Assembly (NCBI RefSeq): GCF_020921035.1
Contig: NC_063151.1
Coordinates: forward strand, 23,938,934 to 24,002,933
Length of the DNA: 64,000 bases
Direction of reading: 5' to 3'
From: Rhodamnia argentea
Lineage: Eukaryota > Streptophyta > Magnoliopsida > Myrtales > Myrtaceae
Of this stretch, positions 1 to 64,000 are shown in pieces. The notes under the pieces are model-generated. The model had not been told where the DNA came from. It ran no database searches and saw only the letters and a program-made list of their open reading frames with translations. A program made the position numbers and the translations under genes. How positions within the stretch are numbered: position 1 is the first letter of the stretch; each line of letters begins with the position of its first letter.

Positions 1-206
1 GCAACTAATACCACGAATTCACATCCATCCCAGTTGCCATTGCCGTAGTGGAGGCTAAAAACACTTTGGGCCGCCATCATTATCCAAGTCAAGATCTTCT
101 CCGAGCACCTTGGAAATGGCCACTCTACAAGGTCTCTTCGCCCCCAATTTTCACCTCTTCACTCCAATATCAGGTAATACAAACATTGTACAACTACCTT
201 GCAAAG
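1..206 (-). other. Downstream flank / probable 3' UTR of the SCYL2 gene
   Basis: The sequence lies just past the SCYL2 stop codon (TAA at 207-209 on the minus strand). No coding signal is seen; part is presumably 3' untranslated region. Confidence 0.4.
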
Positions 207-3200
207 TTACAGTAGATCTAACAGGGACGGCTGTCCAGAGGCCGATTTAGTAGGATTTGACCGAGAGGTTGACGTCAAACCTCTCCCTCTGCCTCTGCCA
301 ACTGCAGTTGATGGTGGTGGTGCAAGTCTAGGTGCAGTCTGTTCACTCTTGTTGGAACCAAAGATGGATCCAATATCAGCTGGTTTCTTATCAAGATTAA
401 AGCTAGAGTTCATATTTCCCTGACTCTGTTTTAGATAGCCTATAGAATTCTGGGAACTAACACCACCATTTTGACCACCACCAATTGAAGCAGAATTACC
501 TACACTGGTTCTCGAAGGCTCAACAGAATTTTGACTGAAGGCCCAGTTGCTAGTCTGGAAATTCGTCGTGTTTGACATACTCATGACAGCAGAGCCATTC
601 AAAGATGTTGCCACAGTGCCACTTTTTGAAGACCCAGAAAAATTTTGGGAGCCACTAGGACGTGGGGGCCAGTCAGCAAAAGGGTCAATATCATCAAAAG
701 TCAAAGTAGATGATGCCCCGACATCCATTTTTTTCTCCGCCTCATTTGAATGGGGCTTAACACTCAATGATGTCCGTGGAGGCCATTCCACATCAGCTAC
801 TGGGGTGCATGTTGTGATTGTTTGCTGGCTAGATGCTGCAGATGGGATGGAGGAAGGCATTTGCAGAGGAAGCACTTGCGCGGGTTGACTGCTGGAAATT
901 GGAGGTACAGTGATGCTTGGGGAATTTTCGGTTGCGGGTCCCTTGGCTGTTGGACCCCAATCTTCATCCCAAGAAGAGGACTTCTTCATGGTAGAAGCGA
1001 CAGTACCGCTTGCTTTGCTGTTGGTTTGGGACCGCAGGCCATCTGCCACGAAAGATGACTTGACTTCAGTACCAGAATCACCAACAGAAACTCCTCGCTT
1101 TTCTTCTATCTTCCTGTGACATGGCATAAACATAACAGAATAAACGAATGACAATACATCAGCAGAAGAGAGCAAGAGAAGGGAGAGTCCTGATACTAAA
1201 GCTATACCTTAATATATCCTTTATGAAGAGCATATACTTGGCGAAGTGTTGGACATTCAATTGTTGTGCAGTGAGAAGAGGTATAAGTAATGGAAGGACA
1301 TGCTCTGCAGCAAATTCTACTCCATACTGAAAGCAGCATAGTAATAGTCACTATAAGAAAGAGAACTTTCTACTTTATCGTAAACCCAACAACGACACCA
1401 AGAAACACAAGTATTTGTAAAAGGGCATTTTGAACAGGGGCTGCAAATGCAAGCTCTTACCTGCTTAAGCATCAAGTTAGCAACTCCAAGAGTACACATG
1501 AGCGTAGGAGCAGAACGGTCAACAGCAGTACAACGTTGAATTGTCTGTAAAATTTCAAGGGTAGCTTGCTTGTCGAGCTTAGGAATTAAATCCCCTAAAC
1601 ATAGCAAAGCATTGACTCTCACCTTCCAAAAGAAACAAAACAAGCATCAAACTAAATTTGAAAGATGAGAATCAGTAGACTTCATGCACATAAGATAACT
1701 CTCCAGCATCTAAAATATATTCCAAGAACATGTACGCGAATATACGATTAAACAAGATTGATGGATTATTTATCATCAGACATGGGCAGAAGCATCATTG
1801 ATTTTAGAAGCAATCAGAATCTAAATAAAGAAGATGAGAACAAGAAGACAGACAGCCACCAAAGCAAAAGTGCAACTGAAACTTTACCACTTGACTGAAA
1901 GTGAAAGACGTCATACTAAAGGCGGACAATCACTGTACAAATCTCTAACCTACCATGCGTCAAAAAGTCGAGGTAACCCAGATAAAGACAGAAAATAACA
2001 CGCGGTAATCAAGGTGAAAAAAACTTAGGAAATGGTGAGTTTCTGATTCACATGAAAACTGTAGAGTCATGAAAATCGTTGAGTCAGCCCCTTTGTACCC
2101 TTCCAATGAATACTTCATTTAATACTCCACAGAAAATGAAGTTCGTGAAAGAGTCAATATGCTGATTCCAGATAAAGCAAACAATATATTGGTGACAACT
2201 TCCCAATGATCTGAGTCTGACCACAGGCTATTGTAAAGGATGCATATTAGACGTACATACCGCAGCAACAGTCGTTTTAAGCGCCAAGCCATGAACTCGA
2301 GGCAAAATTGCTTGCTTGACTAGCTGCATAAAATTGCAAGAAATTAGCACCTACAGTGAAGAGCATCAATGCTGCCAAAAAACATCATCAATAACTGTTC
2401 ATGAAGTTCTGTATCAACATCACCTTTATCCCAAACTAGTTGGGGTCGGCAATCAATGAACCCAAAAATAAATAAAATAAAAGCAAGACCGATCGAGGGA
2501 AAAGAAATAATTATATAAAAAATAAAAATATATAAATATATAGGAAAAAACGGACTAAAAAGGACAGTCTGGAACATAAGAATTCTGCCCCTCCACAATG
2601 CCAATAGCTTTTATCTACTCCGTCCTAAGACAAACCGTACGCCAATCTATTTCTCACTTCATCAAATCTTGTTTTACTACTTTTCCCCAGGTAAGTTTCG
2701 GCCAACCTCTTCCTTTCTTCATGTCATGCTCTCGGTAACAAACATTCATGAAGTTCTATATACACAGGAAAAATAGTTGACCAAAGCAAAGGACAAATTC
2801 CGCTATTAGTTGATGAATGTTCGTTAAAACCCAACATCTATTGCTTTTAGCAAAAAAATCTCCACTTCAAACGGTGCATAATTCTACACCAAAGAAGCAC
2901 CATAATGGAACCAAATCAAAAATTCTATAGATGCTAGCATGCCAGCCAAGATCCATCACATAGAGCTTTAGTGAACCCTTCTGAGCTCTAAACATAGAAT
3001 CTGTTTGTTTTTCTAATTAATGCCACATCTAGCTAGACGGGTAATAGAGAGGTCTACGGACTTCTGATTGTGTAGTGAGCCACATGGAAATTAAGTCGAG
3101 AAGGTGATCAATTTTTTTTTTTTTTATAACCGAGGTATCCGAGCTAGCTTGCGCGCACCTCGACTATTCCACGGGAGAAACCGGCAACCCACCACCATGG

Positions 3201-6200
3201 CCCCTCACTTAAATTACAGGTGCTCGGTTGGGAAATCGAACCCGGAACAAGTGCACCTAACCATACAATCCCAATTGCGCCCTAACCAACTGAGCCACCC
3301 ATGGGTGGGTCAGAAGGTGATCAGTTTAATGTCTAACTTTTCAACTTTCCATTTTGAAGAGGACATAAGATCACGGTCTGGCTTGACCCAAGGGCTTGTT
3401 CAATTGGACTCTGATATTTCTAATTTCTTCTTCACTACGGAAAATAAAGAAGCTACATGAGCTGATTGCTTGAGTAAAGCTGGTGCGAGCATACTTGGTC
3501 CTCCTGAAGCCCATGTAGAAATAACAGGAAAAATCTATTCAATGTTCCACTTAACAATGTTTAAAATTATGTGCCGCTATTTCGTGAAAAGTGAGAACAT
3601 CTACTATTCCTCTGGACCTATACTATCCAAAGTCTAATGCTTCTCTCTATATTTCCAGATCAACCTTTCCAAGCCCCAAACTTCAAATGTACCAAAAGTA
3701 GGAATAATGCAATCCATGTATGAGAGATAGGTTTGCTTCACCCAACAGCAGCCTCATTTACTAATATTGTCAATAGTCAAAACATCTTTCCCGACGACCT
3801 CCAAAGCATATTAAAAGAGCTTGGGAATTTTTCATAGAAGGAAAATTAAAATGGACTATAAACGAACCAAGTGACTCATGAGCTACTCAAGAATCACCTG
3901 TCTATTGCTTGAACTCAATTCGATTCTTGTCTTAGAACTCGAGGTTGATAAGGCTTGACTCGAGTAGTAGAATTTTATATAGAAATTTATGTGTTTCATT
4001 TGTAAGTATTACGAGCAGCTAATGACTATTTTTTTTCAAGTTTAGATGATATTTTAAGAATTTGAGTTCAAGCTCGAGACTCAGTTCAAGCTTAAAATGA
4101 GCTTAGATAAAAATAAAAATAAAAAAATATTACAGTAGAGTCCAGATGAGTTTGAGCTTATAAGAAAACTTAATCGAGTCCATCGAGCTTGTGAAAACAA
4201 AGCTTGAGGCAAGTATCGACCTGTGCATACTAGAGACAAGCCGAGCTTGAGTATCAAACTGCCATGACTCGACTCATCTATTCCCCAACAAGACTCCAAA
4301 ATGCCATGTCCAATAGATATCCATATGCATAAAACGTCATGACTTCTAGCATAAACAGGAGTAAACTAGTCGAACAATAGTTTAGATATTAGTGGATCAT
4401 GCAAGGACAGAAGATCATAGGTATGAGTAATCTTATTAGGAAAATATATGATGAAACAGCAAGAAAATGGCAAAGAAAATGCTATATAACAAGCAAGGAG
4501 TTACTAAGAAGCATCATTTTACAAGTGTAGATATATTGCCTGAGACTTTTCCTAAAGTGATGTAGCAACTTCCATTGTAAGAATTTTCCTAAAGTGATGC
4601 AGCAACTTCCATTGTCCAAACAACCACTTTTCTTTCATTCCCAATTTCATATCAGACAAGGCTATGTGCACGCGACATTGCAAAGAAGCTTTAACAAAAG
4701 TTTAACACCAGTAGCACTGTCCCTCAGAGTAAAGAGGTAATTACCGAAATATCAAGCTGCTTGGCAACATATGCAGATTTTTTCAGGACTTCCTCTTGTA
4801 TGCGGGCATCAGTATCGTCATAAGCTCGAACCAATAATGGCAGGACATGAGATATTAACTGCTCCTGACTAGTCTACAATAACATTCAGGCCAATGTCAT
4901 GATCACTAACATTGGATATAAGGCATGTACATGATAGCAGAAATTAAGGTACACAAGTAGCACTGTTCCTAGGAAAACCTAATATGGATGGGCAGTATTT
5001 ATTGATGCATCTGAAAAAACAGAACTCACAATCCCTAGGTTGCATAAGAAATAACTTGAATTTTCGTCAGTCCACACATACTAATTTGATAGAGTCAACA
5101 AGTAATTTAACTAATCCTGTTGGGACTGGAAAGCCAGCGTCTAAGAAAGGCTATAATTTGCATGATTTTATTAGCACACGTTAGGCCTGCCCACTTCGAA
5201 AGTTGAAAGAAATCTAGTCATAGCTGAAGCAACTGAAAGCAACTAATTTGTTATCGACCGTTAACAGAAAAAAAAAAAAAAACAAAGATCACACTAAATT
5301 TATCGGTAACAGACTCCCTCGTGAAAGGATGTTGGAGCAGTTGAACAATAAATTCAAACTACTACTTTGAACACCCAGCAGCAATGTTTAGAAAAAAGAT
5401 GTCCTTCACACAAATCCCAATAACAGTTTAAGCAAGTTAAAGACCTGATTTTATGGTAACTCATTGCGTTTAGTTAACTGATGATGCTTGAAGTGGAAAG
5501 GGCAGTACAAAGTAAAGGAACCCAAGCAACTAAAGAGATATATGGGCAAACCAAAAGAACTGATTCATCCAAAATTGAAGGGAAATGGCTTGTATATATG
5601 TACATATGTCTTCCTAGTTTCTCCACCCAGAAAATGCCACTTAATTTGGAGGAGGAAAAACATCAGAGATCTTTCATACAGTTTCTTCCAATCTCTTTTC
5701 ACGGCAACCAAACCAGTTGACAAGCCAGAGGTTAATCCAGTTATGACAGTTATTATCATCTCCAACCAACACGAGAAGCTTCTCTTCAATGTACAATATG
5801 TTAGAGAAATCTCAGCTCCCCCATTTCACTTAAGCAATTACCTTGTTGATAATTAGGTCTGCGCACTTCACGAGCAGTAGCAGTGTCTCACCAGAAGCAG
5901 AACTGAGGACAGGAACAAGTGCTGGAAGCGTAGATAACTCGAAATCATTTTTATCCTACAAAAGGAACTGACAATGTCTGAGAACATAAACTATCTAATA
6001 AATCAAGGCCTTCACCACATATACTTCGGCAAAAGCCAACATCCAACTAGAGAGGATATACGCACGCACGCACGCACGCATGGCACTTAGCATAAATTCA
6101 TGTTTACCCTTGCATAAACAAACACAAACAACCATACAAGGGAATGCAAATGCTAGCGATGGTGTAAGTGTCGGCAGGGTCCAGAATTCTGGCAACCCAA

Positions 6201-9200
6201 GACATAAAAATACAAAGACTGGGACAAGCTATATGGGTTATGATCCTAGACCCAAAGGAGGTTTAAAGTCTATCCTTAAATAAAGCCAAGCTGCAGAAAC
6301 TATGGTTGTTCCTTCAGGCTGGTCCTATCTGGTACAAAGCGACAGATTAATCCAGAATCCAGAAAGCCAGTCAAGATTCCAACGACTTATGTTAGTTTTA
6401 ACTAAAACTATCCTTCAGAGCAGTGTACATTACTGATTTTGTGCCATTGTCCTATGTAAAGTTGGAAATTCTTCCATTTGGCTCTACAAAAGACACGAGG
6501 ACAGAAGTTCAACATTCAGTAAGTCTCTGGTCCTCACAAAACTCTCATTCTACTTTTTAATTCACTGAGGTATCTCTTCTCCAAAAATAATCATTATGTG
6601 GGAAAATAAAAGAGAAACAAGAAATTTCACTTTGCCAACTCAATGATTATGATGATTTCTTCTTCTCTTCTGCACTAGATAGAAGGGTATACCTTTAGAC
6701 AAATCTAGGCCTTATTCCTAGGAGTTTTTCTATATTTAACTGTTCAGTTCTCAATCCTGCACCTATTCTCCCAATATAAATTTACATAGCAGGATGCGAC
6801 ATCTAAAACTAAGGCTCTCATCTTCTTCAGACATTTTGAAAATATATTGCAGAAACAGAGAGACCAACATTTTCGATCATGTATAGTATGTGAAACAAAT
6901 TGCATCAACACTCTACTCTAGGTTCGTGGTGAAAAAACTTATTGGCTTTTCACTAAAACATGATCTTTTCCCAAAAGAAAAAAAGAAAAAAAAATAATTC
7001 TATCCATCTATTCAGAAGATTGAGGTGCAAAACAAATATAGTCAGAATATTTGAAATGAAAAGATCTAAGCAATCTATTTACTGTGCCAGTTAAGCGAAA
7101 ATTATTACTCGCAAAGTAAGAGAAACGAGGATTATTGCAGATAGTTGTTTGCTGGCAAAAGGACACCTCAAGTGCTAATATTTGTGTACGGCGCTCATTT
7201 TGGTGCCAATATTTTTTTCTTTCGGATCACTTAAGTGCTAATTTTTTTGAAAAATGATTATTTGAGGGCCAACTCCTGTGAGCATCGCCAGAAATATTAC
7301 ATGGCGTCTACGTGGCTCGCCGGAGGATCCCAGTCAACAATACAAAAAAGCCAAAAACTAACAAAAAAATTCCATGTAATATTAAAAAACTAAAAAATAA
7401 GCTAAAAATTACAAAAATTAAAGAAAAGGAAACACAAGTTGCAGTGGCGAGGGCTTGCACAGCCCTCGCCACTGTGCAAAGAAATTTTTTTTATAGTTTT
7501 TCAACTTATTTTTTCAATTAAATATAAAAAAATTTCTAAAAAAATTAGCTTAATTTATAAAAGTCAGTCCACATGGACAGACTTTTCTAAAAAAATTTTG
7601 CCACATGGAATTATTTTTAAAACAAAAAAATGGCACACAGACTGCCTTTTCTAATAGAAAAATCCACATAAAATTAAAATAATTAATTAAAAAAAAGCCA
7701 AGTGGACTGTTTGGCGGGAGTTTCTCGCTGTTGAAACTTAAGTGATCGTTTTTTCTCCGATTTGGCACTTAAGTGTGCCGGCGAAAATATTGGCACCAAA
7801 GTGAGCGCTATACGCAAATATTGGCAGTTGAGGTGTCTTGAGGTGTCCTTCTGCCCTACTTGCCTATGTCATTCATAGCTTTACGAAATTAACTCGTTAT
7901 AGGTTTTGGTAGATTCCCATTGTAAATGAAGAGCTAAATCTTTCAGTTGAGGTTGAATGTGCCCCCGTCTTAATTATTGTTTCACAAAAATCAAATCTAG
8001 CTTCATCAGAGGAACAGATAAGTCAAATTCTCCATTAATCATTTTTTTGGTTCATAAAACTTCACTTTTGAAGGAAAATAAAGACTTCTACCCTCATTTC
8101 TTTTCTTTTATGTATGCAAGAAAAGTTACAGAAAAAGCAGCCAATCTGTAAACCTAGCATGTAATCCTTGCTGTACAACATTTGTTCCTAAAGTTAAAGA
8201 CTTAGGCCAAGTACCTGAGACTCTGCTATTGTAAGAACCATGGGTAGTATCATTGGTTGCATCACCAGATTCCGAAGTTCAGCACAAAGTGGTGGCAGTA
8301 CCTGCATGAAAATAATCGAAAATCTTTATTCAGTCAAGAAGAAGGAAAAGGACGCATAAATCTAGAGCCAAATTACAGAAAACTAGAGTTGAAAACCAAA
8401 GGGCTAGATGAACTTGAAATTCTTTATCGTGTTACACTAGAATGTAGTATATTCAACGAAACAGACTGCTGACAATGAAAAGTTTGTCCCCAGCCAACCT
8501 TTCTCCCCTCTTTGTTTGCTATCAGACCAATAAGAAGAAGTTTGTCCAGGGCTATGACCCACCATAGTTTTACTTCTGTTTCTATTTACTCAAATAACCG
8601 CATCTAGGTTCTGAATTGATCAAGTTATCGACTGTTTTTCTATTGACAAGATACAGGGACTTCATTAAAAGGAAATGTCACCACAGTAGACAGGAACTGA
8701 ATTGCCCATCATTCAGAAGATTCATAATAATAAAGGACATTTAACACATCAAATAAAATCCTTCTTGGGCTTTATTCAAAGAGAATTAATCAAATCATGT
8801 ATCCCTTGTAGCAGAAAATTTGAAAAGCAGACACACATGTATCCTCCATTTACATCTGAATAGCCAAATTCAGAATAATTATTGGGATGGGACACCGTAT
8901 CAGGTGAACAACACGATTCATTGCTATTAGCAGTATATACATAATGTAAAGGGAACTGTCTCATTAAAATAACATTAATTAGTTGATGAGTTGGGAGTTA
9001 ATCGACAAATGTATACAGAGAATTATAGAAGTCAAAAATATAATAGCAGTCATTGATGTATTTTATGTTTTTTAACAACCAAAAAAATATCAAACCTTAT
9101 ACCGCAAAACCCGAGAATCAAAATCTTTCCACATATCTGATAGTGCTTTCAGAAATTCAGATTTCTGCATATTGTCTCTTTCCTGCAGGAACACAAGATT

Positions 9201-12200
9201 CATCATGATTTGTCTATATTAATTATCCAGCCAAGAGTGAGTTGACAAAATACTATAACTATGCATACCAGCATGTGGTCAAGGAAGCGAAGAGCTCTCA
9301 ACCTCGTGTCATCTCGAAAAAATGGAGAACCTGCCAAAAAAGGAACTTGAATCTTAAATAGTTAAAGAAACAGATGTCATTATCAAACATACAAACGAAG
9401 GATATGAAGTTCATCTAAGCTGTAATTGAACAAAAAACCATGTCCTTCATCATTTTTTTTTTAAGTAAAGGAAGGAAAATCTAAAAGAAGCTCCGCTCCT
9501 TATAATCCACGTTGTCAACAGCTACCTATTATCTCTAACTCTGCTGCTCCCAGCTTCAATAGAATTACATATGGCCAATCACCCCACTTCAAGCCAAAAT
9601 GCTTCTTCATCCCTTAATTACCAAGAACTCACCCTATAGTCAAACTGTAAGTTCTAATTCTGTTTTTCTTCCAAGGAGTTTCACTTTATAACTGGTCTCA
9701 TCTTGTGGAAGAAGAACGTAAAATTATTAAGAAGAGAAACAGAGAATCAGAAACTAAAGAGAAGACCTCTGTTCTCATGGTTAATAGGACATCTCTCCTT
9801 GGGGTTATGAGGACCTTCAAGATGGACAAGGAATAACCCGAGAATTTAGCCATCAATTCAAAACTACCATTCCCTTCACGTACCAAACTGAATATACAAG
9901 ATATCTAAGCCGTACCAACTGCACAGCTTAACTAATGACCAGAAACCATAAAGTGAAGATCAATTAATTGACTTTATTAGCCACTAAGTTGTCTCTTCAG
10001 ATTTGTAAATCGCCCCTTTTTCACTAATACAGAATCAATCCACAAAACAACATCAAGTAAGGACCTGTGAAATCAAGTGCGGTAGGCCTGAAAGATTCAT
10101 TTGCTGAAAGCATTCTGTGCAAGTCAGGAACTAACTCAGGAGGAATAGTTGAGAAAGCTTCCTTTGATAAGTATGTCAACGTATTCGTATACTGCACATA
10201 GCACACCCAAAGCAAAATGCCTCAGTAGAACACCATATATCGAGAGACGTCCCATAGAAATATGTTTGTCCACCAATACCCCTATACAGCCGCACAATTG
10301 GGTGATATTAGATAGAAGGACAAGCCCAACGTTTGATAGAAAAGTACCATTTTGACATTGTTATGGCAGTCGAACAAAGGCTTGCGAGCAATTAAGTGGT
10401 AAGCAAGGCATCCAAAACTAAATATATCAGAAGCATGCCCAGCTGAAGCTGTTTTGCTCCGGACCAGTTCAGGAGCAGTGTAATTGAGTGATGGCTGCAA
10501 GGGCAGTACAGAATCCTCAACATCATATTCCTGCATGATCATCACAAAAGCTGGCATAAGTAATCAAACTGCCATCATTCTAATATCCGCAATAACATAC
10601 TGAACAAAATGCAAGAATTGTGCTGCACACAACTGTCATGACTTGAATACAAGAGAATTTTCAGTCTATCTCCACAGGTTTCCATCATTAAGTACAAGAT
10701 CGAGAAAGGTAGGCTTAGCAAGAGGACAAGAATCAAATAGGGAGAAACTAAAAAAAACACAATCAGCCACTAACTAACAGTCAAGATTCAGTAGAATCTT
10801 CATGAATAAAGGAAAAAGATAAGTAACTTTCACCAACATCTATTGTGAGATCAAATAACAAGAAAAGGAACGTGCAACGGTTATGTCTCGAGGAATAGAG
10901 AGATGAAAACAAAGTCATTCTTTTTCACTCGTCGTCTTATTGAATTATCCACGTACAGAATAATGGAAGGGTTGCAGATTAGATGAATCTCCCGAGGCCT
11001 GGTCTGAGGAAATGGCAAAACCAAATCCGCCAAGCTTCCAAGCTCCACTTGATGTAATAAGCACATTCTGCAAAAAAAAATTTCTTCCAGCGAATTACTT
11101 ATGCATGTCCAAAAACCCATCTACTCGTCTTCAAAAAAAGAGCGAAATTACATGATTTCACTTAAAAGTGTAGAAACATCAACCACTAAAGGAAAAGACG
11201 GATTTTTTCTACATAAAGGGGGAAAATATTGAGTTGCGAGTGCAAATACCCTGGAAAGCATCATGAAGACGGTATGACAAGAATTTTAGGGAACGTAAAG
11301 TTGTACAATTAGGTAAAGCCCTTCATGTCTAACATAGAGGGCAACTATCATGTCACTAAATAGTGGTGACAAGAAATAAACATGCACCCAAGCAAAGAAG
11401 AAGACAGCACTCAGCTAAAAGATCCTCTTAGCTCCAGTATTAACAATGAAGCATAACAAATTAGTCGTATTATGTGATCCAAGACAGAAAGAAATAACTT
11501 AACACTACACTATGTTTCTCTTCCAATGATCACTAAGGCAAGTTCAGGGAAAAGACATGGTGCCCAAAGAATTAACCTCTGGTGATATCGACCGATGTAT
11601 GAGACGTGCATTATTGTGGAGAAAGTCCAGCGATTCCGCTATTTGTAGCAAACCGTGCTTCACCTCTAACAACCCCATCTCCTGCAAAGAAGACACGTAT
11701 TGACTAACTTAAAAGAACATAAACCTGAATGAATAGAAAGACATGAGACACCAAGCCCCTCCACATTTTGCAATTCTTGGCACCAATATCCTCAAATTTA
11801 CATCCACACCTCTACAGATCCTAGCTGATACTCGTAGGAACTTAGAGAAGCTGAGCCAAAAACAAGGGGTTATGGACATCAATATGCTTTCTTAAATAGC
11901 AGTGCTCCATCCAAAAGCAGAAGTTTCTTGTAAGAACAAATTGAAGATAATAATAGCCATCCTCAGAGAAGACATTATGCATTAAATGAAAAAAGCACGT
12001 GCAAAATGTCATTAGAGAAGTCCCATAAACATAGTGGGTTCCTAATTTGCCTCCCCATCTGAGCCAAGGAAATAGTCTTCCTGGACTATTTGAGGCATTC
12101 ACCCTACCCTCTCCTGAACCAAGATTAACAGGAGGCTTGTGCACCAGACACGCTCCTTCTAGTTCAATTTCCGTAAATATTCCTATCAAATTACTATTCA

Positions 12201-13052
12201 CCTTACCCTCTCCCAAACCAAGATTGAAAGGAGGCTTGCACACTAGATACGCTCCTTCTAGCTCAATTTCTGTATGAATTCCTATCAAACTAGTTATCGG
12301 AAAGAGGTCCTATCTGAGTCGGACCAATGTGAACTATGTAATCAGTTTAATCAATACTGAGGATCACCAAAAACAAACTAAGTATAAGGTCAGGCGAGCA
12401 AAACCTAACAATGGTTGCAGGAAGCAAGTTTCGGAGACATGAGTAAATATGACAACGCCTCTAATTGTCGAAGCACGTAAAATGCAATGAACGAACGCGT
12501 TTACACTGTCGCCGACAACTGAATAAGAAATGAGGAGAATTTGACAAGAACACGGACCATGCCCTTAAGCTCCTTAGGAACCTTGGGAACATTCTCCAAA
12601 TTGCCCAGCCCATTGGCGACAGACGCGAACAGGGGTTCGGTAACCATGGCCATGGCATACTTGCCCTCGTCCAGCGCCTGCACAACGTGGACCACCCCCG
12701 GATGCCGGAGGCGCACCAGCCGCGCAGCGTCCGCCCGAACTATATCCAAGAAGGCGTCCTCCGCGGCCTTGGATAGCCCGGCGCGCGCGCGCGCCTCGGA
12801 GAGGACGCGCTTGTCGAGGACCCAGACGCAGACCTGGGGGTACTGGTGGGCGCGGGCGGAGTCGCGGGAGGCCCTGGCGGAGTAGAGCTTCCAGGCGAGG
12901 GCGGGGCCAGCGGAGCCGATCTGGTCGATGAGCTCGTAGTCCTGGAGGGGCTTCGGGCCGGCGACCTCCTGGACTGTCGTCTGCACAGTCTTCTCGATCA
13001 CGGCGCTGGCCTTGGCGAGGGCCTGGGTCAGGGTCTTCATGTTTAGAGCCAT
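207..13052 (-). CDS. SCYL2: SCY1-like pseudokinase (SCYL2 family), 14 exons, 916 aa
   Basis: SCYL2/CVAK104 proteins are clathrin-associated pseudokinases of the trans-Golgi/endosomal trafficking route. Exons in coding order: 12558-13052, 11577-11681, 10957-11067, 10348-10530, 10065-10191, 9269-9330, 9096-9182, 8215-8301, 5842-5955, 4745-4873, 2261-2323, 1461-1622, 1208-1326, 207-1113. All introns read GT-AG and the exons sum to 2751 nt. The kinase-like fold spans about residues 37-341: IGSAGPALA replaces the Gly loop (45-53), HRS replaces HRD (194-196), and GFG replaces DFG (214-216), so catalysis is unlikely. A HEAT-like helical region follows to about residue 620. The low-complexity tail carries [12 protein letters not shown] (a DPF adaptor-type motif), a GRGRGRG patch, and ends SLLDLL, which resembles a clathrin box. 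The start [10 protein letters not shown] is the family N-terminus. Introns 8 and 10 exceed 2 kb because of insertions. Family assignment is firm; partner binding is inferred from the family. Confidence 0.93.
2425..2760. repeat. Possible non-LTR retrotransposon 3' remnant in SCYL2 intron 10
   Basis: The stretch begins with CCCAAACTAGTTGGGGTCGG and later has GGCCAACCTCTTCCTTTCTTC. Both resemble a widespread plant repeat that I associate, from memory, with RTE-like LINE 3' regions. No reverse-transcriptase coding is visible, and both ends are unclear. Confidence 0.3.
3099..3323 (-). mobile_element. tRNA-derived SINE with 12-bp target-site duplication
   Basis: Read on the minus strand, the element starts near 3311 with a tRNA-like head. 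It has an A box TGGCTCAGTTGG (3286-3297) and a B box close to GGTTCGATTTC (3232-3242). A non-tRNA body follows and ends in GGTTATAAAAAAA (3111-3127). The body is about 201 bp (3111-3311). It is flanked by perfect 12-bp direct repeats AGAAGGTGATCA at 3099-3110 and 3312-3323. The head, the A-rich tail and the duplication together define a SINE, resembling Au-type plant SINEs. It lies in intron 10 of SCYL2, in the same orientation as the gene. Confidence 0.88.
4547..4620. repeat. 37-bp tandem duplication in SCYL2 intron
   Basis: TTTTCCTAAAGTGATG followed by (T/C)AGCAACTTCCATTGT occurs at 4547 and again at 4584, with one mismatch in the aligned part. This is a recent two-unit local duplication in intron 10. 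Confidence 0.8.
5842..5955 (-). CDS. SCYL2: SCYL2 exon 9 (example of an exon absent from simple ORF views)
   Basis: This 114-nt exon encodes 38 residues beginning [19 protein letters not shown], part of the helical repeat region. It follows a TAG acceptor and precedes a GTAATT donor. It is listed separately because it sits about 2.2 kb from exon 8 and would be missed without splice reasoning. Confidence 0.85.
6060..6079. repeat. (CGCA)n microsatellite
   Basis: About five CGCA units lie in SCYL2 intron 9, directly followed by TGGC. Confidence 0.85.
7154..7855. mobile_element. TIR element (MITE) in SCYL2 intron 8, family 'ggcaaaaggacacc'
   Basis: The left end GGCAAAAGGACACCTCAAG is mirrored by the right end, which reads GGCAGAAGGACACCTCAAG on the minus strand. 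The similarity continues for about 100 bp, for example GGCGCTCATTTTGGTGCC on the left against AGCGCTCACTTTGGTGCC on the right. The centre holds a perfect 14-bp-arm hairpin at 7442-7474 (CAGTGGCGAGGGCT / AGCCCTCGCCACTG). No transposase is present. A related copy is at 54401. I could not define a clear target duplication. Confidence 0.75.
12097..12294. repeat. 99-bp imperfect tandem duplication in SCYL2 intron 1
   Basis: Units 12097-12195 and 12196-12294 both begin ATTCACC(C/T)TACCCTCTC and are about 85% alike. The period is a multiple of three, so on the minus strand both lie in one open frame (11842-12288). That frame shows a repeated 33-residue pattern (IEIELEGA.LV.KPP.NLG-like). Confidence 0.85.
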
Positions 13053-13460
13053 CGGATTACTCTAATTGAAATTGATACTCGTTTAGATGTCGATCCGTGT
13101 ACGCGCGTGGGTGTAGATCGATGATCTTGTTCGGCGGATCTTCGAAACGGGGAGGAGGAGGAGGGAGGAGGAGGGAAGCGGATGGTGGCGGGACCGATTG
13201 AATTGTGGCGGGCGGGGTCTCTTCTCCTCCTCGTCGTCTTCGTCGTCGTCTTCTTCTTCTTCTTCTTCTTCTTCTCCGTCCGGTCACCTCCGCCTCTGGG
13301 TTGCGCCCTTTCTCTTCGCTTCTCTGTCGCTCAGGAAATGAATCTATTTTATTCGAAAGAATTTGATTAGCCCGTAAAACACAGCAGCAGAAGAAGAAGG
13401 AGAAGAAGCAGAAGAAAGTGACGCAATTCCTCCCTCCTTTCTCGTCCTTTTTTATATTTC
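13053..13460 (-). promoter_or_regulatory. SCYL2: 5' flank / 5' UTR of SCYL2 with GAA/TCT-rich tract
   Basis: The region upstream of the SCYL2 start has a (TCT/TCG)n tract around 13226-13276, read as GAA/GGA-rich on the gene strand. Such purine-rich leaders are common in plant 5' UTRs. I cannot place a TATA box or transcription start with confidence. Confidence 0.4.
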
Positions 13461-14927
13461 CTTTTTCATTTTTTTTCTCCCACCGCTTTTTGGTGGTTGC
13501 AAGTGCGCAATCGGGTTCCTGAGCGGCTTGCTTGACTTCCGAGAAAAAATTTATTCCACGATCCTAATGCATGTTTCCAATATTTAAATGAACTTGACAT
13601 ACAACAACCAGATTCCAATCCAAAGACCGTTAAATCTCTGCGCTTCCCTTCCATCATCTGCGATTGCATTTGCTCGTCGGGATATAAGTCGAGATAAGAT
13701 ATGATACATATTATGTATTTGATAACTATTTAGGATAGAATAAATCGAATATAAAGAAAATATAACATGAATAAAAATATCCTAAAGAATGAGGTGAATG
13801 GGATAGGATCTTTAAGAGAGAAGACCCGAGAAGAATTAAATTTTTCCCACGGCCACAGGCTCTCCACCACGTTAGGCCGCCTCTTCACTTAGTGGGGGCT
13901 GCCTCTCCGATGGGGGTGCCGGACTAGGGTCTCCACCCGCAAAGCTAAGTATCTTCACGGCCTTATTCTTTAATCGATTGTTTGGCATGATATGGTATCA
14001 TGTATCTCGCTCTTTAACCGCTTGTACTTTTTTAAGATATGTTATGGAGAAGAATTTGAGGTTGATAATTCACTTTTAAGGTAGCTGTCTTGGATGATTT
14101 GCATGAGTACATCTTCAACTTATGAAAAGAGGCCGAATAATTCGATTTTTCAACACTTCTTTACTCATTCGACAAGACAACAAGCAAGACCAGCGGGTTA
14201 TTCTCAAAGATTTAACTCCAAATGAAGACCCCTCGATTCTACGGGATCTACTCCGTCAATGCTATGCTTGAATTCGGATGGCACAAACCTATAATCAATA
14301 ATAACCCATTCATAAAAACTTATCACTAAATAATTCCTAAAGTATTCTGATATTTCGGCAAAATAGACTCGATCTCAGTTGTCGGGTCCCCTCCCACCTC
14401 TCTCTCTCTCTCCTAAATTTTTGAAAAATTGAAAAAAAAAAGAAGAAGAAGAAGAAAAAGTCATACTAAATAACCAAAATGCCCCTACGAACAGTGAGTC
14501 AAACCCTTTTTTAAAAGCGATAAGGGCACTTCGTTCTATTATTTGAAACATGATCGACTTCAGATTTTTATTTGAGAAAATGAAGGTACATGGGTCCCTA
14601 TTTTAAAATTTTCCCTAAAACACATGTTAAGATAATTTTGGGACTAGCAAACCTTGTAAGTTGGAATAACAAAAAAATTATCAAATTATCGAGAAATCTC
14701 TTTTATTTCTTATAATCAATAGCCACTAATTGCTCTTCTACTTAATGTTTACATTTTCCCATTTAAAGTACCCCGTAACCTCTTTTCTAGGTAGATTTAT
14801 CAATTTGATACTTTTAAGAGTTAGTAGTGGCAAATTTTCTATTAGTAAAAGCTCTCCGATCTAAGCTAATTAGCATGGTGAGGAAGTCATCGTGATTGGA
14901 GTTTCAAATGAGTTATTTCGATATTTA
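13461..14927. other. AT-rich intergenic spacer, nothing recognised
   Basis: No coding exon chain or clear repeat structure is seen. There is a short (TC)n run near 14400 and a poly-purine run near 14430-14460. Confidence 0.5.
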
Positions 14928-15163
14928 GGTTCCATTTGTATGCGAAAAATTGAATGTTTAGAAAATATTCTCATAAAATTTACCTCTTGTATCGCTTAAA
15001 ATAATTAATCAATGAAAAATATTCTTATTTGTATATAATAATTTATATCTAAATACTTTCGTGAATAACAAAAATATTTTCATATATATAAGAGATACAA
15101 ATGGTTATTTTCGAAAATATATCTTTTAGATTATTTATTTTCGCAATAATAGACAGAGCTTTA
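14925..15163. mobile_element. PIF/Harbinger-like MITE, 233 bp, TSD TTA
   Basis: The left end GGTTCCATTTGTATGCGAAAA begins at 14928 after TTA. The right end, on the minus strand, reads AGCTCTGTCTATTATTGCGAAAA and is followed by TTA at 15161-15163. The 3-bp TTA flanks and the TIR type match the larger element at 16945. No coding capacity. Confidence 0.6.
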
Positions 15164-15247
15164 AACATGACAAGACATGAATTCAAGGTTAGGCAGTAAC
15201 AGAGACACCAAGAGCAAGTGCCCTTGTTTAAGTTGACTTTTGCCGGT

Positions 15248-16370
15248 GGATGGCGGAAAATTGTCACAAAAGTCTTAAACTTGTTGCACTTTTGCTATTT
15301 CGATCCTAAATCTCTTAAGCAAGTGCCCTTATATTTGTGTCAATTCGGTCCTAAATCCCTTTTTTGTGTTAATAAAGTCCTAAACCTTTTGTATTTGTGT
15401 CAATTTAGTCCATTTGGCAAATTTTGGCTAATTGGTATTGACAAAGTAAATTTTAATAATTTTTTCAATTTTTTTTTGTTTTTCTTTTGTTTTGTTCTAT
15501 TTTCTTTATTTTTCTGTTTTTTTTTTTTTAGTTCTCCTTCTTCTTCATAGCTGATCCTTGATCCGGCGACCGACTGGAGGAGAGGGCCAACAGGTCACTA
15601 CCGCCGACGGTGCTTGGCGTGGCCGAGCCTCGCCCAACCATGGCATCACAATTGCCGATTCCTTACTTCCATAGCTCTCTCTCTCCCTCTCTCTCTCTCT
15701 CTCTGGATTGCTAGAATTGTTCGATGGTGCTTCATCGTCATTGGACTCGTCGAAGCTGGCTCAGGTGCTCGTTGGGAAGGGCTGCGATTTAGTTGGGAGT
15801 GCTTGTCACGGTTGGGATCTCAGCAAGCGCTTGTGATGCTGAAGGAGGCTTGGCCAGGACTCGAACTCGTTGGACCGAGCGGAGCTTGACTAGGACTCAT
15901 GGGGATCAATTAGAGCTTCGCTGAAGAGCCTAGAGCTCGTAGGATCTGGCAGGTCTGGGTAGAGGCCGCGAGGAAGAAGGAGAACTAAAAAAAATAGAAA
16001 AGAGAAAGAAAAGAGAAAAATGCAAAAGCAAAACAAAAAAAAATTGAAAAAATTATTAAAATTTATCCCGTCAGCCCCACGTCAGCGTAGGCCGACTAAA
16101 GTTTTCCGGATAGAGCGAATTGTCACAAATATAAAAGGTTTATGATTGAATTGGAAATTGAATATATTTACTGAAATAACTTAATCATTTTTTGGTAAGA
16201 CCTGCATAGAAATATGCTACTAACGTGAGTAAAGCTAAAGCAACAGTAGTATTTAGGACTAAATTAGCACAAATGCAAAAGGTTAAGCACCGATTGATAA
16301 AATTCAAAGGTTTATGTCCGAATTGGTAAAAGTGAAACAGGTTGAGGACTTTTTTGACAATTTTCCCATC
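15248..16370. mobile_element. Non-autonomous TIR element of about 1.1 kb with subterminal repeats
   Basis: The left end GGAAAATTGTCACAAAAGTC (15255) is mirrored on the right by GGAAAATTGTCAAAAAAGTC, read on the minus strand from 16366. Each arm repeats a motif like GTCCTAAA...TTTGTGTCAATT several times over about 150 bp. The interior holds pyrimidine runs, a (CT)n run at 15680-15702 and GC-rich filler. No transposase frame is convincing. Confidence 0.65.
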
Positions 16371-16944
16371 GGATGAAGAAGGGATGAGGAGAAGAAGCCG
16401 TAAAAATCCCTTCTTTGCTCGGACATGGAAAACCGGGGGCGTCAAATGGGTCGGGTCGGGTCGGATCGGCACACGCATGACATGGCCCATTCGTTAGTGG
16501 GCCAGTGGGCCGGCCGCCACATCACATCTGCCTTGCACTGGATGAGGCATGTGTTGGGCCAAGCCCTTCGGAATACTAAAGACCGTTGATCAGTAGCTCA
16601 ACAACCGCTCCAATTTAAGAGAATTGAAGCAGGCGGGAGCAAACAGTAAAACCAGATTTACTGAAAGTATCGATTTAACATAGCTTAGTTCGGATGAAGT
16701 GATCAGACTAGAATAATAGTAGGATATAAAAAATTACGAGAGAAAATGAGAGGAAGAATTTGAGGGCATTCAACTAAGATATTGTTTTGACTTTGGCGAG
16801 GAAAAAAAAATGCATCATAACATGAATATCCTTTTATTTGTTTATAAACAGATGTAAAAGAAGTATAAGCAAAAAAAAGAAGAATAAATCTGTTTATTAA
16901 CTTCCAAACCATTACGAATCTCTCTACATTCGAAAAGATTCTAA
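16371..16944. other. Spacer between TIR elements
   Basis: The only simple structure is a short GGGTC/GGATC repeat near 16451-16470. No gene is seen. Confidence 0.4.
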
Positions 16945-17678
16945 GGCTCTGTTTATTTCGCGAAAAATATGACTTTTTTCAAAAAAATATTTTCCACCAA
17001 GTCATTTTCACCATGTTTTTCGGCGTATGGCTAAAATATAGAAACACGCTAGAAAATAGTTTTGCCATTTGTTATGAAAAATATGATTTGAATATTTGCA
17101 TTGCACTCGTTTCAATTTTTTTTTATTTTTCCTTTTTTATCTTTTCCTTTTAAAAATGATTTTTTTAATTGCTTTTTAATTGTTAATATTTTTTGCTATT
17201 CCTTTTTTCCGTAGGTCACCGGTGACTGCTGCGCAGTGAGCTCTCGCCAAAGACGACTTGCCTTGCCTCACTCAAGGCAAGCGACGCCATGCCTTGGTCA
17301 GTCATCGGTAGTGACCATGGCTGGCAATGGTAGAAGAAGAAATAATAGGAAAAAAAAATAAAATAAAATTTAAAAAAAGAGAGAGAGAAAAAAATAAAAT
17401 TCAAATTTTTAAAAATAAATAAAAATGAAAAGAAAGTAAAAAATAATTAAAAATAAATGAAATACGAAAGAGAGGGGGAAGGAAAGATGAGGATTTATTT
17501 TCCTCTTCTTAAAAAGAGTAACACATTTTCCCCACTTTCGAATAAGTTTTTTCTATGGGTAGAAAATGTTTTCCTTGATTATCTTATTTTTCGCGAACAA
17601 ATGACGAAAAATCCAAAAAATAGTTTTCTCAAAGTTGTTTTTCCTTTTTTTTTTTTTTGCGAAACAAATGAAACCTAA
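16942..17678. mobile_element. PIF/Harbinger-like TIR element, 731 bp, TSD TAA
   Basis: TAA at 16942-16944 precedes GGCTCTGTTTATTTCGCGAA. The right end, read on the minus strand, is GGTTTCATTTGTTTCGCAAA and is followed by TAA at 17676-17678. The central part is AT-rich with a GC-rich island (17215-17330), and no transposase is visible. The end type and TWA duplication match the 14928 and 44277 elements. Confidence 0.7.
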
Positions 17679-18989
17679 AAGATTTAAGACGTACATAGAA
17701 TGGATAGGACCATTCCTCCTTATCCTTTTCCTCGTGTCTCTCTCTCCCTTCATCCTACCATTATCATATTTTTGAAAACCATTGTGTGCCATCCTCATCC
17801 CTCCTAATAAACAAAACGTAGCTGATAAGGTGAATTTAATGTTAATCTCAACATATTGGGATTAAACTTATTGCAATTTTGTCAATTCAACTATAAACTT
17901 TTTTACTGTGACAATTGAATCCCCAACTTTTTTCAATGGCGAACGTGAGTATCGATCGTTCTACGTGTCACAATTGACGCCGACGTGGATCTTTTTATAT
18001 TTTTATATTTTTCAATTTTTTATTTTATTTTCTGCTTTATTGTGGCAGCGAGGGCTCGACGACTCTTGCCGGCCACCATAAACAAAAGAAAAAGAGAAGA
18101 AAAAAATGTTAAGAAAAATAAAAAAGTAAAAATTAGTAAAAATTTCATCGTCGGGCACCCACATCAGTTATTTTCAGAAAAAAATTATCCGATAGACTCA
18201 ATTAAAAAAATGTGAAAATATATATATATTTTTTTGGTCGGAACGAACATATTTATTTCATATGAAAAAGGAGTATATAACTCAAATCCCACAAAGCAAG
18301 TAAAATAAGTAAATCTGAAAAGTGAATCAACTTAGTACTGCTTGTAGAGATTAACATATTCCACAAAAACGGATGCGGCGGCCAATCACCAAATCTTACA
18401 TCTTGATCGGTGATGAGCACCCGCCTAGAAGATCCTCTCTAGTAACTACGATTTTACCAAAAGGCGGTACGCGCCTAGGTTCGGCGTCCCGGTGCCATCA
18501 CCAAAATAGGTTGAAAAATACATAAAATGCATTGTAAATCCCAGATCTAGAGATAAATCTAGATGGAAGAGTACTCGAATCTAAATCTAGCTCTAAATCG
18601 AGAGAGAAGGGCTACAAAAAAAATACCAATTTATCACAAAATCACTTTCAAATAAACCAAAGACAGTAGCAAAGGAACCTCAAAGCCAATCATTCGATTA
18701 TCTAGAGCAAGCACTCGGAGTCGGAACGAGCGAGCAGACTTGAGAAAATTGTCGAGGCACTTGCGCTTCGATTTTCAAAGCTTACTTCCGTGAAGAACGT
18801 CGACAGCATGCTCCACAAAATCGACGAAAAAACCCAAAAAAAATAGAGAAACAAAAGAACAAAAATAAAGAAATGAAGATGGGGAGGAAGAAAGGGAGCG
18901 AGGAAGGGAGAGACTCTCTCGTGGGGTTTGCTTCGGTAAAGGTGAGAGGCAGCGTCTTGACAAAGAGAAACCCTAGGAGAGACACTTTA
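17679..18989. other. Repeat-derived spacer with no clear gene
   Basis: 17820-18060 resembles degraded arms of the 15.2-kb TIR family (GTCAATT..AACTATAAACTTTT). At 18231 a T-tract with TTTTTTTGGTCGGAACGAAC opens a stretch whose end matches the core of three tail-only insertions elsewhere in the window. The rest (18300-18960) is unrecognised. Confidence 0.4.
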
Positions 18990-19258
18990 GGGTAGAGGGT
19001 GCCATTTGGGCCCGTGGGCCCGGAACCGGCCCGTTGACCGGGCCCACGGTTCCGGAACCGTGGGAACCGTGAAAGAAGAAAAAAAAATAAAAAAATAAAG
19101 GCAGGCCCGGGGCGTAGAGCCGTTGGGCTCTCGCCCGGCCCGCCACCTGCCCCCCTCACCCCTCCCCCCCGCCCTTTAGGCCGTTGCCAACGTGCAACGG
19201 CCAAATTGGCCGTTGCTTGTAAAATAATAAAAAAAAAGAATTAAAAATAATTCTTGCC

Positions 19259-19266
19259 TATAAATA
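19259..19266 (+). promoter_or_regulatory. TATA box of the hAT transposase
   Basis: TATAAATA lies 149 bp before the transposase ATG (19415), in a leader with CAATTCTCTCAATC repeats. The position suits a plant core promoter retained in a dead element. Confidence 0.5.
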
Positions 19267-19414
19267 CATATGCTCCCCCTTTCATTTTTGTCACAAATTC
19301 TCCGAACAATCTCTCGAATTCTCTCTGAAATCCTCTCAAATCGCTCAAATTCTCCCAATTCTCTCAATCCCGACTCAATTCTCTCAATCGGATTTCCGAT
19401 CAATTCTCTAAAAA

Positions 19415-21580
19415 ATGGCAAGTGGAAGCAGAAATGCCGACAAGGGCAAGATGACTATGGGAGATTCCGAGTATCCCATTCCCGAATATGATCTTTGTGA
19501 GTATGCAAGTTGGGAAGACGACGACGATAATATCAACTATGTCCCGATTCCGAACGTTGAGCACATCCCAACACAAGAAAGTTTTCATCCTCCCACTAGT
19601 GTCGAAGAAACGTCAACGGCAAATGAGCCGGAACGGAAGAACCGAGATAATACATCCGACTTGTGGCTACACTTCGACAAGGTACGTGATGAAGGCGAAG
19701 GTAAGTATAATATAAAATGTAAATATTGTTCGCAAATATATAAATTTTCGAAAGGATACGGTTACGGAACATTCCGTCGGCATTTGACAAAAAAACATCC
19801 AACGCAAGCGGGGATCGACAATACGCAACAACAAATTTCCGGGTACACCACTTTTAATCCTCATCCTATATTTCGTTTCACTGAAGCACTTTATAAACAA
19901 ACATTAGGTGAATATGTTGCCCTTGATCATGCTTCGTTTAATACTGGTGAAAATTTTAATATGAAATATTTGATAAATACTGCGTTGGTTCGCATAGCGC
20001 CAACTATTCCAAAAAATACTCTTAAACGCGAAGTTTTTCATCTTTATAAAAAAGGAAAAAAATCTTTAGCAAAATTTTTTGCTGAATTCAATGGACGTGT
20101 GAATATAGATAGCGATATTTGAAGTGATCCTTGGCAAATTCATTCTTATACGGGTGCCACGTGTCATTGGATAGGTGACGATTGGACGATTCAAAAAAGA
20201 CTTATTGCATTCCGAGTTTTTGATGAAAGACATTCGGCTTATAATATTTATAGAATAATTATGCAAGTTTTAGAAGAATATAATTTAATAAATAAAGTAT
20301 TTTCAATTGGTTTTGATAATGCCGCCGCAAATACCGCTTCTATTCCCGAATTAGAAAATATTTGCAAACCCACTTTTGGCGGATAATTTTTTCACATTAG
20401 ATGTACTTGTCATGTTTTAAATTTATGTGTACAAGATGGTTTACGAACTCTTGACACTTCTCTCGCCCCAATCAAAAATGCAATTAAATTTTTATGGAGT
20501 CGTCCCTATTGTATGAAATCATGGGGAAAATTTTGTAAACAAAATGGGAGAAGGGCAAGAAGATTTCCAAAAGATATTCCGACTCGTTGGAATTTTACGT
20601 ACGAGTTGCTTCGGCAAACTTTTGAATATAAAGATTTATTATGTATGTTTATTTCACAAAACATTCCTGAAATTACTTTACTTCCTCAATATTGAGACGT
20701 TTGCAAGAAAATTTTAGATATTTTGAAAATTTTTAATGATGCTACTAAGACTTTATCTGGTATTTATTATCCTACAACGCATTTATTTTTAATAGAGTGT
20801 GTTAATATTGGTAGTGTTTTTAGTGAATATGAAAATGATATCGAATTAGGTCGAACTATTTTAGTAATGCGAGAAAAATGGTTGCATTATTATTTGCAAA
20901 TTCCTCTTGTCTATTTAGTTGGTATTGTTTTTGATCCACGTATTAAATTAGACAGTTTACAAGATTATTTGAATGTGTATTATCATGATTGTTTACATTT
21001 GGAAGATTCAATAGATATTTCAAATATACTAGGAGATGTTAAAGAATCTATAGTAGCATTATATGGAGAATTTCGTAGTAGATATGGTTTAAATGATTAC
21101 GGATCTTTACAATCTACTGCCTCACGTAGCGAAGGTGGTAGTTCACTTAGTAGAGGGTATAATATGCTTAAGAGTAGGCAAAAAAAAATAAAAAGGGGCA
21201 ACAAGTAGTATTTTTGAATTAGAAAAATATTTAACCACTCAATTTGAGTTTCGTGATGCGTAACATAGTACAGATTTCGAAATCCTGAAGTGGTGGAAGA
21301 GTCACCAAATCGATTATCCAGTTCTCGCCCTCATCGCTCGTCAAATATTAGCAACCCCTTCTTCAACGGTTGAAGTTGAACAAGCATTTAGTCTTTGGGG
21401 ATTAATTTTGGACTCTCGCCGTTCAAGATTAAGCCCGGACTGCGTGGAAGCTCAAGCTTGTATCGGCGATTAGACGAGGGCGAAATATCGACACCAATAG
21501 TTAGATCGTGAACATGAATTTTTTAGCGATGATGTTGGAGATACCACTGCCACGGGTACCACAACGGGTAGCGACGATTG
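19415..21580 (+). pseudogene. hAT transposase pseudogene (BED zinc finger, RICESLEEPER-like)
   Basis: The first frame (19415-20122) gives 235 residues with a BED finger: SDLWLHFDKV, then CKYC and HLTKKH. Downstream frames keep hAT hallmarks: GDDW, CHVLNLCVQDGLR, TRWNFTYELL, then a C-terminal dimerisation part with QILATPSSTVEVEQAFS. Coding is broken by in-frame stops at 20120-20122 (TGA), 20384-20386 (TAA) and near 20695 (TGA). A frame change follows about 21200, with more stops near 21262 and 21472. Copy 2 has Trp (TGG) at the first and third stop sites, so those stops look like G-to-A changes in copy 1. The second stop is shared with copy 2. The gene is not functional. Confidence 0.9.
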
Positions 21581-21842
21581 ACGATGAGGTAAGTTGGGGT
21601 TATCAAAGGTAAAAGAACTACATGAGCTTTGATTCTTCTATCCCCAAGAAGATATGTAGGCATAATTCATTAAGTTCAAGCCCATTCCTTTTTTTTCCCC
21701 CATATTTTATTACAATGTACAATTTAATTGTATTTTATAATTTATAATTTATTATGTTTATTTTATTATTTATTATTTTAAAAATTATTATTAAAAAAAG
21801 AATCGGAATGAACCGCCGATTCCGAAGCGGAACCGGAACCGG

Positions 21843-21905
21843 AAGTATACACGGCCGGTTCCTAAACCGGAACCGGCGGTTCCACCGAACCGGCTGTGTA
21901 TACTT
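21843..21905. repeat. GC-rich inverted repeat near the hAT right end
   Basis: AGTATACACGGCCGGTTCC is answered by GAACCGGCTGTGTATACT, so about 63 bp can fold into a near-perfect stem with CCGG-rich internal sequence. It is probably a subterminal structure of the hAT element. Confidence 0.7.
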
Positions 21906-22196
21906 TAGGGGTGATATATATAATTGAATCGACACAATTAAAATATTTATAACTTAAATTGACAAAATTTTGGATTTTCCCAACACGATGCGGCTATCAT
22001 ACCCACCCCCATTCCCCATCACTTGTCTAGTGCAACCAACCATGGCCCCGCTGGTCTGCACCGAGTACGGAGATAAGCCATTGGCAAATTCCTTTGTCGG
22101 CTTCTCCTCCTCCCTTTGACCGCGAACCCGGAGCCACACCCGCACGACATTGTGGACTCCCCGCGTGCACAGATCACTAAACGAACCCCAGAATCG

Positions 22197-22204
22197 TATA
22201 AAGA
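22197..22204 (+). promoter_or_regulatory. Candidate TATA box of the LRR gene
   Basis: TATAAAGA lies 105 bp before the ATG at 22309, followed by a purine- then CATCATC-rich leader. Placement is by sequence and distance only. Confidence 0.4.
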
Positions 22205-22308
22205 AGAAGAAGCAAGAAGCACTGCCCACTTTCACTCCTAGTCTCCTTCCTTCTCATCATCATCATCATCTCCATTCAACCCCACAAGAAAAAAAACGCC
22301 AAAAAAGC

Positions 22309-23754
22309 ATGAAGCCTCCTCCCCTCGCACTCCCCCTGCTGCTCCTCTTCCTCATCTCCCAATGCCCCAAGCTCGCCTCCGCCGCCGCCTCCTGCCACCC
22401 CGACGACGAGGCCGGCCTCCTCGGCTTCAAGTCCGCCGTCACTGCCGATCCCTCCGGCATTCTCGCCTCGTGGAAGCCGGGCACCGACTGCTGCGCCTGG
22501 GGCGGCGTCACGTGCCTGTCCGGCGGCCGGGTCACCAGCATCTGGGTCTCCGGTCAGCTGGACCGCCCCGCCGCCTACTTGTCCGGCACCATCTCGCCGT
22601 CCCTCTCCAAGCTCCAGGACCTTGGGGGCATTTACCTCATGGACCTTAGGAACATCTCGGGCCCCTTCCCCGACCTCCTCTTCCGCTTGCCGAAGCTCCA
22701 GTACCTGTACATCGAGAACAACAAGCTCTCGGGCCAGTTACCGGCCGCCATCGGGAAGCTAGCCGGCCTCGAGGCGCTGAGCCTGGAGGGGAACGAGTTC
22801 ACCGGGCCGATCCCGGGCTCGATCTCGGAGCTGACTCGGCTGACTCAGCTGAAACTCGGCGGGAACTCCCTCTCCGGAGCCATCCCCGGCGGGATCGGAC
22901 GGCTCAAGAATCTGACCGGGCTGAGCCTGGAACGGAACCGGCTCACCGGACCCGTGCCGGACTATCTCGGCTCATTATCCGATCTCAGAGTCCTCCGACT
23001 GTCGCACAACAAGTTATCCGGCGTGATTCCGGCGACCATTTCGGGTCTAGCACCAACCCTCGCTTATCTCGAGCTCGGCCACAATGCTCTGACGGGACAA
23101 ATCCCAGATTTTCTCGCGAAATTCAGACAGCTCGACACGTTGGACCTGTCGTCGAATAAATTCCACGGCGTCGTGCCCAAGAGCTTCGCCAACCTCACCA
23201 AGATCTTCAATCTCGACCTCTCCCGCAACCTCCTCGTCGACCCGTTCCCCGAATTGTACGTCAAAGGGATCGAGTCGCTCGATCTGTCCCACAACCGGTT
23301 CAAGCTGGGCCAAATCCCGTCCTGGGTCACCTCTTCTCCCATCATATACTCGCTCAAGCTGGCCAACTGCGGGATCAAGATGAGGATGGAGGACTGGAAA
23401 CCGAAGCAGACCTACTTCTACGACTACATCGACCTGTCGGAGAACCAAATCTCGGGCAGCCCGGTGGGGCTGCTGAACCAGACGGAGTTCCTGGTGGGCT
23501 TCGGTGCTTCGGGCAACAAGTTGAGGTTCGACATGGGGGCGCTGCGGATCCCGAAGACGTTGAAACAGTTGGACGTCTCGAGGAATCTCGTGTACGGGAA
23601 GGTGCCGGAGGCGGTGTCGAGCTTGGAGAGCCTGAACGTGAGCTACAACCACCTGTGCGGGAAGATCCCCGACGCGGCGAAGAAGTTCGCCGCGACGGCG
23701 TTCGTGGGGAACGACTGCTTGTGCGGTCCTCCCCTCGGTCCCTGCAAGGGTTAG
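22309..23754 (+). CDS. Secreted leucine-rich repeat protein, DRT100-like, 481 aa, intronless
   Basis: The start is set at 22309 (MKPPPLALPLLLLF), which gives a clean signal peptide of about 27 residues. In-frame codons further upstream lack an ATG. The LRR N-terminal cap has the plant pattern CHPDDEAGLLGFK followed by DCCAWGGVTC. About a dozen plant-type LRRs follow (LxxLxLxxNxLxGxIP). The C-terminal cap has paired cysteines (DCLCGPPLGPC) and no membrane segment or kinase. That matches DRT100/polygalacturonase-inhibitor-like apoplastic LRR proteins, whose roles are protein binding at the wall; the DNA-repair name is historical. The gene is strongly GC-rich (GC3-rich) against AT-rich flanks and has no introns. 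The exact ligand is unknown. Confidence 0.9.
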   Translation: MKPPPLALPLLLLFLISQCPKLASAAASCHPDDEAGLLGFKSAVTADPSGILASWKPGTDCCAWGGVTCLSGGRVTSIWVSGQLDRPAAYLSGTISPSLSKLQDLGGIYLMDLRNISGPFPDLLFRLPKLQYLYIENNKLSGQLPAAIGKLAGLEALSLEGNEFTGPIPGSISELTRLTQLKLGGNSLSGAIPGGIGRLKNLTGLSLERNRLTGPVPDYLGSLSDLRVLRLSHNKLSGVIPATISGLAPTLAYLELGHNALTGQIPDFLAKFRQLDTLDLSSNKFHGVVPKSFANLTKIFNLDLSRNLLVDPFPELYVKGIESLDLSHNRFKLGQIPSWVTSSPIIYSLKLANCGIKMRMEDWKPKQTYFYDYIDLSENQISGSPVGLLNQTEFLVGFGASGNKLRFDMGALRIPKTLKQLDVSRNLVYGKVPEAVSSLESLNVSYNHLCGKIPDAAKKFAATAFVGNDCLCGPPLGPCKG

Positions 23755-24840
23755 AAAATTGAGAGACAAAAAGCTACCAGGAGATGTAATTTAGCATTGA
23801 CTTTGTCGTCTATTTGACTAATGGGAAATCTCTGGCTCCACGTGCAAACTATTTAAGATTATCTACTTTTTTTTTCTTTTGCTTAAAAATGATAAAAAAT
23901 GAACTTTACGGAACGTATGGCTCACTTGTCGCTGTATTTAGCAAATGTCTAAAGTTTTATTTTGATTCTTTTGAGTCTCCGCCTTCTATTTGATTATGAT
24001 AATCTGCTTGGATTGTAATGCTTGTTCATTAATTTTAATTCCGCTTTAGATCGAATTGAACCGATTGTTTCTATATATGTTTTACGACATTTGAAAGCAT
24101 GATAAAGCTAATCTGAAGGTAATTGAATCGGACCAAATCAAACTTGAGTATATTGATTTTGGCACTCGATCGAGCTCGAGTCCATTTTGGACTTTGAAAA
24201 TCTCATTGGATTGAGCTTGGCTATGTGAAATTAGTTTTGCTTTTTAGGTCAAGATTTAGTCTATTTTATGAAAAATAAGTGATTCGAAAAATATTTTCTA
24301 AAAAATGACTGTTCACATAAGTACATAAATGAATTTTTATTATTATTTATGCGAATATTTAAATATAAATTATTATCAATAATGAAAATCTATCCCTAAT
24401 AAAACAATAACTCGAAATCTTCCTCTTCGGTAGTGTAATAAGACGATCCACACGAAATATTTTAAACAATACACGAAATTATTTTTTAAAACATTTTTGA
24501 AAGAAGTTTGGACTCGAGCCCTAAATCTTTGGTTAACGTTATCAACTCGATTAAAACGTGGAAGTTGAAAAAAAATAAAGATTAAAAACATGGATTCTAT
24601 TTACGATTCTGCCCTCGCCTCCTGCTCTTTTGACTGTCGTCTGCGGGACTTGGCCGGTTGGGCGGCGGCCGGGCCTTTCAGTGCTTCACTTCACTCTCCC
24701 CCGGTACACACCATCTCTCTCTTCATCGCTTTCGCTCTGTGCCCCTAAGGGGACTTCGTCTCTCCCTGCAAAGCACCAGAGTCGGCAAATCCAGTCCATA
24801 CCTCGGCGACTCTTCCGTACGATTCACCTCGTTAAGGAAG
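23755..24840. other. Intergenic spacer (LRR 3' side, methyltransferase 5' side)
   Basis: AT-rich with no gene recognised. The last 200 bp (24640-24840) are GC-richer and probably hold the methyltransferase promoter and 5' UTR. Confidence 0.45.
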
Positions 24841-27800
24841 ATGCGACGAACAACGAGAAGCTTGTCCCTGCTTTCCGGCGGGAGCACCAGTTGCACCCGG
24901 TCGCCGTCGCCCTTCATGCGCGGAACGAGTGAAGCGTCGGAGGGTGCTCGCCTCCGCTTCTCCACCGACGGCGGCGACGGCTCGAGGGTGAAGATCTTCG
25001 ACCGCGACCTCAAGCGGAAGCAAGTAATGCGGAGCCCAATCTGAAATTGATAATTTCTCGCTCGCCATTTTCTTGCTTGGTTACCGTTTCGGTTCTTATG
25101 TTGGAATATTCGGCGTGGCAGCGTGATCGAGCTGCGTGGTTGATGCGTCCCGGTGATTGTTTCATTGATTCCGTCGCAGAGAATTTGTTGGATCGTTTGG
25201 AGGTGAGCACTGCGTGGAGTGGATTCTCTGTACTTGATTAGATTGCTTCCACTTTCTTTTGAAATTGGATTTGGGCACAGAGAGATATGGGGGGGGGCGG
25301 GAATTGGTTCTTCTGTTTGCATTTAGTTTAGTTTTCTCAATTATTGTGCTTATTTTGTGAATGTGATCGCCTCTCCTAGGACTGTAAGAAAACATTTCCA
25401 ACAGCATTATGCTTAGGTGGTTCCCTGGAAGCTGTCAGGCGCTTGTTACGCGGTCGTGGTGAGTGTCTAATACCTTGGATACAGCTATGAACTAAGGATC
25501 TTTTTGTCCTCATCAATTTACTGCTATTACAGTTTGCATGTTGGAGATAAGCATGCTTGCATGTATGAAAATCTATTATGCAGCTCCATAGTGATTTTAT
25601 GAGCACTACTTTCGATTTTTGAGGAAGCTTAGTAGTTTATGGCTTCATCCTCAACCAAGCAAAACATCACATTTCTGATAGACTCAAGCAAAAATTTTCA
25701 ACATTTTGCAGACTTGGTAAATACTGTTTATGCTATTCATATAACATGATGAACATTATTCCTTTTCTGACGTAAGGTGCCATTCAAAAGCTCATTATGA
25801 TGGATATGTCATGTGACATGATACAACAGTGCAAAGGGCGGGAGCAAGATAAATCTGATAAGAACATTGAGACGCTGCATGTCGTTGGTGATGAAGAGTT
25901 TTTGCCTATGAAGGAAAGGTGTAGATCTGGATATAAGTTCTATTACATAATTTACTTGGCTGGGCAGTATTTATTATTCAATTCCTAATGGTCTGTGTTT
26001 TTGGAAATAAAGTTCTCTAGATCTGGTTCTCAGTTGTTTGGGTCTACACTGGACAAATGATCTTCCTGGAGCGATGATTCAGGTATGGGTCTGCTTGTTC
26101 CTGTTGTCATTAGTGCAATCTGATCATGAATTCCTTTTTGGCAACAATATGGTGATGTAGGATAGAGGGAAAGTGGAATTTTTGGGAGCATATGGACTTT
26201 CCAAAAAATTCTGTTGTGGAGGACACATCGAATTGGTTTACTCATGCAACTGGATGTTTCTTTGATATTAGAAAAAAGGCACCATAAAATTGATGTCTCA
26301 GCATGCATTGCATACATAAGTTACTTGAACAAAACAGAGCAAAGTGACTTTCACTGCTAAATTTCATGCTGGAAAGTAGTTTCTTGGAGCTTAAGTTGGT
26401 CAAACTGTGTGATGTCCGCTGCCAAGTTCTCTTGATTTAAAAACTTCATCATTTCAGCATCAGAGCTTGCCCTCGACTAGCTCAGACAAGTAGACTGACT
26501 GAGTCTCCACCTCTTATATGATAATTCACAACATGGATTGATAATATGTAATCAGGTCTTAATTTCCTTCAGATTTCTATACTTCTCCTGGGAGAGTCGG
26601 AGTGAGTTTTGTTATCACTGATTAGGACTTATGATTTTTGTGAGATTATCGAAGACAGTTAAGGCTCATGACGAGGATGATAGCAGTCCTTTATTTTTAT
26701 TTTTGTTTCTTTATGCTGTTTAGAAAGTTCTTCTACAGAATTTTTTATCTAGATCTCTTTGCTGATATATGGTAATGCATGATAGTCTATGTTCATTTGA
26801 AGCTCAGACAGTTGTTTTATTATTTTTTGACAGTGTAAACTGGCATTGAAGCCTGATGGCCTCTTTCTAGCAGCTATTTTGGGTGGAGAAACCTTGAAGT
26901 TGTCGAATTTTCTCTTATATATATTTATCTCATTTTTACCATAAGGATTGCATCTCTAATTGTTTCTTTTGTATTTTATTCCTGTTACAAGGGAACTTAG
27001 AATGGCATGCACTATAGCACAAATGGAACGTGAAGGAGGCATCAGTCCAAGAATATCTCCTCTAGCACAAGTATTCTTCAAATTACTCTTGCTTGCTGTC
27101 TGAGAGTTATACTTCCTTTGTCGGTGGTTAGATAAATTTGGCAGCTGTAGTCTTGCATGCGTGCTTCACATTATGGGCTTGCGCATAACTGATTTGGTGT
27201 ATATACATTTGTGGTAATAAAATCTTGAGTCCTATGTCCTCTGTAATTGCTGTTTCTGATTCCAGTGGATCTTTCTTCCATATATAAGGTCAGCTGAAGG
27301 TAGGATTCATGATCCTTGCATTAATGGTTATCACATTTTCCCTTACTTAGCAACCATTAATTGGTGTGTTTCAGGTGCGAGATGCTGGTAATTTGTTGAC
27401 TAGGGCAGGTTTCTCCCTTCCAGGTGTTGACGTGGATGAATACGTAGTGAGATATAAAAGTGGTGAGATGTGGTTTTGATGCTTGTGCTTGCTATTCATA
27501 TGTTCTCTACCAGCGTGAAATGACAGCTCAACTATGAAGTTCTGTTTTGACTTCATGGTGACTGCTAGTGTGTAACTCACTGTTGTGAGTTAAACTATAA
27601 CCAGAGATGCTGAATCTTTAGGGCCATTGATTAATATCTGAGAAAAGGCTGTTGTTGAAAATTTTGCAAAGACCTCTATTTGCCCATTCTCTGTAGTAAT
27701 CCTTAACAGGTCTATTGTCACTCTCTGGCACAAAGTGCTGTGTAGCCCTACATGTTTTATCGGCACATGAGAGAGGATTCATTATATAAGGGCGTCAAGT

Positions 27801-28944
27801 CAGGGCAGTACTTTTATTTCCGTCTATTGGAGGAAATCTAGGAGTAGTGAGCAACAGATGAAGTAGGTTCTGATTGGTTTGCATAAGCTCCATTTGGGCA
27901 TAGTAAATGCAAAGTTTACTGACTCAGTTGCCGATAAATCCTCTTTTTTATTGTTCTTTTCTGGTCAGAAGTTGTTGGGCATCTTCTCATTTCAGATATG
28001 CTAGTTGGTGCATGTTAATTTACAGGCCTTAAAAATTTAGGTCTTGATTCGATCCTCTAATTGCCCTGAGTTTATAACTCAATGCAACAAGAATGTTTAA
28101 ATCGATGTTAGATACTCTGTTTCCTTTATCTTCCGCCATGCTTATATATGTAATGTCTTTTTATAGCATTCTGTGGTTCTTGGCTTTGTACTTACAACTA
28201 TCAGCGTCAATATGAATGGTATTTTTCATCTTCTTTTCTCCTCTGCTTTCTGGTATAGCTTTGGAGCTGATAGAACATCTCAGGGCAATGGGCGAGACTA
28301 ACGCTCTTCTACAAAGAGTTCCTGTAAGACGACCTTATAAATTGTGAATGTTCTTCCCTTACTCGCTGTTTCCTTTGGGTTAGCTCCTGTGCACCCAATA
28401 AAATTAATGAGAACTTTGTTCGTTCATAAAACCAGATTCTAAAAAGGGAAACAGCTCTGGCAACTGCAGCAATCTATGAGTCGATGTTCGCTGCCGAAGA
28501 TGGAACCATCCCTGCAACTTTCCAGGTAGCCAGAGTATCCACTTCCTGCTGTGGATTCTCATCTTTGTGTTGTCTCCTCTGTTTTGAGTTTTCTAAGTGG
28601 AAACTTTACAAGCTAAGAAGAATCATATTTTACCTTCTCGAAGAGCTGTTTAATACTGAAAGATTGGACTATTGAGGAGAAGTGTAGTGTGCTGGGATGA
28701 GAACGTTTCATATACTCGACACTACTCATAAAAACGTTTCCCTTCCTTTGTGAATGTGGGTCGATCAAATTCAGTTGTTAGACATCTTCCTTTCCGTCAT
28801 CTGGGTTTCAAATTATTACTTATTTCGTAGGTAATCTATATGACGGGCTGGAAGGACCATCCAACTCAGCCAAAAGCCAAACAAAGGGGATCTGCGACCA
28901 TATCCTTCAAGGACATCCGGAAGCAGTTTGGCGATGGCAGTTAA
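24841..28944 (+). CDS. Mitochondrial SAM-dependent methyltransferase-like protein (NDUFAF5/At1g22800 type), 351 aa
   Basis: Exons: 24841-25023, 25122-25202, 25380-25458, 25777-25918, 26013-26082, 26834-26898, 26992-27070, 27375-27462, 28259-28323, 28436-28525, 28831-28944. All are GT-AG and sum to 1056 nt. The N-terminus [14 protein letters not shown] is Arg/Ser-rich, as in a mitochondrial presequence. Then come [19 protein letters not shown], the family signature, and a class I methyltransferase core with CLGGSLEAV (about 99-107) at the SAM site, MMDMSCDM, and [12 protein letters not shown]. The C-terminal part has [22 protein letters not shown] and [10 protein letters not shown]-like [10 protein letters not shown] wording. 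Animal NDUFAF5 hydroxylates an arginine of complex I subunit NDUFS7; a role in complex I assembly is inferred from the family. The Gly-rich loop is GG rather than GxGxG, as in this subfamily. Confidence 0.92.
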
Positions 28945-30119
28945 TCACTCCCTGTTTCGAGAGATAAAAAATTTTCAGTGGTCCAGTGGCTGAAAGTTTG
29001 GACGGTCTCCCAGAAAGAGAAGGCCTGGCTTCCCATCTAAGAACCTCAGACTAGGGTTTTCCGGGATGTATTTGTCATTGATAGGAGATAGATAGGGTGA
29101 AGGAAGACGAGGTCCATCCTGTTTGCTGGGCGAGAGTACTCATGTAAAGATGCGGGTCGCATTCGAGGGTCCAATGTGGAAGTTAAGATCCCCTGGAAAC
29201 TCTCCAAAATCAGGTTTCGGGATAGAGTGCCCTTACTGCGCCGCGTTGATCTCCGGTCAAATCACCTTGTGGGGTAGCAACTCTCCTCATCTTTCAAGTG
29301 CTAGAAGATCACTCCTTTTCATTTGGTTCCCGCCAAGTCTCTCTTCCTTACGTGATGGCCCTTATGGGCAGGACTTAGATAGTTTAGCGGCCTTGCACTT
29401 TTTGAACACTTCCATATCTGTAATAAAGCACCACACGGACAGATAGCATGTTAGAATTCAATTCATGATCTCTAGAATCGATTTTCCGAATGAATCCTTC
29501 GCGCAGGAATCTTTAGGAAACAATCTTATGTCGTCCTAAGATGGCTGCGTCCATATTAGACCCTTAGAGCAAGGTTGTATGCAGGGTTGTGCCAATTTAG
29601 CTGAAGTTGTACTTTCGAATGGTGACTATTCCGTGGGAAGGCTTATTTGGAACTCAACAGCACCGCATTCAGCTTCAATGTTTCATACGACTCTTCTAAT
29701 CTGTTATAACGTTGTTGAGAGTTTAAAAAAACAATTGGCGGATCTATAAACTCTTCCATGCTAAATGCACCACGGTTCTTCGAACAATTTCGAGGGGAAA
29801 TGTCCGCATTTTAAATAATCTTCGGACTTTTTAGCCTCCTTTTTTTTTTTTTCTAGAAGTAAGTAGAAAGAAACCATTTAATTTAAATACAGTTAGAATA
29901 TCTTTGACCCTTTTTTTTTGTGCTTTTAATTCCTTTTTGAGATTATTTTTATTATAAAATTGCGCAATTTTATTTTTTTGGTCAAATAAAATTGCGCAAT
30001 TTACACGCGCGCAAATGCGTCGACTTCTTTTTTGAATCGCAGAGACACACCGCCTCGCTCCTTGGCAATTGGCATTCATGCAAACACAAAATTGAACGAG
30101 GACTCTCTCTCTCTCGGAA
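28945..30119. other. Intergenic spacer with a tail-only insertion
   Basis: No gene is recognised. It contains T-rich tracts (29838-29853, 29910-29920) and the 15-bp insertion with 17-bp direct repeats at 29954-30002. The leader of PTD (CTCTCTCTCTCTCGG) ends the region. Confidence 0.5.
29954..30002. mobile_element. Tail-only retroposon footprint A
   Basis: The 17-bp word ATAAAATTGCGCAATTT occurs at 29954-29970 and exactly again at 29986-30002. The two copies are separated only by TATTTTTTTGGTCAA. This looks like a target-site duplication around a 15-bp insert whose minus-strand reading is TTGACC plus an A-tail. Confidence 0.6.
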
Positions 30120-33052
30120 ATGGAGAACACCATCACTCGCAGCGAACGATGTGGAACGCCTCTCTTTCCATCAAAAGCCGCGTCAAGTTCAGGTGATTCC
30201 TCTGCTTTTCGCTACTGTACCGCTTTCAGTCCCGCCTGGATGATCGAGGATGATCGTAAGTGCATTCGAAAACCTGCTATAGGGAACTATTTTGGCGCGC
30301 CGTGAGGACGTTCCTCCATAATTCATCCGCTATCGTTGAGAAACCTCTGGATCTTGTTCTGGATTCATCATCACTTGTCGGATGGTGCTTTTGCCGCTGA
30401 ATAAAATGACTGATCGGAGTATTGGAGGACGGATGATCCGACTGGCTGCAGGAAATGTAGCTCGATAATCGTAGAAACAGGACACGAACAGGAATTAGTG
30501 GCTCGATTCTGATCCTTCATGGTAACTAAGATGCAAGATGCGTTTCCATTTTCCTTTGCTGGTTGTTTCATGGCTACAGTTGAAATCTCGGATTCGGACT
30601 CTTGCAATACGAAAGCAATGAGAGTACATAGCTGTTGTGTTATGGCTGAATGTTCATATGCTCTTCGGCTTCCGTCAGTCGAAATCCCTGCGTGAATTTC
30701 ACACTCTTCTCATTATGTCTCGATTCAATGTTTTTAATACTAGTACATGAGAGAAGCTGGACCTGCAAGTGATAACCGGTAAGATTGCAGGAATCGATCT
30801 TAAGGCAGTTTGTCTACCTCTATTCTTTTAAAAATACAATGTTGGGAGAAGTTAAAAGAAACTTGTGATGATGGCTTTCTCTAGCTATATCTAGTTTCTC
30901 TAGAGCCCAGATTAGAGATAATTTGGGAAATGATTTTTCATTTTTGTTAAGGAGTATAAGTCTTGGACTCTTGGATAAAGTCCTATTCTAACATTATTTT
31001 CACACGGTATAGGTAGACATTTCAGTTGATGGCTATTCTTATTGCCATGGCAAGCATTTGCTTGGTAAATCATTGTGCTGAGCAGCCTGGGATGAGCTTA
31101 GCCGTATGTGCTTGCAGGTGGTGCAGGGGTTTGTATGATGAGAACAACTTGGAGAAGCGGACAAGACGAGTCTTTTATCTATTTCATCTCCTCCTTTCTC
31201 AGTTCAAATTCTTTCCGGCTTAACTTTGTCCCCATTGACCCGGTAATTCAGCCGCTGCTTCCATAATTATCCCCAAGATGTTACTCAATTTTTATGATGT
31301 GTTCTTTCAGGACTTTATTTTCAACTGTGGGGGTCTGTCAGCGGCTTTTGTCTTTATAACGAATTGGGAGTGCAACCTCATTCCATATATGTTCAAGAGG
31401 TTGTTTATTTGCTTTATTTCAAGTTTCCTGCTCTATATGATGGGGCTTGATTTGATAACTGGATTAGGATTCAGAAACTGAAGGAGGAATTTGCACACTT
31501 TTATGTCGTTGTCACTCTCCAAACAAAGGAGCAAAATGATTCTTTCGTCCACTCTTACTTCAGGTAAGTGTTACATTCATATGCATCTCACTTGTGGCAG
31601 TGGATGTTAGTAAAGATACCGTCTCTTTGGTTATGGCAAAGATTTGGAATGGAGCTTGGCAGGCCAACATTGGTTCCTGTTCCTGACGTAGAGATGGGTT
31701 TTGAGAAGATTGTCAAGATAGCTCTCTCCCTTGGGGGTACACCTTATCCCTGCTGGCTATAGTTGATAAATCTCTGTAGCATATATCCACAGTTAATTGC
31801 CATATGAATTGCAGTCAGCAAGCAGCAGCATGCCGTATGGAAATTGAAGGCTGAGGTCAGTTCACCTCAGTTGGGTGATTATTTAAATGTCTTCTAGGTT
31901 TCTCGAAGCTAGTCCTCAACTCCATTTAATATGATTCCCTCGTTCATCACCTTCAAGAGGATGCGGTCAATGCAAAGGATGGATCTCTTTGTTGGAATCG
32001 TCACATCCATACCTGGCATCGACAATCATGATGCTAATTCGGTAATTTTACCAAGTTCACGGCAACTTACTACTTTGAATTATTTGCCGTCCAATCTTTT
32101 CAAATCATCAAATAGTCAAAGACCTATTTTTTGGTTCCTTCCACAATAAGCTACCTGACGGAAGCTGGGCTATTCTGATATGCTCTAGCAAGAAAATATG
32201 GTTGCCCATCGCTTGTGAGCTTTCAATAGAGGCACCACAGTTAATTGCCGATTTCACTGCACTGCAAAAAACTTGTCTTATCAAGTTGAAGACATATTGA
32301 ACTAACTAAAGGGGGAAACTTGGAACCATGGAATGAACTTTTAGATGTTTTCTGCAGCCTTTCCATGGCTTCTTGTGCGTCTTTATTCCAATAAGGAGCT
32401 GGTCTGCAATGTTTCTGTACATTGTTATGAATTTCATTCTGTTGCAATGGCTATTTCCTGTTGTGTAGACCTTAATAAACAAAATAGCCTCTATTGCAAA
32501 TATGTCTCTGCAGATGTTTATCCATGTAGGTATTAGCAAGCACATCCAGATTTATCTGCTAAGCGAAAAATTGTACGGACTTAAAAAGGGATTTTACTCT
32601 CTGCAGTAATCTATTCTAAAAGAATCTGAGATGGACTTGTATGGGTATGAGGTGTATCAGAATCTATATTTTTAACCCAGGATTCATTAGCTTCATCCAT
32701 GTAGACTGCACTGGGAGGTAATATTTTACCAATATCCGATATCCTCCTCTTCAATGTCAGATGGTGTTCGGATATGGGCAGCAGCCAGGATATTTTGTCT
32801 GAAATTAATTGTAGATTTTGCACTTGGAGTTGTAAGATCAACATCACATTTTTTTTTCTCTTCATCCTTTCTTTGACTGATTCCTGATTTTCCTGTATTC
32901 AGCTCAACCAAGCTATTGGTTCCATTGAAGCAATTGCTAAGGCATCAAAGGAAGACATTTTGGAGAAAACTGACCTTTCAGCCGAGAAGGCAGACATTAT
33001 CAGGAGGTTTTTCAGAGATCCCAAGTTTTACCTCAGCCCCAAGTTGAGTTGA
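30120..33052 (+). CDS. PTD: PARTING DANCERS (PTD), ERCC1-like meiotic crossover protein, 271 aa
   Basis: PTD partners the XPF-like protein SHOC1 in class I (interference-sensitive) meiotic crossover formation. Exons: 30120-30255, 31118-31242, 31311-31399, 31468-31563, 31642-31736, 31815-31855, 31958-32041, 32903-33052. All are GT-AG and sum to 816 nt. Recognisable blocks are [11 protein letters not shown] (exon 1), [16 protein letters not shown] (exon 2), [17 protein letters not shown] and [15 protein letters not shown] (the ERCC1/Rad10-like nuclease-fold region without a nuclease active site), [12 protein letters not shown], and [10 protein letters not shown]-terminal helix-hairpin-helix ends [14 protein letters not shown]. 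Exon 2 could start 9 nt later (see findings). The product identity is firm; exons 1-2 carry the most uncertainty. Confidence 0.88.
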
Positions 33053-34747
33053 TGCAAGGATTGTCATCACACCGAATGGATCTATTTGCTCACCAGCTTA
33101 TTGTGCTTAGCCGGAAGTATCTGTATCTCTACTAACCGGACAAACGCGGAAGTGCATTTTGGAGTGAACTTCCATTGTAGGATTTTTGAATGATTAACTC
33201 TTGATATCTTTTCAAACCATCTTCTAGTCTTCCTTGATCGCTATTGACAGCAGAACTTCATCCTTGTTTCCTACTGCCCCTGATAAAAGAAAGTAGTTAC
33301 AGTTCATTAGCTTGGTGGTTTAATAAGAAGTGCAGGTTCGACATGAACTTGCTTCTCCATGTTCCATTCAATTTTGCTTCTTGTTCTATGTTGACTAATT
33401 TGCCTCGTGTACGTCTAGTACTATTGAAGAATTCCCTTTTCTTGGTTTACTTATAACCACGAATCTTAAGTTAGATTGCTGGTGTGATGTGCTGTCTCGT
33501 TGTCAATTTTTATCATCAAACCATAAGTTCCAGAGCTAGGGGTGATACTGTTTAGTCGCTGCAGCAAAGTACACAGGTTAATAAGAAAACTGGAGAATCG
33601 AATTGGTGTTTAAGGAACTGAGAGAGAGAGATTCTAACAGTTCGAATATACTGAACTCACACGTGCTGTAATCCATCAAAGTACACAGGTAGGTATTCAA
33701 CATTCAAGACGGGATTCTTGTCTAGTAGAGTTTGTGCACTGTTGATTCAAAGGGATGGCTTCATGGCCAGCACTTTTTCAAGCGGAGGCATTCGGTTCTC
33801 ATTCTAAGTAAGGCAAGAGCATCGAAATCGAGCCAGCATGCGAGCGCGTGTGCTGCCGTTCAAGATTCTCAGAGTTCACATTGGATAAACACCCTTTCGT
33901 CACTGGACTCATCCAACATCATTATAAAAGAGTGTTTTTATCTTGTACTTCTATTGTATCAATTCTCATTTTAACGGTCAACTTCTCCCATAATAATATC
34001 TATGCTATCTAGTATTGTCATAATATCAGCCAATTTTATTCTTTTAACTAATTGAGGAATAATTTGCCAATTGATAAAATTAGGTGGACGAATTTTCCGC
34101 CTATAAGGAAAACCACTCCGATCTCCCATTAAAAAAATTCCCAAATCTCTTTTTGGGATTTCAACTTTTACATAAAGTTCTTATTTCGGCAATTTAAAAA
34201 TAGGAAAATGTTTTTTTTTTTTTTACTTATGAATCGGTATACAAAATCATTTCATTTGGAATCCCTTTTCTAACAAAGCATCGAGTTTCTAAATTCTCGC
34301 AGGGCTCTCCTAAAATTCCTTCCGGAACCTATTGGATAATTTTTATAGATTATGTTATTTCATCGATTCGGACTAAATAGCGTGGCGATGAATCTCCTTC
34401 TTTTTGCCAATTATTTCCGTTGAACAAAGTCGAACTAGACTTCCCCCGTCGTCTGTGTCTGGCGGCACAAGTTCAAGAGAAGACACGGTGGCAGAAGAGT
34501 TGCTTCTAAGCAATCGCAAAATCACTCTGTCTCTCTCTCACCGCAAACAGGGAGTGGGGGTCGTTGAGACGTCAGATCAAGGCATGGACAAAAGCAAGCG
34601 GCTCCATCGCCGTTTTCCATTTTCCATGTCGCCACGCCACTCGTCCGGCGGGGGGCGTCAAGCATTCCTGTCTCCTCCTCCTCTTCCTCCTCCTCCTTCC
34701 CCATCCTCAGCGTCGCTGCACCTAATAAGTAATTAGTGTCGGAGACG
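33053..34747. other. Intergenic spacer
   Basis: No gene is recognised. The last 350 bp before 34748 include (TCC)n-type pyrimidine tracts (34670-34700) and probably hold the promoter and leader of the next gene. Confidence 0.45.
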
Positions 34748-37700
34748 ATGAGTGGTCCTTCGCGGTTGCCGCCGCCGCCGCTTCTCCTCCTCCTCCTTCT
34801 GCTACTGCCTCCGGCGGATGCTTCTTCAGATGGGTATTACGCATCGGCAATTGGAGACCCTGGAATGAAGAGCCCCAACGTCAGAGTCGGCTTCGAAGCT
34901 TGGAACTTCTGTAACGAAGTGGGCGCGGAGGCTCCCTCCATGCCCAGTCCCCGGCTTGCCGATTGCTCCGATTTGCTCTGCCCTGTCTTCCCCGGTTCGC
35001 CATTTTACTGTCCCTTCTCTTCTATTCAATCATTTCACTCTAAAGAAATTTCGTTTCACTTGGAATATGATGATTCTCGCCTAAACTCGTGAACCGCGAT
35101 CTCTGAAATACCCTCATTTCTTTTTCGAGCTAGAATTCGGGTTGTTATCCTTCTCTGTCGTCTTGAGATGGATCTGACTGCGAATAATATTGCATGTGCC
35201 TAAAGTAGCTCTTCTAGATTAGGAAAGGCGTGGGCTTTCACTTTTCGCTCCCCATCTGCGTGCTCAGTGTTTTTCCTTTTGTTGTCTCTTGATGATGATG
35301 CTTCTGTATTGTTGATCGTTTTTGTTTGGATCCACTGATGTGTTAGGTTTAAGTTTCACCCCTTCTGATAATGGGAGCGAATGCGTGGTCCATCAAAAGG
35401 TGAAGGAATCAGACAACAATTTAAGGGCTGGCGACGCATTTCGTCTGGAGGGTTTTCAGCCATACGAAGATCCGGATTTGTATGCGGCAGAGAAAGAACT
35501 GTACCTCGGTTCTCTCTGTGAGACGAATGATTCTGCGGAACCGTGGCAGTTCTGGATGGTCATGCTCAAGAATGGTAATTTCGATAAGAATACCACGCTT
35601 TGTCCTGAGAACGGGAAGAAAGTTGGCAAAATAGTGACCGATAGGAGCTTTCCATGTTTTGGCAGCGGCTGCATGAATCAGCCCTTGGTGTTCCATAATC
35701 AGTCAAAATTGTTTGGTCCTGATGGCAAAATGGCATCGTTGACTGGAGGTTTTTATGGGACATACGACCTTGATGCTGATTTGAGCAAAGATGATGGAAA
35801 CAGGTCGTACTTTTCTGTCTCGTGGCAGAAGAATATGAGCTCAGGAAGTTGGATATTTTCCCAAGTATTGAGAACAAGTGCCAAGTATCCTTGGCTTATG
35901 TTGTATCTACGGGCAGATGCAACAAAAGGATTTAATGGTGGTTATCATTACCCAGGTCGGGGAATCATGCAAAAGGTTCGTTCATTTGTGTACTTCTAAT
36001 TACAGTGAAGTTTTCGCTTTGCGTTTTGTTGAATCTATAAAGTTTTCGGAGAAGTTCAACTGATGTTTAACCAAGGGTAGAAGGAATCTGCAAATAGGTC
36101 AATATAGGGACCAAGGCCTTTTCTACATTCTACTCAGCATAGGCTGAATGGAAGGTTCCTCCTCGTTTGTAATTTGGCAAGTTAGTGAAGCGTACTTGAT
36201 TGAAGTCGGATGCAGTCTTTTTGGTTCTTGAGAATGGTCGCCACCTCAAAACCTAGGATTCAATAACTTGTTGGGGACTAGGAGGCTTTTTTTTTTTTTC
36301 CCTCCACTTTCTGTCCCCATGTGAAATTGTTTCGACCTCAGACTAGGGTAGAAGTGGATTTTCTTTGGTTTTCGTGGAGCTAAGCAGGGTATGCTCTTTG
36401 GTCTGCAAACCTATAGTTCCGGGCACTTTCTCCATATATCTTCGCACCAATGCATAGTTACTAATGTCAAATAAGCAGGTAATTGTTGTATCAACGTCAC
36501 ATAAGGGCAAAAGGAAACAACGAGATCAAATAGTCAAAGCAGGAAAATCAATACCCTCCAAAGTTCTGCTGTTTGAATCAGAATCTGCGAACCTACGAAT
36601 TCACCAATTATGAGTTGGGAGATCCCAATTGATATAGCCATATCATTGATTTCGCGCATTTAAAGTTTGTGTTATGTGATCCAATTCCTGGAAGTGACAG
36701 TTTATTGTGATTTTTTAGTTGCCAGAATCCCCCAACTTCAAAGTAAGATTGACTCTTAATGTGAAACGTGGCGGAGGGCCTAATAGCCAATTCTATCTAC
36801 TCGATATAGGAAGCTGTTGGAAGAATAGCGGAGATCCCTGTGATGGCGATGTACTCACAGACGTGACTAGATACAGCGAGATGATAATCAATCCAGAAAC
36901 TACAAGCTGGTGCAGACCAGATAACCTTGTCTCTTGTCCTCCTTACCATGTCAGTGTTTCTGGTGAGATCATATATAGAAACGAGTCTTCTCGGTTCCCC
37001 TATGCTGCTTATCATCTATATTGCGGCCCTGGGAACGCCAACTATTTGGATAAACCATATGATATCTGTGACCCTTATAGCAACCCACAAGCACAGGAAC
37101 TTGTTCAACTTCTCCCACATTCTGAATGGGCAATCCATGGCTATCCTGAAAAGCAAGGTGACGGATGGGTTGGGGATTCTAGGACGTGGGAACTTGATGT
37201 TGGAGCTCTGTCCAGTCGTCTATATTTTTACCAGGTCAGTTGCACTCTTCTGCCATTTTATGATAATCATAATCTCCGTGCTGTATATAGCATATTAACT
37301 TGCCGGGTTTTCAGCGGTTGATGTGCTGAATGTGGTCATTATGCGCCTATAGGAATACTTTTGGTTTGCGTGGTTTTTCTATACTGTGTATTGGGTGCGC
37401 TCTGCTGTACCCTGTGCTGCCTACAGCATAAACAAAGAGGGAACAGACAGATTTGCATGTCCACCTTGACTAACCAATCTTAGCAGTCTCAAAACGAAAG
37501 GGCCTACTTCCTGTGTCCAATCTTGACTATCCAATATTCCCGTGTCCTGTCCTTTTCTTTACAAGGGTTGAAAAAGGAATACAACATGTCCCGGTCTTTC
37601 AATTCAAGCAAACTGAGTTTCCTTGTAATTTGATATTCATCAGCCATGAAAAATGGCTTTTGTTACTAATAATTGATACTTGCAGCTGATCAGGCACGAG

Positions 37701-37942
37701 TAAGGGCCTTTGTCTCTATTGAGTATTAATCGTAATGGCAACACCCTTTTAACTGTTGCACTCTGCAGGATCCGGGAACAGAACCAGCAAAGCGTGTATG
37801 GTCCTCGATCGATGTTGGTACTGAAATTTACGTCAGCCGGAGCAGGGTAACCGCAGAGTGGAGCGTTAGCGATTTTGATGTACTGGTACCCGAAGTTGTC
37901 ACGTATGATGGTGAAAGGGCCGACCAAGTTTCGGTGCTTTGA
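34748..37942 (+). CDS. Secreted plant protein of unknown function (DUF7705-like), 521 aa
   Basis: Exons: 34748-34994, 35347-35975, 36719-37234, 37769-37942. All are GT-AG and sum to 1566 nt. The ATG at 34748 opens a signal peptide with a long Leu run (PPPPLLLLLLLLLPPADA). The mature protein has many cysteines and Asn-glycosylation sequons (NGS, NDS, NTT, NRS, NMS, NES). Blocks include VGFEAWNFCNEVG, RLADCSDLLCP, SFPCFGSGCMNQP, NGGYHYPGRG, SCWKNSGDPCDGDV, CPPYHV and TWELDVGALSSRLYFYQDPG. I recognise it as a conserved land-plant family annotated only as a domain of unknown function (DUF7705, from memory). The protein is probably apoplastic or vacuolar. No enzyme motif is clear. Confidence 0.85.
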
Positions 37943-38370
37943 CTTATCAGTCGATGTTGTAAATAGTTGTTGGATGCGAGTGCCATCGCAGTATACATAA
38001 ACCACGGAAAGTGAGGTGTGGCGATTGTGTTCTGTTCTCAGTATTGCCCACCACAAGAAAACCGCATCTCTTCTGTTTGATCTCATTGCGCATTTTCTCT
38101 TCGTGGTATGGTTGTTGTTGCATTATCAGATACTTAAATAAGGTGGTAGCCCAAAGTATCCAAATTCACTCTTGACTATGAGACTTTTTGAAAATTACGT
38201 ATCCGACTAGTCATCTGTTTAGTACATTTAGCACTCTAAGAAGGAAAGTTGACAATTCCAATGATGGGAAGGTCATTCCTTCTGTTCTTTCTCTACTTCG
38301 CTATACAATTCGGTTAGAAAATGATGCGTCTACTGCCATTTATAAACGCGTTCAATAGGCAACAATGGAC
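37943..38370. other. 3' flank of the unknown secreted protein gene
   Basis: Probable 3' UTR and spacer; no other feature seen. Confidence 0.4.
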
Positions 38371-38656
38371 AAGAGAGGGGACTCGGATCGCTTAACATTG
38401 GGATTTTCGTGATATGCGTGATATTACTCAAATTAGGCGGTCTAAATGAAAATGGACGGTCCGATTTGAGTCACGTTTGGAATTCAAAATTTTTCAAATT
38501 CCAAAAAAATTTTCAGGTTATATTTTTTTCCTCCCTTTCAACACATGACATGACTCAAATCAAGTTGTCCATTTTTATTTGGACAGTTTGATTTGAGTAA
38601 TGTCACGTATGTCACGAAAATCTCAATGTTGAGCAATTCAAATCCCAAGAGAGGCG
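38371..38656. mobile_element. Fold-back MITE with arms over 85 bp
   Basis: The left arm runs GCTTAACATTGGGATTTTCG then CGTGATATTACTCAAATTAG. It is mirrored by the right arm read on the minus strand, TTGCTCAACATTGAGATTTT then CGTGACATTACTCAAATCAA. Pairing continues to ATTTGAGTCA(C/T)G in both arms. The loop is only about 80 bp. No coding capacity. Duplicated target bases are not clear. Confidence 0.75.
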
Positions 38657-39268
38657 TGTGTAACTAACCTTAAACAGCCTTATATCGTTGGCTAGTCATA
38701 AGCTTCTTGTTTATGTCGGACGGGATCATCCGTCTCGCTTGTGCTGCACGACCTATAGGATTCTTCGGAGACAATCTTCATACTTATGAAGTTTAGTAAT
38801 ATTGAAAGTACACGAAATCGTCACGATACTCAAGTGAAGTTTTTCAAGAAGTAATGATATAAGTGATCAAAAAGAAAATTATGACATCTGAATGACGTTC
38901 TCCTAAAATTATGGCTTGTGGCGTGCTCTTATCTTTTTCAATGTTATATATGAGACGAAAAACCTTGGAAACTCGAGAAGCAAGGTTTCATTATTTTTTG
39001 GTGTGAGTGGGGAGGACGACACGGATTGAGTATGCTTTTTCTTCGACGCCTATCGAATAAGATTGGATTCATAGCGGTGAGATGCGTCCTGTGATTTTTG
39101 TCACGTGATGTAATGGCGGTCTATTGCGGAAAAACTATGATCTGATTCGACAAAATCCACCTGCAGCATAGTACAGAGGTGGAAAGGACGGTGTTTGATT
39201 GCGAAGGCTGCGAACTGTCTCTTTCTCTACCTCACCTGTCCCGTGCAGCAGGCTCATCAAAGTCCCTG

Positions 39269-39304
<36 letters not shown>

Positions 39305-39389
39305 GCATCTTCACATCCCTCCCCCCCGGCCTTTTCCTCCTTCTGTCGCAGGAGTTACAGCTTCTCAAGCTCAAAGGAAGCGGAAGGAA
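38657..39389. promoter_or_regulatory. Upstream region of the dehydrogenase gene with (CT)n tract
   Basis: A pure (TC)n run of about 31 bp at 39272-39302 lies 88 bp before the ATG at 39390. CT/GA tracts at this distance are frequent in plant 5' UTRs and core promoters. The rest of the region shows no gene. Confidence 0.45.
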
Positions 39390-42058
39390 ATGGGGACGGA
39401 GTCCGGTGAAGACGGCGTCACCCGCGTCCTCTTCTGCGGGCCCTACTTCCCGGCCTCTCACAATTACACCAGAGACTACTTGAACCAATACCCATTCATC
39501 CAGGTTCTGACCTTGTGTGATTCCCCTACAATATGTGACAGAATATGTTTAAAGTTTCCAATTTTTCCAGTTGGAAGTGGTTGATGGAGTTAGCTGGATG
39601 TGTTTTGAGCGGAAAAATGGGATTTGATTGCTTCGCCTGTGAGGCCTCAATGCCGTCCAATTATATTCCCATCCATTGGGAGAGCCAGATTTCAACTACC
39701 TGTTGCGCCGAAGTGATATCCCATTTCTGCCTCTGATCATTGTAAAAATACTAAATTGTCGAATTGTATACTATGAGACACCGTAGTAAGTGATGAAATT
39801 TTTACTTGGCTGAATTGAAAACCAATCTGCTCTTGTTGGGGTCCCACTTAAACTTGCTGTAAGGATCCCATTGTCGCCAGCGCATGCCTTTGGATAAATA
39901 ACAGACTTGGAAAAAGAAAAAAAAGCATGTTCAACTTTGCACATTCGGTTTGGTCTTATGTTTAAATGTAGATATATCCTCGTTGGTTAGTGTGCTTTGG
40001 TCTATGGTAGTGTAAGGGATTGCTGACTCATATGTTTCCACATTTTCTCTCTAAATGCACCTTGAATATCATTCATTCGTCTGTTTTGCATTTTTGTAGG
40101 TCGATGACGTGGCCCTTGACGATGTGCCTCATGTTATAGAAAACTACCATATTTGTGTGGTAAAAAACAAGCGCCTTGACTCGGACACTATAGCTCGAGC
40201 GAAACAAATGAAGCTTATAATGCAATTTGGTGTCGGTCTGGAAGGTGATGATCTCTCTCTTTGGTTGATTTCATCGGTATTATTTCTATGTTTTGCTAGA
40301 TCTTAAGGGAATATAGTTCTCAACATTACATCTTCATGAAGGTGTTGACATTGATGCTGCCACCAAAAATGGAATTAAAGTTGCCAGAATACCAGGTGAC
40401 ATCACGGGAAATGCAGCATCATGTGCAGAGATGGTGATTTATCTGATGCTGGGTTTACTCCGAAAGCAGGTATATTTGATCACCAGAAAAATATTAAGTA
40501 GCTGGGGTACTTCATGTGACTCATTCTTACATGCTAAGTCCACTGGTTAGTTTGTCGCGCTTCTTTTTGTTCAAGCATGGGGAGTGACAGGTTGAACATT
40601 TTACCTGTACCATTTTCTGCAATGTGAATAAATCCCCTATTATTTTGCATTCTCATCCTTTTCCGGTCAAAGTTTTAAGCCAATGTTTGATCATCAGCAC
40701 CAGTAAATTCTGTTTGAAGCCTATATAGTTTCTTCTAAATCAAAGCGCATAGGTGTTTATATCTTCATTGATATACTGGGTAACAGGAAAATTGTTCCAA
40801 TGATGCCCCAACTTTCAAATCATACCAGACTTCCTACATGAAGCCTACATCTGAATGAAAATGTTCATTTACAATTCAAGTGTCACAGAGTCTGTCCTTC
40901 TTTTGATAGGTAAATCATGCCCATGTCCTCTTGCTCACATGGCCCAATACTGCAGCGTAAAACATGACTTGTTTATTGATTTCATCTAGTGGGAGGGATG
41001 ATAATGATCTGAATGAAATTAGCAGTAATCTGTCAAATGCCATTGGTTGCACCATGTCAAATGGTCAACTACTAGCGAAGTTTGGTACAGTTGATTATGT
41101 CAAATTCATAGAAACAGCTGCATAGCATAGAGGTAAGTTTATTGTGGACATAATCATACAGGAGACCTGAATCTTTGTCAAGATGCCCATTAATGGTTAT
41201 TGTTTTCGTAAAGGTGGTCTCTGAGGTGATTTGTGAAAATGAATATTTCCAAGCATGGTACTAAGGCCTCATTTGGTTCCATGAATAAGGAATCCTCAAA
41301 TGGATTTCCATTCCAAGGAATATTGTTCATTGGAATAAGATTCCCCATCCGCTGTTCTTATGACCAAAAATTTTGGCTTTGTTGGAGAATACTTCTCGCT
41401 GAATATGGAGATCAGTGATCGGCAGTCATTGTGGCTACTGGAATAGGCTAATTCTATTCCTTGTGGAATTCAACTCCATATCTTGATTTCTCTCCAAACA
41501 TGAAATATGTATGGAATCCCATTTATTGAGGAGTCCAATCTTGCATTGAACCAAACAGAGGCCTAAAAATAACAAAGAAATCTCTTCCACTTGATGGGTA
41601 CTTCAGAGAAATTCTCACAAGGAAGAAAGGCTCAAGTGCCAGGGAGAATAGAATTGCTGAAGAAGGAACTCAATTGAATTTGACATTGGTGCGAGCAAAT
41701 GAAATCATCAGCTAAGGTGGTCTTGAAAGGAGGGTCTCGATCTCACCATCTTCATCACAAATTATCCTATCAAGAAACTGAGGATGCTTTACTGAGAAAA
41801 TGATTGTGGAGATAGAAATTTTGATTGTGGAGATAGAAATGTTCTTATCAGGATGAGATTTCAAAAGTTGTACAATCAAATATTGATACTTGGATGCAAA
41901 GCTACATGATGCAAATTATGCATAGAATATAGAATAACCCATCTTTGGGCCTCGTAGATGCAGAAACTCTACATCTGATGATCTGGCCAGTGATGGTTTA
42001 GATAAGGAGACTCGGCCTTTTTGTTATAATGAAATAGGCTGCCTTTTGCTTGATAGTG

Positions 42059-42097
<39 letters not shown>

Positions 42098-45000
42098 GCA
42101 TGTGTCTGTTCGTGCAGGCGCCTTTTGTCATCTGCAAGTTGTAGTTTCCTTCATCACTTCAATTTTGTTCTTTGCAGAATGAGATGCAAGTTTCTGTAAA
42201 TCAGAGAAAACTTGGGGAGCCAATTGGTGAAACTCTATTTGGAAAAACCGTGAGTATCCTTTATGTTTTAGTTGTGGAATACACAACAAGAATAATTGTT
42301 GAGCCTCTTTCGTGTTTCATGAATGTCCATTGTTTGTCCTCTACTCCTTGGATTGAAAAGTGCATTGAAAAATATCATGTCCATTGTAGGTATTGATTGT
42401 GGGGTTTGGAAATATTGGAGTTGACTTGGCTAAGCGCTTAAGACCTTTTGGGGTAAAAATTATTGCCACAAGAAGGAGCTGGTGTTTAAATTCACAAGCG
42501 CCTCTCCAATCGAATGGTAAATGTGTTGTCCTTTTAGATGTGGAAATATTTCTTTACATTCTCCTGATTTACATTAATGGCTACATTCTCAGCAGGCCTT
42601 GATCAAAATGGCATGAGTGGCGATCTGGTTGATGTGAAGGGAAGTCATAACGACATCTGTAACTTTGCTGGCGAGGCAGACATAGTTGTCTGTTGCTTGT
42701 CTTTAAACAAAGATACAGTAAGACTTATTTGACTCCATGCATTCATACTTTGCTTCATTGGTTTATCCAAATCACATCCGTTGTCCCATGGAACCGATTT
42801 GCCAAGAATGCATTCTGACCGCACAAGGAAAAGCAAAAATTAAATCGATAGTAGTCTTTGCATTTACATGAAGAACTTTTGAAAGCGTAGATTCTGCGTA
42901 GTATGTGGCTAGTTACTTCTATTTGTCTGAGTTCTTTGTCCAGTTTGATGAAAGCTTCTTAAGTTGCTTTATTCAGATTGGTTGGAAAGTAAGAAAAGGT
43001 GATATGTGCCATTTTTTTCTTCTTTCCCTGAGCCATACATTACTGATGTTTTTGAATGAATATGATCATACTTTGCAGGTGCTCCTTTTTGGACATTTGT
43101 TACCTTGAAATGTTTTTTTTTTCCTTTGTCACTATTCACTTTCTCGCTTGGAAATGTCTTCTGGATTCTTATTAGTTCATTCTGATTGTCTGGCAGGTTG
43201 GCATCATCAATGACTCATTCATATCTTCAATGAGAAAGGTCTGCTTTATGTACCTCCAAATGATGTTTTATGCTGTGGATACAAAGTTCTGCTCTATTCT
43301 CGGGCCGTACTAGTTTTTACCTTAACATTCGTGACTGGTTTTGTGATGCCTATTCATCCTCTTCAGTATCCTTAATGATGTTTTACAGGTGCTATTGATG
43401 TTAGTGATCATTCTCCTTCTGCCCTTCATGTAACCTTAGCCTTTGATCTGTCTGGGTTTCTATAACAGATATTGTGAAACTAACCTCTTAGTGAAGTGGT
43501 CCTCTTGCAAATTGGGTTGGGAGGTTGACAGATGTATTCCACTTTGTTGCATCACTAAATATTGTACAGGTGTATTTTGAAATGTAAAGTCTGATTTGCT
43601 TGGGGTGGACTATCCTATTTAAGGATCACGGATGCTTAATTATGACTCATGCCATGTCCTTTACTCATCCTTTAAATGCAAGCTTTGTCATTATTCCTTT
43701 TCTCGTATTTCTGCTGTACTTTTGCTCCTTTTATGGAGAAAAAAGACTGGCTGCAAATGGAGAACCTATAATAGGAAAGTTCTGATAAGTGGCACATCAC
43801 AGTATTTGTGATTCCTTTCTTTTTTACATCTGTCTCTTTGAACATATTGGAAATAAACATGCGAAAATGACTGCGGCATGTCAAGTAGGCAGATTGCATC
43901 ATGGCTAAGACTTTTAACTATTTTCCGTGGTGATACAGGGAGCCCTTCTAATAAATATTGCTCGAGGGGGTCTCTTGGATTATGAGGCTGTTGCTCATCA
44001 CCTGGAGTCTGGTCACTTGGGAGGGTTGGGCACCGATGTGGCTTGGACAGAGCCATTTGATCCTAATGATAAAATCTTCAAGTACAAAAACGTTCTTTTA
44101 ACTCCTCATGTTGCAGGGGTCACGGAACATTCTTATAGATCCATGGCTAAGGTATGTGGCCCCTATAAAATATGCTGGAGTTCTTTAAACTCTTAAAGGT
44201 TCCCCCCTCCCCAAATAAAAGATAAAAAACCCACACCCAAGCATTGCATTCCTCTCTTTTTTTTTTTTTCCCTTAAGGCTCTGTCTTTGTATGGAAAATG
44301 AGCGGAAATGGAGGTGAAGAAAATTTGGGTGGAAATTGGAAGGAATTTAATTTTGAGATGGATTTGGAGGGAAATTTTAAATCTTGTAGCATTTTCCTTC
44401 CTACTTATCTTCACACTTGTTCCCAAACAAAGGGTAAGTGTTTGCATCAAAAAGTTCAGTGGAAGGGGAGAAGTATAAGAAATTATTTGTCCACATTAAT
44501 CTTCTGGTTTTGTTCTAAGCAATCATAAAGATCTGATATTTCTCCTATTCATTTTCTGAGGAATTTGTAGGCTGTGGTATGGATGGGTTAGGGTTCTGTA
44601 TTTGCATGGTCGAGCATAAAAAGTCATAGTGCATGGAGAACAACTGAATCATCATCCTTGCACATTAAATTGTGGTAGCTGATTTCTTTGTTTGTAGTTG
44701 AAATTTGTTTTTAAATTGCTTTCATGCATCTTCAGAACTGTTTTAGTCCTCAAATCAGAAGGAAAGTTAATCGGCTATCTCCAGAAACCAAACAGGGCTG
44801 GAAGCAGCACTTCTCTTGCTCTCGGATGACAAAGTAGCTTGGATAGCCTACCGTGGCACCATTAATGTGAAGTCATCAGGATTGACCAAAGACAAATTGT
44901 TGTAATCAGGAACTAAGAATAGGGCGCCATAGTTAGCTGAAGTAGAACTGATAGAATGAAAATAGCAGTTTTTTCGCGATCTAGTCTTGCAGGTTAATAT

Positions 45001-45226
45001 GACGGTGGAAGTTCATCAACCCAAATCTTATGTCACTCTCCGGCCCACCATCTTCTCAATTTATGTTTTGTTTATCCTACTTCTTGCAGCTACCTCATAA
45101 CGATGTGTTTCCCTGCGGATTTTTCCGGTTAAATGATTGTTCTAATTGTTTATGCAGGTAGTTGGTGATGTAGTTCTTCAACTTCATGCTGGGACATCTG
45201 TGACAGGGATAGAGTTTGTCAATTGA
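39390..45226 (+). CDS. D-isomer-specific 2-hydroxyacid dehydrogenase-like protein (At1g72190 type), 343 aa
   Basis: The family reduces 2-keto acids to D-2-hydroxyacids (or the reverse) with NAD(P)H. The true substrate of this subgroup is not established to my knowledge. Exons: 39390-39503, 40100-40244, 40342-40469, 42178-42249, 42390-42516, 42596-42717, 43197-43238, 43939-44151, 45158-45226. All are GT-AG and sum to 1032 nt. The substrate domain starts VLFCGPYFPASHNYT and includes IMQFGVGLEGVDIDAAT. The Rossmann motif is VGFGNIG (157-163). Catalytic residues appear as Arg259 (NIARGG), Glu288 (WTEPFDP) and His307 (TPHVAG). No organelle presequence is evident, so it is probably cytosolic. Introns 3 and 8 carry MITEs. 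Confidence 0.9.
41262..41566. mobile_element. Tourist/Harbinger-like MITE, 299 bp, TSD TAA, in dehydrogenase intron 3
   Basis: TAA (41262-41264) precedes GGCCTCATTTGGTTCCATG. The right end GCATTGAACCAAACAGAGGCC stops at 41563 and is followed by TAA (41564-41566). The TIRs match over about 16 bp (GGCCTC.TTTGGTTC) and subterminal GGAATCC/GGAGTCC words recur. The size, TIR and trinucleotide duplication are those of Tourist-type MITEs. Confidence 0.85.
42062..42093. repeat. (CT)n microsatellite in dehydrogenase intron 3
   Basis: About 16 CT units end at TGTGCG, 85 bp before the exon 4 acceptor. Confidence 0.9.
44274..44437. mobile_element. Probable short Harbinger-like MITE, 158 bp, TSD TAA, in dehydrogenase intron 8
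   Basis: TAA followed by GGCTCTGTCTTTGTATGG is mirrored by ACTTGTTCCCAAACAAAGGG followed by TAA. The ends are weakly inverted. The left end matches the GGCTCTGTTT start of the 16945 element. Confidence 0.45.
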
Positions 45227-47050
45227 CTCAACATGAGAAGCCAATTCAGGAGGAGCATATCTTTGGATGTGTTACCAAATCACATGCTCATATGGTGGTT
45301 CCCATTTCACATGTCAATCTTTCTGGTGAATTTAGTCATTAGTGCAACTTATTTTGGGCTAGGAAATGCACCGAGCCGCATATGAGCGGCGTATGCATCC
45401 TTGGTCCCAACACCCGAACCCGGCCTGGAGGTGACAGTGCGGCGATCAATGTCAGTGGAAATCCTTTACAAAGCAGGGGGTGTCATAAAACATGTGCTCT
45501 TTTCTTAGTTGGAGATAATTCTCGGACAAGTATTTGTTTAGTCAATCCTTTATGAAATTTCTGTTTGGTTTAGTCTTTACATGATGCCGGACGTAATCCG
45601 ATCCTGGTTTGGTCAACTGAGACTACAATTCTGATACCCGCCGCATCACCCAGTTCGCAACGACACGTCCGAATGATGGCAACTCCACAACCCGATAGCA
45701 AGTCGAGATGTGTGAAGCTGTTTCGCCGTTCGGTTAGCACTACTGTCAATGAAGTTCAGGTCCATTCTCGTACCTCTAGCTTCCCATGGAATTGCTGGTT
45801 CGATTCCCACTCGATCCGGTTCCGCAAAATGTGTCATGAGGCCATAGCTTTTGCAGTTGGTTCTGTGAAGGGGGAGGTAAGTTTTTAGAGCGGGACACAC
45901 TTTGACATGCTGTACGATTATAAAGTGCACGACACGTGTGCAATGCGTTACGACAATCCAGAGAGTACGAAAACAATCGTCAAATGAGTCCGCGTGAGCC
46001 GACGTTTCATTATAGAATAAAGTAGTCTGAGCTCACTTCTAGGATGGCAGCCTGTTGACCGTATATTTATTGACCACAATCCATCTGCAATTGCCACTTC
46101 TGATAATACATAGTTCCATGGGCACCCACATAACAATTTCTCCTTGTGTGAAATAAATCTAGTCGGTTCTATTAACAGATAGTAGACCCTTCAAATGGTC
46201 GGGTCGAATCATAAATGGTCCAGTCAAAATAGATCAATTTAACACGATCCATTTATTGCAATGCAGATCTAGTGATCAACACCCAGTCCGATGCGTATTT
46301 CTAAAAAAATCATACCCATTTTGACAGATCTATCGGACAAGAGTCGGATTCCAACTCTTGAAATAAACGGATATTGCTCGCTCGACTCTAAAACGGGTCC
46401 GATTCCTCACCCCCCTTCATTACTCGATTAGGGCGCAACTTTAGTTTGGTGCCATTTGGGTAAATCTTAACTTAAATTAGGAAAGACGAGGAGTGGAGCA
46501 ATTCGATTCAAGCAAAGGTCTCGAGTCAAAACCCCCCGCAAAGTTTCCACGTCGTTGAGAGTCGCCGTGAGCAGAAGAAGAAGAAGAAGAAAAGTTCAAC
46601 AAAAGGGCAAGGGCTCACCGAAGGTTCTATCCTAACCTAGAGAACTAACGTGTGGTTAGCGATGCATGGTTGGAGCGGTTCAAGAGCAGCAGGTGCAATG
46701 GGGCCTTTAATCTCTTTCTCCACTAAGCAGAGATTAAGATCCGATTGGATCCCGGGTCAATTCGAAGCGGGCTTTCGTTGAAAATGGACAAAGTTGGACT
46801 GGTCTGCGCTCTGAAGCTCTTTCCCAAAGGTTGACCACACGCTCGACTTGCAGAATAATTTACGCAAAGGCGACTTGGTCTCTCGGTCTTTGGCCTCTTC
46901 CCTCTCTCGCTCTCTCCTTGGCGTTTCAAACCGCGTTCTCTCCCGGAAGAGGTCGCGCATAAAAATAACCTTCAGCTTCAAAAAAGAGGCTCAGACCCAT
47001 GTGTAATCCGACCCCAACATGAGATTACCAAGCCCGTTTCTCCATTTCCT
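45227..47050. other. Intergenic spacer / CCR4-like upstream region
   Basis: No gene is recognised. A GGTTCGATTCCCAC word at 45800 resembles a tRNA B box but lacks a good A box. An AGA-rich run lies at 46570-46590. CATAAAAATA near 46957, about 90 bp before the ATG, is a weak TATA-like candidate. Confidence 0.4.
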
Positions 47051-49390
47051 ATGGCTCACTTCCTCAGGAAACTCCACTCCCTGCTCAGCTTGATCGTCTT
47101 CTTCTTCTTGTTCTTGTTCCTCGCGCCGCCGTTTGCTTCGCGGGTCGCCTCGCTCTCGACCTTGTCGATTTCCGAGACTTCGAACCAGACGTTGGTCTGT
47201 GCTCTTATAAAGCCTCCAGGACGGAGACCGTTTCTCAACTGTACCAGCTTCCCGGCGGGAATTCGAATTCCTGTCAATCCCAACGCTTCCTTTGCGGGCG
47301 TCGTCGGCGGGGACGGGTTCCTGTGCGGCTTGAGAGGTGGTTCTTTGTCGCCGACGTCGGTCCTGGGTTGCTGGAGATTCTCCGCCGCCAATGGCACCAA
47401 CGTGCGCTACAAGCGCATCTACAAGGGTCCTCCGGTGACGGAGCTCGATTCCGGAGATGCTCACGTGTGTAGTCTCGCCAATGGGACTAGCCGGCTTGAG
47501 TGCTGGCAGTGGCCCGGATGGGATCGGACCAGGGTCCCGGACGACTGGTCCAGTGTCGCTGTGGGTGGGGATTATGCATGCGGCCTGATGGGCACTGGGA
47601 AGATCGCATGCTTCGGGGACAATGCCCGCGTCGTGCATAATTGGCCGAACGGGAGCTTCAGAGCGGTTGCGGCTGGGTCTGGGTACGCCTGCGCCATCTC
47701 GTGGGATAACACTAACAGTCTGGAGTGCTGGGGAGATGGGGCGGCCAAGATCGAGCCACCGCAAGGGGACTTCGTGTCGGTGGCCCTGGGAGAGAACAGG
47801 AGCTGCGCATTGGGGTCGAACAGCAGGGTCAAGTGCTGGGGGCAGAGCAATTTTAGCTTGCCGGAACACTTGACAGACGCATACTTCGTAGCCATCAAAG
47901 CCAAGCGCCGTGTTTTTTGCGGTGTCTTGGCCTCCAACTATTCCTTGTGCTGTTGGGGCAATGAGCACTTCGACTCCATGCCCGGTTCCATGGTGTTCGA
48001 TAACGTGCTGCCCGGACCGTGCCAGAGCCAATGTCCTTGCGGCCCTTTGCCGGGCTACGGCATCTTGTGCGAGCAAGGATACGTGTGTCTCCCTTGCAAA
48101 GCTTCGGCACCAGTGGTTCACCCTCCATCGCCAGGGCCAGCACCGCCACCCGTTCGGTCTAGGGGCTTAGATGGGAAGCTGGTGGTGTTCCTGGTGGTGG
48201 GATGCGTGGGATCGGCTTCTTTGCTCTCGCTCTTCGGTTTCTTGCTGTTCAGATACTGTAAGGGGAGGGTGTGCCGCGTCCATGATTCGGGCCGCATCGA
48301 AGAGACCTCGAGCCCAGATCAGACTAGGCCCCCGCCGCCCCAGCCTCGGCCACTGGAGAAGCGGCTGAGCCATTTGGTCAGCATGGACTCCCACCTGGAG
48401 GAATTCCCCTTGCAAGTGCTCGCCCGTGTCACCAATGGATTCGCCCAAGAGTTCAAGATTGGGACGGGAAGCTTCGGCTCGGTCTACCGTGCTACACTGG
48501 ACGACGGACGAGAAGTGGCCATCAAGCGAGCAGAGACATCGACAGCAGCATCGCCGCTGCATTTAGGTGGTGGCGGCGGCCCGAGCGCCAGGAGGCAAAC
48601 CGAAGACATAGACAGGGCATTTCTCAACGAGCTCGAGTCTCTGTCCCGCCTCAACCACAAGAATCTCGTGAAGCTATGCGGATTCTGCGAAGACGGCAAC
48701 GAGTTGATATTGGTCTACGAGTATATGCACAACGGTTCGCTCCACGACCATCTCCACAGGATTCCAGAATCCCCGCTCGATTCGTGGGCGGCTCGTCTCA
48801 GAGTAGCCTTGGACGCAGCTCGCGGCATCGAGTACCTTCATGTCTATGCAACTCCCCCCGTCATCCACCGCGACATCAAGTCTTCCAACATTTTGCTCAA
48901 CAAAAGCTGGACAGCCAAGGTTTCTGATTTCGGACTCTCTCTTATGTGCCCCGAAGACGACAACTCCCACCTCTCACTCCACGCTGCGGGAACAATTGGC
49001 TACGTGGATCCCGAGTACTATCGGCTCCAACATCTCACATCTAAAAGCGACGTGTACAGCTTCGGAGTCGTTCTGCTCGAGCTATTGTCAGGGTACAAGG
49101 CTATCCACAACAACGAAACCGGCGTGCCGAGGAACGTGGTGGACTTTGTGATTCCCTACATATTGCAAGACGAGATTCACAGGGTCCTAGACCGGAAGGT
49201 CTTGCCACCGAACCCTTTTGAAATAGAAGCTGTGAGGTACGCAGGATACTTAGCTGCAGATTGCGTGAGTTTGGAAGGCAAAGATCGCCCGTCGATCACA
49301 GAAATTGTATATAGCTTGGAAAGAGCTCTGGCTGCATGTTCGGCCCGTCCCCTCCTCTCTCGGTCTTCGACGGAATCCTCGACGTCTTAG
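47051..49390 (+). CDS. CCR4: CRINKLY4-related receptor-like kinase (CCR4-like), 779 aa, intronless
   Basis: This is a plasma-membrane serine/threonine receptor kinase of the CR4 family. The signal peptide is about 1-30. The ectodomain has Cys/Trp-rich RCC1-like crinkly repeats (LECWQW, LECWGD, VKCWGQ, CCWGNE), then a compact cysteine cluster (CQSQCPCGPLPGYG) and a Pro-rich stalk. The membrane helix is at about 375-398 (VVFLVVGCVGSASLLSLFG). The kinase (about 466-750) is complete: GTGSFGSVY, VAIK Lys (about 490), HRDIKSSN (about 604), DFGLSL (about 625), GYVDPEYY. It should be catalytically competent, unlike CR4-family members with altered loops. The gene is GC-rich and single-exon, typical for CCR3/CCR4 relatives. 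CCR3 is the main alternative name. Confidence 0.9.
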   Translation: MAHFLRKLHSLLSLIVFFFLFLFLAPPFASRVASLSTLSISETSNQTLVCALIKPPGRRPFLNCTSFPAGIRIPVNPNASFAGVVGGDGFLCGLRGGSLSPTSVLGCWRFSAANGTNVRYKRIYKGPPVTELDSGDAHVCSLANGTSRLECWQWPGWDRTRVPDDWSSVAVGGDYACGLMGTGKIACFGDNARVVHNWPNGSFRAVAAGSGYACAISWDNTNSLECWGDGAAKIEPPQGDFVSVALGENRSCALGSNSRVKCWGQSNFSLPEHLTDAYFVAIKAKRRVFCGVLASNYSLCCWGNEHFDSMPGSMVFDNVLPGPCQSQCPCGPLPGYGILCEQGYVCLPCKASAPVVHPPSPGPAPPPVRSRGLDGKLVVFLVVGCVGSASLLSLFGFLLFRYCKGRVCRVHDSGRIEETSSPDQTRPPPPQPRPLEKRLSHLVSMDSHLEEFPLQVLARVTNGFAQEFKIGTGSFGSVYRATLDDGREVAIKRAETSTAASPLHLGGGGGPSARRQTEDIDRAFLNELESLSRLNHKNLVKLCGFCEDGNELILVYEYMHNGSLHDHLHRIPESPLDSWAARLRVALDAARGIEYLHVYATPPVIHRDIKSSNILLNKSWTAKVSDFGLSLMCPEDDNSHLSLHAAGTIGYVDPEYYRLQHLTSKSDVYSFGVVLLELLSGYKAIHNNETGVPRNVVDFVIPYILQDEIHRVLDRKVLPPNPFEIEAVRYAGYLAADCVSLEGKDRPSITEIVYSLERALAACSARPLLSRSSTESSTS

Positions 49391-50491
49391 TTGTCCTCGT
49401 AGCTCGACTTTGCCATTACCGAGCCAAATGTGTAGAGAACACCATTCTTTCTTAATTCTTTCGATGTCTACCATCAATTCTTTTTGTACCGTTACATTCT
49501 TTCCTTTCTTTGATTCATAGGAGAATAAGGTAATGGATGTTTCTCCAACATGCCATGTACCAATGCAATGCAATGCAATGACGAGACATAATTCCTGTCA
49601 AATGGCTTAAGAACATTTCGGCCACGGCCAGTACGCGGAATGGGGTTCAATTGAAAACTTTTCGACTAGATCTTGGTTTTTCGGTTTTTGGTCTCTGGCT
49701 CCTTCATTTGGGAGATAATCCTGAAGACCGGGTATGGATTGGAAGCTACAATTTTAGAGCAAAATCGAACCCAACCATTCTTGATGGTTCTAATCTCGAC
49801 AAGGAAGGAGTACAACAACAAAAGAACGAATCCCTAAAGATTAATCCCTTAGCTTAAACCGTATTCTTCAATCTCACTTAAGAATGTAATCTTCAGTTTC
49901 CTAAACCATTGGGGCACAAAGAATTCATGTCATTTGAGTGAAGCACGCTAAAGATGCGACACGGTCGACAACAAAATGGTGAACCCCCTTCATTTTAATC
50001 GATGCCGGCCAACAAGTTATATGCAAGATTACAATGCAAAGGATGTATAGAGGTGACTGCCATTTTGAGGAACTTTTGAACCCCAGTATCAGAAAGGAGA
50101 AGACAGCGCAAATCCAACCGCAAAGGAATTTTAGTGACAAAGCCAGACTTGATATTGGGTAAAAAGACTTCCCAAGGTTCAAAATCCCCCAGAGTTTAGA
50201 CCACCCCTCATGACAATCACTATGGTAGGACTAAACTATACAAATGCCCATACTGTGGGAATAATGAGATCTCACAAATCCTAAAACTACTCACGTGCTC
50301 CGAGAGGCTCGGGCGCTCATACTAAAGAAGGAAATGCACCACTATTATTCAATCTGCTCTAACACCTATACAACAAAGGCCACTACTACGTACAGCACCC
50401 TAAAAGCACATGGCTGCGACATGTAACTTTACCTTTCACATCAACATTCAACTTCTTTAGGAACGGGAGATATTCACAATGATCGAGTGGC
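49391..50491. other. Spacer between convergent genes (CCR4-like and PP2C)
   Basis: Both 3' ends point into this region. An (AATGC)n run of about four units lies at 49563-49580. Nothing else recognised. Confidence 0.45.
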
Positions 50492-52290
50492 TCAGTCGTG
50501 ATGCTTCTCGACAGCATTAGTGAATCTGATGACAATGCAAGATATGTCATCTTTACTCTCTCTTTTCAGTGCTTCACTTGTTAATCGCTTTGCTGCTGCT
50601 TCCGGGTCTTTTATCGGTTTGACCAAGTCAACTGCTTCTTGGTTACTGATCACCTGCCAACGGACCAAGATTGCAGATAAGACAACGAAAGGTAACTGTT
50701 CAGATGAGCATTCCAGCATGGGATCGGAGGTTCAGGTCATCTCCAAGGTGATTGTCAGATGCCCTATTCTTGAAATGACACGAAAAAACCATTGACCTAC
50801 TGGGGCTTACCTCGAGCGGCAATTCTCAAAGAAAATTTCACTAGGGTTCAGTCAAAAGAATTAAAAAATAATAATAATACCTAATCCGGGTGGATGAGGT
50901 TAGATCAAGAGCACCCTATCAAATTGCTATGCGACATGTTTCTTCTGGCTATCTCACGCGTGCCTAGATATCAAGATCATTTCTCTAGGGATGTGATGGA
51001 GCACTCTGAATTTTTCTTGACAAACTGGGGCAGGGTGGAATGAATGATAAATAGAGGAGGATCAGGACATTGCTTGATAAGATCCATCACTTAGAATGCG
51101 AGGACACAGTTAAACTCAGTGCCAGGAAGCTGCCTATCTAAGCGACCTTGGATTACAGCAGAAACAAGGAGTTTGACAGTATAAACCAGGACGGGATAAT
51201 GTTTTGAGGCTACACAAGACAGGCATAAGAACGAATTCAGTTTCGGCATCTCCAATTTGTAAGAGAGAGAGAGATTTCAAGCTGAGAGAACTGACCTTCC
51301 ACAAGCCATCACTTGCCAATATGACAAACTCAATAGTCGAATCGATTGGTATATGCCTTATGTCAGGCTCCGAAGTTAAATGTGCTTTAAGGCTTTGATC
51401 CCCAAAAGCCCGTGCAACTGCAAGCTGTCCATTAACCCTAGGCACATCTCCTGAAATTAGAAGGGAACACTTGTTCTAAGTACGAAAACCATCAGACCGC
51501 ATTCCACAACTTGACCTGCCAGGACTCATGAGTCGCAAAGAAGGCACTAGCACAATAAAACATCCAAAGATGACAGTTTTACCAGGAAGAATAGTAACAA
51601 ACCCCCCCTGTTCCTCAATCCTTTTCCGTTCGGTGTGCGGCTCGTGATCGACTGTAATTTGATTGGCAGAGCCCCTCTCGCAGACCACAGCTCTGGAATC
51701 ACCGACGTTGGCAACCCACAAATCTTTCCCATCGATCACAATCGCAGTCACGGCAGTCGAGCCACCAGGGCCCAACTGCATCGACTTCTCAAGAATGAAA
51801 TTATCCGTGGACCGGTACGCATTCTTTATGGCTGTCTGCGGGTCTATCCAGAAATTCGGCTGTCATCAACGGAAAGGGTCTTTGCTTATTCAGGATGTAA
51901 CTCCAATCCAACTCCTAAAACTACTATCCAGTCTCATCAAGAAGCTAACTTTGCAGGCATATAACACCAACCGACCAAACGAAAGCAGATGACTGAAACA
52001 GTAATAAGCAGGTGGCAGTCGACAGTTACCTCTTGGAGGATGTTGTTGAAGAGATGCTGCTTCAAATAACAGGGGACGCGATCGCCGAGGTGGCCATCGA
52101 AGATGGCGAACAGGCCGAGGACGTGATTCGTACTCTTCTTGTACTCAGCGACGTGGTAGTCCTCCATGTCGTGCCCGGACTTGCCCTCCACCAGGTGGAA
52201 CCCGTGGAACACCCGCACGCTCGACGACTTGCTTCGGCCCTTGCCCGAGTCCGACGAAGATGCTAACAAGCTGCTCATCAGGCAGCCCAT
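50492..52290 (-). CDS. Protein phosphatase 2C (PP2C), 284 aa, probable acylated N-terminus
   Basis: A metal-dependent serine/threonine phosphatase close to Arabidopsis PP2C 10/28/39-type proteins. Exons in coding order: 52030-52290, 51583-51859, 51296-51450, 50492-50653. All are GT-AG and sum to 855 nt. Metal and catalytic motifs are present: Asp44 in GHDMEDYHV, DGH at 65-67 (IFDGHLGD), GGSTAV, GDSRAV, ARAFGD, ASDGLWK (Asp227) and SKDDISC (Asp266/267). The length matches compact one-domain plant PP2Cs with no regulatory extension. The start is at 52290 because MGCLMSS opens the family N-terminus; upstream in-frame codons lack an ATG. Substrate unknown. Confidence 0.93.
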
Positions 52291-54400
52291 CTTCTGCGAC
52301 ACGAATTTTTTCCCCCCCTCCAAAACTCAATCGACCGATCGATCAAACCAGCAAAGACGAGAACAAAGACCCAACACCCAGATGGATCAACAGCGGAAGA
52401 AGAAGAAGAAGAGGGAGGGCGGGATTCGAACCTTTAACTTTCTCGAGGAAGCTGTTGCTGCTGGAATGAGAATAGTGCTTGCTCTTGTTCAAGAGACGCC
52501 GCTTGCGTTGCGTGTTGCTCGGGGAGAAATTGGAGGTCGACTGAGTAGCTCTGGTCAAAGGGAAGGTCAATGGAGCTGCCGTCCTCGGCACATAAAAATC
52601 TGATCTTGATCATGTCAAAGAGGAAAACTTGTGGAGTTGCTCGCCGCTTTCAATGAAAACCGCGTTTTTCTCCCGTTGGTTGTATCTGGTGATGGCGATG
52701 ACGACGAGGACGAGGATCCCACGCGCTTTCTTCTCTCTTTTGCCAAATGCCCCAACCGATTTGCACCGCCCCCACACAAGGAGAAAGAGTTTCCAAGAGT
52801 TGGAAAGGTTTGACCATTTAGACGGAAGCAGGAGGAAGGGGGATAGCCCAACGCCAGCAAATGCGCGTGGGTTCCACTCTCCTTTAGCGATGTGCGGGGA
52901 AAAAGCATGATCCGAGTTGATTCGATTGAATGGGGGACCGGATCGATAGTCTCGATTTTCAATTTTAGAAATCAGAAATCGGACTAGAGGTCCTTGGAAC
53001 CGAATAGGATTGGATTGATATTCGATCTGATTCCGGAGTGGTCAAATGAAATCGATAAAATGAAAATAAAAAGTGAATATTATATAAGACCAATGAAAAT
53101 GAAAAGAGGAGTGGAAAATGCACTGATGTTAGAGAGAGGGGGAAGGGGGAGGAGGAACCCAAGATAGCTACATTTGTAGAGGAAGGAGAAAGCAACAACG
53201 TTGCGTCGTCCGAAGGAGGAAGAGGAGGATGAGAAGGTGCAGCAGCCGCCTTGCTATTGGCGCTCGCCCGAACGAGACGACAAACCTCGAGATCGAGAGA
53301 GAGAGAGAGAGAGAGTTGGGTCGAGCTACATCATCTCATGTGTAATCCCGGAGAGTGAAACAAAGGCCTACAATTAAATGAGAGAAAGGTAGAGGAAAAT
53401 GGTGACATCGAGAATTAAGTTGTGTATTGTCGATTCGAATGGGCGATCCATCGGTCCGGTTTCTCTGTAGAACCGAGAATCGGATCGCTCGGACATCGAT
53501 TTTGTTAGGATTCGACATATAATCAAAATGAAGAAAATAGTAAAACGAAAAAGAGAAATCGACAAAAATGTTTTATCCCGATTCACTCTTAAACTAAGGT
53601 TATGTCCAATAGAGGATTTCAGTATAATAAGCACCCGCAACTCTCATTACATCACTCAATTACAAGTGAAAAATAGTATATATAACAGTAGTTATTCATA
53701 GGCCTAAGCTTGAACTACTAATAAAAAATTATGGGCTCATATTATAAAAATCCTGTGGTGTCCAGGGACTCATGTGCTTTTCTATCGATGGCGAGTATAA
53801 ACCACACCTTAGCAGATTCCACCTTGAGGAGCCGGAGATCGGACCGGTGACCGCCCGAACCGAACCAAACCCGTCAATCCGATCCAGTTCGGGCGATTCC
53901 CGATCCGATCGATCTATCTTGTTTACGCCTAACAATGAACGACTCTTGCTTGCCCCATGCCTGCCATCCCAGGTTGCATCTCGGATGCGTGGGAGTCGGG
54001 CTCAACTGAATTGAATGCCCCGACTCATCTGAATCTAATGCCAAAAGGTGTCTTGTCGATATAGCTCTCATCTTTTTCATCGGTACATGCAAATCCGGCA
54101 AAACAAATTGAGATGAATGGTGTTTGTTGGGTTTAGTTTGTCGGTCACTTGCTATGTAGAGATTCTTTTGGTAAACTTTACGACTCTTCTCTGACCAGCT
54201 TACCGAACTGTCAAATGTATGATTGACACGATATACAACGCATTAAGATAGGTAATGTGGGACGCGTCCTCCGTGAAAGAGACGGTCGTGTCATTTACTC
54301 TATACTTAAAAATTATTATATCAATGCACTTGTTTTGTTACATGCATTAGAGAAAAGCTACAACATCCATTTTCGCAACTGAAAATTATTGCATAAAAAC
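52291..54400. other. PP2C upstream region and spacer
   Basis: Contains the probable PP2C promoter and leader (52291-52900), with an AGA-rich run near 52395-52412. A (GA)n run lies at about 53298-53315. No gene is recognised in 53000-54400. Confidence 0.4.
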
Positions 54401-55010
54401 GGCAAAAGGAAACCATAAGTATCAAAATTTGTATATGGCGCTTACTTTAGTACCAAAATTTTTCATCGGGTCATTTAAGTGCAAAATAAAAAAATAAAAT
54501 AAAAAACCAATCACTAGAGTTCCAACGAGAAGAAATTTCGGCCCAAAAAAATATACGTGGCATTTATAATTAAAAACTTTAGCGAGATGGCATTTTTAAT
54601 TAAATAGTCTAGTGACATAGCGTTTCTAAATAAAAAATCAGTCCATGTGGCAATTTTTTTTAAAAAAATCAATGTTAAACAAAAAAGTAAGTTGAAATTT
54701 TTTTAAAATGGAGGATTGCGGCGGCGAGGGCTTACATAGCCCTCGTCGTTGCCAAGACCTGGCCAATGGCCGACAACCTCTATCGAACGCCTACGGTCGG
54801 CCACCAATGGCGACCCTCACCTGATCCGGGAGAGGGTCGTGACCCTCGCTTGCGATTGGCAGGGGTCGCTAGCCACTAGCTAAGGCTCGGCGCCTCCACC
54901 TTGTCTCTGTAAGTCCTTTATTTTTATTTTTTTTACTTTTTTAAATTCTTTTAATTTTTTAGCTTATTTTTCTTTTCTTTTTTTTAATGCAAATAAGTGA
55001 GCTAGTTTTT
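54401..55010. mobile_element. Second, divergent copy of the 'ggcaaaaggacacc' MITE family
   Basis: The left end GGCAAAAGGAAACCATAAGT, then GTATATGGCGCTTACTTTAG, follows the same order as the SCYL2 intron 8 element. The hairpin core recurs at about 54719-54752 (GCGAGGGCT, short loop, AGCCCTCG). The GC-rich filler after the hairpin is longer, and the right TIR is not recognised, so this copy is rearranged or truncated. The end coordinate is approximate. Confidence 0.6.
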
Positions 55011-55500
55011 CACCGATTTTTTACATATTAAAATGGTGGAGATTGCCATCTAGGAAGTATCGACATTGTCTAGGGGCCTCCATATCATGTTGTGTCGTGC
55101 CCGATACTCTCCAACATGCAACCTACACGTGATCGGCTCTTCAGATAGGCCATCGACATGCAAGTTCAGCATCCCGACATGCCATTTTGACACACATGAG
55201 AGCAATTTTAAGCATTTTCAATAAATTATGGGTTAAAATGTAAATTTATCAAATATATATATACTTCAATCATATACTTAGCCACTCCAAAATTAATATA
55301 CATAGCCAGCAAAAAATAATAATTGCGAATTCCTAACAAAAGAAGAAGAAGAAACTTACTGCTGATATTTTTATGTATACATGATAATTTATCATGTATA
55401 TATAAAAATACACATTTAATATAGAACATATCCCAACATGTTGGAATTTTCTATTTTTTGAGAAATGACTGTCGGCGGGTCGTGTCGTGTCGTTTCGTGT
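55011..55500. other. AT-rich spacer
   Basis: No gene or repeat structure is recognised apart from short TATA-like runs. Confidence 0.4.
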
Positions 55501-55504
55501 CATA

Positions 55505-57520
55505 TTGCATGTCGTTGCCACCTTTGAACCGAAACCGGAACCTTAAGGGGCGGGTCCAGTTCCAATTCTGAACCGGCGGTTAAAGGCCGGTTCCGGTTTC
55601 GCCGATTTTTAAATTTAATTTTAAGATAATGAATTACGAAGTAAAAAAATAATAAATTATGAAATAATGAAATAATAAATTATCAAATATAAATTGTAAT
55701 CAAGTTGTACATTGTAATCAAATTTGAGGAGAAAAAAATGAGAGGGGGAAGGGGCTTGAACTTAATAAATTATCATTAAACGCCTACATATCTTCTTAGG
55801 GATAGAAGAATCAAAACTCATGCAGTTCTTTTACCTTTGATAACCCCAACTTACCTCAATCGTTGATACATGTTCTAGTACCCGTGACGGTAGTATCTCT
55901 ATCACCATTGAAAAAATCGGCTTCATTGTTGCGATCCATCTCTTGTTGTCGATGTTTAGCTTGTTCAATCATTGACACAAGCTTGAGCCTTTACCGAATC
56001 CAAATGTAATCTTGAACGTCGGTCGTCCAAAATGTTGCCTCAACGCTAAATGTTTGTTCAATCGCAACTGTTAAACAAGGAGTTGCTAAAATCTGTCCTG
56101 CGATGAAAGCCAGAATTGGGAATTCGGTTGAATGCCTTTTCCACCACTCTATAATGCTGAAATTTGTGCCGCCTTCGGAAACATCAAACTCAAAAGAAAT
56201 GGTTAAATAGGTCTCTATTTTAAAAACATTACTTGTTGCTCCCTTTTGTCTTTTTTGTCTGCTCATCAGCATTTCGTGCCCTCTACTAATTTTAAATAGG
56301 TCCTCCCTTTGTACATCAGTATGTTGGGAAGATCCACTATCACCTACTAGATTATATCTACTATAAAATTCATTATACAATTCTACTATTGTTTGTTTAA
56401 CCGTTGCTTGTATAGCTCTAACACCTGCCACTTCATTCAAATGAAAACATTCATAATACGTAGTCAAATAATCACCTAAACCATCTAATTCGATACGTGG
56501 ATCGAAAATAAAATCAACCAAATAAATAAGAGGAATTTCGATATAATAATGCATCCATTTTATTCGCATTGCTATAATAGTTGGAGCTAAATTATCATTT
56601 TTTTCATATTCTTAAAAAACACCAGCAATATTCATACACTCTATTAAAAATAATGCATAATAGGATAATAAACACCGAATAAAGTATAAGTTGCACCGTT
56701 AAAAACTTTTAAAAAAACTAAAATTTTTTGGCAAATATCCCACTCTTGTGGGAATAAATTAATTTCAGAAACATTATTCTAAATAAACGTACATAATAAA
56801 TCTTTATATGCAAAAGATTGATGAAGCAACTCGTACGTAGAATTCCAACTAGTGAGAATAACTTTTGAAAATCTTTTTGGCTTTCTTTTATGTCCTTCAC
56901 AAAATTTGCCACATTCTTTCATAATTTGAGGATGTTTCCATAAAAATTGAATTGTTCCCTTTATCGGGCTAAAAAAAATCAATAATTCGTAAACCATCTT
57001 GTACACATGAATTTAAAGCACGACAAGCACATCTAACGTGAAAAAATTATCCACCAAAAGCAGGTTTAAAAATCCTTTCTAAATCGGGAATGCAAGCGGT
57101 ATTTGTCGCTGCATTATCAAAACCAACTAAAAAAATTTTATTAATCAAATCATATTATTCTAAAACTCGCCTAATTACTTTATAAATATTATTGGCCGTC
57201 TGTCTATCATCAAAAACTCGAAATGCAATAACTCTTTTTCGAATATTCAAATCGTCACATATCCAATGATGTGTGATACCCATATAAGAATGAGTTTGCT
57301 AAGGATCACTCCAAATGTCACTACCTATATGCACACGTCCATGACAATTCATAAAAAAAAATTCAACTCTTTTTTTCTTTTTTATAAAGCCTAATAAATT
57401 GGCGTTTAAGCGTATTCCTCGGAATAGGTTGTGCTTGCGAAGTACATGCAGTGTTTGTAAAATGATTAAAATCAAAATTTTCACCAAAATTAAACGATAA
57501 ACGTTCGGTAGCTGCAAATC
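55505..57520 (-). mobile_element. hAT-superfamily transposon relic, copy 2
   Basis: A minus-strand relative of the 19-kb element. Its 3' side (55525-55600) keeps the GGAACCGG-rich subterminal sequence and may end at GTTGCCACCTTTGAACC (about 55514). The 5' side stops near 57520 without the BED finger or the leader, so the copy is 5'-deleted. Limits are approximate. Confidence 0.7.
55991..57517 (-). pseudogene. hAT transposase pseudogene, 5'-truncated
   Basis: The fragments in order are HGRVHIGSDIWSDP (near 57310), the FFHVRCACRALN region (near 57030) after an in-frame TAA at 57047-57049, SWNSTYELLHQSFAYKDLL (near 56850), and a 192-residue C-terminal open frame (55991-56569). That frame includes PLIYLVDFIFDPRIELDGLG, WWKRHSTEFPILA and a QILATP...VEATF dimerisation motif. 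The BED finger is missing and several frames are broken, so it is inactive. Confidence 0.88.
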
Positions 57521-57820
57521 TAGCTAATTAAATTTTAAAACTTGTCAAATTGATTCAATCAAAGTCCTTTTGTGGATTGCATTTTCATGATAAGTTTAAA
57601 GACTTGACTGCACTTTTTAAAAACTGTAAGACTCAATTGTACTTTCGTGATATGTTTTAGGAATCGATCACATTTTTTTTTAAATTTTTAGGATTTAATT
57701 GTATTTTCGTGATAAGTTTTAGGGTTTTTAGTATACTTATAAAAAAAAACAAAAGAATTATACCATTTGATCTCTTTATCAGCCAAAAAAATTGTAATAA
57801 ACAAAGCATCATATCACGAG

Positions 57821-57867
57821 AGGGATTTTACATTTTTTTTTTTTGGTCGAAAGGGATTTTACATTTT
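57821..57867. mobile_element. Tail-only retroposon footprint B
   Basis: The 16-bp word AGGGATTTTACATTTT at 57821-57836 is repeated exactly at 57852-57867. The spacer is TTTTTTTTGGTCGAA (15 bp). It has the same T-tract-GGTC core as footprints A and C. Confidence 0.6.
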
Positions 57868-58031
57868 AAAAGGTATAAAATTACGTAGTATTTCAATTTT
57901 CAGGGATGTTCTTCTAATTTAAAAAGAAATCAAGAATATAATATAACAAAAAGAAAAGGGAAAAAAGAAAAGAAAAATCGTTCGCATTTCCTTCATCGCC
58001 GTCGTCTTCTTCCTAGGGCTCGCTCTCCTCC

Positions 58032-58085
58032 ATGACAGGCGATCCGTCACCTCCATTGCCAATACACCTCCTTGGATTGAATTGA
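58032..58085 (+). promoter_or_regulatory. Upstream ORF 1 of EPL1 (17 codons)
   Basis: The ATG at 58032 opens a 17-codon frame ending in TGA, 104 bp before the main start. A second uORF of 8 codons is at 58133-58159, 30 bp before the main ATG. They matter only if the mRNA begins upstream of 58032, which I cannot see. Confidence 0.35.
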
Positions 58086-58188
58086 TTGGCGAAGTCGGGG
58101 AGTTGCAGGGGAACTCGGTGGATCTAATTGCTATGATTATGGCCGATACGCGGAGTTGAAGCTTACGCTTGCATTGGCAGAAGAGAAG

Positions 58189-61100
58189 ATGAGCAGGCTG
58201 TCGTTCAGGCCTCGCCCTCTCGACATCCACAAGAAGCTCCCTATCGTGAAATCGGTCAAGGATTTCGAAGATGACGACACGCCCACGACGTCCGCCACCC
58301 GCAGTTCCCAGCTGTCGAGGCTTTCTTCTTCTATCGACTTCGATAACCATGCCAGCACTGGCAACGAGGTATCGACAGCACGATTGGATTCCTTACCGCA
58401 ACCTGATTGTTGTGTGGTTTCTGTTGTTATTGACGTTGACATTGCCTTCATTTGCGATTGGATTAGGTAAACCCAGTCCCAAGTAGTAAGAAGGTGGCTT
58501 CTGAAATACCTACTCCTGAATATGTTGTTGTCGATACGTACGAAAGAGATTATTCGCGCACCTTCAGTCAGCCGACGTCTTATTTGCGTGGAAGGGGAGG
58601 TCCGCAAGATGAAAGAACTTTTCTGTTCTCTCATTTCTCATTGGCGGTTTTAGTTTTCCATCGGTTATAAAGGTGTTGAATTCGGATGATATGATGCAGC
58701 TAGGGCTGAGCTTGGAGAATTTATTGAGTATGACTTGGACAATGAAGATGAGGACTGGCTTGAAGAATTTAACCAGGAAAAAAAGATTTTGTCGTCCGAA
58801 AGGTAACATCGTCTGCGGATTTGCCACTGCTTTCAATGGGTTGCAGGAAATCTGTCTAAATGAAGTTCATTTTGCAAAAAATTGGGCAAAAAGTAACTGG
58901 TTTTAAGGAGATTGCTACTGAACATGGTCTCGGTGGCATTGTTTTTTACCCATTTCTGAACTGAAGAGCCACGAAAGAAAATTCTCTGCCTTTTAGTTTG
59001 GTAGGCAGCATGCACAAGTTTTTGGCGAATATGTACTCTGTAAGCATCAGAGTGCTTTTGGTCCAGGAAAATGGAGAATGGTTATTGTATCGTTTGAGAG
59101 GTGATCGGTTCTTACTCGCCATAAATTGGAATGGAAAATAATCATCATAATTACTTCGGCCAAAAAACTTTAAGTCACTTAGTGACCTACTGGTTTTAAC
59201 TCTTGTTACCAATTCAAAGAATATACCATGCGAGTCAAGTTGATGTAATAGTTTTCAAAAGAAGACCGAAAAATTATAGTCCCACATCTCCTCCCCTTTG
59301 TAGCCAAAGATTGGAGGCTTTTTGACAAAGATTCATGGGATTGTTATTGTGCACACCCTTGATTACATTCGCTGCAAAGGGGAGCAAGTGGATAAAAAAG
59401 GTTGCAGCTTTTACTAGAAAACGAATGAAGAAATTGCAGAAACATAATGACCATTTTTGGAGAGTAGTAGTGGCAACAAATTATGACAGCTTGGATTGAT
59501 TGGTGGATGCTATTTTCCGTGAGGCATATACACAGGGGAAGTGATATAATCAACTTTAATGCTAAGTATGCATGGACAATCTGTCCATTGGGTTCGTAAT
59601 ATTCATGCACTTCCAATTTTTTGTGATTGTGATTATTGTTTCATGTCTATTGAAGGTTTGAAAGTCTTCTCTTCCGCTTTGAGGTATTGGATCATAAGGC
59701 TAGAGAAAGAGCTGGAGTCTTAACAACTGCATTAGGTTCACCAATTCCTGTTCTCTTGCAACTTGATGCTGCTAGTGAGGTAAAAGCGTTCAAAAATTCC
59801 AGTTGATGATGTAGAGCTAGTTCTTGCTTTCTCTGTGCATTGGATTGTATGGCATGTCCTTCGACTTAAACTTTCAACATCATTGTTACTATCCGCTAAT
59901 TTATTGTCTCAATACCTCCTGAATTTTCAAATACTACACTTAATCACTTTATGCAATGGTATTACGGTAGTATTTGTTAGAGATGCTTTGGCAGATAATT
60001 TACTTACTGTGGTTGATCCAATAAATTCTGCTGTCAGCATCCAGTTTCACTCCCGGAAATGTCCAACATATTGTCTGTCATATTTCAATTTTCTGCTCTC
60101 ACCACAATTGAAGATTGCCTTAGAAATAATATATCTGCAATTGTTTGGTACTTGGCTATTCCTAGATAATTACTTGTTAATACCAGTTCAATTAAATATT
60201 ATAAGATACATGATGAGTGAATAATGGGCTAGTTGCTAAGCTTGAGATGCTATTCGAAGCCTTAGTCACAAGAATATGTTTAAGTTTTCCATCTTAGTAG
60301 GGTATGGACATGATGATGGGATCCTATTCTGAATCTGCAAAATTGGACTTAGGTGATAAAGGAAGAAACTTTTCACTTAGCGAAGACTCTTGCATGTCAT
60401 TGGTTGTAATCAGGAGGATAATAACTCTTAATGGTTGCAACTGAGCCCAATTGCCGAACCTGCTGCTAGATGCTTGAATTTCATCTGTATGCCGATAACA
60501 GTCTACAGATAGCAGGGACTGGGTGCTTTTACAATATTCCCTCCTTAGAGAGTGCATACAACTGTAATTTTCGGCGAATATCTGGGTGCTCTCGATAGTT
60601 TCAGATACCAATAAAACAAGGCATTGACAAGGCATAGAAACTTGCTAGATTAAGCTATTTGTTCAACTACAAGAGAAAGCTCGTCCATATTATCAAATCG
60701 GGAGCATGCTGCAGCTTTTGGTTCGAAATTAAGCTAATTCTGATTTGTTAGCAAGTTCGCCCTGTCATTGGTAGTGTTTTCTTAAGCATGTAAGTGAATC
60801 CTGTGGTGTCCCCTTTCGTATTTCAGTGTTTTCCGCTGTAACGATGGAAAAATGGATTTATATAACATGGTAGACCTTTTGACCCAGGACCCCCTTTGGC
60901 CCATAATGACTGTTCATTTTTCGGATCAAGTTAAATAGTTTGGTTCCTCTAATAAAGAAGAGTATTGACATTTGTTTGGTGCAGTATATTTAGTATCTGT
61001 GAAAGGAATATTTTGCATTTTAATGGCTTCTTTTTTCTTATGTGCCAGGCTGTACAGGCTCAGTCCATTAAATATTCAATTTTCCATTCTGTTTATTCTT

Positions 61101-64000
61101 ATTGGAAAGAGAAGGTATGAATTAGTTGCTTCTGAAAACATTTGATTGTTATTTGTGCACTTAAAGGAAAATCTGATACCACTCAGTATTAATTCTTTGA
61201 TGTCTTCTAAACTCATCTTCTGTGGTGGAGCTGTGGGCTGAACTCTTCATTTTTAACGACTGTCAGTAATATACGTGATACAGAGCTACAAACCAAGTGG
61301 GCCAAATGTTGAGAATATGTGCTTTGAACAAGTATGGTTTAGGACTAGCAGTAACCCTTGATTCTTTCTATGGTAAAAGATTCCAAAAAGATTTTGTTTT
61401 TAGCTATTATTTGTACTGATTTTTGCTGCAGTTATTTTGTATATGTTTTCTCATCATCTCTAGATTTATTTCTGTTTCTAATCGATGGGTATGTACTCAT
61501 CTGGCTCCCATAGTGTTTACTTTCTTTCCATGGCTTCACGATGAAAGATGAGGGTAATATTTTGACGCGCTTCATGGTGTCTTATGTTGCACATGATACT
61601 GTAAGCAATAATCTGAAAATGATTTTTGCTGCTGACCAATTCCTAGAACGGTGTTAGGACTAGCATGGATGTCATTTTCGAATTAATATTTCATTCTAGC
61701 AGAAATGTCGGCTGGGTAATTAGCTTTCGCTAGTGTGATTGTTCAACTTTTCCTGAGTGATTACGGGGCTTGTTAAACAGGGTCATAGGTTGAAATTGAT
61801 TTCGCTAGTAGGTTCTTGAAATGATTTTTAATTCTGGGCGATTCTTAAAAGGGTGTTGGACTAGGATAAAGGTCGGCTGGTTTCCAATTCATATTCGTTT
61901 CTAATATGAAGGCCAACTTTTTTTGTTCAATTAGTGTATGTTTCTTTTCTAATGGAAAGATCATCTGCTTTTATTAAGTAACCGTCCCTAAAAGGTTAAG
62001 GTTCCAAGGCAGGAGGACATACATGGTTTTCAATCAATCAGCAAAGATTCCTCGACAAATCTGTAGTTTTTCAGTGCAGGTCAGAGTTGGTACTTATCAT
62101 TGGGATATGCCAGCTTAAAAAGTAGGATAATTGGTGCTTACTTAATGAAGTGGAAAGAATGATTATGTTTTTGTGCTCTAGTATTCATCTACGCCATGTA
62201 GTTATCTTTTACGCAACTGGTTGGACTCTTTCACCTCCATGGCCGTATACAATGAGGATGCTAAAGCTTTATTATCTTGCTTGGCCAGCGTGAACGGTGG
62301 CAAAAACCTATATTGCGGCGTCTCCAGGTTAGTTTCTCTTCATGAGCTTACATATAGACATACGAAGGATGGCTTGTTAATGACCATCACTTTAACGTCT
62401 TCCATGACATTTATGATACCTATTGGCTTCTTATGTCCTTTTTGTTCTTCTAATTTCCTCTTATGCAGCCTCCCCCACCAGTTAATGACACCAACCCCTA
62501 CAATGTCTTTAGACCCAGGGAGAAAGCCCATAGACTCCACACAAGAAGGGTAGTCAATTGTAGCACTTATGTCTTACTTTCTTCGCTATCATCATTATGA
62601 TCTGCCTTCCCATAGATCTCATAAGCTATGTGATGATCTTTTCAGATGCAACGGAGAGAAAATAATGTGCAATCATTTGAAAAGCTTCGTCAGGTCTGTA
62701 TAGCTAATGCCAAAAGTTCCCCCTTTTATAACATCGTCTTTTTTAGCTGGTTGAGAAATCATACATGCATAGATATTCTCCAGTATTGTTCTATTTGCTG
62801 TCCAGCAATCATGAGATTGGTTTCATACTTGGGATATAGAACATTTAATTAAATGGTTTTAGAAATTCGATAGACTTGAGGCATCCATCAGTAAATCATA
62901 GCTCTATTCCTTCTGGTTATGCAAAGGGGCTCAATTCTCTATGGTATAGTGGATGGTCCTTCCATACTACCTCATTATTGATTCTTGTTATTTCAAAAAA
63001 AAAAAAAAAAAAAAAGGAGGAAAGAAGCTGAAGCAATGTTTGAAAGATGAAGGCTTTGCATCAAAATTAAATATCAACAAAAGACGACTTAAATGACACC
63101 TGATTTTCCTCAAACTAAATGATTTTTTTCTTATGGAAACTTCGCGTTGGATCTTCTTGAGTTCATGTTTCATATTGGTCTTGCTGAAGGATCCACATAC
63201 AAATCGTCTATGACTTAAAGGACCAGGATGGTTTGAGCCAATAGGGTGAACTAAGTGGATTTGACTTTTTCTCTGATCGCTTGGAATTCTCCCAAGTAAC
63301 TTCTATATGCTTCAAACTATGATTCGCGCCTATCCTCTGGGTCTTTCTATAAGCAACATATAATTTTCTTTTTTTGGTCAGAAGCAACATATAAAAACAA
63401 TGGAGAAGCAAATTAAAGGGTATAACTAGATGGATCTTACTAGATGTTTCTATTTCCACAAGAGCTAATTTCTAACCTGGAGAGGTATTCTACTTATTAT
63501 TGACAAGAATGTCTGATATTCTCTAGCATACAGCCTTTCATTTTACAGGGGTTACAACCTATTTCAGCATGAATAATTAATTAAATCTGAACTTCAATAT
63601 GCATTGATCCACTTTGTTAACCTTTGCAACCTTAAGCTCTCTCTGAGAGTATTTATACATTTTGCCAGTCAAACATAGAAAATAGCTTTCTCCTCAGAAA
63701 TTTTACACGGGATGGAAATGTGAAATTCTCTGAAAGTAAATGCAAAAATTACTGACTAATACTTCAAAGCATGAGTTATGATGAGAGATTATGTGATGAA
63801 ATGATATCTGTTTTTCTAGTTAATACCATTGGATAGGGAAATACTTCTCAGAAATCTTGCCACATGAAGGATGACATCTCTCTAATTGTGAATCTTGCAC
63901 AAGAAATGCATGTAGAAATGGAGAAATGTAACGTCCAAAATCCTCTGACATGTGCTGAAAAAAATTGCATTCAAGCAAATCAACGTTCAGTGAGAAAAAA
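58189..64000 (+). CDS. EPL1: Enhancer-of-polycomb-like protein (EPL1), partial, continues past the window
   Basis: EPL1/EPL proteins scaffold the catalytic (Piccolo-like) module of the NuA4 histone acetyltransferase in the nucleus. Visible exons: 58189-58368, 58467-58599, 58700-58802, 59656-59779, 61049-61114, 62289-62327, 62469-62549, 62646-62693. They total 774 nt and 258 residues, all GT-AG. The start MSRLSFRPRPLDIHKKLPIV is the EPcA domain signature. EIPTPEYVVVDTYERDY, ARAELGEFIEYDLDNEDEDW, RERWQKPILRRLQ and FRPREKAHRLHTRR follow in family order. The last visible exon ends QSFEKLRQ with a GTCTGT donor. I found no further exon before 64000, so the next intron exceeds 1.3 kb and the C-terminal part is off-window. 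Intron 4 is about 1.27 kb and intron 5 about 1.17 kb. Confidence 0.9.
62694..64000 (+). other. EPL1: EPL1 intron 8 (incomplete) with tail-only insertion C and poly-A run
   Basis: No exon with the expected RRNLDQA-type continuation is seen. It holds a 20-bp-scale A-run at 62996-63015 and the 63351-63394 duplication structure. Confidence 0.55.
63351..63394. mobile_element. Tail-only retroposon footprint C
   Basis: The 13-bp word AAGCAACATATAA at 63351-63363 recurs exactly at 63382-63394. The spacer is TTTTCTTTTTTTGGTCAG (18 bp). It shares the TTTTTTTGGTC core with footprints A and B. Confidence 0.6.

Follow-up and report, generated by a model that had tools for sequence, protein, structure and literature searches.

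Here we report that the genome containing the 64-kb window studied here (the window being the whole stretch of DNA that was analysed) appears to hold thousands of LINE scars copied only ~7 nt past the poly(A) tail. Each of these footprints consists of a T-tract and a short heteropolymer lying between two copies of the target sequence, and they were probably left by target-primed reverse transcription that aborts at a fixed position of the RNA, once ~7 nt beyond the poly(A) junction have been copied. Scars of this type also come from a second LINE family, whose 3′ end differs; neither this family nor the narrow truncation point was foreseen in the earlier note on the window that the analysis followed up.

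Footprints in the window

A T-tract/GGTC insert within perfect direct repeats of 13-17 bp is a real feature of the window. The 15-bp insert that the earlier note had described inside a perfect 17-bp direct repeat at 29954..30002 was verified as an exact match, and the two further loci mentioned there, with the same core and unrelated flanks, lie at 57821-57867 and 63351-63394 (Table 1). When the window was scanned for direct repeats of 12-25 bp separated by 6-70 nt, with low-complexity repeats excluded and no T-tract required, eight pairs emerged, three of which are footprints A, B and C; four of the other five overlap tandem arrays identified by a tandem-repeat finder, the fifth is a GC-rich pair near 21.8 kb, and ten block-shuffled windows yielded zero or one pair each against the eight of the real window. 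All three footprints, found in this way without requiring a T-tract, have the A-tail on the LINE-sense strand at the side of the first nick.

Table 1. Coordinates of the three footprints and their target-site duplications in the window.
Feature	Position	Strand	Remarks
Footprint A, target-site duplication copy 1, 17 bp	29954..29970	.	exact repeat, ATAAAATTGCGCAATTT
Footprint A, insert TATTTTTTTGGTCAA	29971..29985	-	minus strand TTGACC + A-tail, 6-nt heteropolymer; 3′ end shared with LINE tails
Footprint A, target-site duplication copy 2, 17 bp	29986..30002	.	identical to copy 1 (ATAAAATTGCGCAATTT)
Footprint B, target-site duplication copy 1, 16 bp	57821..57836	.	
Footprint B, insert TTTTTTTTGGTCGAA	57837..57851	-	minus strand TTCGACC + A8, 7-nt heteropolymer
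Footprint B, target-site duplication copy 2, 16 bp	57852..57867	.	
Footprint C, target-site duplication copy 1, 13 bp	63351..63363	.	
Footprint C, insert TTTTCTTTTTTTGGTCAG	63364..63381	-	minus strand CTGACC + A-rich tail, 6-nt heteropolymer
Footprint C, target-site duplication copy 2, 13 bp	63382..63394	.	

The window has a fourth T7GGTC at 18229-18239, followed by GGAACGAACATA, which is without a flanking repeat and is possibly an old footprint or a chance occurrence. Other features include open frames that resemble, when named by eye, a leucine-rich-repeat protein, a receptor kinase, a PP2C phosphatase and a hAT transposase, a gene content suggestive of a flowering plant. Two hAT-like transposase copies, also named by eye, lie ~34 kb apart in opposite orientation at 19412-21755 and 55672-57386 and are 78-96% alike in pieces, and there are short tandem duplications at 12097-12289 (99-bp unit, 85% matches) and 4543-4615 (37-bp unit, 94% matches). 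A search of the whole window against Rfam at gathering scores found nothing.

Abundance of the footprint word and its flanking repeats

Across the genome (346.66 Mb in 74 contigs, with the window in contig 2) the word T7GGTC occurs 6,955 times (3485+3470), compared with 786 (400+386) for the reversed, non-complemented word, which is the sole genome-wide control for this count. Flanking repeats were analysed at 73 sites, comprising the first 69 listed on contig 1, taken in order (8 fetched as loci, the other 61 within 60 stretches), and the four sites of the window; the 69 unselected sites span only the first 3 Mb of one contig. Sites sharing identical flanks were meant to count as one, and near-duplicates (L065/L067/L069, L066/L068 and L095/L096) were retained. 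A direct repeat of at least 9 bp within 25 nt is present at 32 of the 73 sites, against a mean of 0.40 and a maximum of 2 when the downstream flanks were swapped in 50 permutations, and a repeat of at least 11 bp at 23, against a mean of 0.04 and a maximum of 1. Recounted within 15 nt, 23 sites have at least 11 bp, nine have 9-10 bp and 41 have no repeat. At least four of the 32 positive sites sit inside repeats (L059, L066, L068 and L098), and a few of the cases with 9-10 bp are weak. As the window sites make up three of the 23 with at least 11 bp, the unselected share of positives is 29/69. A repeat with phrases like GGTCAATTGAGTCCTAAA (L001, L004, L059, L073 and L078) seems to explain some of the T7GGTC occurrences other than footprints.

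Parent LINEs and a second footprint family

Using the zf-RVT family as a LINE marker, we scored 150 matches of 907 candidates and fetched 30 loci, and both RVT_1 and zf-RVT are present in the two loci tested. Ten of the 30 loci have a GACC-A(n) tail downstream, six of these reading TTTC[C/T]GACC-A(n); five have a TTACC-A(n) tail, all five reading CTTACCTTACC-A(n); and the remaining 15 show neither tail within the fetched DNA. The complement of the family-A LINE 3′ end, T(n)GGTC[A/G]GAAA, is the footprint word, and the proposal that the minus-strand ..GACC with its A-tail represents a LINE 3′ end is thus matched by LINEs of the same genome that end ..GACC-A(n). From their tails and domains (RVT_1 and zf-RVT in two loci, poly(A) behind GACC or TTACC in 15/30) the parent LINEs are probably L1-type. 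The parent LINE copy of an insert of ~7 nt is not identifiable, and the link of family A to LINEs is therefore drawn from the last 4-7 nt together with the tail. When the downstream flanks of the 73 sites were compared by BLAST with the 30 LINE loci, no site ran on into a LINE 3′ UTR; seven sites had matches, and only that of L059 starts at the junction, where it matches DNA of L033 outside its LINE.

Since the second LINE family ends CTTACCTTACC-A(n), a second footprint word, T(n)GGTAAGG, was predicted and then found. Genome-wide there are 1,397 copies of T7GGTAAG (760+637) against 62 of the control (32+30), and 1,224 of T7GGTAAGG (663+561) against 11 (6+5). A flanking repeat lies within 30 nt in 20 of the first 30 family-B loci listed, and 19 of these have a heteropolymer of 6-13 nt, the remaining one, L101, having 25 nt; ten loci are without a flanking repeat, two of which (L104 and L111) run on into LINE sequence. 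L101 (about 1482-1560) has a 16-bp repeat and an insert with a T-tract and GGTAAGG at one end and AAAGG and A13 at the other, and looks as if both target ends had been primed on poly(A) RNAs (twin priming). At L006 (about 1718-1800) two repeat pairs overlap at nearly one target; their inserts end in GGCTGAA and GGGTCCAAT, which gives the impression that one footprint arose next to or inside another.

A rough extrapolation of 29/69 to the 6,955 words gives ~2,900 family-A footprints with T7 and an intact GGTC, or ~2,500 when the four repeat-embedded sites are omitted, and 19-20/30 applied to 1,397 gives roughly 900 for family B; both sizes derive from sites at the beginning of a single contig, and copies with mutations or shorter T-tracts are not counted in them. 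The suggestion that three such inserts in one window reflect a common insertion class is borne out by these numbers, estimated in the thousands from word counts and flanking-repeat rates, and the class exceeds its controls both in the number of words (6,955 against 786) and in the repeats around them (32/73 against a swap mean of 0.4).

Empty sites and target features

The footprints arose by insertion. The joined flanks of 28 footprints with repeats of at least 14 bp were searched in their own genome for paralogous sites, with 40 matches scored of 322 candidates, so that a missing match says little. These 40 comprise 20 self matches and 20 elsewhere, the latter belonging to six of the 28 footprints, and 11 of the 20 non-self places were fetched. 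Four footprints (L099, L119, L113 and L120) have clean empty paralogs, nine in all, that lack both the insert and one copy of the repeat; the two paralogs of L113 have a single-base difference in the target word, and the target of L119 lies within a repeat having 14 such matches, five of which were read. The insert is also absent from the paralogs of L062 and L127, which are diverged near or in the target word and are consistent with this result. Because these paralogous empty sites hold a single copy of the target, the footprints are insertions, and the single-copy empty sites that the earlier note had hoped to see in related species exist at paralogous places in the same genome. Together with the LINE 3′ ends, they support its reading of the inserts as extreme 5′ truncations of a LINE or SINE. 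No body derived from a pol III promoter, as sought in a test for SINEs, is present in the listed inserts, which have only a T-tract and 6-13 nt; a SINE sharing the LINE tail may nevertheless serve as template.

Target features were compiled for 39 footprints, drawn from 41 that have repeats of at least 11 bp within 15 nt, a T-run being part of the search, after L059 and L098 had been dropped as lying inside repeats. The target-site duplication measures 11-20 bp with a median of 16, the lower bound of 11 being set by the search. The last two positions of the duplication are T in 32 and 31 of the 39, and the next base is A in 19/39, where a non-T base is partly forced by the definition of the repeat. 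A tendency towards the TT^A nick of an L1-like endonuclease is therefore present among the 39 footprints, and the duplication sizes and nick tendency fit L1-type insertion.

Length of the copied segment

The heteropolymer that follows the T-tract in these 39 footprints is 6, 7, 8, 9, 11 and 13 nt long in 9, 14, 9, 4, 2 and 1 cases, respectively, so that 36/39 fall at 6-9 nt, although the second repeat copy was sought only up to 15 nt away, which favours short inserts, and the words GGTC and GGTAAG fix the lower side. The 21 family-A and 18 family-B footprints have similar peaks (6-7 nt in A and 7-8 nt in B). The tail has a median of 12 nt between the repeat and GGT, and the net insertion amounts to 24-42 bp with a median of 34. 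Since the stop lies 6-9 nt past the poly(A) junction in 36/39, it is more specific than ordinary 5′ truncation. Of the 41 T7GGTC sites without a near repeat, just two have a longer candidate within 650 nt, both of low complexity.

Exact words give a further view of the same length. Of the 1,224 family-B copies that extend to 7 nt, 284 continue to GGTAAGGTAAG (11 nt), at least one of these 284 being a footprint whose target happens to match (L116); 77% thus end before 11 nt. For one family-A variant, T7GGTCRG (6 nt) has 1,416 copies, with 68 in the control, and GGTCRGAAAGATNA (14 nt) has seven, a count that is lowered by subfamily variation; exact words miss LINE bodies that are mutated or variant, and in the variable family A the resulting undercount is strong.

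An unconditioned scan of 325 kb, accepting any T-tract with the repeat structure and not requiring GGTC, produced 20 cases outside the targeted sites, compared with 3, 1 and 0 in three shuffles of the same 325 kb. Eight of the 12 cases with repeats of at least 12 bp have 5-12 nt, namely the three window sites together with GGGTCCAAT, GGTAAAG, GGTTGAAAAG, GGGTG and CTTTTGTCAATT, and four have 17-35 nt, these being the targeted locus L101 approached from the opposite end, two cases within simple-sequence DNA, and L122, which may be real. With repeats of 10-11 bp, two of eight have 5-6 nt and six have 32-46 nt. The length peak persists without conditioning, though numbers are small and some cases are longer, and the broad distribution of truncation points that ordinary random 5′ truncation would give was not found, the unconditioned scan being mixed on this point.

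Position of the stop

The lengths of T-tract and heteropolymer do not correlate (Spearman -0.04, n=39). The stop therefore does not come after a set quantity of cDNA, and a fixed total cDNA length was ruled out as its cause. The LINEs of families A and B have different 3′ sequences and nearly the same stop offset. Because of this shared distance and the missing correlation, the stop would appear to be set by the RNA. At 18 family-B junctions there is microhomology with LINE sequence in three, none in nine and 1-6 foreign bases between the two sides in six, and with 3/18 junctions microhomology-driven truncation was ruled out for this family. In the portion of the human L1 study drawn on here, nearly 80% of 5′-truncated copies have microhomology and full-length copies are at chance level (PMC2912911); unlike those truncated copies, the family-B junctions have little microhomology and so have the look of a template copied to completion or of a hard stop.

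Folding with RNAalifold gave a weak set of stems for the ten GACC tails and a stronger set for the five TTACC tails, with no conserved hairpin at the stop in either, the predicted stems lying tens of nt upstream. A GGTCGAA/TTCGACC hairpin just before the poly(A) was considered as a constant stop and dropped, as the LINE tails of the fetched loci do not have it.

Proposed mechanism and alternatives

We propose that one footprint would correspond to one insertion, carried out by a plant LINE of L1 type through its endonuclease and reverse transcriptase. A nick in a T-rich target (...TT^A...) would expose a 3′ end that primes on the LINE poly(A), in keeping with the TT^A tendency and the target-site duplications observed, and the tail would then be copied, followed by a short piece of the unique 3′ end, mostly 6-9 nt with 7 the commonest length, in agreement with the lengths measured. 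The RNA, and not the length of cDNA, would place the stop, after which the second strand would be cut ~11-20 bp away and joined with little microhomology; this presumed enzymology would yield the structure seen, which is one extra copy of the target, T(n) and ~7 nt. As the cause of the stop we would favour a LINE protein, or a protein or fold on the 3′-UTR RNA, that grips the template upstream of the last ~7 nt, so that with the template held most initiations would abort before the enzyme is released into elongation. We would give about even credence to the wider proposition that, in plants, reverse transcriptases of L1-type LINEs pass through a discrete abortive-initiation checkpoint, located ~7 nt beyond the poly(A) junction and set by an RNA-protein complex, at which most target-primed reactions end and are sealed, such that aborted insertions would outnumber LINE-bearing ones and rank, in such genomes, among the main sources of 24-42 bp insertions flanked by target duplications.

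It is unlikely that the templates were instead short RNAs, consisting of LINE 3′-end fragments (~7 nt plus poly(A)) that were cleaved from transcripts and copied to their 5′ end in trans, since the same cleavage offset would be needed in two LINE families of different sequence. To our knowledge, no LINE 3′-fragment RNA of ~7 nt plus poly(A) has been described. The junctions do resemble complete copying, with microhomology in 3/18 and extra non-LINE bases in 6/18 family-B footprints, and microhomology at chance is what full-length human L1 shows, the figure for 5′-truncated copies being nearly 80% in the part of that study cited above (PMC2912911). Ordinary 5′ truncation of LINEs or SINEs with broad lengths, of which mainly the shortest members were noticed, is very unlikely, even though such truncation is general in LINEs (truncated members of 100-1,000 bp are given in the portion of PMC3747384 used here) and the median duplication of 16 bp and T-rich nick fit normal LINE insertions. 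Lengths of 17-46 nt in four of 12 strong and six of eight weak cases of the unconditioned scan also speak for it, but several of these longer cases are in low-complexity or repeat DNA; moreover, intermediate lengths are few, the longer candidates at two of 41 sites without a near repeat are both of low complexity, and by exact word 284 of 1,224 T7GGTAAGG copies reach 11 nt.

That there was no insertion at all, the structures being chance repeats, replication slippage or local tandem duplication around a T-tract, is extremely improbable. Some of the T7GGTC sites with near repeats do lie in tandem or interspersed repeats (L059, L066, L068 and L098), but this explanation is contradicted by the empty sites that lack the insert and one repeat copy, by the insertion of one word at unrelated targets, and by the swap control, with its mean of 0.4 against 32 observed. 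Virtually untenable is an origin as the remnant of a DNA transposon, or as long LINE copies later deleted to a constant stub. Flanking direct repeats would suit such an origin; target duplications made by transposases, however, are generally of fixed length, and here the repeats vary between 11 and 20 bp, T(n) and a LINE 3′ end stand at one side, and a deletion is not expected to stop at the same 6-9 nt.

The scars are presumably too short to be readily seen by ordinary repeat annotation, in line with the nearly invisible class that the earlier note suggested, and LINE activity in such a plant genome would consequently be undercounted. With about 11-20 bp of target duplicated and a T-tract left behind at every event, the class is a steady source of small insertions. 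The footprints also offer a large natural data set of single reverse-transcription stops at near single-base resolution, and direct attention to a stage of LINE reverse transcription, after priming and before elongation, that is open to testing in vitro.

Comparison with known LINE systems

Heavily truncated LINEs have reportedly been the subject of a study in sugar beet. In a literature search limited to open-licence papers we recognised no description of an abundant class of LINE inserts with a fixed length of ~7 nt; the portions available from PMC2774510, PMC10664479, PMC4381410, PMC7617806 and PMC12180492 report neither such a class nor such a stop, and the survey for the fixed-length class also took in part of PMC13295347. 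The footprints resemble 5′-truncated insertions of the L1 clade, as in plant and human L1, in their poly(A) tail, target-site duplication of 11-20 bp and T-rich first nick, and in that the genome holds LINEs with RVT_1 and zf-RVT and matching 3′ ends. They are unlike truncated L1 in having an insert of just T(n) and mostly 6-9 nt with a near-constant stop, and unlike the truncated human copies, with microhomology at nearly 80% in the excerpt cited (PMC2912911), in that it is rare at the 18 family-B junctions.

A poly(T) insertion in exon 25 of human NF1 was possibly, as its authors suggest in the excerpt consulted, a “severely truncated” Alu, L1 or processed pseudogene (PMC3219598). As described there it is a single human case without a fixed heteropolymer, whereas here there are many copies with a defined end of ~7 nt. 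Plant L1 LINEs of the ME1 lineage in maize and sorghum have a conserved 3′-end stem-loop with a CGAG flank, according to the section of PMC3747384 drawn on, and they share with the parent LINEs a poly(A) end and possible recognition through the 3′ UTR; in contrast to the conserved CGAG flank and hairpin of ME1, the stems predicted here lie farther upstream. The Arabidopsis Sadhu elements include 5′-truncated copies with an A-tract and, in some, a target-site duplication, which are ascribed to abortive retrotransposition, and empty sites have been demonstrated for two Sadhu5 elements (both from the part of PMC2848041 consulted). Truncated Sadhu copies are, on that description, recognisable elements, whereas the footprints are stubs of ~7 nt. 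Hence the footprints belong to the LINE-insertion kind, and their fixed length is a new regularity.
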